This document shows positions 1-64,000 of a stretch of DNA of 64,000 bases, in pieces. The stretch is from assembly GCA_947034885.2 (NCBI GenBank), contig OX344750.2, positions 33,466,821 to 33,530,820 of the forward strand. Direction: 5' to 3'. The first letter of the stretch is position 1, and the number at the start of each line of letters is the position of its first letter. The stretch comes from Thuidium tamariscinum (lineage: Eukaryota > Streptophyta > Bryopsida > Hypnales > Thuidiaceae). Position numbers and translations under genes: made by a program. Under the pieces are notes generated by a model. It was given only the letters and a program-made list of their open reading frames with translations. It ran no database searches and was not told where the DNA came from.

Positions 1-163
1 ACCTTAAAGATTGATGATCAATTTCAATCTTAAACTTGACTCCTAATAAATAATGTCTCCAAACCTTCAAAGAATGAATGATAGCAAGCAATTTTTTCTC
101 ATGAATCAAATAATTCAACTCAGTTGGACTTAACTTACGAGATTCGTAAGCAATTATCTACTT

Positions 164-815
164 GTTTTGGTTAATATCGAGGAAGCAAGTTTGTTTGAGA
201 GTGTTGTAGAAGCAATACACATAGTTGTTGCTAATGCTTTAAGAGTCGAGAGGGAGGCCAGAGGTGGTATTGGAGGTGCTGATGGAGATGGAGGAGTTAT
301 CGGTCAAAACGGTGGTATTAGCAATTTAAGGAGACAAAGATCAAAATCTCTAACTTCAAGGAGGAGCCAACATGGAAGATCTAAGCCTCTATCTTCAAGA
401 AGGAGGAGTGTGCATGGCAGGTCTAAGTCCCCATCTTGATCATCTACATGGGTCAAAGATATTTTCAAAGATAGATTTAAAAAGCGGATACAATCAAATT
501 CGAATCAAAAAAGTTGACATAGAAAAAAATGGATTTCGATCAAGATGGGGACTTAGACCTCCCACGCCCACTTTTCCTTCTTGAAGATGGAGACTTAGAT
601 CTCCCATGTCGGCTCTTCCTTGAAGTTAGAGATTTTGATCTCCCTCTCCTTAAATTGCTAATACCACCGTTTTGACCGATAATTCCTCCATCTCCATTAG
701 CACCTCCAATACCACCTCTGGCCTCCCTCTCCACTCTTAAAGCATTAACAACAGCTATGCATATTGCTTCTACAACACTCTCAGACAAACTTGCTTCCTC
801 CATATTAATCAAAAC
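164..815. mobile_element. LTR-retroelement fossil folded as an inverted repeat (Ty3/Gypsy-type RT fragment at centre)
   Basis: Two 278-nt arms (164-441 and 538-815) are inverted copies of each other around a 96-nt spacer. By eye they differ at about 8% over the first 95 nt, so the structure is not recent. Each arm encodes the same arginine/serine-rich segment, with repeated RSKS and RGRSKSPS-like motifs; this could be gag-like but I do not recognise it. The spacer reads SKIFSKIDLKSGYNQIRI in the plus direction, which matches the reverse-transcriptase core of Ty3/Gypsy elements. The element is a fragment: no LTR, protease or integrase is seen. The inverted arrangement probably arose by rearrangement or nested insertion. 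Confidence 0.6.
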
Positions 816-2017
816 TCAAACACTCCATATTCACCAATACCACCTCGTCCAATATATTTAATCTATAACCTCAACCATCCGACCATAGAGGAGAACCTAA
901 CAAGGAAAGTTCCTTTCCTCACCCCCGAGCTTTACATCTTATAGTCTCTAGGACTATGAGTTCCAACAAGATGAACTCTAGTGGAACTCCAATCACTCTT
1001 TTACTTTATTACCTTTACTTTATTCCTTCTAATCTTAATTATGCATAGATAGTCTCTAGAAGCATCCATCCTTAATATCTATGGACCGCACAACTCTTAG
1101 TATAGTCCACTTGTCCATATCTAGTGTTCCCTTGGACTCATCTAAGCCACAGTCCACTCCAGTGCTCCCTTGAATTATCCAAGCCACCGGTTTACTTTAG
1201 TGCTCCCTTGAACTCATCCAAGCCATCGATCCACTCAGTGCTCCCTTGAATTATTCAAGCCATGAATTCACCCTAGTGCTCCCTTAGACTCATTTGAGCC
1301 ACCGGTCCATCCCAGTGCTCCTTTGGATTATCTAAGCTACCGATTCACTCGAGTTGGAGTTGTTCTACTCCATTGAACACATCTGCAATGTAATCTTTAC
1401 CTTTGCGCTTACACACTAGCCATACAATATATGGTTAGTACCTTCATCCAACATCTATCCACATACCCTTTGAGGTACCTTATATTATGTGAATTTAAAA
1501 GTATGAGCCGATGAGCCTTGAAGACTATACACCTACGATATAAGTATCTATATTATAGTAACCTTTTATGATAAAGTCTATATATGCTATAAATATGTAT
1601 ATTATAGGTGTTTGTGTTATACACTCCTTCAATAGTTGCATGATATCTTTGTGTGCGTGTGTGTTCAAAGCTCACATGCTCACACTGACATGCTCACATA
1701 CTAGCATTGTTGATTGAGCATTGAGTTAAATTCCTATATTCATTTATAGGAAATAACCTTCAAAAATCAAGAGTGCTACAACTTTTTTAATATGCTAGCT
1801 TTCACTAATACCTTAGATTAGAATTTTTTTGAAAATCTTTTATCTATAAGATTATTGGAAATAATTTCAAAACAATTCATATACTACTTTTTGTATAATT
1901 TTGTAAATCTAAAGACTTCTATCAAATACAACTATTAAGGATTATACTTTATAATTTTTTCAATTAACCTATGAACATGTAAGATTACCAACTATTTATT
2001 TATGAGTTTTATGTTTT

Positions 2018-2020
<3 letters not shown>
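816..2020. other. Intergenic, AT-rich, with a short tandem repeat
   Basis: No gene is seen. It contains the 38-bp tandem repeat listed separately and, further on, unremarkable AT-rich DNA. A short TCACATGCTCACA-type duplication lies near 1,670-1,700. Confidence 0.5.
1123..1352. repeat. 38-bp tandem repeat, about six copies
   Basis: Units start at 1123, 1161, 1199, 1237, 1275 and 1314, spaced 38, 38, 38, 38 and 39 bp. The shared core is AGTGCTCCCTTGAAYT followed by CCAAGCCACCGGT. Units differ from each other at several sites. No ORF follows the period, so this is a minisatellite or the internal repeat of an old element. Confidence 0.8.

Positions 2021-2084
<64 letters not shown>
2021..2084. 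repeat. (AT)32 microsatellite
   Basis: An uninterrupted run of 32 AT dinucleotides lies in AT-rich DNA. It is likely to be length-variable. Confidence 0.95.
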
Positions 2085-2086
<2 letters not shown>

Positions 2087-2969
2087 ATTGTAGAACCAAG
2101 CAACATATAAAGCTTTGGACACTTGAAGAATTCAACCCACATCAACCAATACCAATATGATCTAAATGTGGCAATGGAACAATTAGGGCAGACAATCACT
2201 CTCTAAATTAAATATTGGGCACGTTTCTACTTTCCAACAAGTTCTTCTAATTAATTTCTATCGACTACTTGACATCTTTAATTGTTGAAAATGTGTCATA
2301 GGTATAGTCAATTTAAGTTGACCAAAGTCAATAATAGATATTTTATATTATTTGAACATCTATGTACTATGTCAATAGTGAATTATTTTTTGAAATTTTA
2401 ATGATTTCAACCCATTGCAATTGTAGTGATGCTTCATTTAGTTGTTATAAGTAAATAAGATATAATTTTGAATAGGATGTGTGCTTACATATCCTTTTAG
2501 TATATAATATTCAACAAGATGTCTATTTGCATAAGATAGATGTCCTTCAATGAAGAAAATTCTTTAATGGTTAGGGGTTTGCCATTTAGATTGACTAAAA
2601 ACAACCTTGACAACTTTGACAAATGTGAAATGGCTTTTGATGGACCACCGGTTCAAAAAAGACCTTAGTTGACTTGAAATAACTTTTGGTGAATTGTAAA
2701 TAAATTTTTTATAAGGAGGCCACTATGGATTTTGGTAGACCAATAATAAATGACTAAAAGGCACAAAAATAAAGGACTTGGGTTTGATAGAATGATAGGT
2801 GAGTATGTTATGAATAAGTTAGGATATCTCATTATTGAAAGTTGATGAGGGAGGAGGTCCATCAATGGAGCATCTAAGGGTAGGAATTGAATCTTTGGGA
2901 GGTGAAACATCTTGAAATATTTTTTAGTAAATTTTACGCAAAAGACAGGTAAAATGGATATCTAATCCA

Positions 2970-3379
2970 CATTAGATGTTTTTCAACCCCGCACAAGCCC
3001 CTTTCAATGTTATTCCCCGAAATTGTTCCCTATGAATGAAACCAATGGTTGGTTCTAAATCTTTGAGAAGAAAAAATACAAAATTAGAAAAAAAATTTCA
3101 AAGTTTTCACAAAGTATATAAAAACTGAAAACCAATTAAATTTTTTTTCATCAATTCATTTTTAAAATATTTAATAATTAATTAAAAAAAATTAATTAAT
3201 TAATATTATCTAATGTGGCAGTCTCTTGACTACATCATGCCGATGCTTCTGGTGTTATTGCCTTGATCTCCGGTGTTGCTATCTTGGCTTCTGGTGCTAT
3301 CGTTCCACATGGTAGTACTCCCAAAGTTCCCACAGCTTGGAAATCCATAGTCTTCTAAATGCCCCCAAAACATCTAATG
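2970..3379. mobile_element. Putative 410-bp TIR element (MITE) nested in a dispersed repeat
   Basis: The ends are inverted copies: CATTAGATGTTTT at 2,970 and AAAACATCTAATG ending at 3,379. The segment is missing from the related repeat at 22 kb, which supports insertion. There is no coding capacity. I find no clear target duplication, so the superfamily is unknown. Confidence 0.45.
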
Positions 3380-3445
3380 AGTTGTTTCATATTTTGGGGG
3401 GGCTTCATAGAATTAGTTATAAAATTTTGAAGTTGAAGTGGCATA

Positions 3446-3559
3446 GGGCTCTAAAATGAAGCATCTCCTAAGATGTACATTGTTTGTATATTGCTAAAAG
3501 ATATGAAAAGAAACATGAACAAATAGAATACATTTAATGAGGTGCTTCATTTTAGAGCC
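3446..3559. repeat. Short inverted repeat with GGCTCTAAAAT ends
   Basis: GGGCTCTAAAATGAAGCATC begins at 3,446 and its near-complement ends at 3,559, leaving about 70 nt between the arms. The related copy at about 22,288-22,383 keeps the same inverted arms with a changed inner sequence. It may be a small TIR element or the folded end of the larger dispersed repeat. Confidence 0.5.
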
Positions 3560-3599
3560 TACACACTTTTAGAACCTCCTCCCTTAAATGGACAATTGA

Positions 3600-4760
3600 C
3601 AAAGAATGATAAAACAAAAAATTCTATATATTATATGACATCCAAGATTCTAGAAGTCCATGTTTGTAGCCTATATACTTAGATATTCTATTTTTAGAGT
3701 GTTTTATTTGACCAATCATTTAGTCCCAACTCCCAACCAAATGATGTCTTGTGCATAGTCATTTTCTAGTTAATACAAATTACATTGTAAATACATAATT
3801 TCTAATTTTCAATTTTTATTGCACATGCATAATGATATCATGCACATTTGTGAATGTTCCATGTTCCATGGCATGTATCATTTATTGATTGACAAGGACT
3901 TTAACATCATATACAAATTGTTTTAAATTAAATGAGCAAATATTTCTATATCATATCAATATGAGACAAGACATAGGGTATAAGGTTGGAAATTTTGATT
4001 GCATAATATTGCTAATATTCAGTTTTTGTTATATCTTACAACATAACCAAAATATTTTTTTGAAATCAAAAACATTATAATCCTAAAGTAGCTTTTGATG
4101 TTTTAATTCTAAAGTAGACAATTGTCTTAAAATACATTCGTCTCTTCATATATATATAGTAAATCCGATATACTCTAGAACATGTGAAATGCTAACAAGT
4201 TGTTTGTCTCATCCCATCCAATAGTGCCAACCAAATACAATATTATGGGCACTCATTGCACATCCCTCATATGTAGTTGTAAAGCCATTTTTCTTTATGC
4301 TTGTCTTGATTTTGTGATGTTTGAAGTGGACACCACCTTTTATCATTCATGACTCTTTGGATTGTAATAAGCCTTCCATTCATCACTTGTGGCATCTTAA
4401 AAAAAATTCCTACTTGGCCTCCATAGTCTTTCTCTAAATGAACAATTCTAACACATGCTAGTAAAAATGCAGTGAAAAAAATTCCAAACCATTTAAGGTC
4501 TCATATTCTACATTATAATGTTCTATAGAGTATCTTTTATGCCAAGATTTGAATAAATGATTGTAAATAGACTTTATTGAATGACTAAAATGAAGTAAAA
4601 GAACAAAAACTACCAAGCCTTCCATGCAAGACTATTATAGAATTTTTTTTTCTTCTTGTTGGTTGACCTTTGGTTTTCCTTAGCAAGGTACAATGCCACC
4701 ACTTCACGTTGTAGAATCATGTAGTCTAACTTTTTTATCTTTAGAGCTACTTTTTAATTT
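3600..4760. other. AT-rich intergenic DNA
   Basis: No gene, structured repeat or recognisable element was seen on either strand. Confidence 0.4.
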
Positions 4761-4764
4761 TTTT

Positions 4765-6180
4765 TGTAAACTTTATATATATATATCTCATTCTATTTCT
4801 AGTATATAGTGGAAATAGAACTATATTTTACCATATAAGTGTGAAATGGGTTAAGTAAGTAGTAATTAGGGGAAGAAATTAGTAATTGGAAAAGATTAAA
4901 GCAAAAGGCAAAAGATAAAGATAAAGATAAAGATGAAGAAAAAGAAAAAGAAAAAGAACCTAGGGTTTCAGGAGGTGCGTGAGAACGTTGCGTTGAAAGC
5001 AAGCGCTGCGACCTCTCCGATCACCCCCCGAAAATTTGACATTTATCTTACTCCTACTCTCATTTTTTTTCTCTCTCCTCCCATGCTGTTCATCGTCTTC
5101 ATTTTTTTGTGCGTAATTTTGCGCTGTAAATTCATCTTTTTAATATAATTTATGTGCGTTTATTTTCAATGCTATGAATTTGGGCGATTGTTGTTTGGGG
5201 CATGCAATTCGTGTTTGCTGAATGCGTGTGTGTATTTGAAAGATTGTATGCATGTTGTTGAATTGTTTGGCTATTGTGTACACTGTAAGTTCCGGTGTTG
5301 GTGCGAGTGGAAGATGGTGTGTTGTTGAGCGGATCGCAGATCAAGTTATTGCGGTGATTGCGGTGGGGAAAATGTTGATTAATTCGAAAACCTGTGAATG
5401 CTGGTGAGGAATTTTGTGCAACAGACTGGTTGGAAGAATCAGAGTTTGCGAGTGGAGCCACGAAATCGATGCTGTGAACGGGGGGGTGTGAGCGGGATTT
5501 TGTGAGACGAGAGTTTTGACTCAATCATCACAGGACCGAAGGCCCTGATTGCACCAGTTTATTACCTGTGAATTTCACGTTGGTGTGGAGAAGCCTGTGA
5601 ATGTGAGAGAGGACACTAAAATCGCTCAAGCTTCTACATGTGTGCACAGGCTGGTTTTAATTGGTTGATAAGATAAATTGAATGTGATTAATTTGCTAGG
5701 ATGCATTGTTAGAAGTTAATGTGAGTGTGCATTGCGTTAGAAGTGGCTGAATTCAATTGGAATTTGTAGCCAGGTTGTGAATCGAAAATGTTACAGTCAT
5801 AGTTTTGCAAAATCAGTGAATTTTGAACTAGAATAACTTCTTGTGTACAAGGAATCAGGAAGTGTAAATCATACTGATGGAAAGAGAAAAGAATTTCAGG
5901 CAGGATAGACTCAAGAAATTCTCAAATCGGGCTAAAATCGCATGAGATATTAGACGTCGAAATCTAGTCTGTGCATACTGCGGGAAAGTATTAGGTTTGG
6001 GATTCAGGTCCCAAGATAGGGTGAGATGCCCGACGAGGTCTCAAGTTAGAGTTGAGACCTTGGGTGGATCTCAATTGAACTGTTGAAATCTCAATTGTTA
6101 CCTGGTTCTTGAAACGAGTTGATACCTGACTAGAAGTCCGGGAGTCTGCCGGGTATCAACCGGGGTAAAATTAAAATTGA
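4765..6180 (+). other. GC-richer, leader-like stretch (possible non-coding transcript or orphan first exon)
   Basis: A TATATATATATCTCATTC element near 4,775 is followed by GATAAA and GAAAAA repeats, then CCTAGGGTTTCAGGAGG (near 4,960), a telo-box-like motif common in plant 5' leaders. From 4,975 to about 6,180 the sequence is richer in CpG and TG than its surroundings. No convincing ORF continues: the 124-codon minus-strand ORF at 5,150-5,524 is low-complexity and resembles no family I know. It could be the promoter and first exon or intron of a transcript without a protein, or of a gene whose body has been lost. Confidence 0.25.
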
Positions 6181-7540
6181 AATTAAAAGATAAAAATAAA
6201 AAGTTTAATAAGATATTTATTAAAAAAAAAAAAAATTTTGATTGGATGGTTGTAAGTATAATGTTTAAATGTGCTTTGTATTGATTTGGGATTGTAGGTA
6301 GTTGCTAACCTTTGATATTGGCCATATTGTCCTAGAGCCTTGGGGTGACTTATTGTAAGCCTTTCCAAACCCTTAATTCTAATTTGTTTTGAAATATTGA
6401 ATACATATATTTGTACTATTTTCAAAGTACTATAGTGGGCTGTACTAAAGTCTAAGTCCTGCATTGCATCCATACACAAGTCAGTCCACATTGAACTATT
6501 GTTCCAGAACTATTGTCACAAGCCCTAGAACACTAGATAGGACAGAGACATGCATGTTGAGTCTTTTCATCTTATAATGGACGGATGAGTGTTCCTTGAG
6601 GTTTGTAGTGGGAATAAGAGTGAATTTACATTCTACTTACTAAACTCTAATACATAACGACATTTGAACACTACACTAGCCTTACATAGATCATTCCCTG
6701 GCGTTCGAACTCGGTAGTGTTTGGAATAAGGATTCCAAAAACCTAACTACAAATCACTTCAATTGTAAGGATGAATATTAAGTTGCAAAGTTAGGTTTCA
6801 CAAGTACTTTTACAACAATTAAAAGAAAACACTAACTTCTAATTGTACTACAAAACTAGAGTGAATCAAAAGTTAACCTACAATAATATAAAATTTAGTT
6901 GAAGCAATTGCAAAAAGTTGTAGTAGCCCTACAACCTACACTAAAATGTGAAAATCACTAGAAGTTGAAGCACCCTAGAACAAAAATCAATATTTGATAC
7001 AATGATAGATTTTGAAAAATGGATTTCAAATTTTATTTAAAAGAGGAACCTGAAAAATTTGTTACAAAGATGTTGGAGAAAAATATTTCACAAAAAATGT
7101 TGGCATGGAACCAAGTTATAAAAAAAAATGTTTTTTTCTAATTTAGTAAGTTCAAAAAGTCACGGGTATGGTGTGTCAAATTTTCACTTTCCACATTCTA
7201 AATAAAAAACACAATGCAATGTAATTGATTTGGAACCTCAAAGATTTACATGGTTGCAACTTATAAATTTGATTGTCAAGAATTGACTATTCCAGAGGAA
7301 ATTGTAGCAAAAAGAGAATGAGACAAGGGGAAGGAAAAATGTGGCCACTTTACCACTATCAATAGCCAAGCCTAAATTAGAAAGACATATTAGATTTGGT
7401 ATCTAGCCCTTTTATGATTTCAATGTTGATTCAAAATCCAATGAAGAACTTATTGATAAATAAATGACTTTATATCAATCCTTTATTGATATGCATTTCT
7501 AATACATTTATTGTTGTAGAAGACAATTTTGAAGGGTATG
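6181..7540. other. AT-rich intergenic DNA
   Basis: No gene or element with clear ends was seen. Confidence 0.4.
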
Positions 7541-7544
7541 CTTA

Positions 7545-8600
7545 CTTCTAAAGTCCCAAGGCCATTTTCTTGCCAAAAAACATTCAAAACTATCATTTTC
7601 AATGCAACTTGAACAATATTTTTTTTTCATATCCAACTAGCAGATCTTGCACTAGACTAGTATGAAGATATTTCAAAAAAAGTTTAAGAACTTTGATTGT
7701 ATTGATCACCATATGTGAGTGTTGAAAGTAAAAAAATGAGCTATTTTGCATTTTTGCTTCTAAATTGACTAGGTTATACTTCTTTGTATCCTCTAAACTA
7801 AATTTTTTTGTATTACAAATATTGGATTGATATTTATTTATTTATTTTAAAGAGTTTAGTTGAAAATTGAGGATAAACAATTCATCCCCCAAAATGTGAT
7901 TTTCATTCTTTAAAAAATTGTTAAGTGAAACCATGTAACTATGAAATAGAAGGAAAAACTTAATTACGGATAGCTCTTAGATGAAATTGAAATACATATG
8001 GTGGAAACACCCAAAACCGTCCAAATAAGGAATTCAGCATAGTTGGAGGCATCTTTTTGTAAAAATAATATTTTTCTAGTATTAGCAAGTGAAGATTATG
8101 AATATTAAAAAAAATTAGATTTTTTGGACGCCATATGTAATTTCTATGATTTTCAAAAGTGTTGGCCCCCTAGACCATTGAAACTGTTCAATAGATGACC
8201 CCAAATTTGAATTGTAATGAAATTAGCAGTGAGCCAATGAGGTTTTGGTATGTGTCTTTTATATGCGTCAGCAAATTAGAATCAAGCATTTGGCAAACAC
8301 ATTCACTAAAGTCTAGGAATGCAATTAGATGAGTCTAGGGTCCAATGCAAGATACAAACTGTGCACGGTATTGGGTGTTTTTCTCTTAATCCCAATGGTG
8401 AAATTATTCTAGAAAGCAAACTACTCCACGTGCAATTTTTTTGAATGAAAATAGTTAAAATTGAGATTATACATTATTCAATACATTATTTTCTAAAAAA
8501 TTTGCTAAAATTGCATGCAAAATAAGAAGCTTCATAACCTTTTCATCACTCATTTAAATGGAATGAATCAAATGATTTCATACAAACAAAAATACAACAT
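7545..8600. mobile_element. Decayed relative of the TTAA-flanked element at 38,173-39,103
   Basis: The start (CTAAAGTCCCAAGGCCATTTTC then GCCAAAAAACATTCAAAAC) aligns by eye with the left end of the 38.17-kb element. Later blocks also match in the same order: CATTCTTTAAAAAATTGTTAA near 7,905, AATCCCAATGGTGA near 8,388, and AATGGAATGAATCAAA near 8,560. The TTAA termini are no longer intact. No protein is encoded. Confidence 0.45.
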
Positions 8601-11230
8601 TGATATTATAAATAATTATTAAAAAAATTCCTACATTCATTAATTTGAAGCTTATTGTTATTGTAGGACAACTTTTGTTCTTAGGCATTGACTAAAATTA
8701 AATATTATATTCTTGAAAAGCTTATCAATCTTTGTATTTTTGAAAAAAATGAGACCATAGATACTTGTCTAAACCTTGAAGAAACAATCACAACCAAATT
8801 TGTATTCCCTCTATGAAAACTTAAAAAGTCTCATTACAAGAACCTTTTATAATTATTCTATACAACCAACATTTTTTAAATAGGAATTGTTTTACATTGT
8901 GCAAATTCTTAAAGAGTCATCAATTGCAAGTTCCTTATCCATTTTAAATAACTATCATCTATTGTAATAGAACAAGTATCCCATCACATGGTCATTTCAT
9001 ACTGCACCTTTTTACCTTTGGTATCCTATATATGATCTCAAACTCTAGTATTACTAACAAGTTTTGTCATTTGTAGATTCTTAAAATGTCTCATTGATTG
9101 CAAGATTATGTCCATTCCAAACAACAACTCCTATTGGAAGAGGATTATCAAAGGACCAATCACATTAACGTATTTACAAATTCTAAGAATTTCTAATTGG
9201 CTACAATGTCTTTCTCTATTTTATATTACCAACATCCATTGTTAGAAAGGGTGACAAATGATGAAATTCCCATCATATTGTAAATTCAAATATCATTTCT
9301 GAAACTTCTAATATCCTATGCATGATTTCAAACATTTGTTTGTGACTAACTAAGTCCATTTCCAATATTATAGATTGTCTCATTGATCACAAAATACTTG
9401 TCTATCGAGATGACTATCATTCATTGGAAGGGTAATGCTAAAGATCCTATTACTTGGTATTGTGTACTAACCTTCTCTACCTTCCAATATTGTGTGTCAC
9501 ATCAAAATTCAACAATCAATTCATACAAAATTGTCTTCATTTTGAAAGACAAAATATAATTTCTAAATTTTCTAATTAATAAGTTTTAGCTTCAAATAAA
9601 AAGATTATTCAATTAAATTATAGAGAATTTTTCAACAAGAAATCTTAATATTCAATAAATTAGACTATATTGCATCTTGTAGTCATTGATAATAAATAAA
9701 ACTACATAAAGAGATGATCAAGATTCAAAATTATTGGGAATAAAAACTAAGTAAGAAAGAATTATTTGAATGTCATGCCAAACTTTGAAGAAATGAAGGT
9801 AGCACATTTGAAAAATCTTTAGAATTTAGTGCTCAAGTTAGGCAATATGTATTTGGGACATAATTAAACCCAAAATCTAATTGGTGATAGAAGAGCCTAC
9901 ATCATAGTAGCTAAAAATAAAACAAAAGCGTACATAGGAGGCAAGTTGAAAAGTCCTTCCCGTCCCCTTCAAATGCACCAACCAACAAGGATAATTCTAT
10001 TTTTTGCAATCTACACTACATTGAAGTAATAAATTGTAGCTCAATCTTTATCAAGTTGTACTCTAACACTTGGCTTATCCTTGCACTTCGTTGATGACAT
10101 TGAGCCTTGTGATTCCCAAGGGAGTAAGGGTTTCTACTTTACTCCTTCCACAAATTTCCCATAGTGAGGTAGTATAAACTACTTCCATTCTACAATTGTG
10201 GTGTCAAATGGAGCTACCTATTGAAGGTGAGTGGTGTGGCTATAGGATAATAAGCATTGTGGTCTCTCAATATTTGTAAAATAACCCCTATGTATATTGA
10301 TGAGTATTTTTATTGAATGATCCAAAGAATCCTTTAACTCTCATAAGTTTAGAGTTGTTTATCAAAAACATGAAGAAGTATGGAAGAGTAAAAATCTCCA
10401 AGTATAACAAGTAGACGGTCAAAAGTTTGTCTTAAAAATTAATAATGAAAAGAAGAAGACAAGAAATCTTGAATGAGTAGGAGCTGGAGGAATGTGGGCA
10501 ATTCGGCTTGTATAAAGGCGTAGAGAAAAATTGACAAGGAAGGAAAAATGGAGGGAAATGTGAGATGATTGCACTCAAGATGAAATTAAGTCATGATTGC
10601 AAATTGTAAAATTTGAACACTTGATATCACACTTCTGGGGAACTTATAATTTCCTATTGTCAAAGTATAATTAAAAAAAATCAAAGCTTCATTCCAATTT
10701 TCTTCAAATTTTCATTAGAAGATTATAAAAATTAGTAAGTAATTTTAGGTGGCTCTAGGTGGACAATGAAGAACCAAATATAGATGAGGAGATAGGCAAA
10801 AATGTATATAAAACAATCATTTGGCTTCAAATTAAAGTCCACATCCATAAGGTTTCATTCACAACACTTTAAAGAGTTGTGTCACTTCAAAATTTCATGA
10901 CTATATCACATGCATTTCAAACAAATGGGCAAATGGGTAGAAGAATTCCATAACCTAGTTGCTCAAAAAATGAAAAATAAACCATACAAACATCATTTAT
11001 CATGCTAATATATATTATTTGAATATAGAAAAATAGTATTTGGTAGAATCCCCAACTCCACCAAATGATTATTAATTTTCATTGGAAAAAGAATCAATTC
11101 CTAGGATAATTGTATACTTTACCACCCAAATTCATTGTTGTCTACAATAATGATATATAAATGCTCTACCAAAAAAAGTGTTTATACTATCTTACTTGAG
11201 GAACAACTTCAGTATAGATTAAGAAATTTT
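8601..11230. other. AT-rich intergenic DNA with weak internal repetition
   Basis: Similar phrases (TCATTGATTGCAAG followed by a CCAT..AACTATCAT-like block) recur near 8,911, 9,086 and 9,372, suggesting very old tandem or dispersed repeats. No gene is visible. Confidence 0.35.
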
Positions 11231-11239
11231 TTTTCTTCC

Positions 11240-12200
11240 AAAACTAACATATATCATGTTAAGATTGATTTAGGGTGATTTAGATCTTTCAAAATGTAAC
11301 ATTTGGTAAGAATTCAATTTTGGCACTATATTAAAAGAAATAACCATCAAGTACAATAGTAACAATGACTTCCAAACTCTAAATTCTAATTCTTTTAAAA
11401 TTAATACATGCCATATTGTAAGTGATTTGTTATATGAATCATGGATTATGGCCACCAAAATATTAATATTCAAACCCAAGTATTTGATCCCAAAATACCT
11501 CTACATAAGTGCCACATATGTTAGCATTGGAATGAATAAGAAGATTAGTGTAGTTTTTGATAAAAATCCTATAAGTCTAATTTGTGCTTGAACTTAATTA
11601 ATATCTAAACACTCCTATTGGTTGGTTTTAGTGAATTTTGAAAGTAGGTCAACAATTGGGCTTTAGCATAAAGTAGTCCCTTAGGTGGCATAGACCATTC
11701 AAAATCTAAGTGTGAAATTCCAATATTGGCACTACTTTGCAAAAACTAACCTTTATAATACATGATAATACTAATAATTTTCAAACTAAAATCATATTCT
11801 TTTCAAATGATAGTCATGTTATGATTGATTTAGAGTGACATAGACCTTGAAAATTTGACAGGAAAATTCAATTTCAGTACTACCTTGCAAAAACTAACCT
11901 TCACATAGGTAATACCAATCCATAACACTTTCAAACCCAATATCCTATTTTGAGCTTGAACCTAGGATTAGATTTAAAAACTTGATAACTTGAACTGATT
12001 AAAAATAAGTATTGGTCTATATATACAAACACTAGTAACTTTGAAATGAGAAATCCTATTTTTTCTTACAAAAAATAGCACATGTCCATCCACCATATTG
12101 TCATTGATTTTGAGTGACAAACACCTTTCAAAAATTTGATGTGGAACTTCAATTTCTCACAACTACCTTGTGTAACTTTCAAAATTGGTCTTCATGTACA
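11240..12200. repeat. Decayed tandem-type repeat, spacing about 140-150 bp or multiples
   Basis: A block like CATGTTATGATTGATTTAG + AGTGACATAGACCTTTCAAAA, followed by TTGGCACTACCTTGCAAAAA, recurs near 11,250, 11,400 (partial), 11,690 (partial), 11,816 and 12,098. Spacings cluster around 140-150 bp or twice that. The copies are strongly diverged, as expected of an old satellite-like array or the body of a repetitive element. Confidence 0.4.
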
Positions 12201-13107
12201 ATAATAAGATAGGAGGTTCAAAATCTGCTCATGTATTCAAAATTGCCTCTATACATTTTTTTGAAATGGACATGAGATGGTTCATAAGTTGGTTTCTCTA
12301 TTCATCAAATGGATTAACAAGAAAAATAATATTCATTTCAAGATCCAATCATTCTCCTTGCTTTCTCCATTTCTCTTTACAATTTGCAATTGAATAATTA
12401 TAGGAAGTCCTAGGGTCATAAATAGTTGCTTATAACACAACTTGTTTGAAAATTTCCCAATAATTCAATTAAGCTTTAAGAAATATGAAATCACTTCTAT
12501 TACAACCACATCTATTTCTCTTTGTTTGAGAAATGAGCTAAAAATATTCCTATCAGAGGAAATACAACGGAAAAAGATGGACCAACCTCCAAATGAGCAA
12601 TTTTTGAGCCTCTCATCTTTCCACCCATCCCACTTAGTAGCTTCCAAACCCAGAATCCTATGTTTAGCTAATTATCAATTGGGGTGAATTAGCCCCCCTT
12701 GCTTCACCCTTCCAAATCATTTTAGGGGTGCAATTTAAAAAATAGCCCCCTATTTTTTGCTTGAATACTTCACCTAGTACTCCCCTCACTCCCTTCCCTT
12801 CCAGTTTGTTTTTCTTTTGATTTGGTGCAAAATTGCACCCAATTTTTCGGCGTAGCACCAAGCCTATAAGAAAAAAACAATAAGATTTTGGATGAAATCG
12901 CCAATGAACTTCAATTTTTTATAAATATTGGATGAAATCATCCAATAATGGATGAAAATAGAATGATAGATATGTATTATGTATTAATATGATAATTTCT
13001 ATCCAATATATGGATGAATGTTGAGATTTGGAGCTCCACAGTAAAATGACATATCGCCACTTTGTCGCTTCATAAGAAATGAAAAAAACAACCCTACTCC
13101 CTTCACC
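12201..13107. other. Intergenic DNA upstream of the MATH gene
   Basis: No gene is seen. A perfect short palindrome, GGTGCAAAATTGCACC, lies near 12,823, and a TTGGATGAAATC phrase is repeated at 12,888 and 12,927. ORFs here are short and without family resemblance. Confidence 0.4.
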
Positions 13108-13384
13108 TAAGGTAGGTACACCCAAAAGTGCCCTATTCCTAAAAGCGCCATCTACAGTGCACATACATTTCCGAAATCAGTCATGTTCACAAATTGTAGA
13201 TGGCGCTTTCAGAAACAGACTTTGAGTGTTAATAACTTTTGCATACGGTATCCAAATCCTGCGTTCTTTGGTGCATTGGAACATGCTTTCACTTGCCAAC
13301 AAGACTACATCAAAATTTGAACTAATTAATAGCAGGAACTAGGCTGAATGTGAATAAGTGGCGCTTTTGGGTGTACCTACCTTA
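13108..13384. mobile_element. MITE in the MATH-gene promoter, about 277 bp
   Basis: The ends are inverted copies of about 24 bp: TAAGGTAGGTACACCCAAAA at 13,108 and its complement ending at 13,384, with AAAGYGCC just inside. A second, internal inverted pair (AAGCGCCATCTACA near 13,143 and TGTAGATGGCGCTT near 13,197) adds subterminal structure. The flanking TA on each side fits a Tc1/mariner-type TA duplication but is too short to prove it. It ends about 680 bp before the start codon of the four-MATH gene. Confidence 0.65.
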
Positions 13385-14063
13385 ATTTGGGGCCTGTAAT
13401 TGTAAAAAGGAATTCAAAATTTGCAGATTTTATCAGGCGTGGAAGATAAATGAATTTCAGCGTTTTCCCGAGTGGGGTCAGTCAGTTCTCTCCGGCCTAG
13501 TTATTAGGGTTGAAAAGCTGGTCCCCTGGAAATGAATAAAAAATCCATGGAGTTCAGTTCATTTCGGAATTTTTCATTCTGGGCGTGATCCCCTTGGTGA
13601 GTGATGAGTGTGAGTGAGTGCGAGTGAGTGCGAGAGAGCCCCGTCTTCGGTTTCTGTGGGTCGTCGTCTGCGTTCCCCAGCCCAGCCCCGCCCTCCCTTG
13701 GCACCAAACCAGGAGACTCTATCACCATCATCATCATCATCATCCCCTTTCATGTTCCCTCCCATCTCCCATCCCCTTCCACCTCGTTGTGGCCTCCCCA
13801 TCCTCGGACTTTGGGTTGCAACGGCACGGCAGCGAAGCGAGAACCAGCGGTAAGTTGGAGCCGGCGGACGGGCGGTCGGGCGGAAAAAAAGGGGGGTGTG
13901 GAAACCAGCGCCAGGAAGGGATGGGAAGAAGGTGCATCGGAGGAGGAGGAGGAGGAGGCAGCAGCAGCAGGTGATGGTGATGCTGCGAATGTGGGGGATT
14001 AGGGTTCGGGAGTTAGGGTTAGGGGTTAGTCGTGTATGGTGAAGACCGGAGCAGCGGGAGGCG
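13385..14063 (+). promoter_or_regulatory. Promoter and 5' leader of the four-MATH gene
   Basis: Base composition switches here from AT-rich to GC-rich. Telo-box-like TTAGGGTT motifs occur near 13,502, 14,000 and 14,013-14,030; in Arabidopsis such motifs near start sites are linked to growth-related genes. A strong donor-like AGCG|GTAAGT at 13,850, with CAG acceptors near 13,970, suggests a 5' UTR intron. CAT (13,728) and GGA/GCA (13,940-13,972) triplet runs lie in the leader. The transcription start cannot be set from sequence alone. Confidence 0.5.
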
Positions 14064-14221
14064 ATGACGACGACGACGACGTCGACAACCTCGAGCGTGT
14101 CGAATTCGGGCGAGGACGGCGCCCTCGCGCCGGAGGCCGCGCCGATGGCGGCAGCCCCCGCGGGGAGTGGCGGGGCGATGGAGAATTCGGTCGTGGCGGT
14201 GCGCGGAGAGAAGCAGAATAA
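14036..14221 (+). other. Overlapping upstream ORF (61 codons)
   Basis: An ATG at 14,036 lies 28 nt before the main start, in another frame, and stays open for 61 codons across it. If the leader includes it, ribosomes starting here would bypass the main ATG, so it may lower translation. The peptide (Asp-rich, then Arg/Gly-rich) is an out-of-frame reading of the GC-rich exon and probably has no function of its own. Confidence 0.35.
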
Positions 14222-17200
14222 TGGCGTGGCGCGCGGCGGGGAGAATGCGGACGGGGAGCCGCGGGAGGGGGGGCAGGAGTCGGTGATCGTGGAGAAGCGG
14301 GGCGAGCATGCTGCGGTTTGCAAGTGGACGATAAGCCAGTTTGCGAAAGTGAAAGCGCGCGCGCTGTGGAGCCGGTATTTTGAGGTAGGCGGGTACGACT
14401 GCCGCTTGCTGGTGTACCCTCGGGGCGATTCGCAAGCATTGCCGGGCTATTTGAGTATCTATCTGCAGGTGACGGATCCGCGGGGATCTTCATCCTCCAA
14501 GTGGGATTGCTTCGCGAGCTATAGATTGTGTGTAGTGAATCAACGCGAGGAAACGAAATCGATTCAGCGAGACTCATGGCATCGATTCTCTGGGAAGAAG
14601 AAGTCGCACGGGTGGTGTGATTTTACGCCGAGTTCCACCGTGTTGGACGGGAAGGCTGGGTTTGTGGTCAATGAGGCGGTGCTGATAACCGCGGAGATTT
14701 TAGTGCTTAATGAATCGGTGTCGTTTTCGAGGGAAAATGAGCTGCCTGCTACCGGCGGGCCGGTCCCGGAAGTACTGAGTGGGAAATTCACGTGGAAAGT
14801 GCATAATCTATCGCTGTTCAAGGAGATGATTAAAACGCAGAAAATCATGAGCCCTGTGTTTCCGGCGGGGGATTGTAGTTTGAGATTAAGTGTGTATCAG
14901 TCGTCGGTCAGTGGAGTAGATTATTTATCCATGTGTCTTGAGAGTAAGGACACTGAGAAATCGAGTGTCCCGGAGAGGAGTTGCTGGTGTTTGTTTCGAA
15001 TGTCAGTACTGAATCAGCGGGCGGGGATGAATCATATGCACCGAGATTCGTACGGACGGTTTGCCGCCGATAACAAAAGCGGGGATAATACCAGTCTGGG
15101 ATGGAATGATTACATGAAGATGGCGGATTTTGTGGCCCCCGAGATGGGCTACTTGGTCGAGGACACGGCAGTGTTTAGTGCTTCATTTCATGTTATCAAG
15201 GAGTCGAGCACATTCTCAAAGAATATAGGGCCGTTGAGTGCCAGAGCTAATGCGAAGAAGAGTGATGGGTATCAGGGAAAATTTATGTGGCGGATTGAGA
15301 ATTTTACCAGGCTGAAGGATTTGTTGAAAAAGAGAAAGATCACTGGGCTCTGCATTAAGAGTCGCAGATTTCAAGTTGGTAATCGAGATTGTCGACTCAT
15401 CGTGTATCCGCGAGGTATGCAACGCATTTTTGATCGTGGAGGGAATTGGTCCTCACTTCGCATGCTTAAATGAATGCAATTCCGAATGTAGTCAAAATGT
15501 GGTCTCCTTATCTCAGTTCAGTATGCAGGCATTAATACGCTTTAGTGTGCACTTAGTGTTGTGTCTAACCTAAAATCTTGCTCATACATTTTGTCTCTGA
15601 TCCTTTTGCGACGGGAAAGAAGTCCAGCTATTATGTCGATGCATTGTCTTGCAGTTGTTCTCTTTGTGACTCTTGGTTTTTGGTTCTGGCTTTACAGGAC
15701 AGTCACAACCTCCTTGCCACCTGTCGATGTTTCTTGAAGTGACAGATCCGCGCAATACTTCTGCTGATTGGAGCTGCTTTGTGAGTCATCGTTTGTCTGT
15801 TGTGAATCAACGCACCGACGAAAGGTCTGTTACAAAGGAATCCCAGAATCGGTATTCGAAAGCGGCGAAGGATTGGGGTTGGCGGGAATTCGTCACCTTA
15901 ACTAGCCTATTTGACCAAGATTCTGGATTTCTCGTACAAGACATGGTTGTGTTTTCTGCAGAGGTATTGATTCTAAAGGAGACTTCAACAATGCTGGAGC
16001 TTCCCGAGTATGAGGCTGAGGCACCAGCTGCAGTAGGAGGTTCTGACACGGGTAGAATTGTCAATCGCGGAACCTTTACATGGCGCGTGGAAAATTTTCT
16101 GGCTTTCAAGGAGATTATGGAAACTCGAAAGATCTTTAGCAAGTTCTTTCAGGCAGGAGGGTGTGAGTTACGCATAGGTAAGTTATTACGACTATTAAGC
16201 GGTCGATCAGTATCTTCAACGATTGCTGCATCGTATCACCATATCTGAATTAGGTTTCAGATTTTAGGAACCAGTTATCGGGAGGTGCCCACGATAATCT
16301 CGCGTTTTTGGATCTTGTCGCTTGGGGGACATATACAGTAATTAAATAATTTGGGTCCGACTCTCACTGTACTGTGTCCTCACAGTAGATGAATGCATTT
16401 GACTATGATGGTCTAGCATGTTCCAGACCAAAGAGGGATTCAGTCATTTTACTCTCGCCATCGATGCTTGGGCTACCGTTTTTTTCATTGGCGGTGAACC
16501 TTCCTGTTCTGATTTATTCTGAAATTCTGCTCCCGTTGCAGGTGTATATGAGTCTTTTGACACTCTCTGTATATATCTGGAAAGTGACCAGTCTACAGGA
16601 TCAGATCCAGATCGAAACTTTTGGGTGAGATATCGTATGGCAGTTATGAACCAGAAGCACGCAGATCGTACAGTTTGGAAGGAATCATCAATCTGCACCA
16701 AAACCTGGAACAACTCCGTTCTGCAGTTTATGAAGGTCTCAGATATGGTGGAGGCCGATGCAGGCTTTTTGGTGCGAGACACTGTTGTGTTTGTCTGTGA
16801 GATACTGGACTGCTGCCCATGGTTTGAGTTTTCTGACCTTGAGGTAACACACAATTGCATCAAACATGTTCTATATTGGATTTTTAGTAGATCGTACAAG
16901 TTTTCTACGAACAACCTGCGAACGTAATAGTGTGCTACTATTATCATTTAGGACGTAAGGTGAATTTCTAGTTAATTTCTTGAACTGATTGGTCACTTTG
17001 ATAGAAACCTGTAAATTGTTGGTTGCTTGCAGGTGCTGATATCTGACGATGAACAAGATGTGCTATCCACCGATCCGGATGAACTCTTGGACTCCGACGA
17101 CAGTGAAGGCATTAGTGGTGATGAAGAAGACATCTTTCGGAGCCTGCTTGCACGGGCTGGGTTCCACTTAAGCTATGGGGACAATCCTCCGCTTTTGTTG

Positions 17201-20200
17201 GATCCATCTCAGCTGCAGGTTACGTTACGGGAGAAACTACTGATGGATGCAGGAGCTGTGGCAGCCTTTTTAGCAGGTAAGTTGAATCAGAAGAGTTAAT
17301 GGCCTGATTCTGCCGTTGATTTGCTTTTGCGGCTTTTTAGTTGCGTGACCAGGGAACTTCAGTTTTGTAAGCATGGGCATGTCGATGTGTTTGCTTCACT
17401 TCTCATGATATGAGAAGAAATCATATAGCATTTTGTGCATGATTTCTTGGGAACATTCAAAAAAACTAATACACTAAAATTAGATTAAAAGCAAATAGGT
17501 TGTTGTACATTGGTTGAGTATTGACAAGATGGGACGCGTGGAATGAACTTTTTAGGCTTGAGAGTGTACTTGGACGATCCAGCAAAGGTGAAGCGGTTGC
17601 TTTTGCCTACTAAGGTTTCTCCTGCAACTGCGGGAGGATCTGGAGGTAAAAACGCAGCAGGGAGAGGAGAAGCATCTTCACCTAGTCTGATGAACCTGTT
17701 GATGGGGGTTAAAGTGTTACAACAAGCTATAGTAGATCTGCTCTTAGACATTATGGTTGAGTGCTGTCAACCATCAGAAGCTAAGAAGTATAATGATGCG
17801 CCAGTGGAGAATAAGCGAGGTGGACTTTTCGAAGGGAACAATGTAAGTAGGAATTTCTCTTGGCTTGTGTTGGTACGATGTTAGGGGATAAATCTCAAAG
17901 GTCCCTGCTTCTTTGCCTAGCGCTGAACGTAAATGAGGAATTTGGCAGGATATAGTTGGGTACTGATTTGTGTTCGTGACTCATGATGTTAGGCTGCTAA
18001 GGTCGTGACAGCAGGGGGTGTGGACTGGCGGAATGGTGGTTCTGCGGTTGATACTCGTGATAGCGGATTAAGTCCAATTGATCAGCGACTAGAAGTAGGA
18101 GGAGATGGAGCTTCAGGAGCACAGGCTGTGCAAAGCAGTGACTCGTTGGCTGTAGATACGCCAGTGGGAAGGGCTGCTGCTCTTTCTGTGTCATCCCTGC
18201 ACTCTGAGCCGGCAGCAAGTCAAGAATCTTTTGTTCCAGATAATATAAACAATAATTTCTCAAACCTTGCTCACAAGGTGCTTTCAGCTACCCCTCTTTG
18301 CTTTCGGCCGTCGAGTTTTTGGTGGATTATATGGAGGAAGTTTTTCGATTTGGGGAAGGGTCTGATTTCTACTTTACTAATGAGAATTCTTTTCGGAGTG
18401 AGTTTGGAGCTGTGGATCATGGGCAATCATGATTTCGTGTCTCATAGAGAGTTGAAGGGTTTGTACGTTTTTCGTGACTGTGTTCTGTGGTGTGATCACT
18501 TGGGTGCAGCCAAAGTGGCCTGAGCAATCTGATGAGCTTTTAGGATTGATAGTAAATTCACTGAGAGCTCTTGAAGGAGCTGTACCTCAAGGGGTCCCTG
18601 AGCCGCGCCGAAGGCCACAATCAGCACAAAAGATAGCCGTGGTGCTGGAAAAGGCTCCCAAGCATTTGCAGCCGGACTTGATAGCTCTGGTGCCAAAGCT
18701 GGTAGACCTATCCGAGCATTCTTTGGTGGCTTATTCGTTGCTGGAACGCCTTCAAAGACCAGATGCAGAGCCGGCATTGCGATTACCGGTATGTACTTTC
18801 TGTTAATTTTATTCTATTGCAGGTCTTCTGTTCGCCTGCTTCTCTCTTGTATGTTTTGTTCGAAGCTTGTCTATCTGTCAAAAATGATTTCCTTCATTAT
18901 AGCTCCTTGTGCATATTCTGAGAACTGACGACAAATTGAATGCTGCTGCCCGAGCTAGTCATCGACTGTTTGCAGAGTCTTATGAGATGTTCAGCAAGTA
19001 GAGGTGATCTGGCAGTATCTATGATAAATAGATGTGATCATGAATTTTCATTGTTCTTACACTGTAAAATAGTATTGATATGGGTCGTATTGTGGCAGAT
19101 GTTGGGAGCATTGAGCCAATTGGAAGTCAGCAGTGACATCTGGGAACAGGTGCTCCAGCAGGCTTTGGACATTCTCCCGGAGTTAGTGGATGAGCCATTA
19201 GCAGCAGTGATGAGCTTCGTCTTCAAGGCTGCTACTGAGAGCCAACAGTTGTTGCGATCGGTATGTATGCTGCTCTTACTGGAAGTCCTATACATTGTAC
19301 CTGGGTCTTTTCGGTTTGTTCTATGGTCTAGCTATAACAATCGCAGCGTAATTTTCCCGTATGCTGATGTGTTTCTACGACTGTGATCAGGTTGCGGCAG
19401 TACGAAAAAGGTTCAAGAGACTGGGCCCGGGTGTCTCTCCTCGGGTTCTGGATGTGGTGCGAAGCACTGTGAGTAGCAATGCGGACGTTGCTGAAGCGCT
19501 ACTGCGTGACATTGACAATGACTCTGATCGTAGTGAAACTGATATTTCATCTGGAGGCTTAACTCTAGTGTTCGGAGAAAATCGGGACGGTGGTGGAGCA
19601 GCTGCACAGTTTCAGGTGACAGCTCTTTTTTCTTGAAGATGATGTTGCTCACTTTCTAGTGAAGACCTCATCAATTCATATGGAATCTCTTGCATGTGGT
19701 TGATTGTCTTGCTCACATCAGCTCGTTTTGGTGGCCTGGACATTGTTTGCAGGCAGCAGCGGAACAGGTAGCAGCAACCTGTTGGAGGGTCTCTGATGTG
19801 GACTTCCTAGTTGAGATGTTGACTATGCCGACCTTGAGAATAGAGGCTCAACGGGTCTTCGAACGAGCGATTGCGCGGGGAGCCTTTGGGGAACAATCAG
19901 TAGTCATGGTGCTTGAGAGGCGGCGATCTCAAAGGCTGATTCTGGGCACTCGAATGGGTGCCAGTGCGGCCACTGCGCCAGCATCATCGCATATCCAAGA
20001 TCCTTTGATGCCTGGTACTCCAGGTGGAGGAATGGAATACTCACGTCCTCTTGAGGATGATGATGATTTCCCAGCCGTTCTTCAACTTGCAGAGGCTCTG
20101 GCCCTGTCCCGCGATCTTAGAGTTCGAGAATTCGTGTCCACTATGTATGCTGTTATGTTCAAAGTGTACGGAGATGAGGGTTATCACGAGCGCATGCTCA

Positions 20201-23040
20201 GAGGTCTAGTAGAGCGAGCAACTAGCAGCACTAGTGGCACCCATGAAGTGGAGTTAGGGATGGATATATTGACCTTCTTGGTGCGAGAAGAGGAAGGCAC
20301 TGCACGCCCCGTGTTAAGTATGATGCGTAAGGTAGCAGAAGCAGCGAATGCCGAGCGCAATGCTCTTTGGCAACAGGTTCGGTCTCGGGAAGATGATATC
20401 CTACGTTCTAGAAATGAGCGCCAAACTGAAGCGGCTCGAGTATCCCGAGAGAAGGCCGCGTTGGCTCAAAGACTTGCTGATGCTGACATAGCGCAGGGAC
20501 GATTGAAGGTATTTTTCCATAATTCATTTCAAGCCTGGATATACGATTATCAACTGGATTTTTATCTTTGATTATCTTTATCTTTGATTGAGGAAAATGT
20601 AACCTCGTGGTACTAACGAGCCGATCTGCCTTTCTCTGGGTGTGATGCCCTTGATCTGGCGGTAGTTCTTTTTTGAGTATTTTGTTATCATTCATGGCCG
20701 CTTATAGATAACTCATGTTTTAACGTGTCTGTACCTTTTGCACAGGCGGATATGAGAGCAGAGATCGATAGACTAGGCCGCGAAAAGAAAGACATGGCAG
20801 AGCGGATTCGGGAAGTTGAGAATCAGCTTGAATGGGTACGCTCTGAACGAGAGGACGAAATATCGAAGCTCCTCATTGAGAAAAAGGGACTATCGGACCG
20901 TCTGAGAGATACCGAATCTCAACTGGCACAGCTCAAATCACGCAAACGAGATGAGCTGAAGGTAATCCTTAAATCATTACAAACAAGCAACAGTTTGTTT
21001 ATTGCTTCCTCGTCTATTCTCTTGTTGTAGGAGTAAAATGCAAGAGACTTTGCACAGTTAGTTCTGTAAATTTGGATCTAATGTACGAAGCTGACATTGT
21101 ATCGTATTTCCAGAGAGTGATGAAGGAGAAAAACGCATTAGCAGAGAGGTTGAAAACCGCCGAATCTGCTCGAAAGCGATTTGATGAAGACATCAAGCGT
21201 TATGCGACGGAGTCAATAACTCGAGAAGAAATCCGGCAGTCCCTCGAAGATGAGGTCCGCCGGCTTACGCAAACAGTGGGACAAACCGAAGGAGGACTCA
21301 GGGAGAAGGAGGAGCAGGTCATGCGCTGTGAAGCGTATATAGATGGCATGGAGTCAAAGCTGCATGCTTGTCAGGTATCCTTCGTAAAAAATTGTGATTT
21401 TGCTCTAGAATTAGAGTTTAATTGAAAATCGTGAAATGTCACCATCCATTTGGTCCCTAGTTCACTCTTATTCTAGTCAGCATTTTGGCCCCACCTTCGC
21501 CACAAACAGGGGATAAGAAAAATTGTACCTTATGCTAACTGGTGCAAAAAGCTTTTGATCCACCCCTCTTTGTGCAAGGGTGAGACCAAAACGTCAATTA
21601 TTGAAGACGACAAGTTCATTTGATTACTTGGCATGGTTCATGCCTTTTTTTAATTCCTAGTAAGTACAAATTGAATTAGGTTTCAAATGCAGTGTAGAAT
21701 AAGAAGTGAATTAGGGAAGAATTGGAGGGTGACGTTTCTCTGATGTATGTCAAAAAAACTATTCAATAGAGTTATCTGTTAGATGAACTTTTAGACATCA
21801 TAAAGAGAATCTTTCTCACGATGCATATTGCATAGGGAGGTCTCCCTACGGTCAGAATGATCATTGAGGTCTCGATACAAACTCTATATATTACGTAAGT
21901 CAATCTAGAGCGCGGTTGTAGATCATGGTAAAATACTGAGCTGCGCAGTCTGGAAAAGGATGCACTTTTTCCACATCTGGGGTTCTAGCCTTGAGTTACC
22001 TAACGGAAGGTAGTCTCAATGAGGACGATTTGATAGTGGATATTATCCGGTGGAGAAAGAAAACTTCCTAGGTAATCTGAGAAAATCAGTTGAATAGAAA
22101 CGCATAAGGGGAAGTAAGGTAGGAGGTCCATAAGTTGCTCATTTAAGAGCTGAAACTGAATTTTGGGGAGGTGAAACATGAAATATATTTCAGTAAGTGG
22201 AACTGGCATCTTACCCAAGTCATTTCGTATCTATGGAGGTTCGTAGAATTAGTTATGAAATTTGGAAGTTGAAATGACATAAGGCTCTAAAATCGCCCAC
22301 CTCTTAAAATGTACATTGCTGAAGGCTAAAAAAAAGTAACATGTACAAATAGTATACATTTCAAGGGGTAGGTGATTTTAGAGCCCAAGTCCTTTTACCT
22401 TAGTTATGGCTATAATATGATAGGCCCTCGTATAGCCAATATAAGGGGCCCTCCTATAGATGATTGTTGCCACCTGTAGATTGTAAGTAATTGAGATTAT
22501 GATCTCTTATTAATTGTGGCAAAGATTTTCTTGATGACGAAGTCTAATACTAGTATAATCCTGTTATCAAATTTTGGAGGTCTAGTATTTTCAATGATTT
22601 GTCCATGACACTGAGTCCAGTGTCGTTCTGATGAAAACTTCCTACTGTGTATGCAGAATTACATCCAAACGCTTGAGGCTTCGTTGCAGGAAGAGATGTC
22701 GAGACACGCCCCGCTCTATGGAGCGGGTCTGGAAACCCTCTCCCTGAGCGAGCTGGAAACGTTAGCTCGAATTCACGACGAAGGTCTCCGCGCGGTGCGC
22801 TTGCTTCAGCAACAACGAGGTGGCGGCGGGGGCGCGGGCGGGGGCGCGGCGGAGCACATGGTGAATATGGAGTCCATGGCCAACCACTCCCACTCCCAAC
22901 TACCTCCACCTTTAGGCATGTACGCGACTCCACCCCCGATCGCGGTGGGGATGCCAACTTCCATCATGCCCAACGGGATGAGTGTGCACGGTAACGGACA
23001 CATCAATGGCACCGTAGGGCCTTGGTACCCTCCCACTTAA
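14064..23040 (+). CDS. Four-MATH-domain TRAF-like protein with C-terminal coiled coil, 13 exons, 1,743 aa
   Basis: Exons: 14064-15414, 15698-16177, 16542-16843, 17033-17276, 17556-17842, 17993-18277, 18510-18788, 19099-19260, 19391-19615, 19753-20508, 20746-20961, 21114-21374, 22657-23040. All introns are GT-AG and the frame stays open for 5,232 nt. The start is the first ATG after an in-frame TGA. MATH (TRAF-like) domains lie at about residues 87-215, 240-370, 405-540 and 575-710, each with a [K/T]F.W.[V/I].NF-like opening and YPRG or related strands. An acidic block (SDDEQD to SGDEED) and a conserved GLRVYLDDPAKVKRLLLPTK segment follow. A helical middle leads to a long coiled coil (about 1,425-1,640) and a Gly/Pro/His-rich tail ending GHINGTVGPWYPPT. 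From memory the layout matches the Arabidopsis TRAF-like protein At2g25320. Related MATH proteins act as adaptors for ubiquitination or autophagy; the partner here is unknown. Intron 12 (1,282 bp) holds a dispersed repeat. Confidence 0.9.
22010..22400. repeat. Dispersed repeat, copy 2, inside intron 12 of the MATH gene
   Basis: This stretch matches the two outer parts of 2,660-3,590 in the same orientation but lacks the 410-bp insertion of copy 1. It contains the inverted GGCTCTAAAAT arms near 22,288 and 22,383. It probably explains why intron 12 is far longer than the other introns (130-364 bp). Confidence 0.6.
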
Positions 23041-23542
23041 AGCTACACTTTTGCAAAAAACCCTTGGGGTGGGTGCGTAAACTTAGTCCAGGGGGTGCTG
23101 CATGTGCACTGTTTGTTGTTCCATCGATTAATTTCAAAATGCAAAAATTATTTCTGTGATTAATGTTGTTGTAAGCCATTGCCCTACTTCAGTTGGTTCT
23201 TCTAAGAAAGAATATTCTTCTGTCCAGTCTCATCTTCTTTCAGATCTCCCTGAATGGACGGGCCTATGACCATTTTCTCAAACTTCAAAGCTCCCAATTT
23301 TGCAACGAAATATGGTTGAAGTTTTTAATTTTAATTTTTCAGAGAGGTCAGATGGATTGTGTTGTGAAAATTTGAAATTATTGTTATTGTGAGCTTTTGA
23401 ATTTGAAGTGAAATGAGTTCATTTGGAAATCAAAATATGCTCAAAAGTTCTAAATTCTCCACAGGTGTGTATTATCATGGTTCAAAAACACTGTTTTTGT
23501 CTTTTTGAAATCAACACTGCATATTAATAATAGACCTTGAGT
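23041..23542 (+). other. 3' UTR and downstream flank of the MATH gene
   Basis: GC content falls off after the stop codon at 23,038-23,040. The region is T-rich and gene-free. No definite poly(A) signal can be chosen. Confidence 0.4.
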
Positions 23543-25042
23543 TTAACCCCTAAATGCCAAAGGCACCAGAATCTGGTGTTCGCAAAACTTTGAAGTTAAA
23601 TAAAACCTAACAAAGTTGCTGTTTTTAGTAGTTTATGTCTGGAAAGTTCTTTTAGAAGTCTAGTTGCAATGTCAAAAATGTCAAAAATACAATCTAGAAA
23701 ATGTGGGATGCTAACTTCATCCCATGAAATGGGACTAGTGGGCTGGATTTACCGTAGGGGTAAACACTGAAATTTTTTATTTTTTGGAAAATTTTATTTT
23801 TTCAAATTCTGAATTCATATTTGGAATCAGGGACCCCAAATTAACTAGGGAGGGCCTTCAAAATACCCAAGAATAGGGCACAAAACCAGGGGGCTTTTTC
23901 ACTTTTATCTTGGATAACTTGAGTTTTACCCCACTGGACCCACTTTGTAGTTAGCATCCTGCCTAGAAAATGAATGATAGTGATTTTTTTATTCAAGATT
24001 TTGTGCAAGGGTACCCATTGCAATCTTGACTTTTCAGTCATGAGAGCTCTTGAAAATGAGCCTCAAATATGTTAGGTCTTCGAGAAAAAATCACATTCAA
24101 AATTCATTTACAAAAATTGTAGAGTAGATTTTGAGAAGCCATAAATTGATTGGAGTTAAATACGTTAGGCCCCTTAATCTCATATTTTTTCAATCACCAA
24201 CTTTTTACATTAGAAAAATTTTGAACACTCAAAGAGGCCTCTAAAATGGCCTCAATTGGGGTCCTCAATTGGATTTAAATGCGTATTTGTTAAAGAAAGG
24301 ACAATTTTTTTCCCTTATTTCCACCCATTTTGACATCATGATGTTTATAAAGGTACATGTTTTTTTATTAGATAATAGGACATTAGATGCTTCTTGTCAT
24401 TCAAATTTTAAGTACATTAAGGGATTATTTTATTTGGAGAAGGATAAATTTGGTGCAATTAAGTACTAATGGCTCATGTGTTTTTAGTACTATGAGTAAG
24501 ACTTTTTTTTTTATAAGATCACTGGTACTTCATGCTCATGATGTTTGCACCATGAAATGCCTTTTATTGGACAATAGAACAATAGGTACTTTTTGTCATC
24601 AAGTCCTTGGTACTATAAGTGAAATTTTTACATTGACAAATTCAAAAGTACTTGATGAGATTCACACAAGGTAGCGACACATATTGTGTACTAAGGCTAT
24701 CAACTCTAGCCTTCAATAAATAGCTTTGCATGTCAATTCTTAAGGGCCTCAAGTTGAGGGTTCAAAATTTCTCTAATGGATTTGACTTGCAATAAGAGGG
24801 TAGAAACACTTTACATCACTTTTGCAAATTTAACATCCTCATGGTCAAACATTATAATCTTTCACTCCATAAGTGATATTATTGTGTTTTCTTTTCCTAC
24901 GCAATCTCTAACATGTCCAATTTGAATTTGTATGGTTACAATTTACAAAGAATTTATACAACTTATCAAAATGTTGGCATTTTGTTAAATTTAGACTAAA
25001 TTTTCAAAAAACTCAAAAGAAACCAAGGGCATTTAGGGTTAA
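23543..25042. mobile_element. Putative piggyBac-type non-autonomous element, 1.5 kb
   Basis: The stretch is bounded by TTAA at 23,543-23,546 and 25,039-25,042. Inside the left TTAA is CCCCTAAATGCC; inside the right one, read inward, CCCTAAATGCC. A TTAA target and ends starting CCC are hallmarks of piggyBac elements. No transposase ORF is present. The match is short and TTAA is common in AT-rich DNA, so the interior may be composite. Confidence 0.4.
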
Positions 25043-25756
25043 ATTGCAATCATATATTCATTACTAGAATTTTTTTGAATTTCCAAATCAAATTAGAAAC
25101 TAGATTTGATATGCTTCATTTCATTGGTTGGGAATCAAATTCAATAAATAGCATTTCTTATAGTTAAACTTTAGATCAAAAGAAAAGACGAGAAGTTGTT
25201 AAAATATATTGTGTGGTGATCAAAGTAAATTTGTTGTTTCCTTTGTAAATATCACTAGGAAGAAATAGCTAAACTCATTAATTGAAAATGAATTCAAGCA
25301 ACCCTTCCAAAAAAAAATTGAATGAAAATTTATTTATTTTCATTCTAGAGACCTCCATGAAACCATGTGAAGGATACAAATCATTAGCTTAGGTGTTTTA
25401 GAGATTATGTAATTTCTTCAAATGTATCCTTTTTCACCACCTATGTTTGTATCCATTGTATTCTAATTGTTATAGGTTCTTAGTAATCAAACAAGTCTAA
25501 AGTTATACAAAGTAAGAAAATGTCTTATAAAAAATCATTCCAAAATTGCCATTTTATTGTAAAGAGTAAAAAGTTTCAACAATTGTTTTTTTCCATTGTC
25601 AATTGTAGGATCCTGCATTGATCTTGAATGGGATTGTGGGGTTGAAATTTCAAAAACTTTAACTATTCATGAAGATTGTAAGACATTAACATATAGTGTG
25701 AAAAAATACTTATTTTTTTCTCCCTCCTATGCTAAATTATAAGACCTTGAATTCTC
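25043..25756. other. AT-rich spacer between two TTAA elements
   Basis: No gene or structured repeat was seen. Confidence 0.4.
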
Positions 25757-25988
25757 TTAACCCTTAAACGACGCCGAAGCCACTTTTTGGTCGATGAACT
25801 TCAAGGAATCTTTCTATGTAGGACAGACTGATTGCATTCATTCATCCTCGGAATTAGGGGTGGACAAGGAAGATCTTCTACAGTGCTTTGACTTCCAACG
25901 TGTATTTTTAGATTTTTTTGAACTAATGATTCCCACAATATCAAAATTCCTCAATTCCACGGCCACCGGCTCGTCGTTTAGGGGTTAA
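25757..25988. mobile_element. Putative piggyBac-type MITE, 232 bp
   Basis: TTAA stands at both ends (25,757-25,760 and 25,985-25,988). The inward ends are CCCTTAAACGACG and CCCCTAAACGACG, 12 of 13 bases alike. The CpG-containing TIR and short length make chance unlikely. No coding capacity. Confidence 0.55.
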
Positions 25989-26000
25989 TTTGAATTTTTC

Positions 26001-26250
26001 ACAAGAAACACTTGTCCTTTTTTTTGTCCCCTTGACCTCCAACAAGTAGTTTTTTGCTTATAACTTTTTCATCTTTTGTCCTATAGTCTTGAAATTTGAA
26101 ACAGAGGTCCATACAAAAGTTTTACATGTTGAGTAATTTTTCCATTTAAAAAAAAAAAGTTTACTATTTTTAACTTGCCCCCAATTGGATGTCTACCTCG
26201 GCCATTTTGAGGGTTTTAGTCCTATTTTTTACCCAAAAATCGGCGAATTT
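26001..26250 (-). mobile_element. Partial copy of the AAGAAACACTTGTCC element family
   Basis: From ACAAGAAACACTTGTCC at about 26,001 this matches the reverse complement of the right part of the element at 28,498-29,226. Shared blocks include GTCCCCTTGACCT, TAGTTTTTTGCT and GCCCCCAATTGG. Similarity fades after about 26,250 and no opposite end is seen. Confidence 0.55.
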
Positions 26251-27600
26251 GAAGCCACAAATTAGACAAGTTGGAGGTCTACTAACATTACAAGGATTGA
26301 CAATGAGTTTTAATGAAATAGCAACATGGTTGTTGTGTACAAGGGGTCAAAGTGACATTCCTTTGTGCAAAGGCTATGAAGAGGGAAAAAATTTCTTAGA
26401 AGAATTTTTTATTGTAATGTGAGCACCAACAATCCCCAAATTGGCTCATTTGCGCTTCAAATCTACCAAATCAAATCTGGAGCAAAATGTACATGGGGAA
26501 TTTTTTTTCAAATCGGTAATTTGAGCCAAAATGTATTGAGGAAATTCTATGTGTTAGCTAGACTCCACATTCATCCGTGCTCGAAGTTGCGGACACATAC
26601 TATTCACAGATTTGGCATTAGTCCCGGAGTAATATCAACTATAGATCAATCATTGGGCAGCACAATCCAGAGCATTTAATTAGCAACCTATAAACTAGGT
26701 TTAGGGGGAGGGGTTGACAACATCAACAAAGTATTTAGCAGTTTGCTACTGCTAATACCACTCCTGCCAAGCGAGAGTAATTGCACTTAATCTCTGCTCG
26801 CCATCATGTACTTTTGGATCGTTGGTCCTTGTTGCATTGCTGTTGCGATCCCCGCCTTCTACCTTCTTGATTCTTGAGATTTGTGCCTTGAGCAATTTTG
26901 CAATTTGTAATTTGGCACTTATTGTTTTTTTAAGCAACATATTCCGTGGTTCTCAGTTCAAATCTCCATGGCGCCACTTCTAGAGATCTAAGCTACTATG
27001 AATTTTGGAGGCACTTGAAGCTTTCTTGCATTCACTACAATTTGAGGCTTTGTGGGATTGGTGGTTGTGAGTGAATGCTTGAACTTCTGAAGGGGCTCCA
27101 AGCTTCCTGAATTTAGACTTCAGAGGTGCAGAGAAGTGTAGGGAGTTCTTGGTCTCTCAATCCTCTCATCTTTTAGATTGGTGCTTCAACAATGGCCAAC
27201 AACACCGCATGGGTTTTTGCTTTCAAATTTAAGCCTTCTTGTATTGCCTGGTCTATACAAGTTTGTTTATCTTGTCTAGTTGCCTTTGGTATACTCTGGA
27301 CTTTGCATTCCCAATTTGATTGCTCGTGAACTTGATCGCCCGTGAACTTAGTTGATCTTGATTCGATTGTATTGTTTGCACGTGTTGGCTTCTAGATCTT
27401 GTGTCAATTTCTTTGTTGAAGTGTTGATCTGTTGAATTTAGTATTATAGTGTATTTCACAATCGATGGCTCCTTGCTTGAAGTTGCCTAAAAACTTCAGG
27501 TTTCGTTGTTTTGGTTCTAGCCGAAATGTTAACGAGGTTGGGAAGTATATAGTACAAAATCGAGTCTTGAATTAAGTGAGTGTGTGCACAAGGTGACCCA
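26251..27600. other. Intergenic DNA before the hAT relic
   Basis: No recognisable gene. From about 26,690 base use becomes less AT-rich. Part of this may be the 5' flank or leader of the hAT relic, but no terminal repeat was found. Confidence 0.3.
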
Positions 27601-28497
27601 CATTTCAGACACACGATTGTCTCAATCTCTCTTGGCCAAATCCTCTCGATCTGCCTTCCGAAGATACTGTGATGTCCTTTGGCTGTGCTGATCCCGTGGT
27701 GGAGTTATCGGATGACAAGGAGTGTGTCACCAGGAAGAAGAAGTGAGGGATCGCTGCCAATTCAAAGAAGAAGAAAACTATAGCGGAAACCATCACCAAG
27801 AATTGGTAGGAAGTGTAGGCTTGCAAATTTCTATGGGCAGAGGGAGAGTTCGATTCTAATGGCAACTTATTTGGTGTCGTTTGCGTAAGTTGTACAGCCA
27901 TGACAGGGGGAGGAAGGTGCTCGTACCAAAATTGGACAACCTTAAAAAACACAAAGGCAAACAGACGTGTATAGAAGACAACATACTACTTTTGCATCTC
28001 AAGAAGGGCGACGTCTTCAGGAAGGTGGATTGCAAGCATGCAAAATTTTACAAGCTCTGGGTAGGCCAGTAGCATGGCGGTACCGTGGCGGAGCAACTGA
28101 ATGTGGGTTTGGACTCCAAGTTCAAACGAAAGGGAGTGTAGTTCTCTTACCTTTTTAGATTTTAAGTCATAGACGTCCCATGTGTGATTATGAGAGGCAG
28201 CACTTCCTATTAAAACATTTAAAGGTCAAAAACTTTCCTATAAAGCATTGGTTGGAGAATTTTGGCTGGGAAATGAGTGAGCACTTGCACTCTATTGTTC
28301 TTACTACATTTAAAGAAGTTGTGCAAAATGCTAGGGTCATATCTATCAACATTGATGAGGTTACTGTTGTAGACAATATTTGTTGGGTTGGTGTTCATAT
28401 ATATGCTATGCAAGGTTGGGAAAGGAAGCCACACTTTGCTTCACTTGTCTTATCTTGCCGAAAGTGGATCGGCAAACCATTTGACTGATGTGCTTAT

Positions 28498-29226
28498 AGG
28501 TCGTGGCAAGAAACACTTACCGGTTTTGGCTCAAAATGGCTCAAAATCAGTGAATCCTGTGAGTCCTGTGACCCTTTGAAATAAATTTTTTTTAAATTGA
28601 AAAAAATATGGATAATTTGAAGAGCAATGAGAATATCATGTCTCTTGAAATTCAGACCTAAGAAATTTTTTCTCCAAATGTTATAGACAATGGAAAATAC
28701 AATGAAAATAGCTCTTTTTTCACTAATTTGATAAAAATAGTAAAAAAATTCAAAAAATGAAAATAAAACATTCATTTTCTCTCCAAGAAAAGGTCTTTCT
28801 TTTCCAACAAATTTCATCTTTGGAAAAAATAAATTCTATTCTCTACACTTGCGCAAAGTCAGCCACTTTGACGACATGTGGAGGTTGAACAATATATTAT
28901 TTTCAAAAAATCTCTTTGTGGTATTGTGTAAGTTTAGGTGAGGTCCTTGCATGCCAATTTTCAGCTCAAAATTTGCATTTTTGGGTCAAAAATAGGACTA
29001 AAACCTCCCCAAATGGCTAAAGTAGGCACCCAATTGGGGGCAATTCTAAAATAGTAAACTAATTTTGAAAAAATTGAAAAAATTACAAAAAGTGTAAAAC
29101 TTTTTTAGTCACCTTCATTTCAAGTTTCAAGTCAAATGAAAAAAAGATGCAAAAGTTATGAGCAAAAAACTACCTCCTAAAGGTCAAGGGGACAAAAAAA
29201 AGGACAAGTGTTTCTTGCCAAAGCCC
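28498..29226. mobile_element. TIR element of the GCAAGAAACACTT family, inserted in the hAT relic
   Basis: The left end is GGCAAGAAACACTTACCGG and the right end, read inward, GGCAAGAAACACTTGTCC. The element splits the hAT transposase between ...LTDVLIG and ...ALMNKGGL. It is non-coding. It shares its ends and internal blocks with 50,977-51,709 and, in part, 26,001-26,250. A possible 8-bp duplication (CTTATAGG / CATGTAGG) matches at six positions only. Confidence 0.7.
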
Positions 29227-30136
29227 TCATGTAGGCTCTTATGAACAAAGGAGGTCTTTCTTGTGCTAGCTTGCTAGTAAGCTGATTTGTTTTAGGGCGG
29301 ATGGGATGAGTACTTTTCAGGAGGCACGGAATGGAGTAGCAATGCAGATGAGAGCAAAGTGGGCCCCCTTTGCGATGGGAGCTAGTTGCATGAGCCATCA
29401 ACTCAACCTGGTTGTGGAGACTCTTACGAAGTATCCCATGAAATCTCGGTTGGAAGGCTTTTTCTAATCCATATACTCCTATTTCTGTCGTAGTAACAAG
29501 CATCATGCTAAGCTTGTGAAACTTACTAATCTCATTGAAACTAAGGCAAACAAGATGGTTCTTACATAATGTTAAGACACGATGGATCTCCATGAGGAGT
29601 CCTAGATTGCGGATCATGGAAGAATACACCACTCTCATGGTGAAAATGGGTGTTGATATGAGTGGTGGTTCTGCTCATAAATTTGTCCCTGATGCCGCTG
29701 AAAACTTTGATCAGTTGTCTGATATAGAGATATTTCTATCTGTAGCCTACTTCATACCTCTTGTCAATATTGTGCATGCTTTGATAAAGCTTTCTCAAAG
29801 CCATGATATATTCGTATGTGACTTTTTTCAAGCACTGAAGCTTTGCCAATCGGAGTTTGTTAAAATGTTCCTAGACATGACCAGCGCTTACAGCGAAGAG
29901 GATTTCTCAGCGTACAATGATATTCTGTCTTTGCAATGTGCTCAGATTCTTTTGCAACAGAGGGACTTATCTAGTGATTTGGGTTTGTCACATTTGGTGT
30001 TCAGCTTGTCTATTACGACTGTATACGCACGGTGCCATGAGAAATTAACCGGGGTGGAAATTTTTGTCACCCGAAAGGCATTCAACCGTGTCCAAGACGT
30101 GGTTGAGTGGCAGTTCTTAGGTATTTTATGTACTTG

Positions 30137-30330
30137 TTTTTCATTTTTATTTCAAATTTTTTTCTTTTTGTGTTTTGCATGTTATGTATGTGTTGTTTCT
30201 TAGTTACCTTAAACTTTTCATTTTTATTTCAAATTTTTTTTGTCTTTATGTTTTGCATATCATATATGTGTTGCTTCTAAATTACCTTAACTTTTCATTT
30301 TTATATCCAATTTTTTTTGCTCTTAGTGTT
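30137..30330 (+). repeat. Tandem repeat of about 78 bp in the intron-like part of the hAT relic
   Basis: Blocks of CTTTTCATTTTTATTTCAAA, then TTTTGCATRTYATRTATGTG, recur near 30,137, 30,215 and 30,293. They lie between donor-like CTTAG|GTATTT (30,119) and acceptor-like AATTGCAG (30,453). Confidence 0.65.
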
Positions 30331-31235
30331 TTTCTTTTGTTTTTCTTAGTGTTATGTATGTATTGTTTTGATTGTAAATTCATGAATCATGATAGTTGTA
30401 TTGGAACTTCTGTGTGTGTTTCTTATACAATGTACTGTGCTTCTAAATTGCAGGCACTGAGTAGTAAGAACTTTCACGGTCAGACTTCACTAACTTCATT
30501 GTTTTTTTCACTGACATTATGCAATTCAAATTCGAACTTTTTTTGGATCGATATTCATGTGTATGGTTTTCATGACTCGCAAGACTTGAGCCTATCAATA
30601 TGCTTTGATGGCATGTCATTCACATGTGATTTGTGAACTTTTGTGCCCATGATAGATATTGCTCAATCACTGAGTGATGAATTGGATTGTAGATTTCCAC
30701 AACTGGAATTGCTAGATTGTTTTTGGCATCGTGTATCCCCAATATTGGAGGCATGAAGGGACTGACGAGAGCTTTGCTCAGTGCTCACCACTTGTTGGTG
30801 CTCAAAAGTTTTTACTATCATACTCGCTTAGTTGAGAATAACTAGCCTTTACATGAAGGCAATACTGCCTATACAACTCCTGCTATGCTTTTAGGTGAAA
30901 ATTTGGACCTTCAACAGGATCTATTTAAATTGACCATGAAGGCCAACTCAAACATTGCCTACGCCCAAGCCTTAAATATCAATCCTGTGATTAAACTGTG
31001 GCGCAAATTGGTGTAGTCACGGCATTTGTCTAGGCTCATTTTGGAATACTTCTTACTTGCTAATAGGGTGTTGTCTAGTGCTTGGCTCAGTAAAAAATGA
31101 ACGTTTTTTTTCCACATTGAAATTCTTGAAGTCGACACAAAGAAACAGATTAGGTGGGCACTTACCTCTTGTAGTCCGTATGTTTGGGCAATGTTATTTT
31201 TCCATTGAGGACTTTCCATATAGAGAGGCTATCAA

Positions 31236-32344
31236 CTCATAGAAAGCAACTGGGTGAATGCAAGAAACACTTGTACTATTTGTTGTGTTTCGTCACACCC
31301 TAGTTTTTGATTTTTTTTTAGTCATAACTTTTGTGTTTTAGTTCTAAATGACTCAAAATTTATATGGAAGCTACTCATAATTATTATGTATCTATAATGA
31401 ATTTTGGAGATTCTTAAAAAATAATTTATTATTTTTAAGTAGCCCCGAAAATTTCTCACAATACTCAATTTAGGGGTTCTTAGTACCATTTATCTCTAAA
31501 AAAACGAATTTTGAGCTAAAATTTGGAGAGGATGGTTTCTTATTAGACTTGTACCTAAAGTCTAAAGGAATTCTAAGAATACTTATTTTTAAGTGTTGTA
31601 GAAGTCCACAAAGAGAGCTTCATTCTACATTTTTTTCCAAAGGTTTAAAACATTATTTTGGTGAGTTTTTTGGTCAAATCTCATCACCAAAAAGTTTTTT
31701 CAAGTTTAATATTTTTATGTATTTTTTAAGAGAAGAATAATATTTTTACAAATTAAAATGTCACAAGTTGTATTTTCTTCACCGGAACTTTGGACATAGA
31801 ATTCTCATAGAATTCTGGTGAAGAAAATACAACTTGTGACATTTTAATTTGTAAAAACTAGGATTATTTTTTTTCAAAATACATAAAAATACAAAACTTG
31901 AAAAAACTTTTTGGTGACGAGATTTGATAAAAAAAACTCACCAAAATAATGTTTTAAGCCTTTGGAAAAAAATGCAGAATGAAGTTCTCTTTGTGGACTT
32001 CTACAACACTTAAAAAATAAGTATTCTTAGAATCCGTTTAGACAGTAGGTACAAGTCTAATAAGAAACCATCCTCTCCAAATTTTAGCTCAAAATTCATT
32101 TTTTTGGAGATAAATGGTACTAAAAAACCCTAAATTGAGTACTGTGAGAAATTTTCGGGGCTACTTAAAAATAATAAATTATTTTTTTTAAATCTCCAAA
32201 ATTCATTATAGATACATAATAGCTATGAGTAGCTTTCCTATAAATTTTGAGTCATTTGGAGTTAAAACACAAAAGTTATGGCTAGAAAAAAAGTAAAAAA
32301 CTAGGGTGTGACAAAAGGCTTTAAGTGTTTCTTGCATTCACCCA
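31236..32344. mobile_element. Foldback TIR element, about 1.1 kb, arms about 530 bp
   Basis: GGGTGAATGCAAGAAACACT starts at 31,252 and its complement ends at 32,343. The arms, about 31,252-31,785 and 31,815-32,343, are nearly complementary along their whole length around a loop of about 29 nt. GCTATCAA stands at 31,228-31,235 and again at 32,345-32,352, an 8-bp duplication typical of hAT. The left side has 16 extra bases between the duplication and the repeat, so the exact left end is unsure. The element interrupts the C-terminus of the hAT relic. No protein is encoded. Confidence 0.75.
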
Positions 32345-32352
32345 GCTATCAA

Positions 32353-32917
32353 GGCCGGTAGGCAGGGAGATGTTTGAAATGATTGGAGTGAAGTAGTATC
32401 CTTTTCTTATGTTTTTTTCCACTACTGTAGTGTTGCCGCTTGCCTTAATCCTTAGTTTTCATGAGAATTAGCAAGCCTTACTACTCAAGTGCTCATTGCT
32501 CAATGGTCATGTTTCCTTGATCAACCTGGTTTCTTGGTTGTTTGGATGGACGCTCTGTTGCAACTTACAAGTTACAATTGGAGGAGATGCGGTAGATGTG
32601 GCTACACTGGGGCAAACAACGCTACTAAAGAGGGCGTCTGGCTATGGTGCCCAAGTTACTTTCTTAAACCCTAACCTTTAAAACTAATGTGGCTTGTCTG
32701 TGTGTGTGCAGAACACTAACATTGCACATGGGCAGTCTTGCAATATGCAAAAAGGGTTCAACTCCCTTGTTAGTGACAACATTATAAAAAGAACTTAGAA
32801 AATGGCCCTTGCACAAATTTCTGAAAGAACACTCAAAACAATTACTGTAATAGCCAATGCTTCACTTCTGATTTTATGACTTGAGCAATTCTACTAATAC
32901 ACAAAGGCAGAAGATAG
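32353..32917. other. Spacer between the hAT relic and a younger hAT element
   Basis: The first part may be the end of the hAT relic. Overlapping 61-codon ORFs at 32,489-32,681 do not resemble a family I know. Confidence 0.35.
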
Positions 32918-33107
32918 CCACAAAGCAGGGTTGCTTCCGTCGCGTCACGTCCGTCCGTCAGGATGTCCGTCTGCTGACGTGACGGGGAGCCGAGCGTCCG
33001 TCAGGATGAAATTCACGACAGAATCCGCGACAGAGGATGAAAAATCGTCGACAGGGCCGTCGACGAGGCCGTCCACCGTCGACCGGACCGTCCAGGATAG
33101 AATCGAA

Positions 33108-33300
33108 CCGATTAGGGCTAGCCGGCTGTAAACTTCAGAGCCTTGTAACTTTTGCAAAAAGTTTTCAAATTGGGCAAATGAGATGTTTTTCGGCATCTAC
33201 AGAAACTGTAGATGCCGAAAAACATCTCATTTGCCCAATTTGAAGACTTTTTGCAAAAGTTACAAGGCTCTGAAGTTTGCAGCCGGCCAGCCCTAATCGG
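33108..33300. repeat. Near-perfect 193-bp hairpin within the hAT element
   Basis: Arms of about 95 nt (33,108-33,202 and 33,206-33,300) differ at only a few positions and meet at a 3-nt loop, CTACAG-AAA-CTGTAG. If transcribed this would form a long, almost unbroken RNA stem. Confidence 0.85.
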
Positions 33301-33703
33301 TCGACGGCCTCGTGGACGGCCTTGTCGACGGTGGACGGCCTCCTCGACGGCCCTGTCGACGGTCGACGGCCTCGTGGACGGCCCTGTCGACGATGGACGG
33401 CCTCCTCGACGGCCTTGTCGACGGTGGACGGCCTCCTCGACGGCCCTGTCGACGGTCGACGACCTCCTCGACGGCCCTATCGACGGTCGACGGCCTCCTC
33501 GACGGCCCTGTTAACGGTCGACGGCCTCGTGGACGGCCCTGTCGACGGTGGACGGCCTCCTCGACGGCCCTGTCGATGGTGGACGGCCTCCTCGACGGCC
33601 CTGTTAACGGTCGACGGCCTCGTAGACGGCCCTGTCGACGGTGGACGGCCTCCTCGACGGCCCTGTCGATGGTGGACGGCCTTGTCGACGGTCGACGGAC
33701 TTC
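33293..33703. repeat. 31-bp GC-rich tandem array, about 13 units
   Basis: GTCGACGG-type unit starts fall at 33,324, 33,355, 33,386, 33,417, 33,448, 33,479, 33,510, 33,541, 33,572, 33,603, 33,634 and 33,665. The common core is GGACGGCCTCCTCGACGGCC. As 31 is not a multiple of three, the open frames across it on both strands are by-products of a stop-free, GC-rich unit. It belongs to the hAT element. Confidence 0.9.
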
Positions 33704-33836
33704 ATCCAGGCCGTCGACGACGCCGTCAGCATTCGGGACGGCCTCTGACGCGTCCTGACTCGTCACGACTGACGCGTCATGACATCCGGACGGGAAAAGC
33801 CCACGTCACGTCAGGATAGACAACCCTGCCACAAAG

Positions 33837-34500
33837 ACTCTCTTACATTCCATGTCTGTTCGCAAATTTCCCATACTGACAAAAAAAATGGGGAGTCAAA
33901 TTGCCCCCTTTTTTTTTACATAAAGTAGTTCATAGTCTTTACCTTAAAATAAAAAAAATAGCAAAAATAGCGACTTTTGTGCACGGGAATAGTAGATCTA
34001 GCTAATTGCCAAAAGCAATTTTGGGATTGCTAGTAAATACAATCTTGTTTAGAAAAACAATTTTTATTTTAAATAATTTTTTGAATTACTAAAAATGAAA
34101 AGGTCTATAACCCCTTTTTCTGCTATTTTTTACTACCAATGACCTCTGTAGTACTTTGTAGTAGTCTATAGGACTATATAGTAGTGACTAACAGTCTTGA
34201 TCTGCAGACGCCCAAAATTGATGGTTAAGATTTGCAGGTGCAATGTTGACGCAATGTACTGCCAGTATCACGCAATATTGCCAATCATGTCACCAAAAAT
34301 GTGCAGTATTTCTTGCAATCACCCTACACTTTGAGATTTGACATCAAATCTTTGAAGTAGATAATTTTATTGAGGGTTTAGATAATAAAATCCAAAAAAG
34401 ATAATTAATTTTAGAAATTATTATCATTAGAAATAGGTACAAGATGGAAAGAAAACCTATAACATTAATAAATCTAAAGAAATGAAATCACATCAATTTT
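33837..34500. other. Intergenic DNA with one orphan element end
   Basis: TTTCTTGCAATCACCC at 34,309-34,324 is the right end of the GGGTGATTGCAAGAAA family; no matching left end was found upstream. No gene was seen. Confidence 0.45.
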
Positions 34501-34720
34501 AAAATTGAGAATAGTCTAGTTTTCAATCTAAATCCTATGGACAATTTTTTTGTAAAATTGTGGAAATTGAATTCAAATTCAAATCCTAAAAGATTTTCAA
34601 GAAGTTGCTTTCATTGCCCAAAACACAAGATTCTTCATAGCTTTTGCATGAGTATTCTACATGCAATGAATCAAAGTTTTCCATGTAGATAATAATATAC
34701 ATTACAAAATAATTTTAAAA
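34500..34720. mobile_element. Fragment related to the TTAA element at 38.2 kb
   Basis: AATCCTATGG, then GATTTTCAAGAAGTTGCTTTC + ATTGCCC and CAATGAATCAAAG, follow the order of 38,730-38,815. Ends are missing. Confidence 0.35.
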
Positions 34721-36655
34721 CTTCAATGTCGACCTCTAGGTCCAAACTAGTTTAGTCAATTTTTGAATGACCTTTGGAGTTTTTGTATTGATATATGAAA
34801 GATAAACTCTATGGCTTTGGAGTACCTTTTGAAGAATCATGCCTAAAATGAAATGAAGCTAGAACTATAGTAGAGGATTAGAGTGAAAAAAAAATGGAAA
34901 AAAAATTTGGATTGAAATTTGGACTCAAAAGAATATGAGAATTGAAAGGGTCATCAAATGCCTCCAAAGTCAATTCACCAAAATGAGTTCACATTTGCCA
35001 AGACCTCTATTTCAACAAAGGTTTAGAGACTTCAAACCTTCAAAGAATGTTTTGCAAATACCTATGAATTTGTTTTTTTGTATTTATGTTTTAGAGATGC
35101 AAATACATAGCTTCTAATAGTTGTTAAAATTTCACATTTTAGGAGAAAAAAGATGAAATTACCATGAATTTTTGAGTAAAAAGTGAAACAACTCATCTCA
35201 ATTGCAACTACTACTCAAGAAATTTGAAAATCTTTGAAGATTTATATTATAGTGTCAATCATCATGATACTTACTCTTTTATTGTGTTCTTTTGGAATTA
35301 GAAAATCATCATTACATGGTTGCGAATTCAATTTCCCAAATTGTTTGTCAATGCTATATTATATTTAAAGTAGTATTACAAATGATAAACCAAATTGTAT
35401 CCAGTTGAAGGAAAAAATAACCTCTAGTAGAAATCTAATGCTTCCTAAGCCTCAAAATTTGTGTGAAAATCTCATCATTAAGGATTCTTGGACCCAAACT
35501 AGTTTCAAACTAAGCAATGTAGTTCTAATAATTATTTTGAAGTTTTGTGGGGTTTTTTGTTGTCAAGGCTTCATTGGCTATTTTTTATTTGGGTGGCATA
35601 ACTTTTACTCTTGGCCCCAATTGAAATAAAATTGAATATCTACAAAACTACTATGTTGTTTTATCTTTGAAAAACTCAAAAAATCATTTCAAAAATTGTG
35701 ATCACAATCCACTTTCCAAAACTTTGATTTTTTTGTTGAAGAAATAACAATCCTCCCTTTAGAGATTAAGGAACTCATCAACTTGATTGTGGTTGATCAA
35801 TGATTTCAAATTTTTATTATTCATAATTAACCCTTAAAGTCCAGTTGTCCTTTCTAAAGACAAATTGGATTCCAGTTAGACTACTTCAATCTTGATTTTT
35901 GTTATAATTTTTCAAAAAAAAATTTGAAGATAGAAAAAAGATGTTAGCTTCCTAGAAGTATACATTTTACTACATTTCAATCAATGCCTTGGAGCAACAT
36001 TTATGCCCCCCTTGGCTTGAAAGTGAGCCAATTGGGTAATGCAAAAAAATACCATAAAGGTCAAAATAAAATTTTCAAAATTTTGTCTCCCATAGAAAAT
36101 ATTTTTGCCTACATGGAAAGTTTTGATTCACTCTATTCTAACTAGTAATGAGAAAGTTATGGACAAACTTGTTTTTTGGGCAATTTAAGTACCTTTAAGA
36201 AAAAAAAATACTTAAGGAAATCATTTTTAAATGCAATTTCACAATTTTCAAAGGGAAAGGTTCAACAAGGTTAAATTTGCTTCTTTAAACAGTATCACCA
36301 TTGTAATAATTGTGATTTCAATTTCCATCTTATATCTATTGACTCTAATTTAGTTTTTCCTTCAATCTTATACCTACTTAGCAACCAACCATAGACCCTT
36401 ATAGGAAAAGTACATTTTAGGCAAGAATCTAGACTTTGTAGTTTTAGAAAGTCATTGAGATTTGGTGTAGTTACCTTAGCAAAGTGTTTGCCTTAGTCAT
36501 CTTTTACATGAAGGTAGTATACTATTTTTTTCAATCCAAAGCTTGGTTTTCAAATCTTGCTATCAATTTCTATAACTCATTAACTTTTTTTGATGTTTGA
36601 AATCCTAAACATATTCAATGTTTATCATTGGAAGAGGTTCAACATCTAATTGTTC
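34721..36655. other. AT-rich intergenic DNA
   Basis: No gene was seen. TTAACCCTTAAAGTCC at 35,827 resembles one end of the TTAA elements, without a partner. Short ORFs here have no family resemblance. Confidence 0.4.
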
Positions 36656-36659
36656 ATCA

Positions 36660-37215
36660 AAATGTGAGTGTTGCATGATTTGCCCCACAATCATTCAACA
36701 ATTTGGACAGACTCTCTCTCAAAAACAAAATAGAATAGAGTATATTTAATGACACTAAATCATGAATTATGGTTATGTGATTTGAATTTGATTAAAGTTG
36801 AATGATTTGCCACACAATCATTCAACAATTTGAAAAGACTTTGTATATATTTAAATTAGAATAAATTTTGTGGAACTAATTTATAAATTATAGTAATTTT
36901 CTTTGAACTTTAGATTATATCTATACAATTAAATCTACCATAGCTATTGCCAATAATTCAATATAATGTGAAACTCTTAAATTCTATAAAAAAAAGATTG
37001 CTAAGTTTTGAATGAGAAATATGAAAATTTTACAATATTGAAACCATTGACAATTTTTTAAGCCTATTCCAACAATCTAAAGGTTATTATTTGTTGTTTA
37101 AATATATAAATTCGTATTTTAATTGCCACTTTTGATTGGAAAGTCAAGTCAGTCAAGGTTTCATATACATCTATTTCCACAATCCAATTGAAGAATAAAT
37201 TATGAAAATGTCAAA
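36660..37215. repeat. Dispersed duplication, copy A (partner 50,580-51,840)
   Basis: Blocks shared with 50.6-51.8 kb in the same order include CAATCATTCAACAATTTG, AATATAATGTGAAACTCTTA and TTTGTTGTTTAAATATATAA. Within copy A the CACAATCATTCAACAATTTG phrase occurs twice (about 36,692 and 36,814). Bases 37,021-37,083 are inverted relative to copy B. Confidence 0.7.
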
Positions 37216-38172
37216 TCTAATCATTGGATTTTGAATTATTCTTTGTAAGCTACTTCTTCAAAACAAAATGATCACCTACACTCAAGGACGGCATTGAGCA
37301 AAAGTCTTAAAAACCTTGTGAGTGCAACTTGGATAGGGGTCCATTAATTTGATAATGTATAAAACATGAATCATTTACTGAGACCTCGATTGAGACTAAT
37401 AGTTCCAAAATACCTCTCATATATCATTCAATTGAAGCTTATATATACTTTTAAATTTTAAAACCCCAATCAATGGGGTATTTTTGGGCTATATGTCAAC
37501 ATTTTGGTTGCACATTATATAATGAGATTTAGAGGGTGGGTGATAGAAAGGCTAGAATCTATAAGGTTGATCAAAATTTTGCTCAAAAAAGAAACACTAA
37601 TGCCAATGTTTATTGGGATATTGTAAAAGATTTGTATTAATATTATAGGATATGTTCTAAGGATACTAGGCGTACGGGGTGCTTGACTCCAAATATGTGG
37701 ATATAAGCATGTTTTTTTGTTTTGTTTTTTGTTTTGTTTTGTTGTCCTTTCAATTTCATCACCTTCCTTGGTTGTCTTTTAGGTGTGCCCCCCTGTTTTG
37801 TTTCTACTCCATTATGCCAATTATTTGGTTCTACATTTTTTTTCTAATACTTCAAATGTTGCTTTGTAGATGCATTAGAAATAACTTGTAGAATTTTTTA
37901 CACATTTTTTTAATTTGGCGTTCACTTGTTTTTATATTGTATTTGATGTTACATCTAATGTCATTTTAAACATAAAACTAAGTGAATTTATTATCCTAAA
38001 TCCTATTTTCATCAAATCAATCTTAGTTTATCCATATAGTACTCAAAATATGCATTCTATAATATTTAAGAGTCCCCTTTTGAATTCCAACAAGATCCTA
38101 CAAAAAGGTTTTTATTATATGAATGGAAACCATACTAAATTGCTAAATATTGTGATTTTAGGTGTAGTTATC
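37216..38172. other. AT-rich intergenic DNA
   Basis: A TTTTGTTTTG run lies near 37,712-37,745. ORFs at 37,679-37,891 and 37,915-38,265 are T-rich and hydrophobic by composition; I do not think they are genes. Confidence 0.4.
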
Positions 38173-39103
38173 TTAACCCCTAAAGGACCATGGCCATTTT
38201 TTAGCCAAAAACCACTCAAAACTGCCATTTTTGCTCCATTCATCCATGAAAACAAAAAAAAGTAAAATTTTAGAATCTAACCGTAGGATCTTGTACTTTA
38301 CTTATCTAAAATCATGTGGTGAAAATTTCATGAAGTTTGACTGCATAGATTAGAAGATATGAGTATTCAAAGTTGGAAAACAAGGTTTTTTTAAACTTTG
38401 ATATGCAACTTCATATGACTTTGTCCTCCATTTGTGGAAGTATTTTACACTACGGACCTTGAATTTAAATTTTTTTCTATTGAAGGATTGAGCTGAGACC
38501 TTAGGAAAAAAAATTCAAAAAAAGAAGACTTTTTTTTCATTCTTTAAAAAATTGTTAAATAGATGAAGGTCCAAGATTGAAAGAAAATTTAAATTGCAAA
38601 TATCTTATAGATGGGATTGAAACACAATAATCCCAATGGTGAGATTGTTTTAACAAACAAAACCAACCTTGTCCAAAATTTTTTTTGGAAAAATTGTGAA
38701 AATTGCATTCACAAATGAATCCTATAAGTTATTTTTTCAAGAAGATGCTTAGATTGCCCGAAAAATAAGATTGTTCATAACTTCCACATCACTAATCCAA
38801 ATGGAATGAATCAAAGCTTCACCCGTAGACAAAAATAAGATCTATAAAGGAAAAAAATTAATTTTTTAATTTTTTTAGTTTTTTTAGATTTTTTTTTCTG
38901 CCCAGCTACATGAAAATTATACTTAAAATGGCATAACTTTTGCTTTCGGTCACCAATTGAAAAAAAATTATATTTCCACAGAGCTAATCAGTTTTTCTAT
39001 CTTATGTAAAAATTTCAAGAAAATTCATTAAAAATTGAAGTCACAAGTACCTGCCCGAAATCCCAAAGTCCCCCGAGGGGACTCTTGGTCCTTTAGGGGT
39101 TAA
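38173..39103. mobile_element. Putative piggyBac-type non-autonomous element, 931 bp
   Basis: TTAA stands at 38,173-38,176 and 39,100-39,103. Both ends read inward as CCCCTAAAGGACCA, a perfect 14-bp inverted repeat. Diverged relatives lie at 7.5-8.6 kb, 34.5 kb and about 49.9-50.3 kb. No transposase is encoded. The best-preserved member of this family in the window. Confidence 0.6.
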
Positions 39104-39272
39104 GGATCTTACCATGAAAATACTCAAAATAGTCAACAAAAACATGTCACTTTACAAAAAACATTCAAAAATTAAAACTGCACCAAGGCAATGAGCTACT
39201 AGTTGGTGGTGGATCAATTTCATTTTAGGCTTAGACCCCAAAAAGAATCTCCTACCAATTGAGCACTTGCAC

Positions 39273-39515
39273 TCTCTACTTCATTGTAGATCCATTGTTG
39301 AGTATGGACCTAAATGAACTACTATCGCCAATCATTCAAGTTTCCCACTTTCCTCTAAAAGCAAATCCAAAACCAATGTATATATAAGCATTCTCATCAC
39401 ATAGGGAGGAGTTGATTCCATAAAAATTAATCACATACATCTTAAATGACAAGGCACCTTGAACTAATGATGTTTTGATGTTAAAACAAGTGATTAGTTG
39501 CTACCACACTATTCA
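39273..39515. repeat. Dispersed repeat, copy 1 (partner 63,484-63,725)
   Basis: About 240 bp match the end of the window in the same orientation, including GGACCTAAATGAACTACTAT and GATGTTTTGATGTTAAAACA. Both contain TATATAAGCAT, so a promoter-bearing repeat such as an LTR piece is possible. No ends were defined. Confidence 0.65.
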
Positions 39516-40985
39516 TTACTATCTCAAGGTTGAAAGGTCATCGTTTCAATGACAAGTTTGGTCAATATTGATGTGACATTGATTCAATGTTGGAGCAAAG
39601 TAACTTACAGTCAAAGTATTACTTTTATATTAATTAATCATATGTATAATTTAGTAGTATTACTTCAAGCTTATTTTGAGTAGCATTAGTTCAATACAAC
39701 TTTAGCATAGATGATGACATCATACAAAACTCTCAAATTGATTCAATTTACATTGGTTCAATACTACTTTTGAAAGGTTGATGCAATGTATACATACAAA
39801 AAATTCAAAATCCTAAAGCCAATGAATTTCATTAGGTTATATATGCTTGTCAACTTTTGAAGTTACATTACTCATCATCAAATTAGCAACACCAAGTCAC
39901 CAACAACAAACACACCATAATACAATCAACAAAAAGATTCAATGAAGGCAAAGTGCTTTAAAATTTCAATAGTTCCAATCAAAATAATCACATGATTTGT
40001 GTCATCCATTTCCAAGGTTGACTACATCAACCAATGCAAATAGTCCAAAGGTATACTCACTTTAAAATGAAAACACTTACTTCCCCAAAATTCATTTCTA
40101 ATTGTCTAGAATTTTTGAATTATAATCTCGATCCTAGCTATTTAGTACAGAAGGCTTAATGGCAATTATTTAAAAAAGAATCATTAGAACTCTCATATTC
40201 TACTATACAAAAAACATTTGTTGAGCCATTGTATTCACCTATTTGATTGGATTCACTGGTAAGTTCTAGTGACACCTACATAAAAGCCATAGTAGTCAAA
40301 ATTGATCAAATTACTAATCCCTAAGCACCCAACCCAATTCACCAAAATCCAAACCCTCCTATATTCATTCTAGGCAATCAAACTATCATTAAAAAAAAGA
40401 CTTACAAAAACTAACTATACTGATTGGTAATAGAGATAGTCTTAAAGCAACAAAGAAATGGACAAATAATTTGATTGTGCTGCGGCTTTGTTCAAATGAT
40501 GAGTGTCAACAAGGAGTAAGAAACTATGAAACTATGAATGCAATGCCAATATTACAATCCAAGTTACTTAGCAATTGTATCTTTTGCAAATTTGACAACT
40601 TTAATTTTACTTCAGTTGTCCCTACTATTGTAACAAAAGGTTAGCATGACAAGTGCCTGCAAAAGTTGTATGAAATTTACTTCATATTATGTAAGCAACC
40701 ATACAAATTTGAAGATAAAGAGGGTATTCCCAACCCGATTCCCAAATAACTTCAAAATTAATTTGGCTCTTTGATCACATTTGAGAGCATGTATAGTCTA
40801 CCCTGAGGAGAAGATAGGTAAAGAATAATTAGGTTCTAATAGTCCATCCTTGAAGCCATTATATTAAATACAAATGGTCACAATCCCTGTCACGACCCAA
40901 TGTCACAAAAATGGTCACATTTTGTTTAGTTTTGTTTGCTTTTTTGTCAAGTTGAGATCTCCCAAACTGTGTGTTCTTTGGTCGC
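39516..40985. other. AT-rich intergenic DNA
   Basis: No gene or structured element seen. Confidence 0.4.
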
Positions 40986-40989
40986 ATGC

Positions 40990-41220
40990 TTGGTATCATC
41001 AAAAAACTCTCAATGAGGTTAAGTGCATGGGCTTGGTTTTGTAGCATTCTAACACATGGTGTGATGGTTTTGTATTTTTGAATATTTTTGTTATAAAAAA
41101 TTAAAAAAATTACTTCTACTTTGATTTTGGTCACAATCATGATACCGTGGGAAAGCTCTTGCCAAGGAGGGGTGTATAGGCTTTGTCGTAGGGTCTAAAC
41201 TCCTGTTTTCAATTTAAAAC
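40990..41220. repeat. Diverged copy of the 43.7-44.2 kb repeat unit
   Basis: It shares ATTACTTCTACTTTGATTTT + GGT, then GGGAAAGCTCTTG and GGTGTATAGGCTTTG, with the array at 43,690-44,215. Confidence 0.5.
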
Positions 41221-42692
41221 CATATGCAATAAAGGGATATTCAATTGGGGGGTATTTATCCCAACCCAATTTTTTTCTCCCTCCTATTATTAGATAAAAA
41301 GCTACTAGTGCATATTTTTCTATGCCCTATTGTTTTTGTAAAATCTTAGAGGGCCTATTCTTAGGCATCCTATTTTTTTCTATATTTAAAAAATAAATAG
41401 TACTAAAAAGACTTGTAATATATTGCGAAAGCAAACATGCTAAAAGCAAAAGTCACTACTTGGAAATGTCTAATTCTCTTCGAGAATAAGCTATAGGAGT
41501 GGACCATTTCAAAAACTAGAAATGAATATACATCTTACCATTTTGAAACAATCAAAGACAAATGCATAAACTGTCCTATAGCATACAACCCAAGGTAGCG
41601 AGAATTTGAGAGAAGATGAATGTAGTGACATACATATACAAAAACAAATAGAAATTTTATATAAAAGTGTTTACAAACACAACAGCACAACTGCCTCTGG
41701 TCAAGTGCATTTCAAAACTAAAAACTTGTAGGTTCAAGTTCAAGAGTGTTTTAACACCATTTAGTCTTTTGTAAGGTGCTAATCTAATATGTGGTTTAGG
41801 ATAATTAATAGCCTCAAAATGTGTATATGTACCGCAACACAAGTTGCAATAGTGACAGATTTCAAGTAACTTGCAATCATTGAAATAAAAGAAGAGACCC
41901 AAAAAACTACCATTGCACTTTAGAGAGTACAATTAGGCTATTGAGGAGCAATCCAATGATGAAGGCTTAGGCGGATGCTACTAGGATGCTATCACTATAG
42001 GCACTCTTAGCCATCCCCTTCCAAAGTTGTACTTAGTCCACAAAGATCATTAGTTGAGAGTTTAGCAAAAGGAGCAATTTGCCATTTGTTGCTAGGAAGA
42101 GGGCACTGTAAATTCCAATTCTTCTTGAAAATACCATGAATTCAAAAAGTTAGTCTAAGACATCATGATGAATCAGTAGAATTAGCAATTTGTCCTCAAA
42201 TTTCGCCTATATTCTAAACCGTAGACAAAAATTGGAGAAGGATTCTAAAACCTGAGGCCCCAAGCCCCCCTTCTCACATCCTAGGTGCACCCTAAACCAA
42301 ATCAAAACCAAAAACTTGAAGGATGCATAAGGCATGCAGCATGTACAACAATTGAAAGCAAATGAAGGCAGGCATTGGATAGTATGTATCTTACCAAAAG
42401 TTGTATTACTAAATCATTACAAGATTGTTAAATTCCATGATTTCAATATAGAATTGAAGAGCATTGTAAAGCTAGAAGTTCAACCCTAAACCAGTAGTGA
42501 AAGCAATGAAGAATCTTGAATTAGTACGATGAACCAACATAGCTAGAAATAGATTTGACATAAATCCTAAGCCATGAGCACAAATTAGTGAACAATTCCA
42601 AAACCTTTGATCCCTATCTAGCTTTCTCACACCCTAAACATTGCATATATGAAATCAAAACCAAATCCCTAAAAGATGCTTTAAATCCATAA
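41221..42692. other. AT-rich intergenic DNA
   Basis: No gene or element with clear ends was seen. Confidence 0.4.
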
Positions 42693-42947
42693 ATGGTCAA
42701 TTTCGTTAAAATGGCGGTATTCCGAGTGCCATTTTTCCAAATTCCAGTGCCATTTTGCCATTTTGCAATATTCCATGTGCCACTTTGACAAATTTCAAGT
42801 GTCATTTTGACATTTTTGTGTACCATTTTGATGTAGAGGCATAGTGGTAGAAGAAAAAAATGTGCCATTTTAACAGAATATCATGCCATTTTAATGGAAT
42901 GTCATGCCATTTTAATGGACTATCGCCATTTTAACGAAATTGACCAT
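42693..42947. mobile_element. MITE with 24-bp perfect TIR, 255 bp
   Basis: ATGGTCAATTTCGTTAAAAT + GGCG at 42,693-42,716 is repeated inverted at 42,924-42,947. ATAA flanks both sides and may be a target duplication. Many short GCCATTTT phrases fill the interior. No coding capacity; superfamily unassigned. Confidence 0.7.
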
Positions 42948-43689
42948 ATAACATGCACAAGAACCCAATTTGAATCCTAAATTGAAAGCAAATCAAAGAC
43001 AAACATTGTAGATATGTAGCTTACTAAAAATAGAAAATTTTGCGCACCCTAAACCACAAAGCTCACAAGGACATCAGTGGTAGCTAGGTACAATCAAAAC
43101 ATCTTCAATTAACATTATTGCCATAATAAACCAGCAACCCAGCAAGAAATTTGGCTTAAACCCTAAACCTGAGATATGAATTACAAAAAATTACAAACCC
43201 CTATATGACTTAGGCATAGACTATAAGAAATAGTTGTACGTCTAGAAATTCAAAAGCCAACAATTGAAAATTTGCAATGCACGCTAAAAAATCGGTTGGG
43301 GACATCTTAAACCTTGAAAGCTCTTACTATAGAACTGCCAAGCCATTATGCCAATTCATTTCCCACCACCCTAAAGGATCCTAATTCAAATTTAGACAAC
43401 ATATTGAATTAACTTACATCTTGGTTACCAAAGCTATTAATTGTCAAACTAAACCTACTAAACACTTACAAGGGAATTAAAAATTTGGCATCCTTTTTTT
43501 TTTCTACTACTAAAAAAAATGAGGAATTTCTTCCCACCCTATTTTATATATAAGCCCAACTAAGACATATTATCAATGCTATTGTACATCTATAGAAAAT
43601 ATAAAATTTTCCTCCTATGAATTAAATTGACCCTTTTTTTTTAATCTCACACCACTTTCTATTGCATCGGGAGTTTATCCCCCAAGGAC
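42948..43689. other. AT-rich intergenic DNA
   Basis: No gene or structured repeat seen. Confidence 0.4.
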
Positions 43690-44215
43690 TTTGTTTTGTG
43701 GCATTCCCACTCACGGTAAGAAAGTTATTGAATTTCAAAGTTTTTATGCATTAAAAAGGTTTAGAATTAAAGGAAAAATTCATGGTTAAGGAAACTTTGT
43801 TTTGTGGCATTTGGACCTATGGTGAAAAAGATATTGAATTTCAAAAATTTTATTGATTAAAAAATTAGAAAATTACCTCTACTTTGATTTTGACTATGGC
43901 AATAGCACGAGATACACTAGTCTCTATATTGAGAAAGCCCTTAGCTAGGAGGTATGCATGAGTTTTGATGCGTAGTGTTCTAACCTACGGTTTGAAAGTT
44001 ATGGATTTTTGAGTTGCTTTTGGTTCTAAAAAACTAGAAAATTACTTCTACTTTGATTTTGGTTGCAATCTTGGTATTGTCGGAAAGCCCTTGGTGAAGA
44101 CGGGTGCAAAGACTTTGTTTCATGATGTTTGGACCTATGATGTGAGAATTTTGAATTTCAAAGTTTTTATGCATTCAAAAATGATTTCTATTTGATTTTG
44201 ACTGTGGGAACGGCA
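43690..44215. repeat. Degenerate tandem repeat
   Basis: TTTGTTTTGTGGCATT, TTGGACCTATG, TTGAATTTCAAAGTTTTTAT and TTCTACTTTGATTTTGGT recur, with starts near 43,690, 43,793, 43,960 and 44,110. Units are about 100-170 bp and diverged. A single related unit lies at 40,990-41,220. Confidence 0.6.
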
Positions 44216-45640
44216 CATGCCGCACTAATAATATTTTACAGAACATACCAAACCACCTCCAATCCTGAACCCTAAACTCCTGAACCCTCAAACATCCACT
44301 TCAGAGACCTGCTGATGAGATTCCAAAGAGTGTCAAGAAAAACCTCAAGTTGAGTATACGGAAGATTGAGATATACTACATCTCCATCGAACAATCTCAC
44401 CATTCTCAGTTGAATGTCAAAGCTACTCATGCGATGAACGCTAGCGTTCACCTTCAACCCTAACGCTACGACATTCCCGTTCTATGAATTCGACAATACG
44501 AAATCCATGCCAGCAATTCCACGAATCCAATTCTGATGCTCTCCACGATCCAGATTGGCTTAGACGGACAGATGTCGGAACTTTTAGGAAGATTTGATTA
44601 CCCCAGAACAAAATTGGAGTTACAGCTTACCATTTGAAACTCTGAGAATTTAACACCAAATCTACCCTAAACCCTAAAACCTAGTGCAACACTACTCTCC
44701 ATTCCATACTACCTTACCCCAATTCAAAAACTTCTCACAATTCTCCATTAGGCTGTGAAATTCACGACTGCACTAAATCCAAATACTTCCTCACATTATA
44801 CTGAGCTTACCAATCTTCTTAAAAAGTATTTCGAAATGAAAATGAGAGCTGCTAACAATAGAGTGGTTGCATACAATGATGAATAAATTTTCAGATGGAT
44901 TATAAGAACAACCCTAAATTTTAAACTTCCTAAATGACCTCATGAGATCCGGTATCTTCTTACTAATTAACGGTGCATGCTATACAGAAAATCCCAGTCA
45001 CACTGCTAGAGTCGCGAAAAGAATCAGTCACATTCCAAGTATCAAATTGAAGATGATCGCATTCTTCGGCAGTATTAGAGCCAAAAAAGAGAGTTAAGAG
45101 TAGACCTGCACTCCACCGTGTAACAATACCCAAGTCAGGGTACTAAGAAAATCTGGTAGCAAAGAGCTCTAAAACCACTCTAAAATTGTAAGTCAATCTC
45201 TTCTAGCTAGAATTGTAAGTGAAAGAAACTCTCATTTAAAAAAAATTAGAGAATGAATTATGAGAACCATATTTCCTTACTAAACCCTCTCCAAGCCAAG
45301 AGATTTATTTGCCTCAAAATGCTGTTTCGGAGTCGCAGCGCAACAATGTTGTGTCGGAGTCGCAGCAAGTACGCGAATCTTTTTCTGCCGCTCCCTCAAT
45401 GGAAAAGGCGAGAGAGATTTCGGGCGCCACTTTGACTAAAACGAGATGTCGAGAGGAGAAGGCGACCACTGATTCTGTATGTGGTCGGAATTAGAAAATT
45501 GAAATAGTGAAGAATTAAAAAGAAGTGGGCTGAAAATGAGGGAGATGCCCGAATCCATTGAAATAGGAGGGTCAGGAATTGAAGCGTGTTCGTTGACTGG
45601 GACAAATCTGTGACAGTTCTCTGACGTCATGCCCTCGTAG
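44216..45640 (-). other. GC-richer stretch, possible minus-strand leader or gene relic
   Basis: Less AT-rich and richer in CpG than its surroundings. On the minus strand a 61-codon ORF (44,272-44,457) follows a GTTAGGGTT motif, and 45,396-45,630 has two overlapping short ORFs. On the plus strand TTTCGGAGTCGCAGC-type phrases repeat near 45,325 and 45,350. I recognise no protein family. It may be a non-coding transcript or a lost gene that shared a divergent promoter with the dirigent gene. Confidence 0.25.
45622..45629. promoter_or_regulatory. TGACGTCA palindrome upstream of the dirigent gene
   Basis: TGACGTCA is a consensus site for plant bZIP factors (TGA/CRE-like). It lies 319 bp before the dirigent start codon and close to the proposed minus-strand leader. 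A single 8-bp site is only suggestive. Confidence 0.35.
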
Positions 45641-45947
45641 ACATGGTGGTTGTTTTCTCAAGCTTCCACTTCAAACTTACAAATGTCCCTTCTCACATGC
45701 TTCAGAACATTTTTCTAACCCAAAGACGCACAAACCCCGGCTACAGGGTCAGGAGCTCCCCCGCGCGAGTGGGCCCCAGCCTCCTCGATGACCTCATATA
45801 GATGAAAATGGACCTCTCACTCCATGCCATTTCCATTCTCGAGTCCAGCTCCACGAGCTGAACTCACCAACTCCCCCGGCGCTTGCTTCACAGCTTGCTA
45901 GAGAGGATACATTTTGATCGGATTCAATTCGCAGGCAGCAGGCAACT

Positions 45948-47084
45948 ATGGCCGCACGAGTTTTGGCGTTTTACACCTTGTGCATTCTCCTGTGCAGCCT
46001 GCACGGAGTTGTCACTGGTACGGTACCAAGACTTAATCTCCCTGGCAACTCCAGCATGAAATGAAATAACTGATCTCACGTTAATTAATGAATTGCTATC
46101 ATTTCATGCAAATGATCTATAGTTGGTTTGATTGATTAGCTCTTGCATTTGATTTCATGCTTCGATCGATTTGTGTTTTAGATCGCAATACAGAAGAATG
46201 CGCTTCATTATGTCAAATATCGAGTTCCACAGATCGCAGCAGAGCCCTGGAGATCGAACTTAGTGTCAAGTGTGCTTAGAGCTACGTACAGCAGCTCACC
46301 TTTCATACAGTCAATGAGTCCAATTCTCATTCTCTGGATCGATTTCAGGCCTATGACGTCGACGTATCGTATAGCGTACCCAAGTTTGTCCACTGTGCAA
46401 CTTGTGAAAACCAACAAAATTTCACGTAATTAACTTCATGCTGCAGGCAGGGCAGGCTGCAGGTCGGCGATTGTCAACTTCGTAAAACTGGGGTGGGGTG
46501 TTGGTGTTGTGTTTAATTCATGCATACAAATCTTGACTGCGTGAATTCCCTATTGAATGCATGTGCTTCCAGCCGCGACATCTGGCAAGGAACCCCTGCA
46601 CCTCACGTACTTCGCCCACGAGATTGTCCACGGGGCCAGCAAGACCCTCCTCCCCGCCGCAGGCACCGGCGAAGGCAACCTGAGGGACGCCGGGTGGGGC
46701 TCCTTCCTCGTCTTCGACAACGTCATGAAAGCCGGCAACTACACCGACAGCCGCGTCCTGGGTTCGATCACGGGAACCACAACAGTGACCAGCAAGGGCG
46801 GCACCACCGCGACCGGCCGAGGCTCCCAGATCAACCTGCAGCACATCTTCAAGGAAGGCTCCGAGTTCAGCGGCAGCAGCTTGATTGTGGTCGGGCACAT
46901 TCTGACGCCTGCTCCACTTGCACAGTTCGAGTGCATCGTTCTCGGAGGGACAGGTGCGTTGCGAGGGTACTCGGGGTACGGGATCCTGACTGCGGTGCCG
47001 GACGCGCCGGTGTCGTCGCTGTACACTGTGCTTGAGTGGAACATCTTCGTTACTCACAAGGATTACAAGCCGATTGAAACGTAA
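45948..47084 (+). CDS. Dirigent-family protein, secreted, two exons, 193 aa
   Basis: Exons 45948-46017 and 46573-47084 with a 555-bp GT-AG intron in phase 1 give a 193-residue protein. Residues 1-23 form a signal peptide (MAARVLAFYTLCILLCSLHG...), so the product should be secreted to the cell wall. The rest is one dirigent domain: LTYFAHEIVHG near residue 34 (HE where many members have HD), GSFLVFDN near 66, GRGSQINLQHIF, and CIVLGGTGALRGYSGYG near the end. NYT at residue 79 is a possible N-glycosylation site. Dirigent proteins steer stereoselective phenoxy-radical coupling in lignan and lignin-type pathways, or bind in the wall; which applies here cannot be told. Many seed-plant members have no intron, so an intron right after the signal peptide is notable. 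Coding GC is far above that of the flanks. Confidence 0.92.
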
Positions 47085-47510
47085 CTGGAAGCCTGCATTT
47101 TTTACCGGGAATTGAATTGAATTGAATTGAAGACGGAAGTGCTTCAATTCGACCTGGCCGGTTCCGATTTCTAGTTCCAGTTGGGCGGGCTTCCGAATTG
47201 TAGCAGTAGTACTGCGTGATCGATCGATCTCGATCAGTTGCAGGAATTGGTTTTGTTAAGAATAGGATTACGAAGAAGATAATTACACAGTAGTTGCACC
47301 TTCTGGGTGCGTAGCTTATCAGCGTCAGTGTGTACATTTTTGGAGGGATTTCATAAACTTTGGAACAAGCTCCTGAAGGTGCTTCCTGTTCTTGGAAAGG
47401 TTGATTTTGATTTTCAAACATTTCTTTCTTTAAATAAATCTTATTGCAAAAGCGGTTCATACATCAGTTTTTTTGTTTGCACTTTTGGTCTAGCTAGGGT
47501 CTAGGGTCAA
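47085..47510 (+). other. 3' flank of the dirigent gene
   Basis: A GAATT pentamer run (47,109-47,130) is followed by moderate-GC DNA, with AATAAA near 47,434 as a possible poly(A) signal. No other gene seen. Confidence 0.4.
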
Positions 47511-48707
47511 CGTGGAACGACATGTTACGTAGTGGAGGTAAATTGTAGCAACTTCTCCGTTCTTTCCCATTCCCACAGTTCCATGATCCAAGATTGGGCA
47601 AGAAATAATCTTGACTTATATTGTAAGAAAAAACATTCAATGAATGAAGTGCTTTCCTTGAATTCCCTCTTTTTTTTATTACATTTAAAAGTTGAACCAA
47701 ACTTGGGCAAGAATAACCTTGACTTCTATTGTAAAAAAATAAAATAAAATAATTCAAGTGCCTTTCTTTTTATTCCTTCTTTCCTATTCCAACAATGACT
47801 TGAACCAAACTAGGCAAAGAATAACCTCCACCTCTAATGGACAAATTTTTTTATTATTCAAAGTGTCTCTCTCAAATTTTTGGTGTTTAGTTAAGGATTG
47901 AAGTGGCAAGGTGCTTGGGAAGAAACAAGACATAGAAAGGTAGGCCCCCCCCCCCCCCAAAGAATGCATTCTTTCTTCAAATCCTTAGCAAATTGAGGTA
48001 GGTGAAGTATTTAATGTGGCCATTTGATCATATAGTTGTGGATTTAGTTTGTAGTAAAAAAATGGGTTGTCAATATTGAAGTGATCCCTCCATTTGAGGG
48101 AGAAGAAGAATCCTATGGCCCCAAGTTCATTTGAAAGGCTCAACAAGGTTTCCTCTCTATTGTTGTCTTAGCCGTAACGTCCTCGCCCTAATGTCCCCGT
48201 CAATTATATCCACTGCAACTTTCAAAGATTAAGATAATAAGATTGTGTGATTAACCCTTCATCCAACCATTCAAAAATTAAATTATAAATTCTCTTCAAT
48301 AATATAAATGCTATATGAGAAAAAACTGGGAAAGAAGTGCCCTTTGCCTCCATTGTATTATTTTTTAAGACATTCGTTCAAAAAAAAAAAATTCCTCAAG
48401 AAATAAAAACTCTACTTTAAGATTCTAAGAAATACAACAAAGTCACCTCCTCCTCCTTTTCAAATCCCTCCTTCATACATTTAATAACTAAATGAACAAC
48501 CCCTAAGGAAACCTAGTCCTTGCCCCAACATTTGCACCTAGTCAAAAGACGTTCCCACCTGGGTAGACAATGTTCCCGCCCGTTCCCGTCCGCACCCGCT
48601 CATTTGCATTCGCACCCTCCGTTACTGTCCCCGCCCCAACGTTCACGCCCTAGTTCCAAAGTGGAATGACATGTTACATAGTGGAGGTAAATCGTAGCAA
48701 CTTATCT
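47511..48707. repeat. 1.2-kb stretch bounded by about 50-bp direct repeats
   Basis: GTGGAACGACATGTTACGTA + GTGGAGGTAAATTGTAGCAA at 47,511-47,561 is repeated with a few changes at 48,658-48,707 (GTGGAATGACATGTTACATA...). Between them are a 109-bp tandem repeat and a C14 tract (47,945-47,958). The direct repeats could reflect an old duplication or element ends. Confidence 0.6.
47588..47860. repeat. Tandem repeat of about 109 bp, three diverged units
   Basis: GGGCAAGAAATAATCTTGAC (near 47,595), GGGCAAGAATAACCTTGACT (near 47,703) and AGGCAAAGAATAACCTCCAC (near 47,811) start successive units. Confidence 0.65.
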
Positions 48708-48800
48708 TTGCCTTTGTAAATTTCCACGGCCTAGAAAATTAAAGCCGCCAGGACCGTCCGTCTGTCCCATCCGATCACCTCCGCCCGTCCAATATAACAA
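48540..48800. repeat. CpG-rich CCCGTCC-type low-complexity patch
   Basis: GTTCCCGCCC, GTCCGCACCC, ACCGTCCGTC and GCCCGTCC phrases cluster in AT-rich DNA. The wording resembles the GC-rich hAT element at 32.9-33.8 kb, but no terminal repeats were found. Confidence 0.4.
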
Positions 48801-49077
48801 CCTTGTTTGAATTCTCAAAAATCTTTTTTTTTCACCTTGTAGAAAATAGGGCAATTGTACTTAAAGGGCAAAATCCATATGAAAAGTGGTCCAAAATGGT
48901 TGTACCTCTTTAGATTCAATATTGAAGCCAAGTAGGGTACTTGCCTAAAAAATTTCAAATTGTTAAGAATTAAGAATAGTACAGCATATCTGCATATAGG
49001 AAAAAAATAGAAGGTAAAAAGAAGAAGCAAATGAGTCAAAATACAAAATTGTTAATAATTTATTTATAAAATTGAAA
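48801..49077. other. AT-rich spacer
   Basis: No gene or element seen. Confidence 0.4.
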
Positions 49078-49773
49078 GGGTCATTGCAAGAAACACCGGT
49101 CCTATTTCCTATCACAATACGAACGACTTTTTTGTTGTCCACTATAACTTTTGGAGATTAAGTCCAATGAATATGAAATTTTTATAGAACATACCTAGAA
49201 CTTGAAGGTTATTAGATCCCTTATTTTAAAAAAAGAAAAGAAAAATATTTATATTTAAAAATCATTTTTGCTAAGAGTCACAGTTTGTAGTTTACAATAA
49301 TCACTACATTATGAGTGCCCAAATTTAATGATTTAGAAACAAAACTTTCATGGTCTATACATATAGGTTTAAAACATATAATTTTGAATGAAATCTAAAA
49401 ATAAGTTATTTTATGTCCTCCAGATGAGTACAAATTTTTTTCGTTGTGCATAATTTTTGAACATTGAAGATGGTTCTAAGATTATTCTTTTGGTGAAATC
49501 TCATCAAAATCAACTCTTTAAAAATGGCTAGTTCTTAGTTTAAAAAAATTATTTTCCTACTTTTTACAAATTAAAATGTAAAATTACCAATTTTCATGAG
49601 ATTTTGCACTTTTCTAGTTCTCCTACTTCTAGGGTCCCTTCTTCTGAAAGGTATATACATGAAATATATTTTCACTATTTTCTTTTTTAAATTCTAATTT
49701 TAAAGCCCTCCCGAAGAAAAAAAAGTATTGTAAAAATGCTATACTTTTTGGTTAGTGTTTCTTGCAATGACCC
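49078..49773. mobile_element. TIR element, GGGTCATTGCAAGAAACAC family, ACCGGTCCTATTTCC subtype
   Basis: GGGTCATTGCAAGAAACACC at 49,078 and its complement ending at 49,773 form the TIR. It shares the next inner block, CCGGTCCTATTTCC, and internal blocks (GAGATTTTGCACTTTTCTAG-like) with 56,138-56,857. Non-coding. No target duplication is clear. Confidence 0.75.
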
Positions 49774-49799
49774 AGAAAATGCCAATGTCAATGGTTACA

Positions 49800-50277
49800 A
49801 TGTTGTAATAAACAATCTTCATGATCCTTTGATTTTATTTATTTATTTAAATATTAAAAATAAAGTAAATTAAAGGACTTCAAAGTTTATTTTAGAATAG
49901 AGAATCTATAATGGCCTATAAACAAAAAAAACTCATAATTTTTTACTCATTAATCCAAATGGAATAATTCAAAGCTTTCCATGCATACATCAATGAAGAA
50001 AACCATTTTCAATTCTTTGTTTATGAAAAAAGTGATTTTTCCTAATTTGCCCAAAGTCCCAAACTACCTAGTTATAAAAAAAAGTAACATATTAGGCCAA
50101 AACTTTTGACTTGTATTTACAAATGTCTTGATTTTTAGTATGTACATGAAAATATTCCTCATCCCCACCTTCTATTTAAATTTCGGACCAAAATATGAAA
50201 ATCTCTAATTACATGTACCTACCCAAAATCACTATATTGCCAAATTTAGCAAGTTGGTCCTTTAAGGATTAAGGACT
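49800..50277. mobile_element. Decayed TTAA-element relative
   Basis: AATCCAAATGGAATAATTCA near 49,950 and the right-end remnant TTGGTCCTTTAAGGATTAAG at 50,253-50,272 match 38,173-39,103. The terminal repeat is damaged. Confidence 0.4.
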
Positions 50278-50579
50278 ACAATTTATTTTTGGGGTGAACA
50301 AAATTCTTCCCAGCCCCAGGCTAAATATGAAAAAAATTAATGGACCACGAAGCATTCCAAAGATTTAATGTTACTAATGAAATTGGCATGAATACTTCGG
50401 CATCTATAGTAAATTTTTTGGCTATTGAAGGTTCTCTTGTTGAAAGATTTTTGTATTTTAAGTTTTTTTTTTCTTAGTTATTTCAACCCCTCAACAACAT
50501 GCCAACACATGTTGTAATTCTTGCCCCAATGCATTTGATTCCCCATTCTATACACCCATCTCCATGTGTACATATCCAA

Positions 50580-51840
50580 ACTAATTCTAAGACTCTGGTT
50601 ATCAATGAAAAAGTGTCAAAATTAGAATAAATTCAGCAGAACAAAATTATGAATTATAGTTATATATGCTTCGAGTTTTATTAGTATTGGATGAATTGCC
50701 ATCCAATCATTCAACAATTTGAAAAGACTCTACATAAAATATAAATCAAAATAAATTTTGTGGAACCTAAATTATGAATTTTAATTATTTTCTTTGAATT
50801 TTAGATTACATCTATAGAATTCAATCTACCATACCTATCGCCATTAATTTAATATAATGTGAAACTCTTAAATTGCAAGAAAAAAGATTGTTGAGTTTTG
50901 AATGAGAAATAATCTTTAGATTGTTGAAATAGACTTAAAAAGTCAATGGTTTCAATATTGTAGAATTTTCATTCTAGGATCCTTGCAAGAAGCACTTATC
51001 GTTTTGGGTTCAAAATGGCCTATTTCAACAAGTCTTGTGACTTTAGGAATAATTTTTTAATAAATAAAACCAAATATAGATAATTTGAGGAAAAATGAGA
51101 AAATTTTATGTCTTAAAATTCAAACCTAAGAAAATGTAACTCTAAAAATTATGCACAAAAAAAACACAATGGAGAACACAATGAAAATAGACACTTTGAT
51201 GTTTGATTTTTCTAAAATAGTAAAAAGAATTCAAAATAAACAAAATTCAAAAATACTTTTTTTCTAACTTGAAGATGGTCCTCTCAACTATTTTTATCTT
51301 TGAGAAAAATAAATTGTATTCACTACACTTGTTCAATGGTAGTGCACTTCAAGCACATGTAGGAGTTGGACAATTTATCATTTTAAGAAAACCTCTTTGT
51401 AGACTTGTGTAACTTTAGTAAAAGTCTTTGCATGCCAATTTTGAGCTTAAAATTTTCATTTTTGGAATTAAAAAATAGGACTAAAAACCTCCAAAATGGC
51501 CAAGGTAGACATGAAATTGGAAGTTGTTTCAAAATTAAAAAATAATTTTAAGAAATTTCAAAAAATTACGTAATGTCCAAAACTATTATATATACCTCTA
51601 TTTCAAATTTTGTATGAAATGCACAAATAGCAAAAAAGTTACCAGTGAAAACATATATGTCCAAGGCCAAGGGGACAAGAAAGAGGACAAGTGTTTCTTA
51701 CAATCATCCATGATTTGTTGTTTAAATATATAAATTCATGTTTTAATAGCCATTTTTGACTTGAAAGTCACTTCAGTGAAGGTTTCATATATATATCTAT
51801 TTCCACAATCCAATTGAAGAATTCATCATTAAAGGAGATT
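50580..51840. repeat. Dispersed duplication, copy B, split by a TIR element
   Basis: The left part (50,580-50,972) and right part (51,711-51,840) match copy A at 36,660-37,215. The 733-bp element at 50,977-51,709 sits between them. Bases 50,911-50,972 are inverted relative to copy A. Confidence 0.7.
50977..51709. mobile_element. TIR element, CAAGAAGCACTTATCG subtype, 733 bp
   Basis: The left end is TTGCAAGAAGCACTTATCGT and the right end, read inward, ATTGTAAGAAACACTTGTCC. Interior blocks match 28,498-29,226 (GGTTCAAAATGGCC-like start; CCAAGGGGACAAGA end). Copy A at 37.1 kb lacks it, giving an empty-site comparison. Confidence 0.75.
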
Positions 51841-52034
51841 GAAGCTAAATCAAGACTACAAGTTCTCGGACTGCGAAGAACGAGGAAATTGCATAGTGGT
51901 AGGAATGCGATGTGGCTGAGATTTGGCCACATCATTTTTATATTTATATATTTTTAAAGATTTATGATTCTAACTTGTATCCAAAAGATAATCTTGAAGA
52001 ATTAACCAATGTTTTGACATTTTATACCTTATAT
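51841..52034. other. Short spacer
   Basis: No feature seen. Confidence 0.4.
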
Positions 52035-52769
52035 GGGTGATTGCACGAAAGACCAATACTATTTGTTGTGTTTTGTAACAGTACTCCTAATTTTTTTTGG
52101 AGTAATATTAAATTAGAAAATTAATTTTAAATTTAAAAAAAAAAAAAATTATGTATACACCTTTAAGATGAAGGTACCCACAGAAGGAATTGTATAGGAA
52201 AATTTTCCAAGTAGGAAAATTTGAAAAGTGCCAAACCTCAAGAAAATACAAACCTTCATGTTTAATTAGGGAGAAATGGTAAAAATAAGTAAATACAAAA
52301 AAAAACTATCCATTTGCAACAACTTTATGGAGATGGTCATTCACCTAAAAACTCACCAAAATAATATTTTATATGTTTCAAAATTCAAGCAAAAAGAAGC
52401 TCACTTTGTAGACTTCCACACAACATAAAATCAACTATTTTCAAAAATCCTTCCTTAGAAATATAGAAGTCTACTAGAAGACCATTTCATACAAATTTCA
52501 TCTTAAAATCATTAAAAAATGGTACTCCTCAGTACTAAAAACCTCCAAATTGTCATATGTGAGTATGTGACATTCAATCACTAATACTATTTTTATATTA
52601 AAATATTTTTTTAAATTATGAAAAAATTATGTAAGGTGTATGATAGTCATGAGTACCTTTTCTAAGAATATTGAGTCATTTGGAGCGAAAATGCAAAAGT
52701 TATAGTCAAAAAATAGATCATAATGAGACATGTGATGAAAAATAGTACAAGTCTTTCATGCAATTGCCC
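52035..52769. mobile_element. TIR element, GGGTGATTGCACGAAAGACC, 735 bp
   Basis: GGGTGATTGCACGAAAGACC at 52,035 pairs with GGTCTTTC-like sequence ending GCAATTGCCC at 52,769. The inner block ACTATTTGTTGTGTTTTGTA is shared with the foldback element at 31.25 kb, as are later blocks. TATAT borders both sides but may be part of the TIR. Confidence 0.7.
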
Positions 52770-54480
52770 ATATATGTCATGATCAATAATATATAAAGCA
52801 CTTTAATATGACTACCTTGACTCTGTGATTTTCTAATTCTTGATGATACATTCCTTATGTGAAATTCACATAATAAATTAGGTTGAACTTAAGCTAGGGA
52901 TATTTGGAGAAGATTATGATTTATAGATGTGAGTATTAACACTATGTTAAACTATTAAATTACCACTTATGGGTATTTTAATATGCACAATGCTTATCTA
53001 CAATTTATACTACTAAATGGGTTCTTTAAGAATACCCTAGTTCTAGTTGTCAAATTACTCTAGTGACAGTTTATTTAGCCTATGTGGATGTGGCGGCTAA
53101 TATTCATAATTGATATTGCAAGAAAACTAGACATGCATCTAATGGTAGTCCTAATAACCACCTGTTTTGGTGGCATGGGAGTTTTATTGCTTGCAAATTT
53201 GGAGATGATTAACCACATCAAAGTACCAAACGACTATATTGAGTGATGGCTTATGCATGATGCTTAACCCTTAAGCGTGCCATTGTCCAAAATGTGGATG
53301 ATGCATACTTAGAGGGAATTGTTGATATCTCCCTATCTGTTAGCTTTTTTCATCCACCAATTTTTGAGAGGGCTTGGGCTGCAATTGTGTACACAGAATG
53401 GCAGCACTGGTATAGTGAAATACTTTCTTGTTTTTCTGAGAAATTGAAAGGTGGAGAAGTGTGCTAGAGTATGCAAAATTTCAATTGTCCGAATATGAAG
53501 ATGAGGGCAGATAGTGAATTTCTACTTGACAAAGTATGCCTGCGAGTACTTCAATATCCTACTAATTTCTAATGTCATGTTAGATCTGACGACTGACATC
53601 TATTCTACGTGGAGCTTTTATCAATAGAGACCACGGTAGCTTATGTATAGTGTAGTGCAAATTGGAATTGAAGACTCTTCGTACAGGGCCCACGCGTTGC
53701 TACTTGTGTTGAAGAACATCTCAATTTTCTACCATAAATTATGTTAATGTGCAATTTTTCCAAAAGTGCTAATTATCTATGATTGAAAAATACTAGTCAT
53801 GCTTAGCATGGCTTTTTTTTTGGTGAAATCTGGTCAGTTTGTCAAAATTCTGACCTCTACTGGTTTGTCCCTCCAAAATCTAGCCTGTGCAGTGAAGCCA
53901 ACAGGGAGGATGTTGGTCCAAAAAAGAAGCCCTAATGCCTAGTTCCACAATAAATTTTGTAGTGTTTTCGAAGTGAGAAAGCTCTCGAAAGAATAGTACA
54001 ATAATTTCCTTTGCTCTCATAGTCCATTACTCATCATATTCTAAATACATTTACAATTGCACAAATCATAGTGGGTAGTTACGTCACTAATTTTTCTAAA
54101 CAATTTAGCAGCCAAATCTCATAAAATACCAATAATGCTGAGGAGGCACTCATCCTATCCAACTATAGTAACAAATTTTTTATATGGAAATAAGATGAAA
54201 CTGACGGCATAGACATTCATTACTTTCACGTAGGACACCTTGCACAGCATTCTGTCAACACTAGATTCCATCATTAGTGCTCAAATTAGTGATTATCTAT
54301 CTTTTTAGAACCTCTTAGGAGAAAATTCATAAATAATGATAGATCTTATGTGTTTTAGTGTTAAGTAGTTGGTAGTTCTAAAGTTCAATAATGTCTTTTG
54401 AGCCAAATGTTGTAAATTTGATGAACAAAGTGATTTTAAAATAGGTAGGTAAAATAGAAGTATGTAGTTAAAAGCTTAAA
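52770..54480. other. Intergenic DNA with an orphan TTAA-element end
   Basis: TTAACCCTTAAGCGTGCCAT at 53,264 resembles the left end of the TTAA elements. Base use from 53,180 to 53,950 is somewhat less AT-rich, but no ORF of note is present. Confidence 0.4.
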
Positions 54481-54485
54481 AGAGA

Positions 54486-54760
54486 GAAGGATATAAAAAC
54501 CCAAAAATATCTCTTACATGTAAGATGTAAGAGAAATAAAAGAGTATGTAGGAAGTAGGTGAGTCAAAGTCTAAAAGTTCTTACATGTAAGATGTAAGAG
54601 GTGTTAGGTGTAGATGTAAGAAGGATTAGAAGAAAATGAGTGAAGGAATAGTGAAGTCAAAGTCGAAAAGTTCTTGTCGACGTAAGGCGTAAGATGTAAA
54701 GCGTAAGACGTAAGACATAAGAAGTGTACGAAAGGTGTAAAATGTAAGAAAAAAGGGAGG
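54486..54760. repeat. GTAAGATGTAAGA minisatellite-like stretch
   Basis: CTTACATGTAAGATGTAAGA occurs twice (near 54,515 and 54,581), and variants GTAAGGCGTAAGATGTAAAG and GTAAGACGTAAGACATAAGA follow. The unit is about 7-13 bp and irregular. Confidence 0.6.
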
Positions 54761-54855
54761 TGAATTGATGGCAAAAGTCAAGGTGGGAGCTTGGAGTCAA
54801 AGCTTAAAGAAAAAGAGAAGGATGGTCAAAAAGAAAAGATGAAAATTGACAAAAA

Positions 54856-54866
54856 CTATATAAGGA
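54856..54866 (+). promoter_or_regulatory. TATA-box-like core promoter without a visible gene
   Basis: CTATATAAGGA is a good plant TATA box, followed about 30 nt later by CAAATCACCCC. It may belong to a non-coding transcript or an old LTR; no ORF follows. Confidence 0.3.
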
Positions 54867-54899
54867 GTGAAGAAGAAGAACAAATCACCCCATTTCTTT

Positions 54900-56137
54900 G
54901 CTAAATAACTTACTTATATATGCTTTGAAGGTTATGTAGCTCTCTATTAGCTCATTCTACCTCTTCCTCCTCTTCATCTTCATTCCAAAGTGGTTTAGAG
55001 ATAGTAAAAGTTAAGGTTAAGAAGTGAGAGATTTTTTCTACCATTCCTCCATTTTTTCTCATCTGTAGTTTTTAGAGAGATCTTCAATAGAAATTGAAAC
55101 TTATAGAGTAGAAGAATTATGTTTTCATCTCTCCAAAAAGCTAAGATTCATTTAATTTGAATAAGTATTGTAGGAGTTATTGAAGTTTAAATAAGAAGAG
55201 GTCAACTGCCAATGAATATCATTGGCCAAAACTTTGACTAGACATAACTTTCTATGTATTGACTCTTTTTACATGAAACTTTATGGATGAGGTAGATATT
55301 GCTCTCTAATTTTTGAAATGATTTAGTTTAATTCATTTGGAGTTAGTGAAAAAAAGTTATGAGTGTTTGAGTGGATGGAGGTTTAGACTCCTACTACGGG
55401 TTGTAGTGTAGACGCCTTCTTTTCTTAGCCTTCATTTCATTTCTCTTCTATATCTTTTATCTTCTTATAGATATTAGATTGAAAAGTGGTGAGGATCTAC
55501 AAGTGTGAGTGAGGAATAAAAAAAGTCAAATTAAACTCCATTTGGCCTCAACACAAAGTTGTGATGCCTATTTAAGTGAAAGGAGATCAATTTCCCCTCT
55601 TTTCCACAATGGTAAGAGCTCTCATCCCTCATCCCTTCTCATTGTTTTAACATGAGGTGCATTTGTGCTTTTGATTCGGAAAAAAAAAAAAAACATAAAA
55701 AAAAATATAAACATAAACATTCAACATTAGTTAGCTTGGAAGGCACTATTAAACATCTTACCGTGGGACAATTAAGAAGTAGGTAAATTATCACTCAACT
55801 TGTTTCTTATTGTAAGACTTCTATATTCTTTTTTTAGTTTTAAATATTTTTAAAGAAACTTCACTAAGAACTTATATGCCAACTTTTAATAAACTTAAAA
55901 AGAGAGTAGAGTATTTGGAGTTGACACACTCTTGGAGTAATCGTAAAAATCTAGCACTAATGAAGCAACAAGCATCTTTATTTACCATCTTCTAAACTCA
56001 ATCTACACAAACAAAGACATTCAATTAGCACTCCATAGCTTTCTTTTAGTTGCTCGTGTTATTTCTATTCTAGTGACTTCTATGCAATCACTTCAGGACC
56101 CACCGTAGTACCTACAATTCCGAGTAGCAGTAGAATC
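54900..56137. other. Intergenic DNA
   Basis: Contains an A-rich tract near 55,680-55,700. No gene or element with clear ends. Confidence 0.4.
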
Positions 56138-56857
56138 GGGTGATTGCAAGAAATACCGGTCCTATTTCCCGTCACAAGTGAAGTGACATTGTTCTTTTCT
56201 GCTATAAATTTTGAATTAAAATATTCAGGAATATGAAATAATTATTGGACGTCTCTAACTTGATGATTTTTACATCCCTTGTTTTTCAAAAATTAAAAAA
56301 AATCATTTTACATTTAAAATTATTTTTTGTTAATTTGTCACAAATTGAGGTTTAGGATTTTTTACTATTTTAGGAGTATCTAAATTTAATGATCTAAAGT
56401 TGAAATTTTCATGGTGCATTTGCATAGTAGGAAAGCATATTCCTATCGAAAAAAATCGAAAAATACATTATTTTATGTCCTCCACATGCGTACAAACAGC
56501 ACTCCCATTACACGCAATTTCTAACCATTGATAATAGAGTTGAGATTATTTTTTGGGTGAAATGTCTTCCTAAATAGATAGTTTTTAGATTCAAGAAAAA
56601 TAACTTTTCCTATTTTTTACAAATTAAAATGTATACACGCCCATTTTCATGAGATTGTCCACTTTTCTAGTTCTCCTACTTGGAGAATTTTCCTAAGCTT
56701 TTCCTACATAGGATACCTTCTTCTTTAAGGTTTATACATTGAACATATTTTTCATATTCTTTTTTAATTTATTTTCTAATTAAATAGTGCTTCTAAAGAA
56801 AAAAGCGTCCATTTCCAAAACACTATGGAAAATGGACGGTGTTTCTTGCAATGACCC
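56138..56857. mobile_element. TIR element, GGGTGATTGCAAGAAATACC, 720 bp
   Basis: GGGTGATTGCAAGAAATACC at 56,138 and the complement of GGGTCATTGCAAGAAACACC ending at 56,857 form the ends. Same subtype as 49,078-49,773 (CCGGTCCTATTTCC + TCACAA). Non-coding. Confidence 0.75.
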
Positions 56858-58222
56858 AACCGTGACGATTGATACACCTAATTGTGTTCAGTTACAACAC
56901 ACATCACCGACCGCTGTTCTGCTTTATATTGTACTGCTCTTCCGCCTCTCCAGAGTTGATGGTCGACATTCTTTCAAATCACAAAAAGACATTGAACTCT
57001 CGATCATTTTTGTTGAACGCATTGCACCTTTTCTTGTTCCAAGCAGGTACACGTTGGGACAATACAATTCGACCAAAGTCATAAAAACCGGTTTTCCTAG
57101 GTTGAAGATACGTTGTGTTGTGTATTGAGTTTTCTCATCATCAGGTCTTTCCACTATTATTGTAAAGTAACTAGTCATGCATTTGTTCCAACTAGGGCAA
57201 TGTATGTAATCGCCTGCAGTTGTTGCATGAGTTACAACGTTTTTGTAGATCTCATGTAGTTCAAAGGCCATCGAGTAACAACTGTAAATAAAATATTATT
57301 TGTATCTAATTGTCGTTTGTGCTTTCATTCCTGTAAAGGGCAAGGAGTTTCTCATGAGAATGAGTGGCCAAGTTTGAGATCGCAGTGATGTTCCGGAAAG
57401 CTGTGCAATGGGCACTAATCTTTTTTGTGCACTAATATGACAGATACACATTCCTTTTGATACATTCAAGTGGAGCACGCATTCATAGAGTCGTTGACAA
57501 AGTTTGACAAGAATGCCATGTTTCTTGGTTACGTAGCTGGAGCTAGCGTCATGTTATTTGTCACTTTTGAACAAGTCAAGCATTGCCTCATTCCGTTGGT
57601 CACATAAGCACGGCATTGGGCTTCAAAAACTTCCTCTCAGGCATGTTGTCAAGCCGGCCGGTCACACATCAAAGAAGTTCATTTTACTTCAATGCATGAG
57701 GATCTATCCATTGGAAGATGATGTGAATACTACGTACGATGCCTTCAACTGCTCTTAGATTTTAAAAATGAAGCAGACATTCTTCTATGCATGTTGCATA
57801 TTTTTTCAGAATTTTTGAATCCGCGAAAGTGCCCTGAAACTGAGAAAGAGGGAGGGAAGTTGAATTTGCCTAGGTGAGTCAATGCCATTGATTGCGCAAT
57901 CAAACCTCATGATCTGTTGAACGCCTCAACATTTTACATTCTTGCTTGTGCCAATGTCACAGCAATCTCAACAATTCCGAAGATCATACGGTGAATTTCC
58001 TTCCCCTTTGCTTCCATCTTGCTTTGGGATCTGTCGAGATTTCCTAGTTTTGTAGTACTTTCAAGTGTGCCCAAAGAGCAGGTGCGTTCAATTATGGGCT
58101 AATTTAACCTCATGGGTTGATGTTTCTCATCTTAGACCAGCTCCTTGCTACTTTCTTTATAGTCAAGTGTTTGCTATGTGATAAAACTATCAAAGTATAA
58201 TTTTTGAAATTCCTACCTAGAA
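56858..58222. other. Less AT-rich stretch with unrecognised overlapping ORFs
   Basis: A 113-codon plus ORF (from inside the neighbouring element to 57,128) and a 115-codon minus ORF (56,924-57,271) overlap. A 60-codon minus ORF lies at 57,296-57,478 and a 66-codon plus ORF at 57,558-57,758. Base composition differs from the surroundings, so a decayed gene or transposon body is likely. I do not recognise any family and cannot choose a strand. Confidence 0.3.
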
Positions 58223-58611
58223 TAAGGTAAATCATCCCATTACATAATCAATGGAAGCAGATCCATTCACTAGAAGAAAAGCCTCAAAATCTGCGTTTGT
58301 TTCAACATAACGCGTCAAGTGAGTTATGTTGAAACAAACGCAGAAAACGCAATGAAAAAGTGGGAAAATGTAGAAAAATGCATTTTTTTGCGTTTTCCCA
58401 TTTTTTCACTGCGTTTTCTGCATTTGTTTCAACATAACTCACTTGACGCGTTATGTTGAAACAAACGCAGATTTTGAGGCTTTTCTTCTAGTGATTACAA
58501 GTCAAATTGTATTGATGGTGTACATTTAAGAACTTGAATATACACCATCACTACAATTTGATTTGCAATGGGTTTAGTTCCATTGATTATGTAATGGGGT
58601 AGTTTACCTTA
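58223..58611. mobile_element. Foldback element split by a CACTA-type element
   Basis: With the inner insertion set aside, the outer arms form one hairpin of about 68-nt arms: TAAGGTAAATCATCCCATTA at 58,223 pairs with TAATGGGGTAGTTTACCTTA ending at 58,611. The pairing continues through ATCAATGGAA and on to TGATGGTGTA / TACACCATCA near 58,520-58,550. TA at both edges would fit a Tc1/mariner-type element. Confidence 0.7.
58268..58493. mobile_element. CACTA-type foldback MITE, 226 bp, 3-bp target duplication
   Basis: It begins CACTAGAAGAAAAGCCTC and ends with the exact complement. ATT stands at 58,265-58,267 and 58,494-58,496. CACTA ends with a 3-bp duplication define the CACTA (En/Spm) superfamily. 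The arms are inverted copies of over 100 nt each around a short loop. It lies within the left arm of the outer foldback element. Confidence 0.8.
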
Positions 58612-60140
58612 ATTGCTATTGGTGAGCCCTCAAGATGGTACTTGGACCTCTGGATCCATTTTTTGCAAATAATTTGTGAAATTTAGTCAAAATTACAAGA
58701 AAAGACATAAAAAAGAGTGTTTGAAGAGACTTGGTAGTGATCTCTACCAAATTGGTGCAAAACCATCTTAGAAGGTGGAAAATTCCTAATTCTAGGAATT
58801 TCCAACATTTTAAGCCTTAAAAATAAGATTGATGGAAAATTTAGTAATTCTGAGAAGTGAGGGAAGGAAAGTTAGTCAGTCCTAGTATTTGTCTGTGCAA
58901 AATCAACCTTTTAAAGGATGCACGTGATACACTGACTAAGCCAAAAGAGTCTACTACAAGCCTGGAAGGTTTACCAAGGCCTAAATTCAATTTTTGGATA
59001 TATTGGATTTGGAAATAGAACAATTACGTGTGACTTGGAGAATTGAGATTTCAAGACATAGAAGATGGGAAATTGGAAATTGAAGACTACAGAAAGGTGT
59101 TCTCAGGGTAGAAGCATGCCAAGAACGAACAAGAATCAAACAATTGTCCAAAATTCCTGGGCATCGGGAATTAAATTGTCCAATTGGGCAAAGTAATTCC
59201 AAATTACTAAAAATAGACAAGTGCAAGATCGCGTGGAACTTACACTAAGGATCTAGGAGTAACCTAGATGTTACCCAATTTATTTCGGATTTTTTCGAAA
59301 TTCCACGTTGATTCCATGGAAAGTCAACCGCATATAAAAATATTCGTAAATTCTTAGAAAATTACGTATGATGCGGTAAAATCTCACTAAAAATTAGGAT
59401 AGGTTTTTGTGTGCTTAATAAGTGTCTAATCAAGTTTGAAGACATTCCAACATTCCCAACTACCAGAACCGGCATCGACATCGAATTTCAATGGAATTTA
59501 TAATTTGGCGGCATGTTGACTAGCGTATTAGGAGCGAATGATGTCCGACTGACGCAATTGGGGAGACATTCCTGATTCTCACAGACATTCCTAACGACCC
59601 TAGCCTGACAGATTCATCAAAATGTGCAAATCCTAAAAGTTAGATTTTTGACTTTTAATTGGAGTTACCGTAATTCCAATTTGGGCGTGCAAATGGCCTA
59701 GGAGTGAGGGATAAGGGGTCCATTAGGCAAATTGGGGTCTTCTGAAGACAATGGCGCAGACTGTTTTCCGTTTCAAGTTGTTCCCTAAAAGATAGAGAGG
59801 GTCAGCTCTTAGTTTGATTTTTTAATCGTTAATTGCGGTTAATTAAAAGTGATTTTGGAAATATCTCTTGGAAAATCAAAGATTGGATTTGGTCAAGATC
59901 TCTTTCTTGCGTAAAAAGCCATCTTTGGGCTAAAGAAAGACAATTTTTAAAATGACTTTTGGTTAATTTGCAAAATATCTACTTAAATTAGGGTTAATTT
60001 TAAAATATCTTGGGTTAAGATCTTGGATTTGATTTGGCCAAGATTTCATTAGCTAAATGGGGATGTTTCTAGAAATTTCCACCATTAAACAAATATTATT
60101 TTGGAATTACATTAGGATAGTTTAAGGGTAGAAGTAACAA
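58612..60140. other. Intergenic DNA upstream of an orphan promoter
   Basis: No ORF of note. Composition is slightly richer in GC and CpG than average for the window, so this may be part of a decayed large element. Confidence 0.35.
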
Positions 60141-60181
60141 AGTGTTTTCACTAGCAATTTACTGGGGAGGGCCCGTCCACG

Positions 60182-60195
60182 GGTATATAAGGGCC
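60182..60195 (+). promoter_or_regulatory. TATA-box core promoter candidate
   Basis: GGGTATATAAGGGC in a GC-rich setting (GGGCCCGTCCAC upstream, CCCCCTCGAGG downstream) is a strong plant TATA box. ORFs after it (60,142-60,327 and 60,206-60,517) have no family resemblance. It may drive a non-coding transcript or be a relic LTR promoter. Confidence 0.4.
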
Positions 60196-60437
60196 CCCCT
60201 CGAGGTTGCCAGTACCCTTTCTTTCGTGCACCAACACTTTGTTCTTTCGTGCTACCAACGTGATCGGAGCACCACTTGGACCAAAGGTCTTGGCCAAGTT
60301 TTGTTTGTGTTTATTATTGAACATTGAAGGCTTAGGGCCCCTTCAATTGATTCTCACTCTTTCTGGCATGCAACAGTCCAAGCCTCAAGTTCCGGTTAAC
60401 TATTGTTCGTGGAAATTTCAAGCATTGAGTCTCAAAG

Positions 60438-60580
60438 TTCGGTTCAAACACTGTCATGTGTACCTCCTTTGGCGGCAAAATCTTGAAATACTAGGAAATT
60501 CTAAGAATTTAAAGTGAAAGTCCGGTTCAAACACTGTCATGTGTACCTCCTTTTGCAAGTAAAATTCTTAAAATACTATC
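60438..60580. repeat. Direct duplication, period about 85 bp
   Basis: CGGTTCAAACACTGTCATGT + GTACCTCCTTT occurs at about 60,441 and 60,526, followed by similar AAAATCTTGAAATAC / AAAATTCTTAAAATAC. Confidence 0.8.
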
Positions 60581-60946
60581 TAGTAGATTTGATACGGCAA
60601 AGCTTTGAACCCACTACCCTTGACAAGGCTTTGAAAACAAGCAAAAATTGTTCTTAAAGCTTGGAATAGGGAGGGATAATATTAAGGGTCCTTAACAAAC
60701 TTGGAGATTCTACGGCCATTGGGAATCTAGGAAGGAAAACAATTTAAGCTCCCAAAATCAAGAAGAACTCTCTCATCATTATTTCATTCCAATTATCGAT
60801 CCATTGCTCATTAGATAGAGATTTGATACATACTTAAAGCCATAGAGGTATCAAATTAATAGCGATCCTACCATTCAGTTCAATTTTAGTCTAATAGTCA
60901 TTTCATAAAGAAAAACCAAAAACCAACATTTGGTCCAGAGGCTGGT

Positions 60947-61095
60947 AAAGCCAGCCTGAGCAGCCGCAGTACCAACCTGAGCAGTCAAGGGGCCAACCCA
61001 GCAGCCGCGGGACCAACCCAGCAACCGAATACCAACTTGAGCAGTCGCAGGTACCAACCTGAGCGATCGCGGTAGCAACCTGAGCAGTTGGGAAG
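60947..61095. repeat. GC-rich minisatellite, unit about 21-24 bp, seven units
   Basis: ACCAACCTGAGCAGTCGCGG-like units repeat with small changes. On the minus strand this gives open frames rich in AQVG and CSGWY, which are repeat by-products. Confidence 0.8.
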
Positions 61096-61698
61096 ATCAG
61101 CAAGGGGTCGGAGTGCAAGGGGAGTCCGGCAAGGGAGTTGGGCGCACATGGAGTCTAGGTAGGGGAAGTCGAGAGTCCAGGGACTAATCGGTATACCTAA
61201 AACTCGAATCACTTTGGAAACTCCAAAAATTAGATTTGGAATCAAAATCATGGTTGGCAGTTGTTGCGACACCTTTGTTTTTTTTTGTTTTTTTCACAAC
61301 AAATCCAACACTTAGAGTTCCAAAAATTCTTCACACATTTACTACTTTCCAACACCATAGCCAACTCTCTCTCCAAAACATTGCAAACAAACTTCAAAAC
61401 AAGAATGAGGAAGGAGGGAGAGAATTAGGAAGCTTAAGGTGAAGGAATCCTCAACCGAGAGACGATTTGCATTAAAAAACTAATTTTCAAGAGAATAACA
61501 CTATAGCAATTGATTCTTATTCTTCGGGGTTGACCCTTGAGAATAAAAAACTAATTCCTTTAGAATCCTACTATTGAATTTTATTCTCGTTCTTAAGGAA
61601 TGTTCTTTGTTCTTTGGTAGTTAGTTATTAAATAGATTCTTAGAAGATTTGGATTTTATTAGTTTTGTTTTATTAGGCCTAATAAGCCAAAAAGAAAC

Positions 61699-61860
61699 AA
61701 ACAAATTGACAACCAATTTCTTTAAGAATTAACAAAAATTCAAAAATTAATTAGATTTGAAAAGATTTGATGATAATTTTTGAATTAAAATATTTTAATA
61801 AGACAAAAGGAAAAAGACAAATTGACAACTAATTTCTTTAAGAATTAACAAATATTTAAA
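61699..61860. repeat. Direct duplication, period about 117 bp
   Basis: AAATTGACAACCAATTTCTT + TAAGAATTAACAAA near 61,702 recurs near 61,819 as AAATTGACAACTAATTTCTT + TAAGAATTAACAAA. Confidence 0.8.
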
Positions 61861-63483
61861 AGACTAATTGGTTTTTGAAAAGATTTAGTTAGAAATTAGA
61901 TTCTTTCCTAATATTTGAAATTAAAATATTAAAATTTTTTTTTAAAAATTTAAAAATAAACAATTCAACTAAAATTTTCCATTGATTTTTTGCATTAGAA
62001 TAGATTTGTTTGCCAAAGACTTAACCAAGTAGGCAGACTAAGTTAATTTGCGACATATTGCAATTACCAAAAAATTAGGAATAAAAGAAAATACGCAATT
62101 AATTTAGAGCTATTTCACCATTAGTTTTCTTCCAACCAGGATACATTTAATTTACCAACAACGTGAGAATTATTATGGATTAGATGGAGAGTCGTAATGA
62201 TTTCAATGGCGAGGTCGTGGGATAGTACCTTCACATGATGATGTTTGACGGCAAAACCATGGAGATTTATACGGAAGAGGTAAACCGATCCCATTTGATT
62301 TTTATTCTCGTTATTTTACTACTAAGTTTCTTTTTACCAAATGCTGTGATTTAGGATTAGACAAAATTGCATTTGACAAGATAGGATAGGATAGGTTAGT
62401 CTTTGACATAGGACTAGGACAATTTACCATAAAGGTTTGAACTAAGAACGAACTCCGGTAGTAAAAGTAGTACTAAAAAGATGTAATTAAAAGAGTTCAT
62501 TGCTTGGAAGGCACTCTTTAAACACCCAATTAGAGGAAGTATCAAATTAGACATAGAACCCGTGTGACAAACTTTTAATTCAAAGGTGGAGTTAGAAGTG
62601 CTCACACTATTCTCAAATTGATTGCACATTCTACATGTATCTTTTCAATTTGGTAGCTTGAACACACTTGTTTCTTTTCTTCTGTAGTTGAAGACAATAA
62701 ACTATGTCAAGGATGCCGCTTTTACTCAGTCTACATCAAATAGTCAGGTTTTGTGTTGCTTGTGTTTTTATCACTAAGTATGGACTTGATTAGGTTTGTG
62801 AAACTATTTTCTAAACAATTGTATGTGAAAAAAAATAACAAGCGACATTGAGGTGAAAACATGTTGCATACATCATGGTTTTAATTTTGGATTGTGGCAT
62901 GGGTGCAGGTGAGGCTCTTGTCCTCATAAATCTTCTTAGAGCATGTGAACATGGATTTATGCTACACTCCTACTTGTCCATAAAAGGAAAAAAGATTGTA
63001 TAGGAATATGATGTTATATAATGGCTTCTAAGAAACTCCAAAGTCTTGGAAATTATTTTCTGCTTTTCTTACAGCTTTGTTCAAAACTCCGATGTTGATA
63101 TATCATTGTATTGGATTTTTTGAGTTTTGGTATGTAGATATATTTCTTAGAATATATCTTTTGATTTAACAAAAGGCTTATTTCTAGCATAGTACTTACC
63201 ACTTTCAGTCCTACAAATGAGTATACTCTTATAAAGTTGTTGAAATAATAACTAGATGATACTTGACCAAATTTGGACCAAAATTTAGTAAGTATAGACA
63301 CTCTATTTAAATTCATTGATTAGATTGATGCTTATTTTGAGGTGTTCCAAAAGAGATTTTTTGTAATTACTACCATACAATAGCCAAATGTTTTTTCTTT
63401 GTTTTGGGAAGAACAAGGGGAATAGGTCTAAAACGTCCCTCCCTTCCCTCAAATCCCCCCTAATGTATGAAAATGTCAATATT
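61861..63483. other. AT-rich intergenic DNA
   Basis: A GATAG pentamer run lies near 62,383. No gene was seen. Confidence 0.4.
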
Positions 63484-63725
63484 CTCTCTACTTCATAGTA
63501 GATTAATTGAATGTGGACCTAAATGAACTACTATTGCCAATCATTCAAGTTTCCCACTTTCTTCTAAAAGAAAATCCAAAATCAATGCATATATAAGCAT
63601 TTTCTTCATATAGGAAAGAGTTGATTCAATAACTATTAATCACACATACATCTTAAATGACAAGGTAACTTGAACTAATGATGTTTTGATGTTAAAACAA
63701 GTGATTGGTTGCTACTACACTAGAG
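63484..63725. repeat. Dispersed repeat, copy 2 (partner 39,273-39,515)
   Basis: About 240 bp match 39.3-39.5 kb in the same orientation with scattered differences. Similarity stops just after GCTACTACACTA at 63,721. Confidence 0.65.
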
Positions 63726-64000
63726 TATTTTGCCCATTTCCAACCATTTAAGCAATTATACATATGTGGAGTGCAACTTTTTTCAATGCAATTTTCTTTT
63801 ATGTATAGAAATAAAATTTGGAAGGATGCCATATTTCTTCACAATTTTATTACACAAATTGTAATTACTATGAATTTTTTAGTGGAAGATTCTCTTTGAC
63901 CTATAATGGTGATATAGGCTGATAGCAAAACCAACCAAGGGCTAGTTGCATTTATAAGATCCTTGCAACCAATCATAATGTGCCACAATTGCTCTAGGAA

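Follow-up and report, generated by a model that had tools for sequence, protein, structure and literature searches.

The 64,000-nt window, the whole stretch of DNA analysed here, contains three elements, E1 to E3, each with TTAA at both ends and terminal inverted repeats (TIRs) that start with CCC. E3 (38173..39103, minus strand) is a 931-bp, MITE-like non-autonomous piggyBac element; E2 (25757..25988, plus strand) appears to be a 232-bp non-autonomous piggyBac MITE; and E1 (23543..25042, no strand assigned) is probably an old element of piggyBac type, low in copy number and split by a second repeat. A sequence-only reading had placed TTAA-bounded, CCC-tipped stretches at these coordinates and described their TIRs as perfect or near-perfect, and both statements hold. 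The 18 terminal bases of E3 are identical at its two ends and comprise TTAA and a perfect 14-bp TIR (left end, TTAACCCCTAAAGGACCA, 38173..38190, plus strand; right end, 39086..39103, minus strand). The ends of E2 pair over 17 bases, TTAA included, with one mismatch, and those of E1 share the motif of E2 and E3 with a one-base indel (TTAACCCCTAAATGCC / TTAACCCTAAATGCC).

Scanned without gaps for inverted pairs (TTAA plus 12 bp, at most one mismatch, 100-6,000 bp spacing), the window yields seven, of which the two starting with CCC are E2 and E3. Sixty dinucleotide shuffles gave means of 0.42 pairs and 0.017 CCC-starting pairs. E1 was not picked up because of the indel in its ends. It is also composite, since a different high-copy repeat of about 571 bp with inverted ends, not piggyBac, is inserted at 24208..24778 (no strand assigned; about query 665-1237); this nested repeat has 7048 first-look candidates in the genome, of which the best 40 were scored. 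A relative of E1 elsewhere in the genome (L047) matches it at 81-88% in three blocks, has TTAACCC ends and lacks the nested repeat.

Further traces of E3 lie in the window. The sequence-only reading had listed diverged copies at 7.5, 34.5 and 50 kb, and the first of these is indeed an eroded E3 relative (7541..8572, plus strand, left end placed by eye at about 7,541) that matches E3 at 7,900-7,996 and 8,387-8,572, has lost its TTAACC end, and has a second repeat inside it at about 8,151-8,388. The other two are only short internal matches: a fragment at 34545..34697 (plus strand, 75% over 157 columns) and a weak 31-bp match at 49947..49977 (plus strand, 90%, E 8e-6). TTAACCC motifs are present at 35,827 and 53,264, where orphan ends had been noted.

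Genomic copies and the TTAA boundary

Both E3 and E2 are high-copy in the genome. The best 40 scored matches to E3 are full-length at 95-100% and include the window copy, and the best 40 to E2 reach 93-100%, spanning 1-230 to 1-232. Both exact 17-bp ends of E2 occur in 42 genomic elements, the window copy counted, and a reversed-pattern control found 0. In 18 fetched copies (10 of E3, 8 of E2) similarity ends at the TTAA, with matching flanks in 0/110 E3 and 0/72 E2 comparisons, so similarity does not run past the proposed boundary. TTAA stands at both ends of 9/10 fetched E3 copies and 6/8 fetched E2 copies, and it abuts the E3 right-end 21-mer in 267 of 273 exact genomic copies. These elements have the TTAA target-site duplication of the piggyBac superfamily.

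Unoccupied paralogous sites are imperfect evidence, not clean. Two lie in the window: a site related to E3 copy L030 (C7) at 59935..60237 (plus strand), with a single TTAA and no element, matches the joined flanks of that copy at 90.8% over 304 columns, and one related to E3 copy L037 (C9) at 61290..61589 (minus strand), also with a single TTAA, matches at 79% over 311 columns. When the joined flanks of 40 elements were searched against retrieved DNA, 10 matched an unoccupied relative. The relative has an exact single TTAA for three of these 10 elements, and the other seven read TTGA/TCAA, TTAT, TTAG/CTAG, TTCA or TGAA. For the window copy of E3, TTAA is in register at one of five unoccupied paralogues and one base out of register (TTTAA, judged by eye) at two; the remaining two lack it (TAAA, TTCA). 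Mutation can explain the inexact sites, because the repeat copies have diverged by about 8-33%. No unoccupied site spanning the window copy of E2 was found. The prediction of empty sites that retain TTAA is thus borne out in part: unoccupied sites occur and some of them show one TTAA, but several lack the exact tetranucleotide.

piggyBac transposases and the probable source of E3

We searched the genome with the PF13843 (DDE_Tnp_1_7) profile and obtained 116 scored matches among 659 candidates; the scored matches reach E 6e-80 and are present on all ten large contigs; the same profile found nothing in 14 control genomes. A phmmer comparison with transposases of solved structure gave matches to piggyBat (3e-27) and the 6x67 transposase (1e-22). 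We take PDB 6x67/6x68 and 9c0f to be Trichoplusia ni piggyBac and Myotis piggyBat. From 20 loci that we read, 12 transposases were aligned, and all 12 have an intact DDD triad. Near the C-terminus, where a cysteine-rich domain is typical of the superfamily, most of 12 sampled frames show Cys/His motifs by a loose pattern, with no Pfam match there.

The transposase is enclosed by TTAACCC-ended inverted termini in 18 of the 20 loci, usually 5.0-5.6 kb apart; locus L016 has a best end pair of only 12/18, and locus L022 has none. At least 13 of 18 bases match between the inverted TTAA ends in 18/20 loci and at least 14 in 17, against 9/400 and 0/400 shuffled loci, respectively. In all 18 elements, 9-13 of the 13 positions after TTAA agree. 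Because the search pattern for these ends had TTAA and CC built in, the evidential weight for the autonomous elements falls on the shuffle control and on near-identical pairs with unrelated flanks. Three such pairs are 99.94%, 99.76% and 99.6% identical, and their 400-bp flanks do not match. Such close copies at separate locations imply recent transposition, and transposition may still be ongoing. A DDE_Tnp_1_7 transposase with matching termini, which the first reading had proposed to look for, is therefore abundant in this genome, and the transposase, the DDD triad and the CCC-starting TIRs of the piggyBac superfamily are all present.

E3 can be connected to a specific source. Its ends align with those of autonomous element L017, in inverted orientation, at 70% over 311 columns and at 74% over 145, and its right end (39,103) is the counterpart of the L017 end that lies upstream of the transposase. 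Judged by these ends, E3 is an internal-deletion relative of the L017/L028 subfamily. It has the properties of a MITE: it is short, it contains no transposase (tblastn with seven sampled transposases found no similarity in the window at E up to 0.01), and its ends are common to an autonomous element. E2 is short and high-copy, and E1 does not qualify as a MITE because it is low-copy. None of 18 sampled autonomous elements has the exact ends of E2 or a BLAST match to it, and no direct autonomous partner was found for E1; the end motif is what assigns both to piggyBac.

Superfamilies other than piggyBac also use TTAA targets, so these ends might belong to one of them (e.g. Kolobok) whose tips look like those of piggyBac. 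We consider this very improbable: transposases inside elements with such ends exceed the curated DDE_Tnp_1_7 cut-off, and the ends of E3 are homologous to those of L017, which carries this domain. For E3 the alternative is largely refuted, and for E2 and E1 the evidence against it is the tip motif. The TTAA boundary, the transposases, and the homology of E3 to L017/L028 support the original piggyBac reading, and E1, E2 and E3 are almost certainly non-autonomous piggyBac elements in a genome that also contains full-length ones. In the mechanism we envisage, the DDD transposase from the full-length elements would recognise TTAACCC-ended inverted termini, acting in trans on E2 and E3; the element would be excised at TTAA, presumably seamlessly, and inserted into a new TTAA, which would become duplicated.

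A conserved upstream ORF and a subterminal palindrome

A conserved open reading frame, ORF1, lies upstream of and adjoins 94 of the 116 scored transposases, and it has no convincing Pfam or PDB match. E3 and L017 share a subterminal palindrome, AGTCCCCTCGGGGGACT (39067..39083 in E3, minus strand). We found no published description of either feature in piggyBac. We give roughly even chances to an undescribed two-gene piggyBac lineage that encodes a DDD transposase and ORF1, a small conserved helical protein outside the recognised families, kept by purifying selection and common to deeply diverged subfamilies. Most members would have a binding-site-like palindrome around nt 20-40 of the end upstream of the transposase, and the second protein would be needed for transposition, as an accessory factor. 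Such a two-protein requirement resembles other two-gene DNA transposons and differs from insect piggyBac, which has a lone transposase.

A somewhat less probable reading is that ORF1 forms the transposase N-terminus and is connected to the rest through splicing or +1 frameshifting. Several sampled elements have ORF1 immediately upstream of the open transposase frame and overlapping it; in 49/84 genomic pairs the transposase frame is +1 relative to ORF1, and in four related elements ORF1 is followed by a conserved AG|GTGAG. However, the two share a frame in 17/84 pairs and use the third frame in 18/84, the ORF1 stop codon precedes GTGAG in three of the four related elements, and L015, L024 and L012 have an ATG in the transposase frame where its conservation begins (by eye).

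The host and known piggyBac systems

piggyBac is best known from animals, chiefly insects, which could suggest contamination or a non-plant genome. This is most unlikely: a dirigent gene (PF03018, 2.5e-16) lies in the window, there are 49 chlorophyll a/b-binding matches genome-wide, and all ten large contigs carry scored transposases. One LHC protein matches two long fused LHCI chains (9vfj) first and then land-plant LHCII chains; among matches of ordinary length, 8htu and 7xqp, which we take to be from the moss Physcomitrium, lead by a small margin (436 vs 428 bits). These gene matches identify the host as a land plant and probably as a moss.

The T. ni piggyBac TIRs start with CCC, as here, and T. 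ni piggyBac and Myotis piggyBat share the TTAA target and a sequence-homologous DDD transposase. The elements described here differ from both in their conserved upstream ORF1 and in the palindrome at the transposase-upstream end. With T. ni piggyBac given as 2,472 bp, the autonomous elements are about twice as long and have a longer transposase frame. Animal piggyBac-type MITEs are described from corals (PMC2872659) and Helicoverpa (PMC9033116); the coral MITEs are likewise reported to be short, non-coding and high-copy, with transposase made elsewhere, whereas the host here is a land plant. A repeat table for the C-fern Ceratopteris, itself a land plant, has a PiggyBac line (1,230 copies of about 100 bp each, 122 kb altogether; PMC6890710), whereas the elements here are complete and some are near-identical. 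piggyBac had been called poorly documented in plants; PMC8086355 already refers to piggyBac-like elements of plants, but the scale and two-ORF layout found here appear to be new.

Our data point to a land plant that houses a large piggyBac population, apparently active in recent times, with MITEs that can be assigned to a named autonomous source subfamily. In related plant genomes, TTAA MITEs may be unclassified or mislabelled. piggyBac is one of the main transposons for seamless gene delivery, and practical knowledge of it derives mostly from insects and bats. The population described here could yield transposases and termini suited to plants, for tagging and for excision that leaves no footprint, and a conserved accessory ORF, if true, would alter the view of piggyBac as a transposase-only system.

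Short TTAA-ended elements and their copies

The sequence-only reading described three stretches with TTAA at both ends and inverted termini, and all three are confirmed: E1 (23,543-25,042), E2 (25,757-25,988) and E3 (38,173-39,103). The ends of E3 share 18 identical terminal bases, TTAA counted, those of E2 share 17 with one mismatch, and those of E1 carry the same end motif with a one-base indel between them. An ungapped window scan for TTAA-started inverted pairs, allowing at most one mismatch in 12, found seven pairs, of which the two CCC-started ones are E2 and E3; over 60 dinucleotide shuffles the means were 0.42 for all pairs and 0.017 for CCC-started pairs. Inverted repeats at 171-808, 239-740 and 31,435-32,168 (with inner pairs) have arms that include TTAA-started matches, and were rejected as piggyBac-like for want of CCC tips. 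A GC-rich tandem repeat of VDGLLDGPVDGRRP-like units occupies 33,274-33,819, and both of its strands carry long open frames.

E1 is composite: ~24,208-24,778 is a different repeat, which is missing from an E1 relative on contig C10 (L047). This high-copy repeat (~571 bp; 7,048 first-look candidates, 40 scored) has ~30-bp inverted ends (CATTAGAGAAATTTTGAACC... in the relative L048). Compared by eye with L047, it appears to be inserted in E1 with no obvious target duplication, and it is possibly another DNA transposon family.

In the 363-Mb, 19-contig assembly containing the window, we scored 40 of 6,597 first-look candidates for E3 and 40 of 2,478 for E2, candidate totals that are not copy numbers. 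All 40 E3 copies, the window's included, span bases 1-931 at 95-100% identity, and the E2 copies span 1-230 to 1-232 at 93-100%; a 41st E3 row (71%, bases 6-931) adjoins one scored copy, and two extra full-length E2 rows (89% and 75%) adjoin two. A check of the kind proposed in the same reading took ten E3 and eight E2 copies with 150 bp of flanking sequence: similarity ran as far as TTAA, and same-side flanks of fetched and window copies gave BLAST matches in 0/110 E3 and 0/72 E2 comparisons. The left TTAA is intact in 9/10 fetched E3 and 8/8 E2 copies, and the right in 10/10 and 6/8. The right terminal 21-mer of E3 occurs exactly 273 times in the genome, 267 times followed by TTAA (reversed control pattern, 0). 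Both exact 17-bp ends mark 42 E2-type elements genome-wide, including the window's, of 219-232 bp (control, 0), with at least two types of interior start. The window's E3 and ten of its nearest copies diverge from their majority by 0.65-1.83%, a range that overstates youth because these are the nearest copies.

Full-length elements and their target sites

Searching the genome for the piggyBac transposase domain DDE_Tnp_1_7 (PF13843) gave 116 scored matches of 659 candidates (best E 6e-80, many frames uninterrupted) and 0/14 in control genomes. We read 10 kb around each of 20 matches and searched for end pairs with the pattern TTAA[CT]CC...GG[GA]TTAA, into which TTAA and CC are built. A TTAA-ended pair encloses the transposase in 18/20 loci at ≥13 of 18 inverted matches and in 17/20 at ≥14, compared with 9/400 and 0/400 shuffled loci. 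In this search the best pair at L016 reached 12 of 18, and L022 had none; for L018 the second-best pair was used (16 of 18), which makes its length exactly equal to that of L019. Sixteen of the 18 elements measure 4.95-5.62 kb, with L026 at 6.6 kb and L010 at 7.9 kb. By phmmer the transposase matches piggyBat (3e-27) and the 6x67 transposase (1e-22), and the DDD catalytic triad is present in 12/12 aligned transposases. On contig C8, two equal-score transposase copies face each other in head-to-head orientation, separated by a few kb (23,933,884, minus strand; 23,941,055, plus strand).

Four full-length pairs are 99.94% (L018/L019), 99.76% (L023/L025), 99.6% (L014/L015) and 97.5% (L017/L028) identical, and their 400-bp flanks show no match between partners on either side. 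A conserved frame upstream of the transposase, ORF1, encodes an identical 139-aa domain of the L018/L019 type at no fewer than eleven (≥11) genomic places, so this subfamily probably amplified recently. Near-identical elements in unrelated flanks and identical ORF1 copies are evidence that transposition was recent, though they do not prove that it still goes on.

The expectation that a transposase would be found with matching termini held for E3, whose two ends match both ends of the L017/L028 elements in inverted orientation (311 columns, 70%; 145 columns, 74%). Because both ends match, E3 is an internal-deletion relative of that subfamily. By eye, both the ATGCC(C)AAAG tip of E1 and a subterminal palindrome recur in the L017/L028 group. 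None of the 18 autonomous elements gives a BLAST match with E2, whose assignment to piggyBac rests on TTAA, the motif at its ends and a degenerate subterminal one, GCCATTTT.TGG.

Unoccupied sites bore out the predicted TTAA in part. When the joined flanks of 40 elements were compared with the sampled DNA, ten gave a match that crossed the join, and in three of these the site has a single exact TTAA: L030 (window 59,935-60,237; 90.8% over 304 columns), L037 (window 61,290-61,589; 79%) and L029 (in L018; 75%). The remaining seven (L031, L038, L010, L018, L020, L023, L028) matched repeats of 67-83% identity with TTGA/TCAA, TTAT, CTAG/TTAG, TTAG, TTCA or TGAA in place of an exact TTAA. Joined flanks of the window's E3 matched five unoccupied places genome-wide (82-89%): TTAA is in register in L055, TTTAA with the TTAA shifted one base (by eye) in L056 and L057, TAAA in L053 and TTCA in L054. 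No spanning empty site was found for the window's E2 in the genome search (40 scored of 2,523 candidates). The joined flanks of L020, L023 and L028 all fall at one position in a single repeat family, where its window copy (8,151-8,388) reads TTCA (TGAA on the opposite strand); this family is a possible preferred piggyBac target.

A conserved upstream frame and a subterminal palindrome

Two shared features go beyond the original observation, ORF1 and the palindrome. The ~130-aa ORF1 domain (alignment A2: ten sequences, 17-65% identity to the first) was detected by profile in 18/20 loci, ten of which were in the profile, and was not detected in L017 and L028, the parent subfamily of E3. Two genome searches with single proteins, each scoring 150 candidates, yielded 148 and 141 matches. 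The first gave 58 pairs of an ORF1 with a scored transposase no more than 8 kb away, the ORF1 being upstream on the same strand in 58/58; in the second this arrangement held in 51/53, the remaining two coming from a head-to-head element pair. Both searches combined place an upstream ORF1 beside 94/116 scored transposases. Since scoring covered 116 of the 659 transposase candidates, many ORF1 matches lack a scored neighbour.

Across L019, L011, L013 and L009, substitutions concentrate at third positions of the ORF1 frame in two stretches, ~nt 661-1,080 and 1,381-1,440, and the pattern moves to the transposase frame from ~1,560. The L015/L024 comparison gives an ORF1-frame signal at ~781-1,020, a mixed one at 1,081-1,560 and the transposase frame from ~1,621. 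This bias points to purifying selection on both frames, as judged from substitution patterns. That ORF1 is the start of the transposase and not a separate protein is a credible minority reading. A conserved, splice-donor-like AG|GTGAG directly follows the end of ORF1 in L009, L011, L013 and L019 (~nt 1,490-1,510, L019 numbering), preceded in 3/4 by the ORF1 stop codon. ORF1 has no convincing match in Pfam, PDB sequences or PDB folds; an AlphaFold2 model of the L019 domain is mainly helical, with good overall confidence by pLDDT and pTM.

The palindrome, with perfect arms of ≥5 bp, lies within 60 bp of the 5' end, as the elements are listed, in 14/17 elements versus 17% of shuffled ends. Among the autonomous elements listed, 12/14 are positive, 11/14 at ~nt 20-40, and their opposite ends have it in 1/14; the cases are not all independent, because the motif is common to the related L011, L013 and L019. 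The palindrome that E3 shares with L017 sits at its other end (39,103).

Host and place within the superfamily

The host's identity as a land plant is well supported by one dirigent gene in the window, which also has MATH-domain genes, and by chlorophyll a/b-binding genes in the genome. One chlorophyll a/b-binding protein matched two long fused LHCI chains first and, among ordinary-length chains, 8htu and 7xqp best by a small margin; these we take to be from the moss Physcomitrium. The host is likely a moss, though this is not proven.

The view that piggyBac is poorly documented in plants needs qualifying, since its occurrence there is already in print. In the portions consulted, published work reports piggyBac-like elements from plants, with reference to a survey, and gives PF13843 as characteristic of their transposases (PMC8086355), counts 1,230 PiggyBac copies totalling 122 kb in a fern (PMC6890710), names piggyBac among plant superfamilies (PMC10794571), lists plants among the sources (PMC10813416) and places the superfamily in most eukaryotic lineages (PMC9499001); other portions concern fish elements and constructs (PMC6431247) and mariner-type elements in a moss, with no piggyBac counted (PMC7466625). 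Among the papers that the literature searches listed, we recognised none describing a bryophyte with a piggyBac population both abundant and recently active, nor one describing a conserved second ORF in piggyBac.

Ordinary piggyBac cut-and-paste is the best reading of E2, E3 and the full-length elements: the latter would produce a DDD transposase, which would shift both them and the short E2 and E3 copies between TTAA sites. E1-E3 are new elements within the known piggyBac superfamily and, with no such description in those sources, the autonomous elements seem to be a new form of piggyBac.
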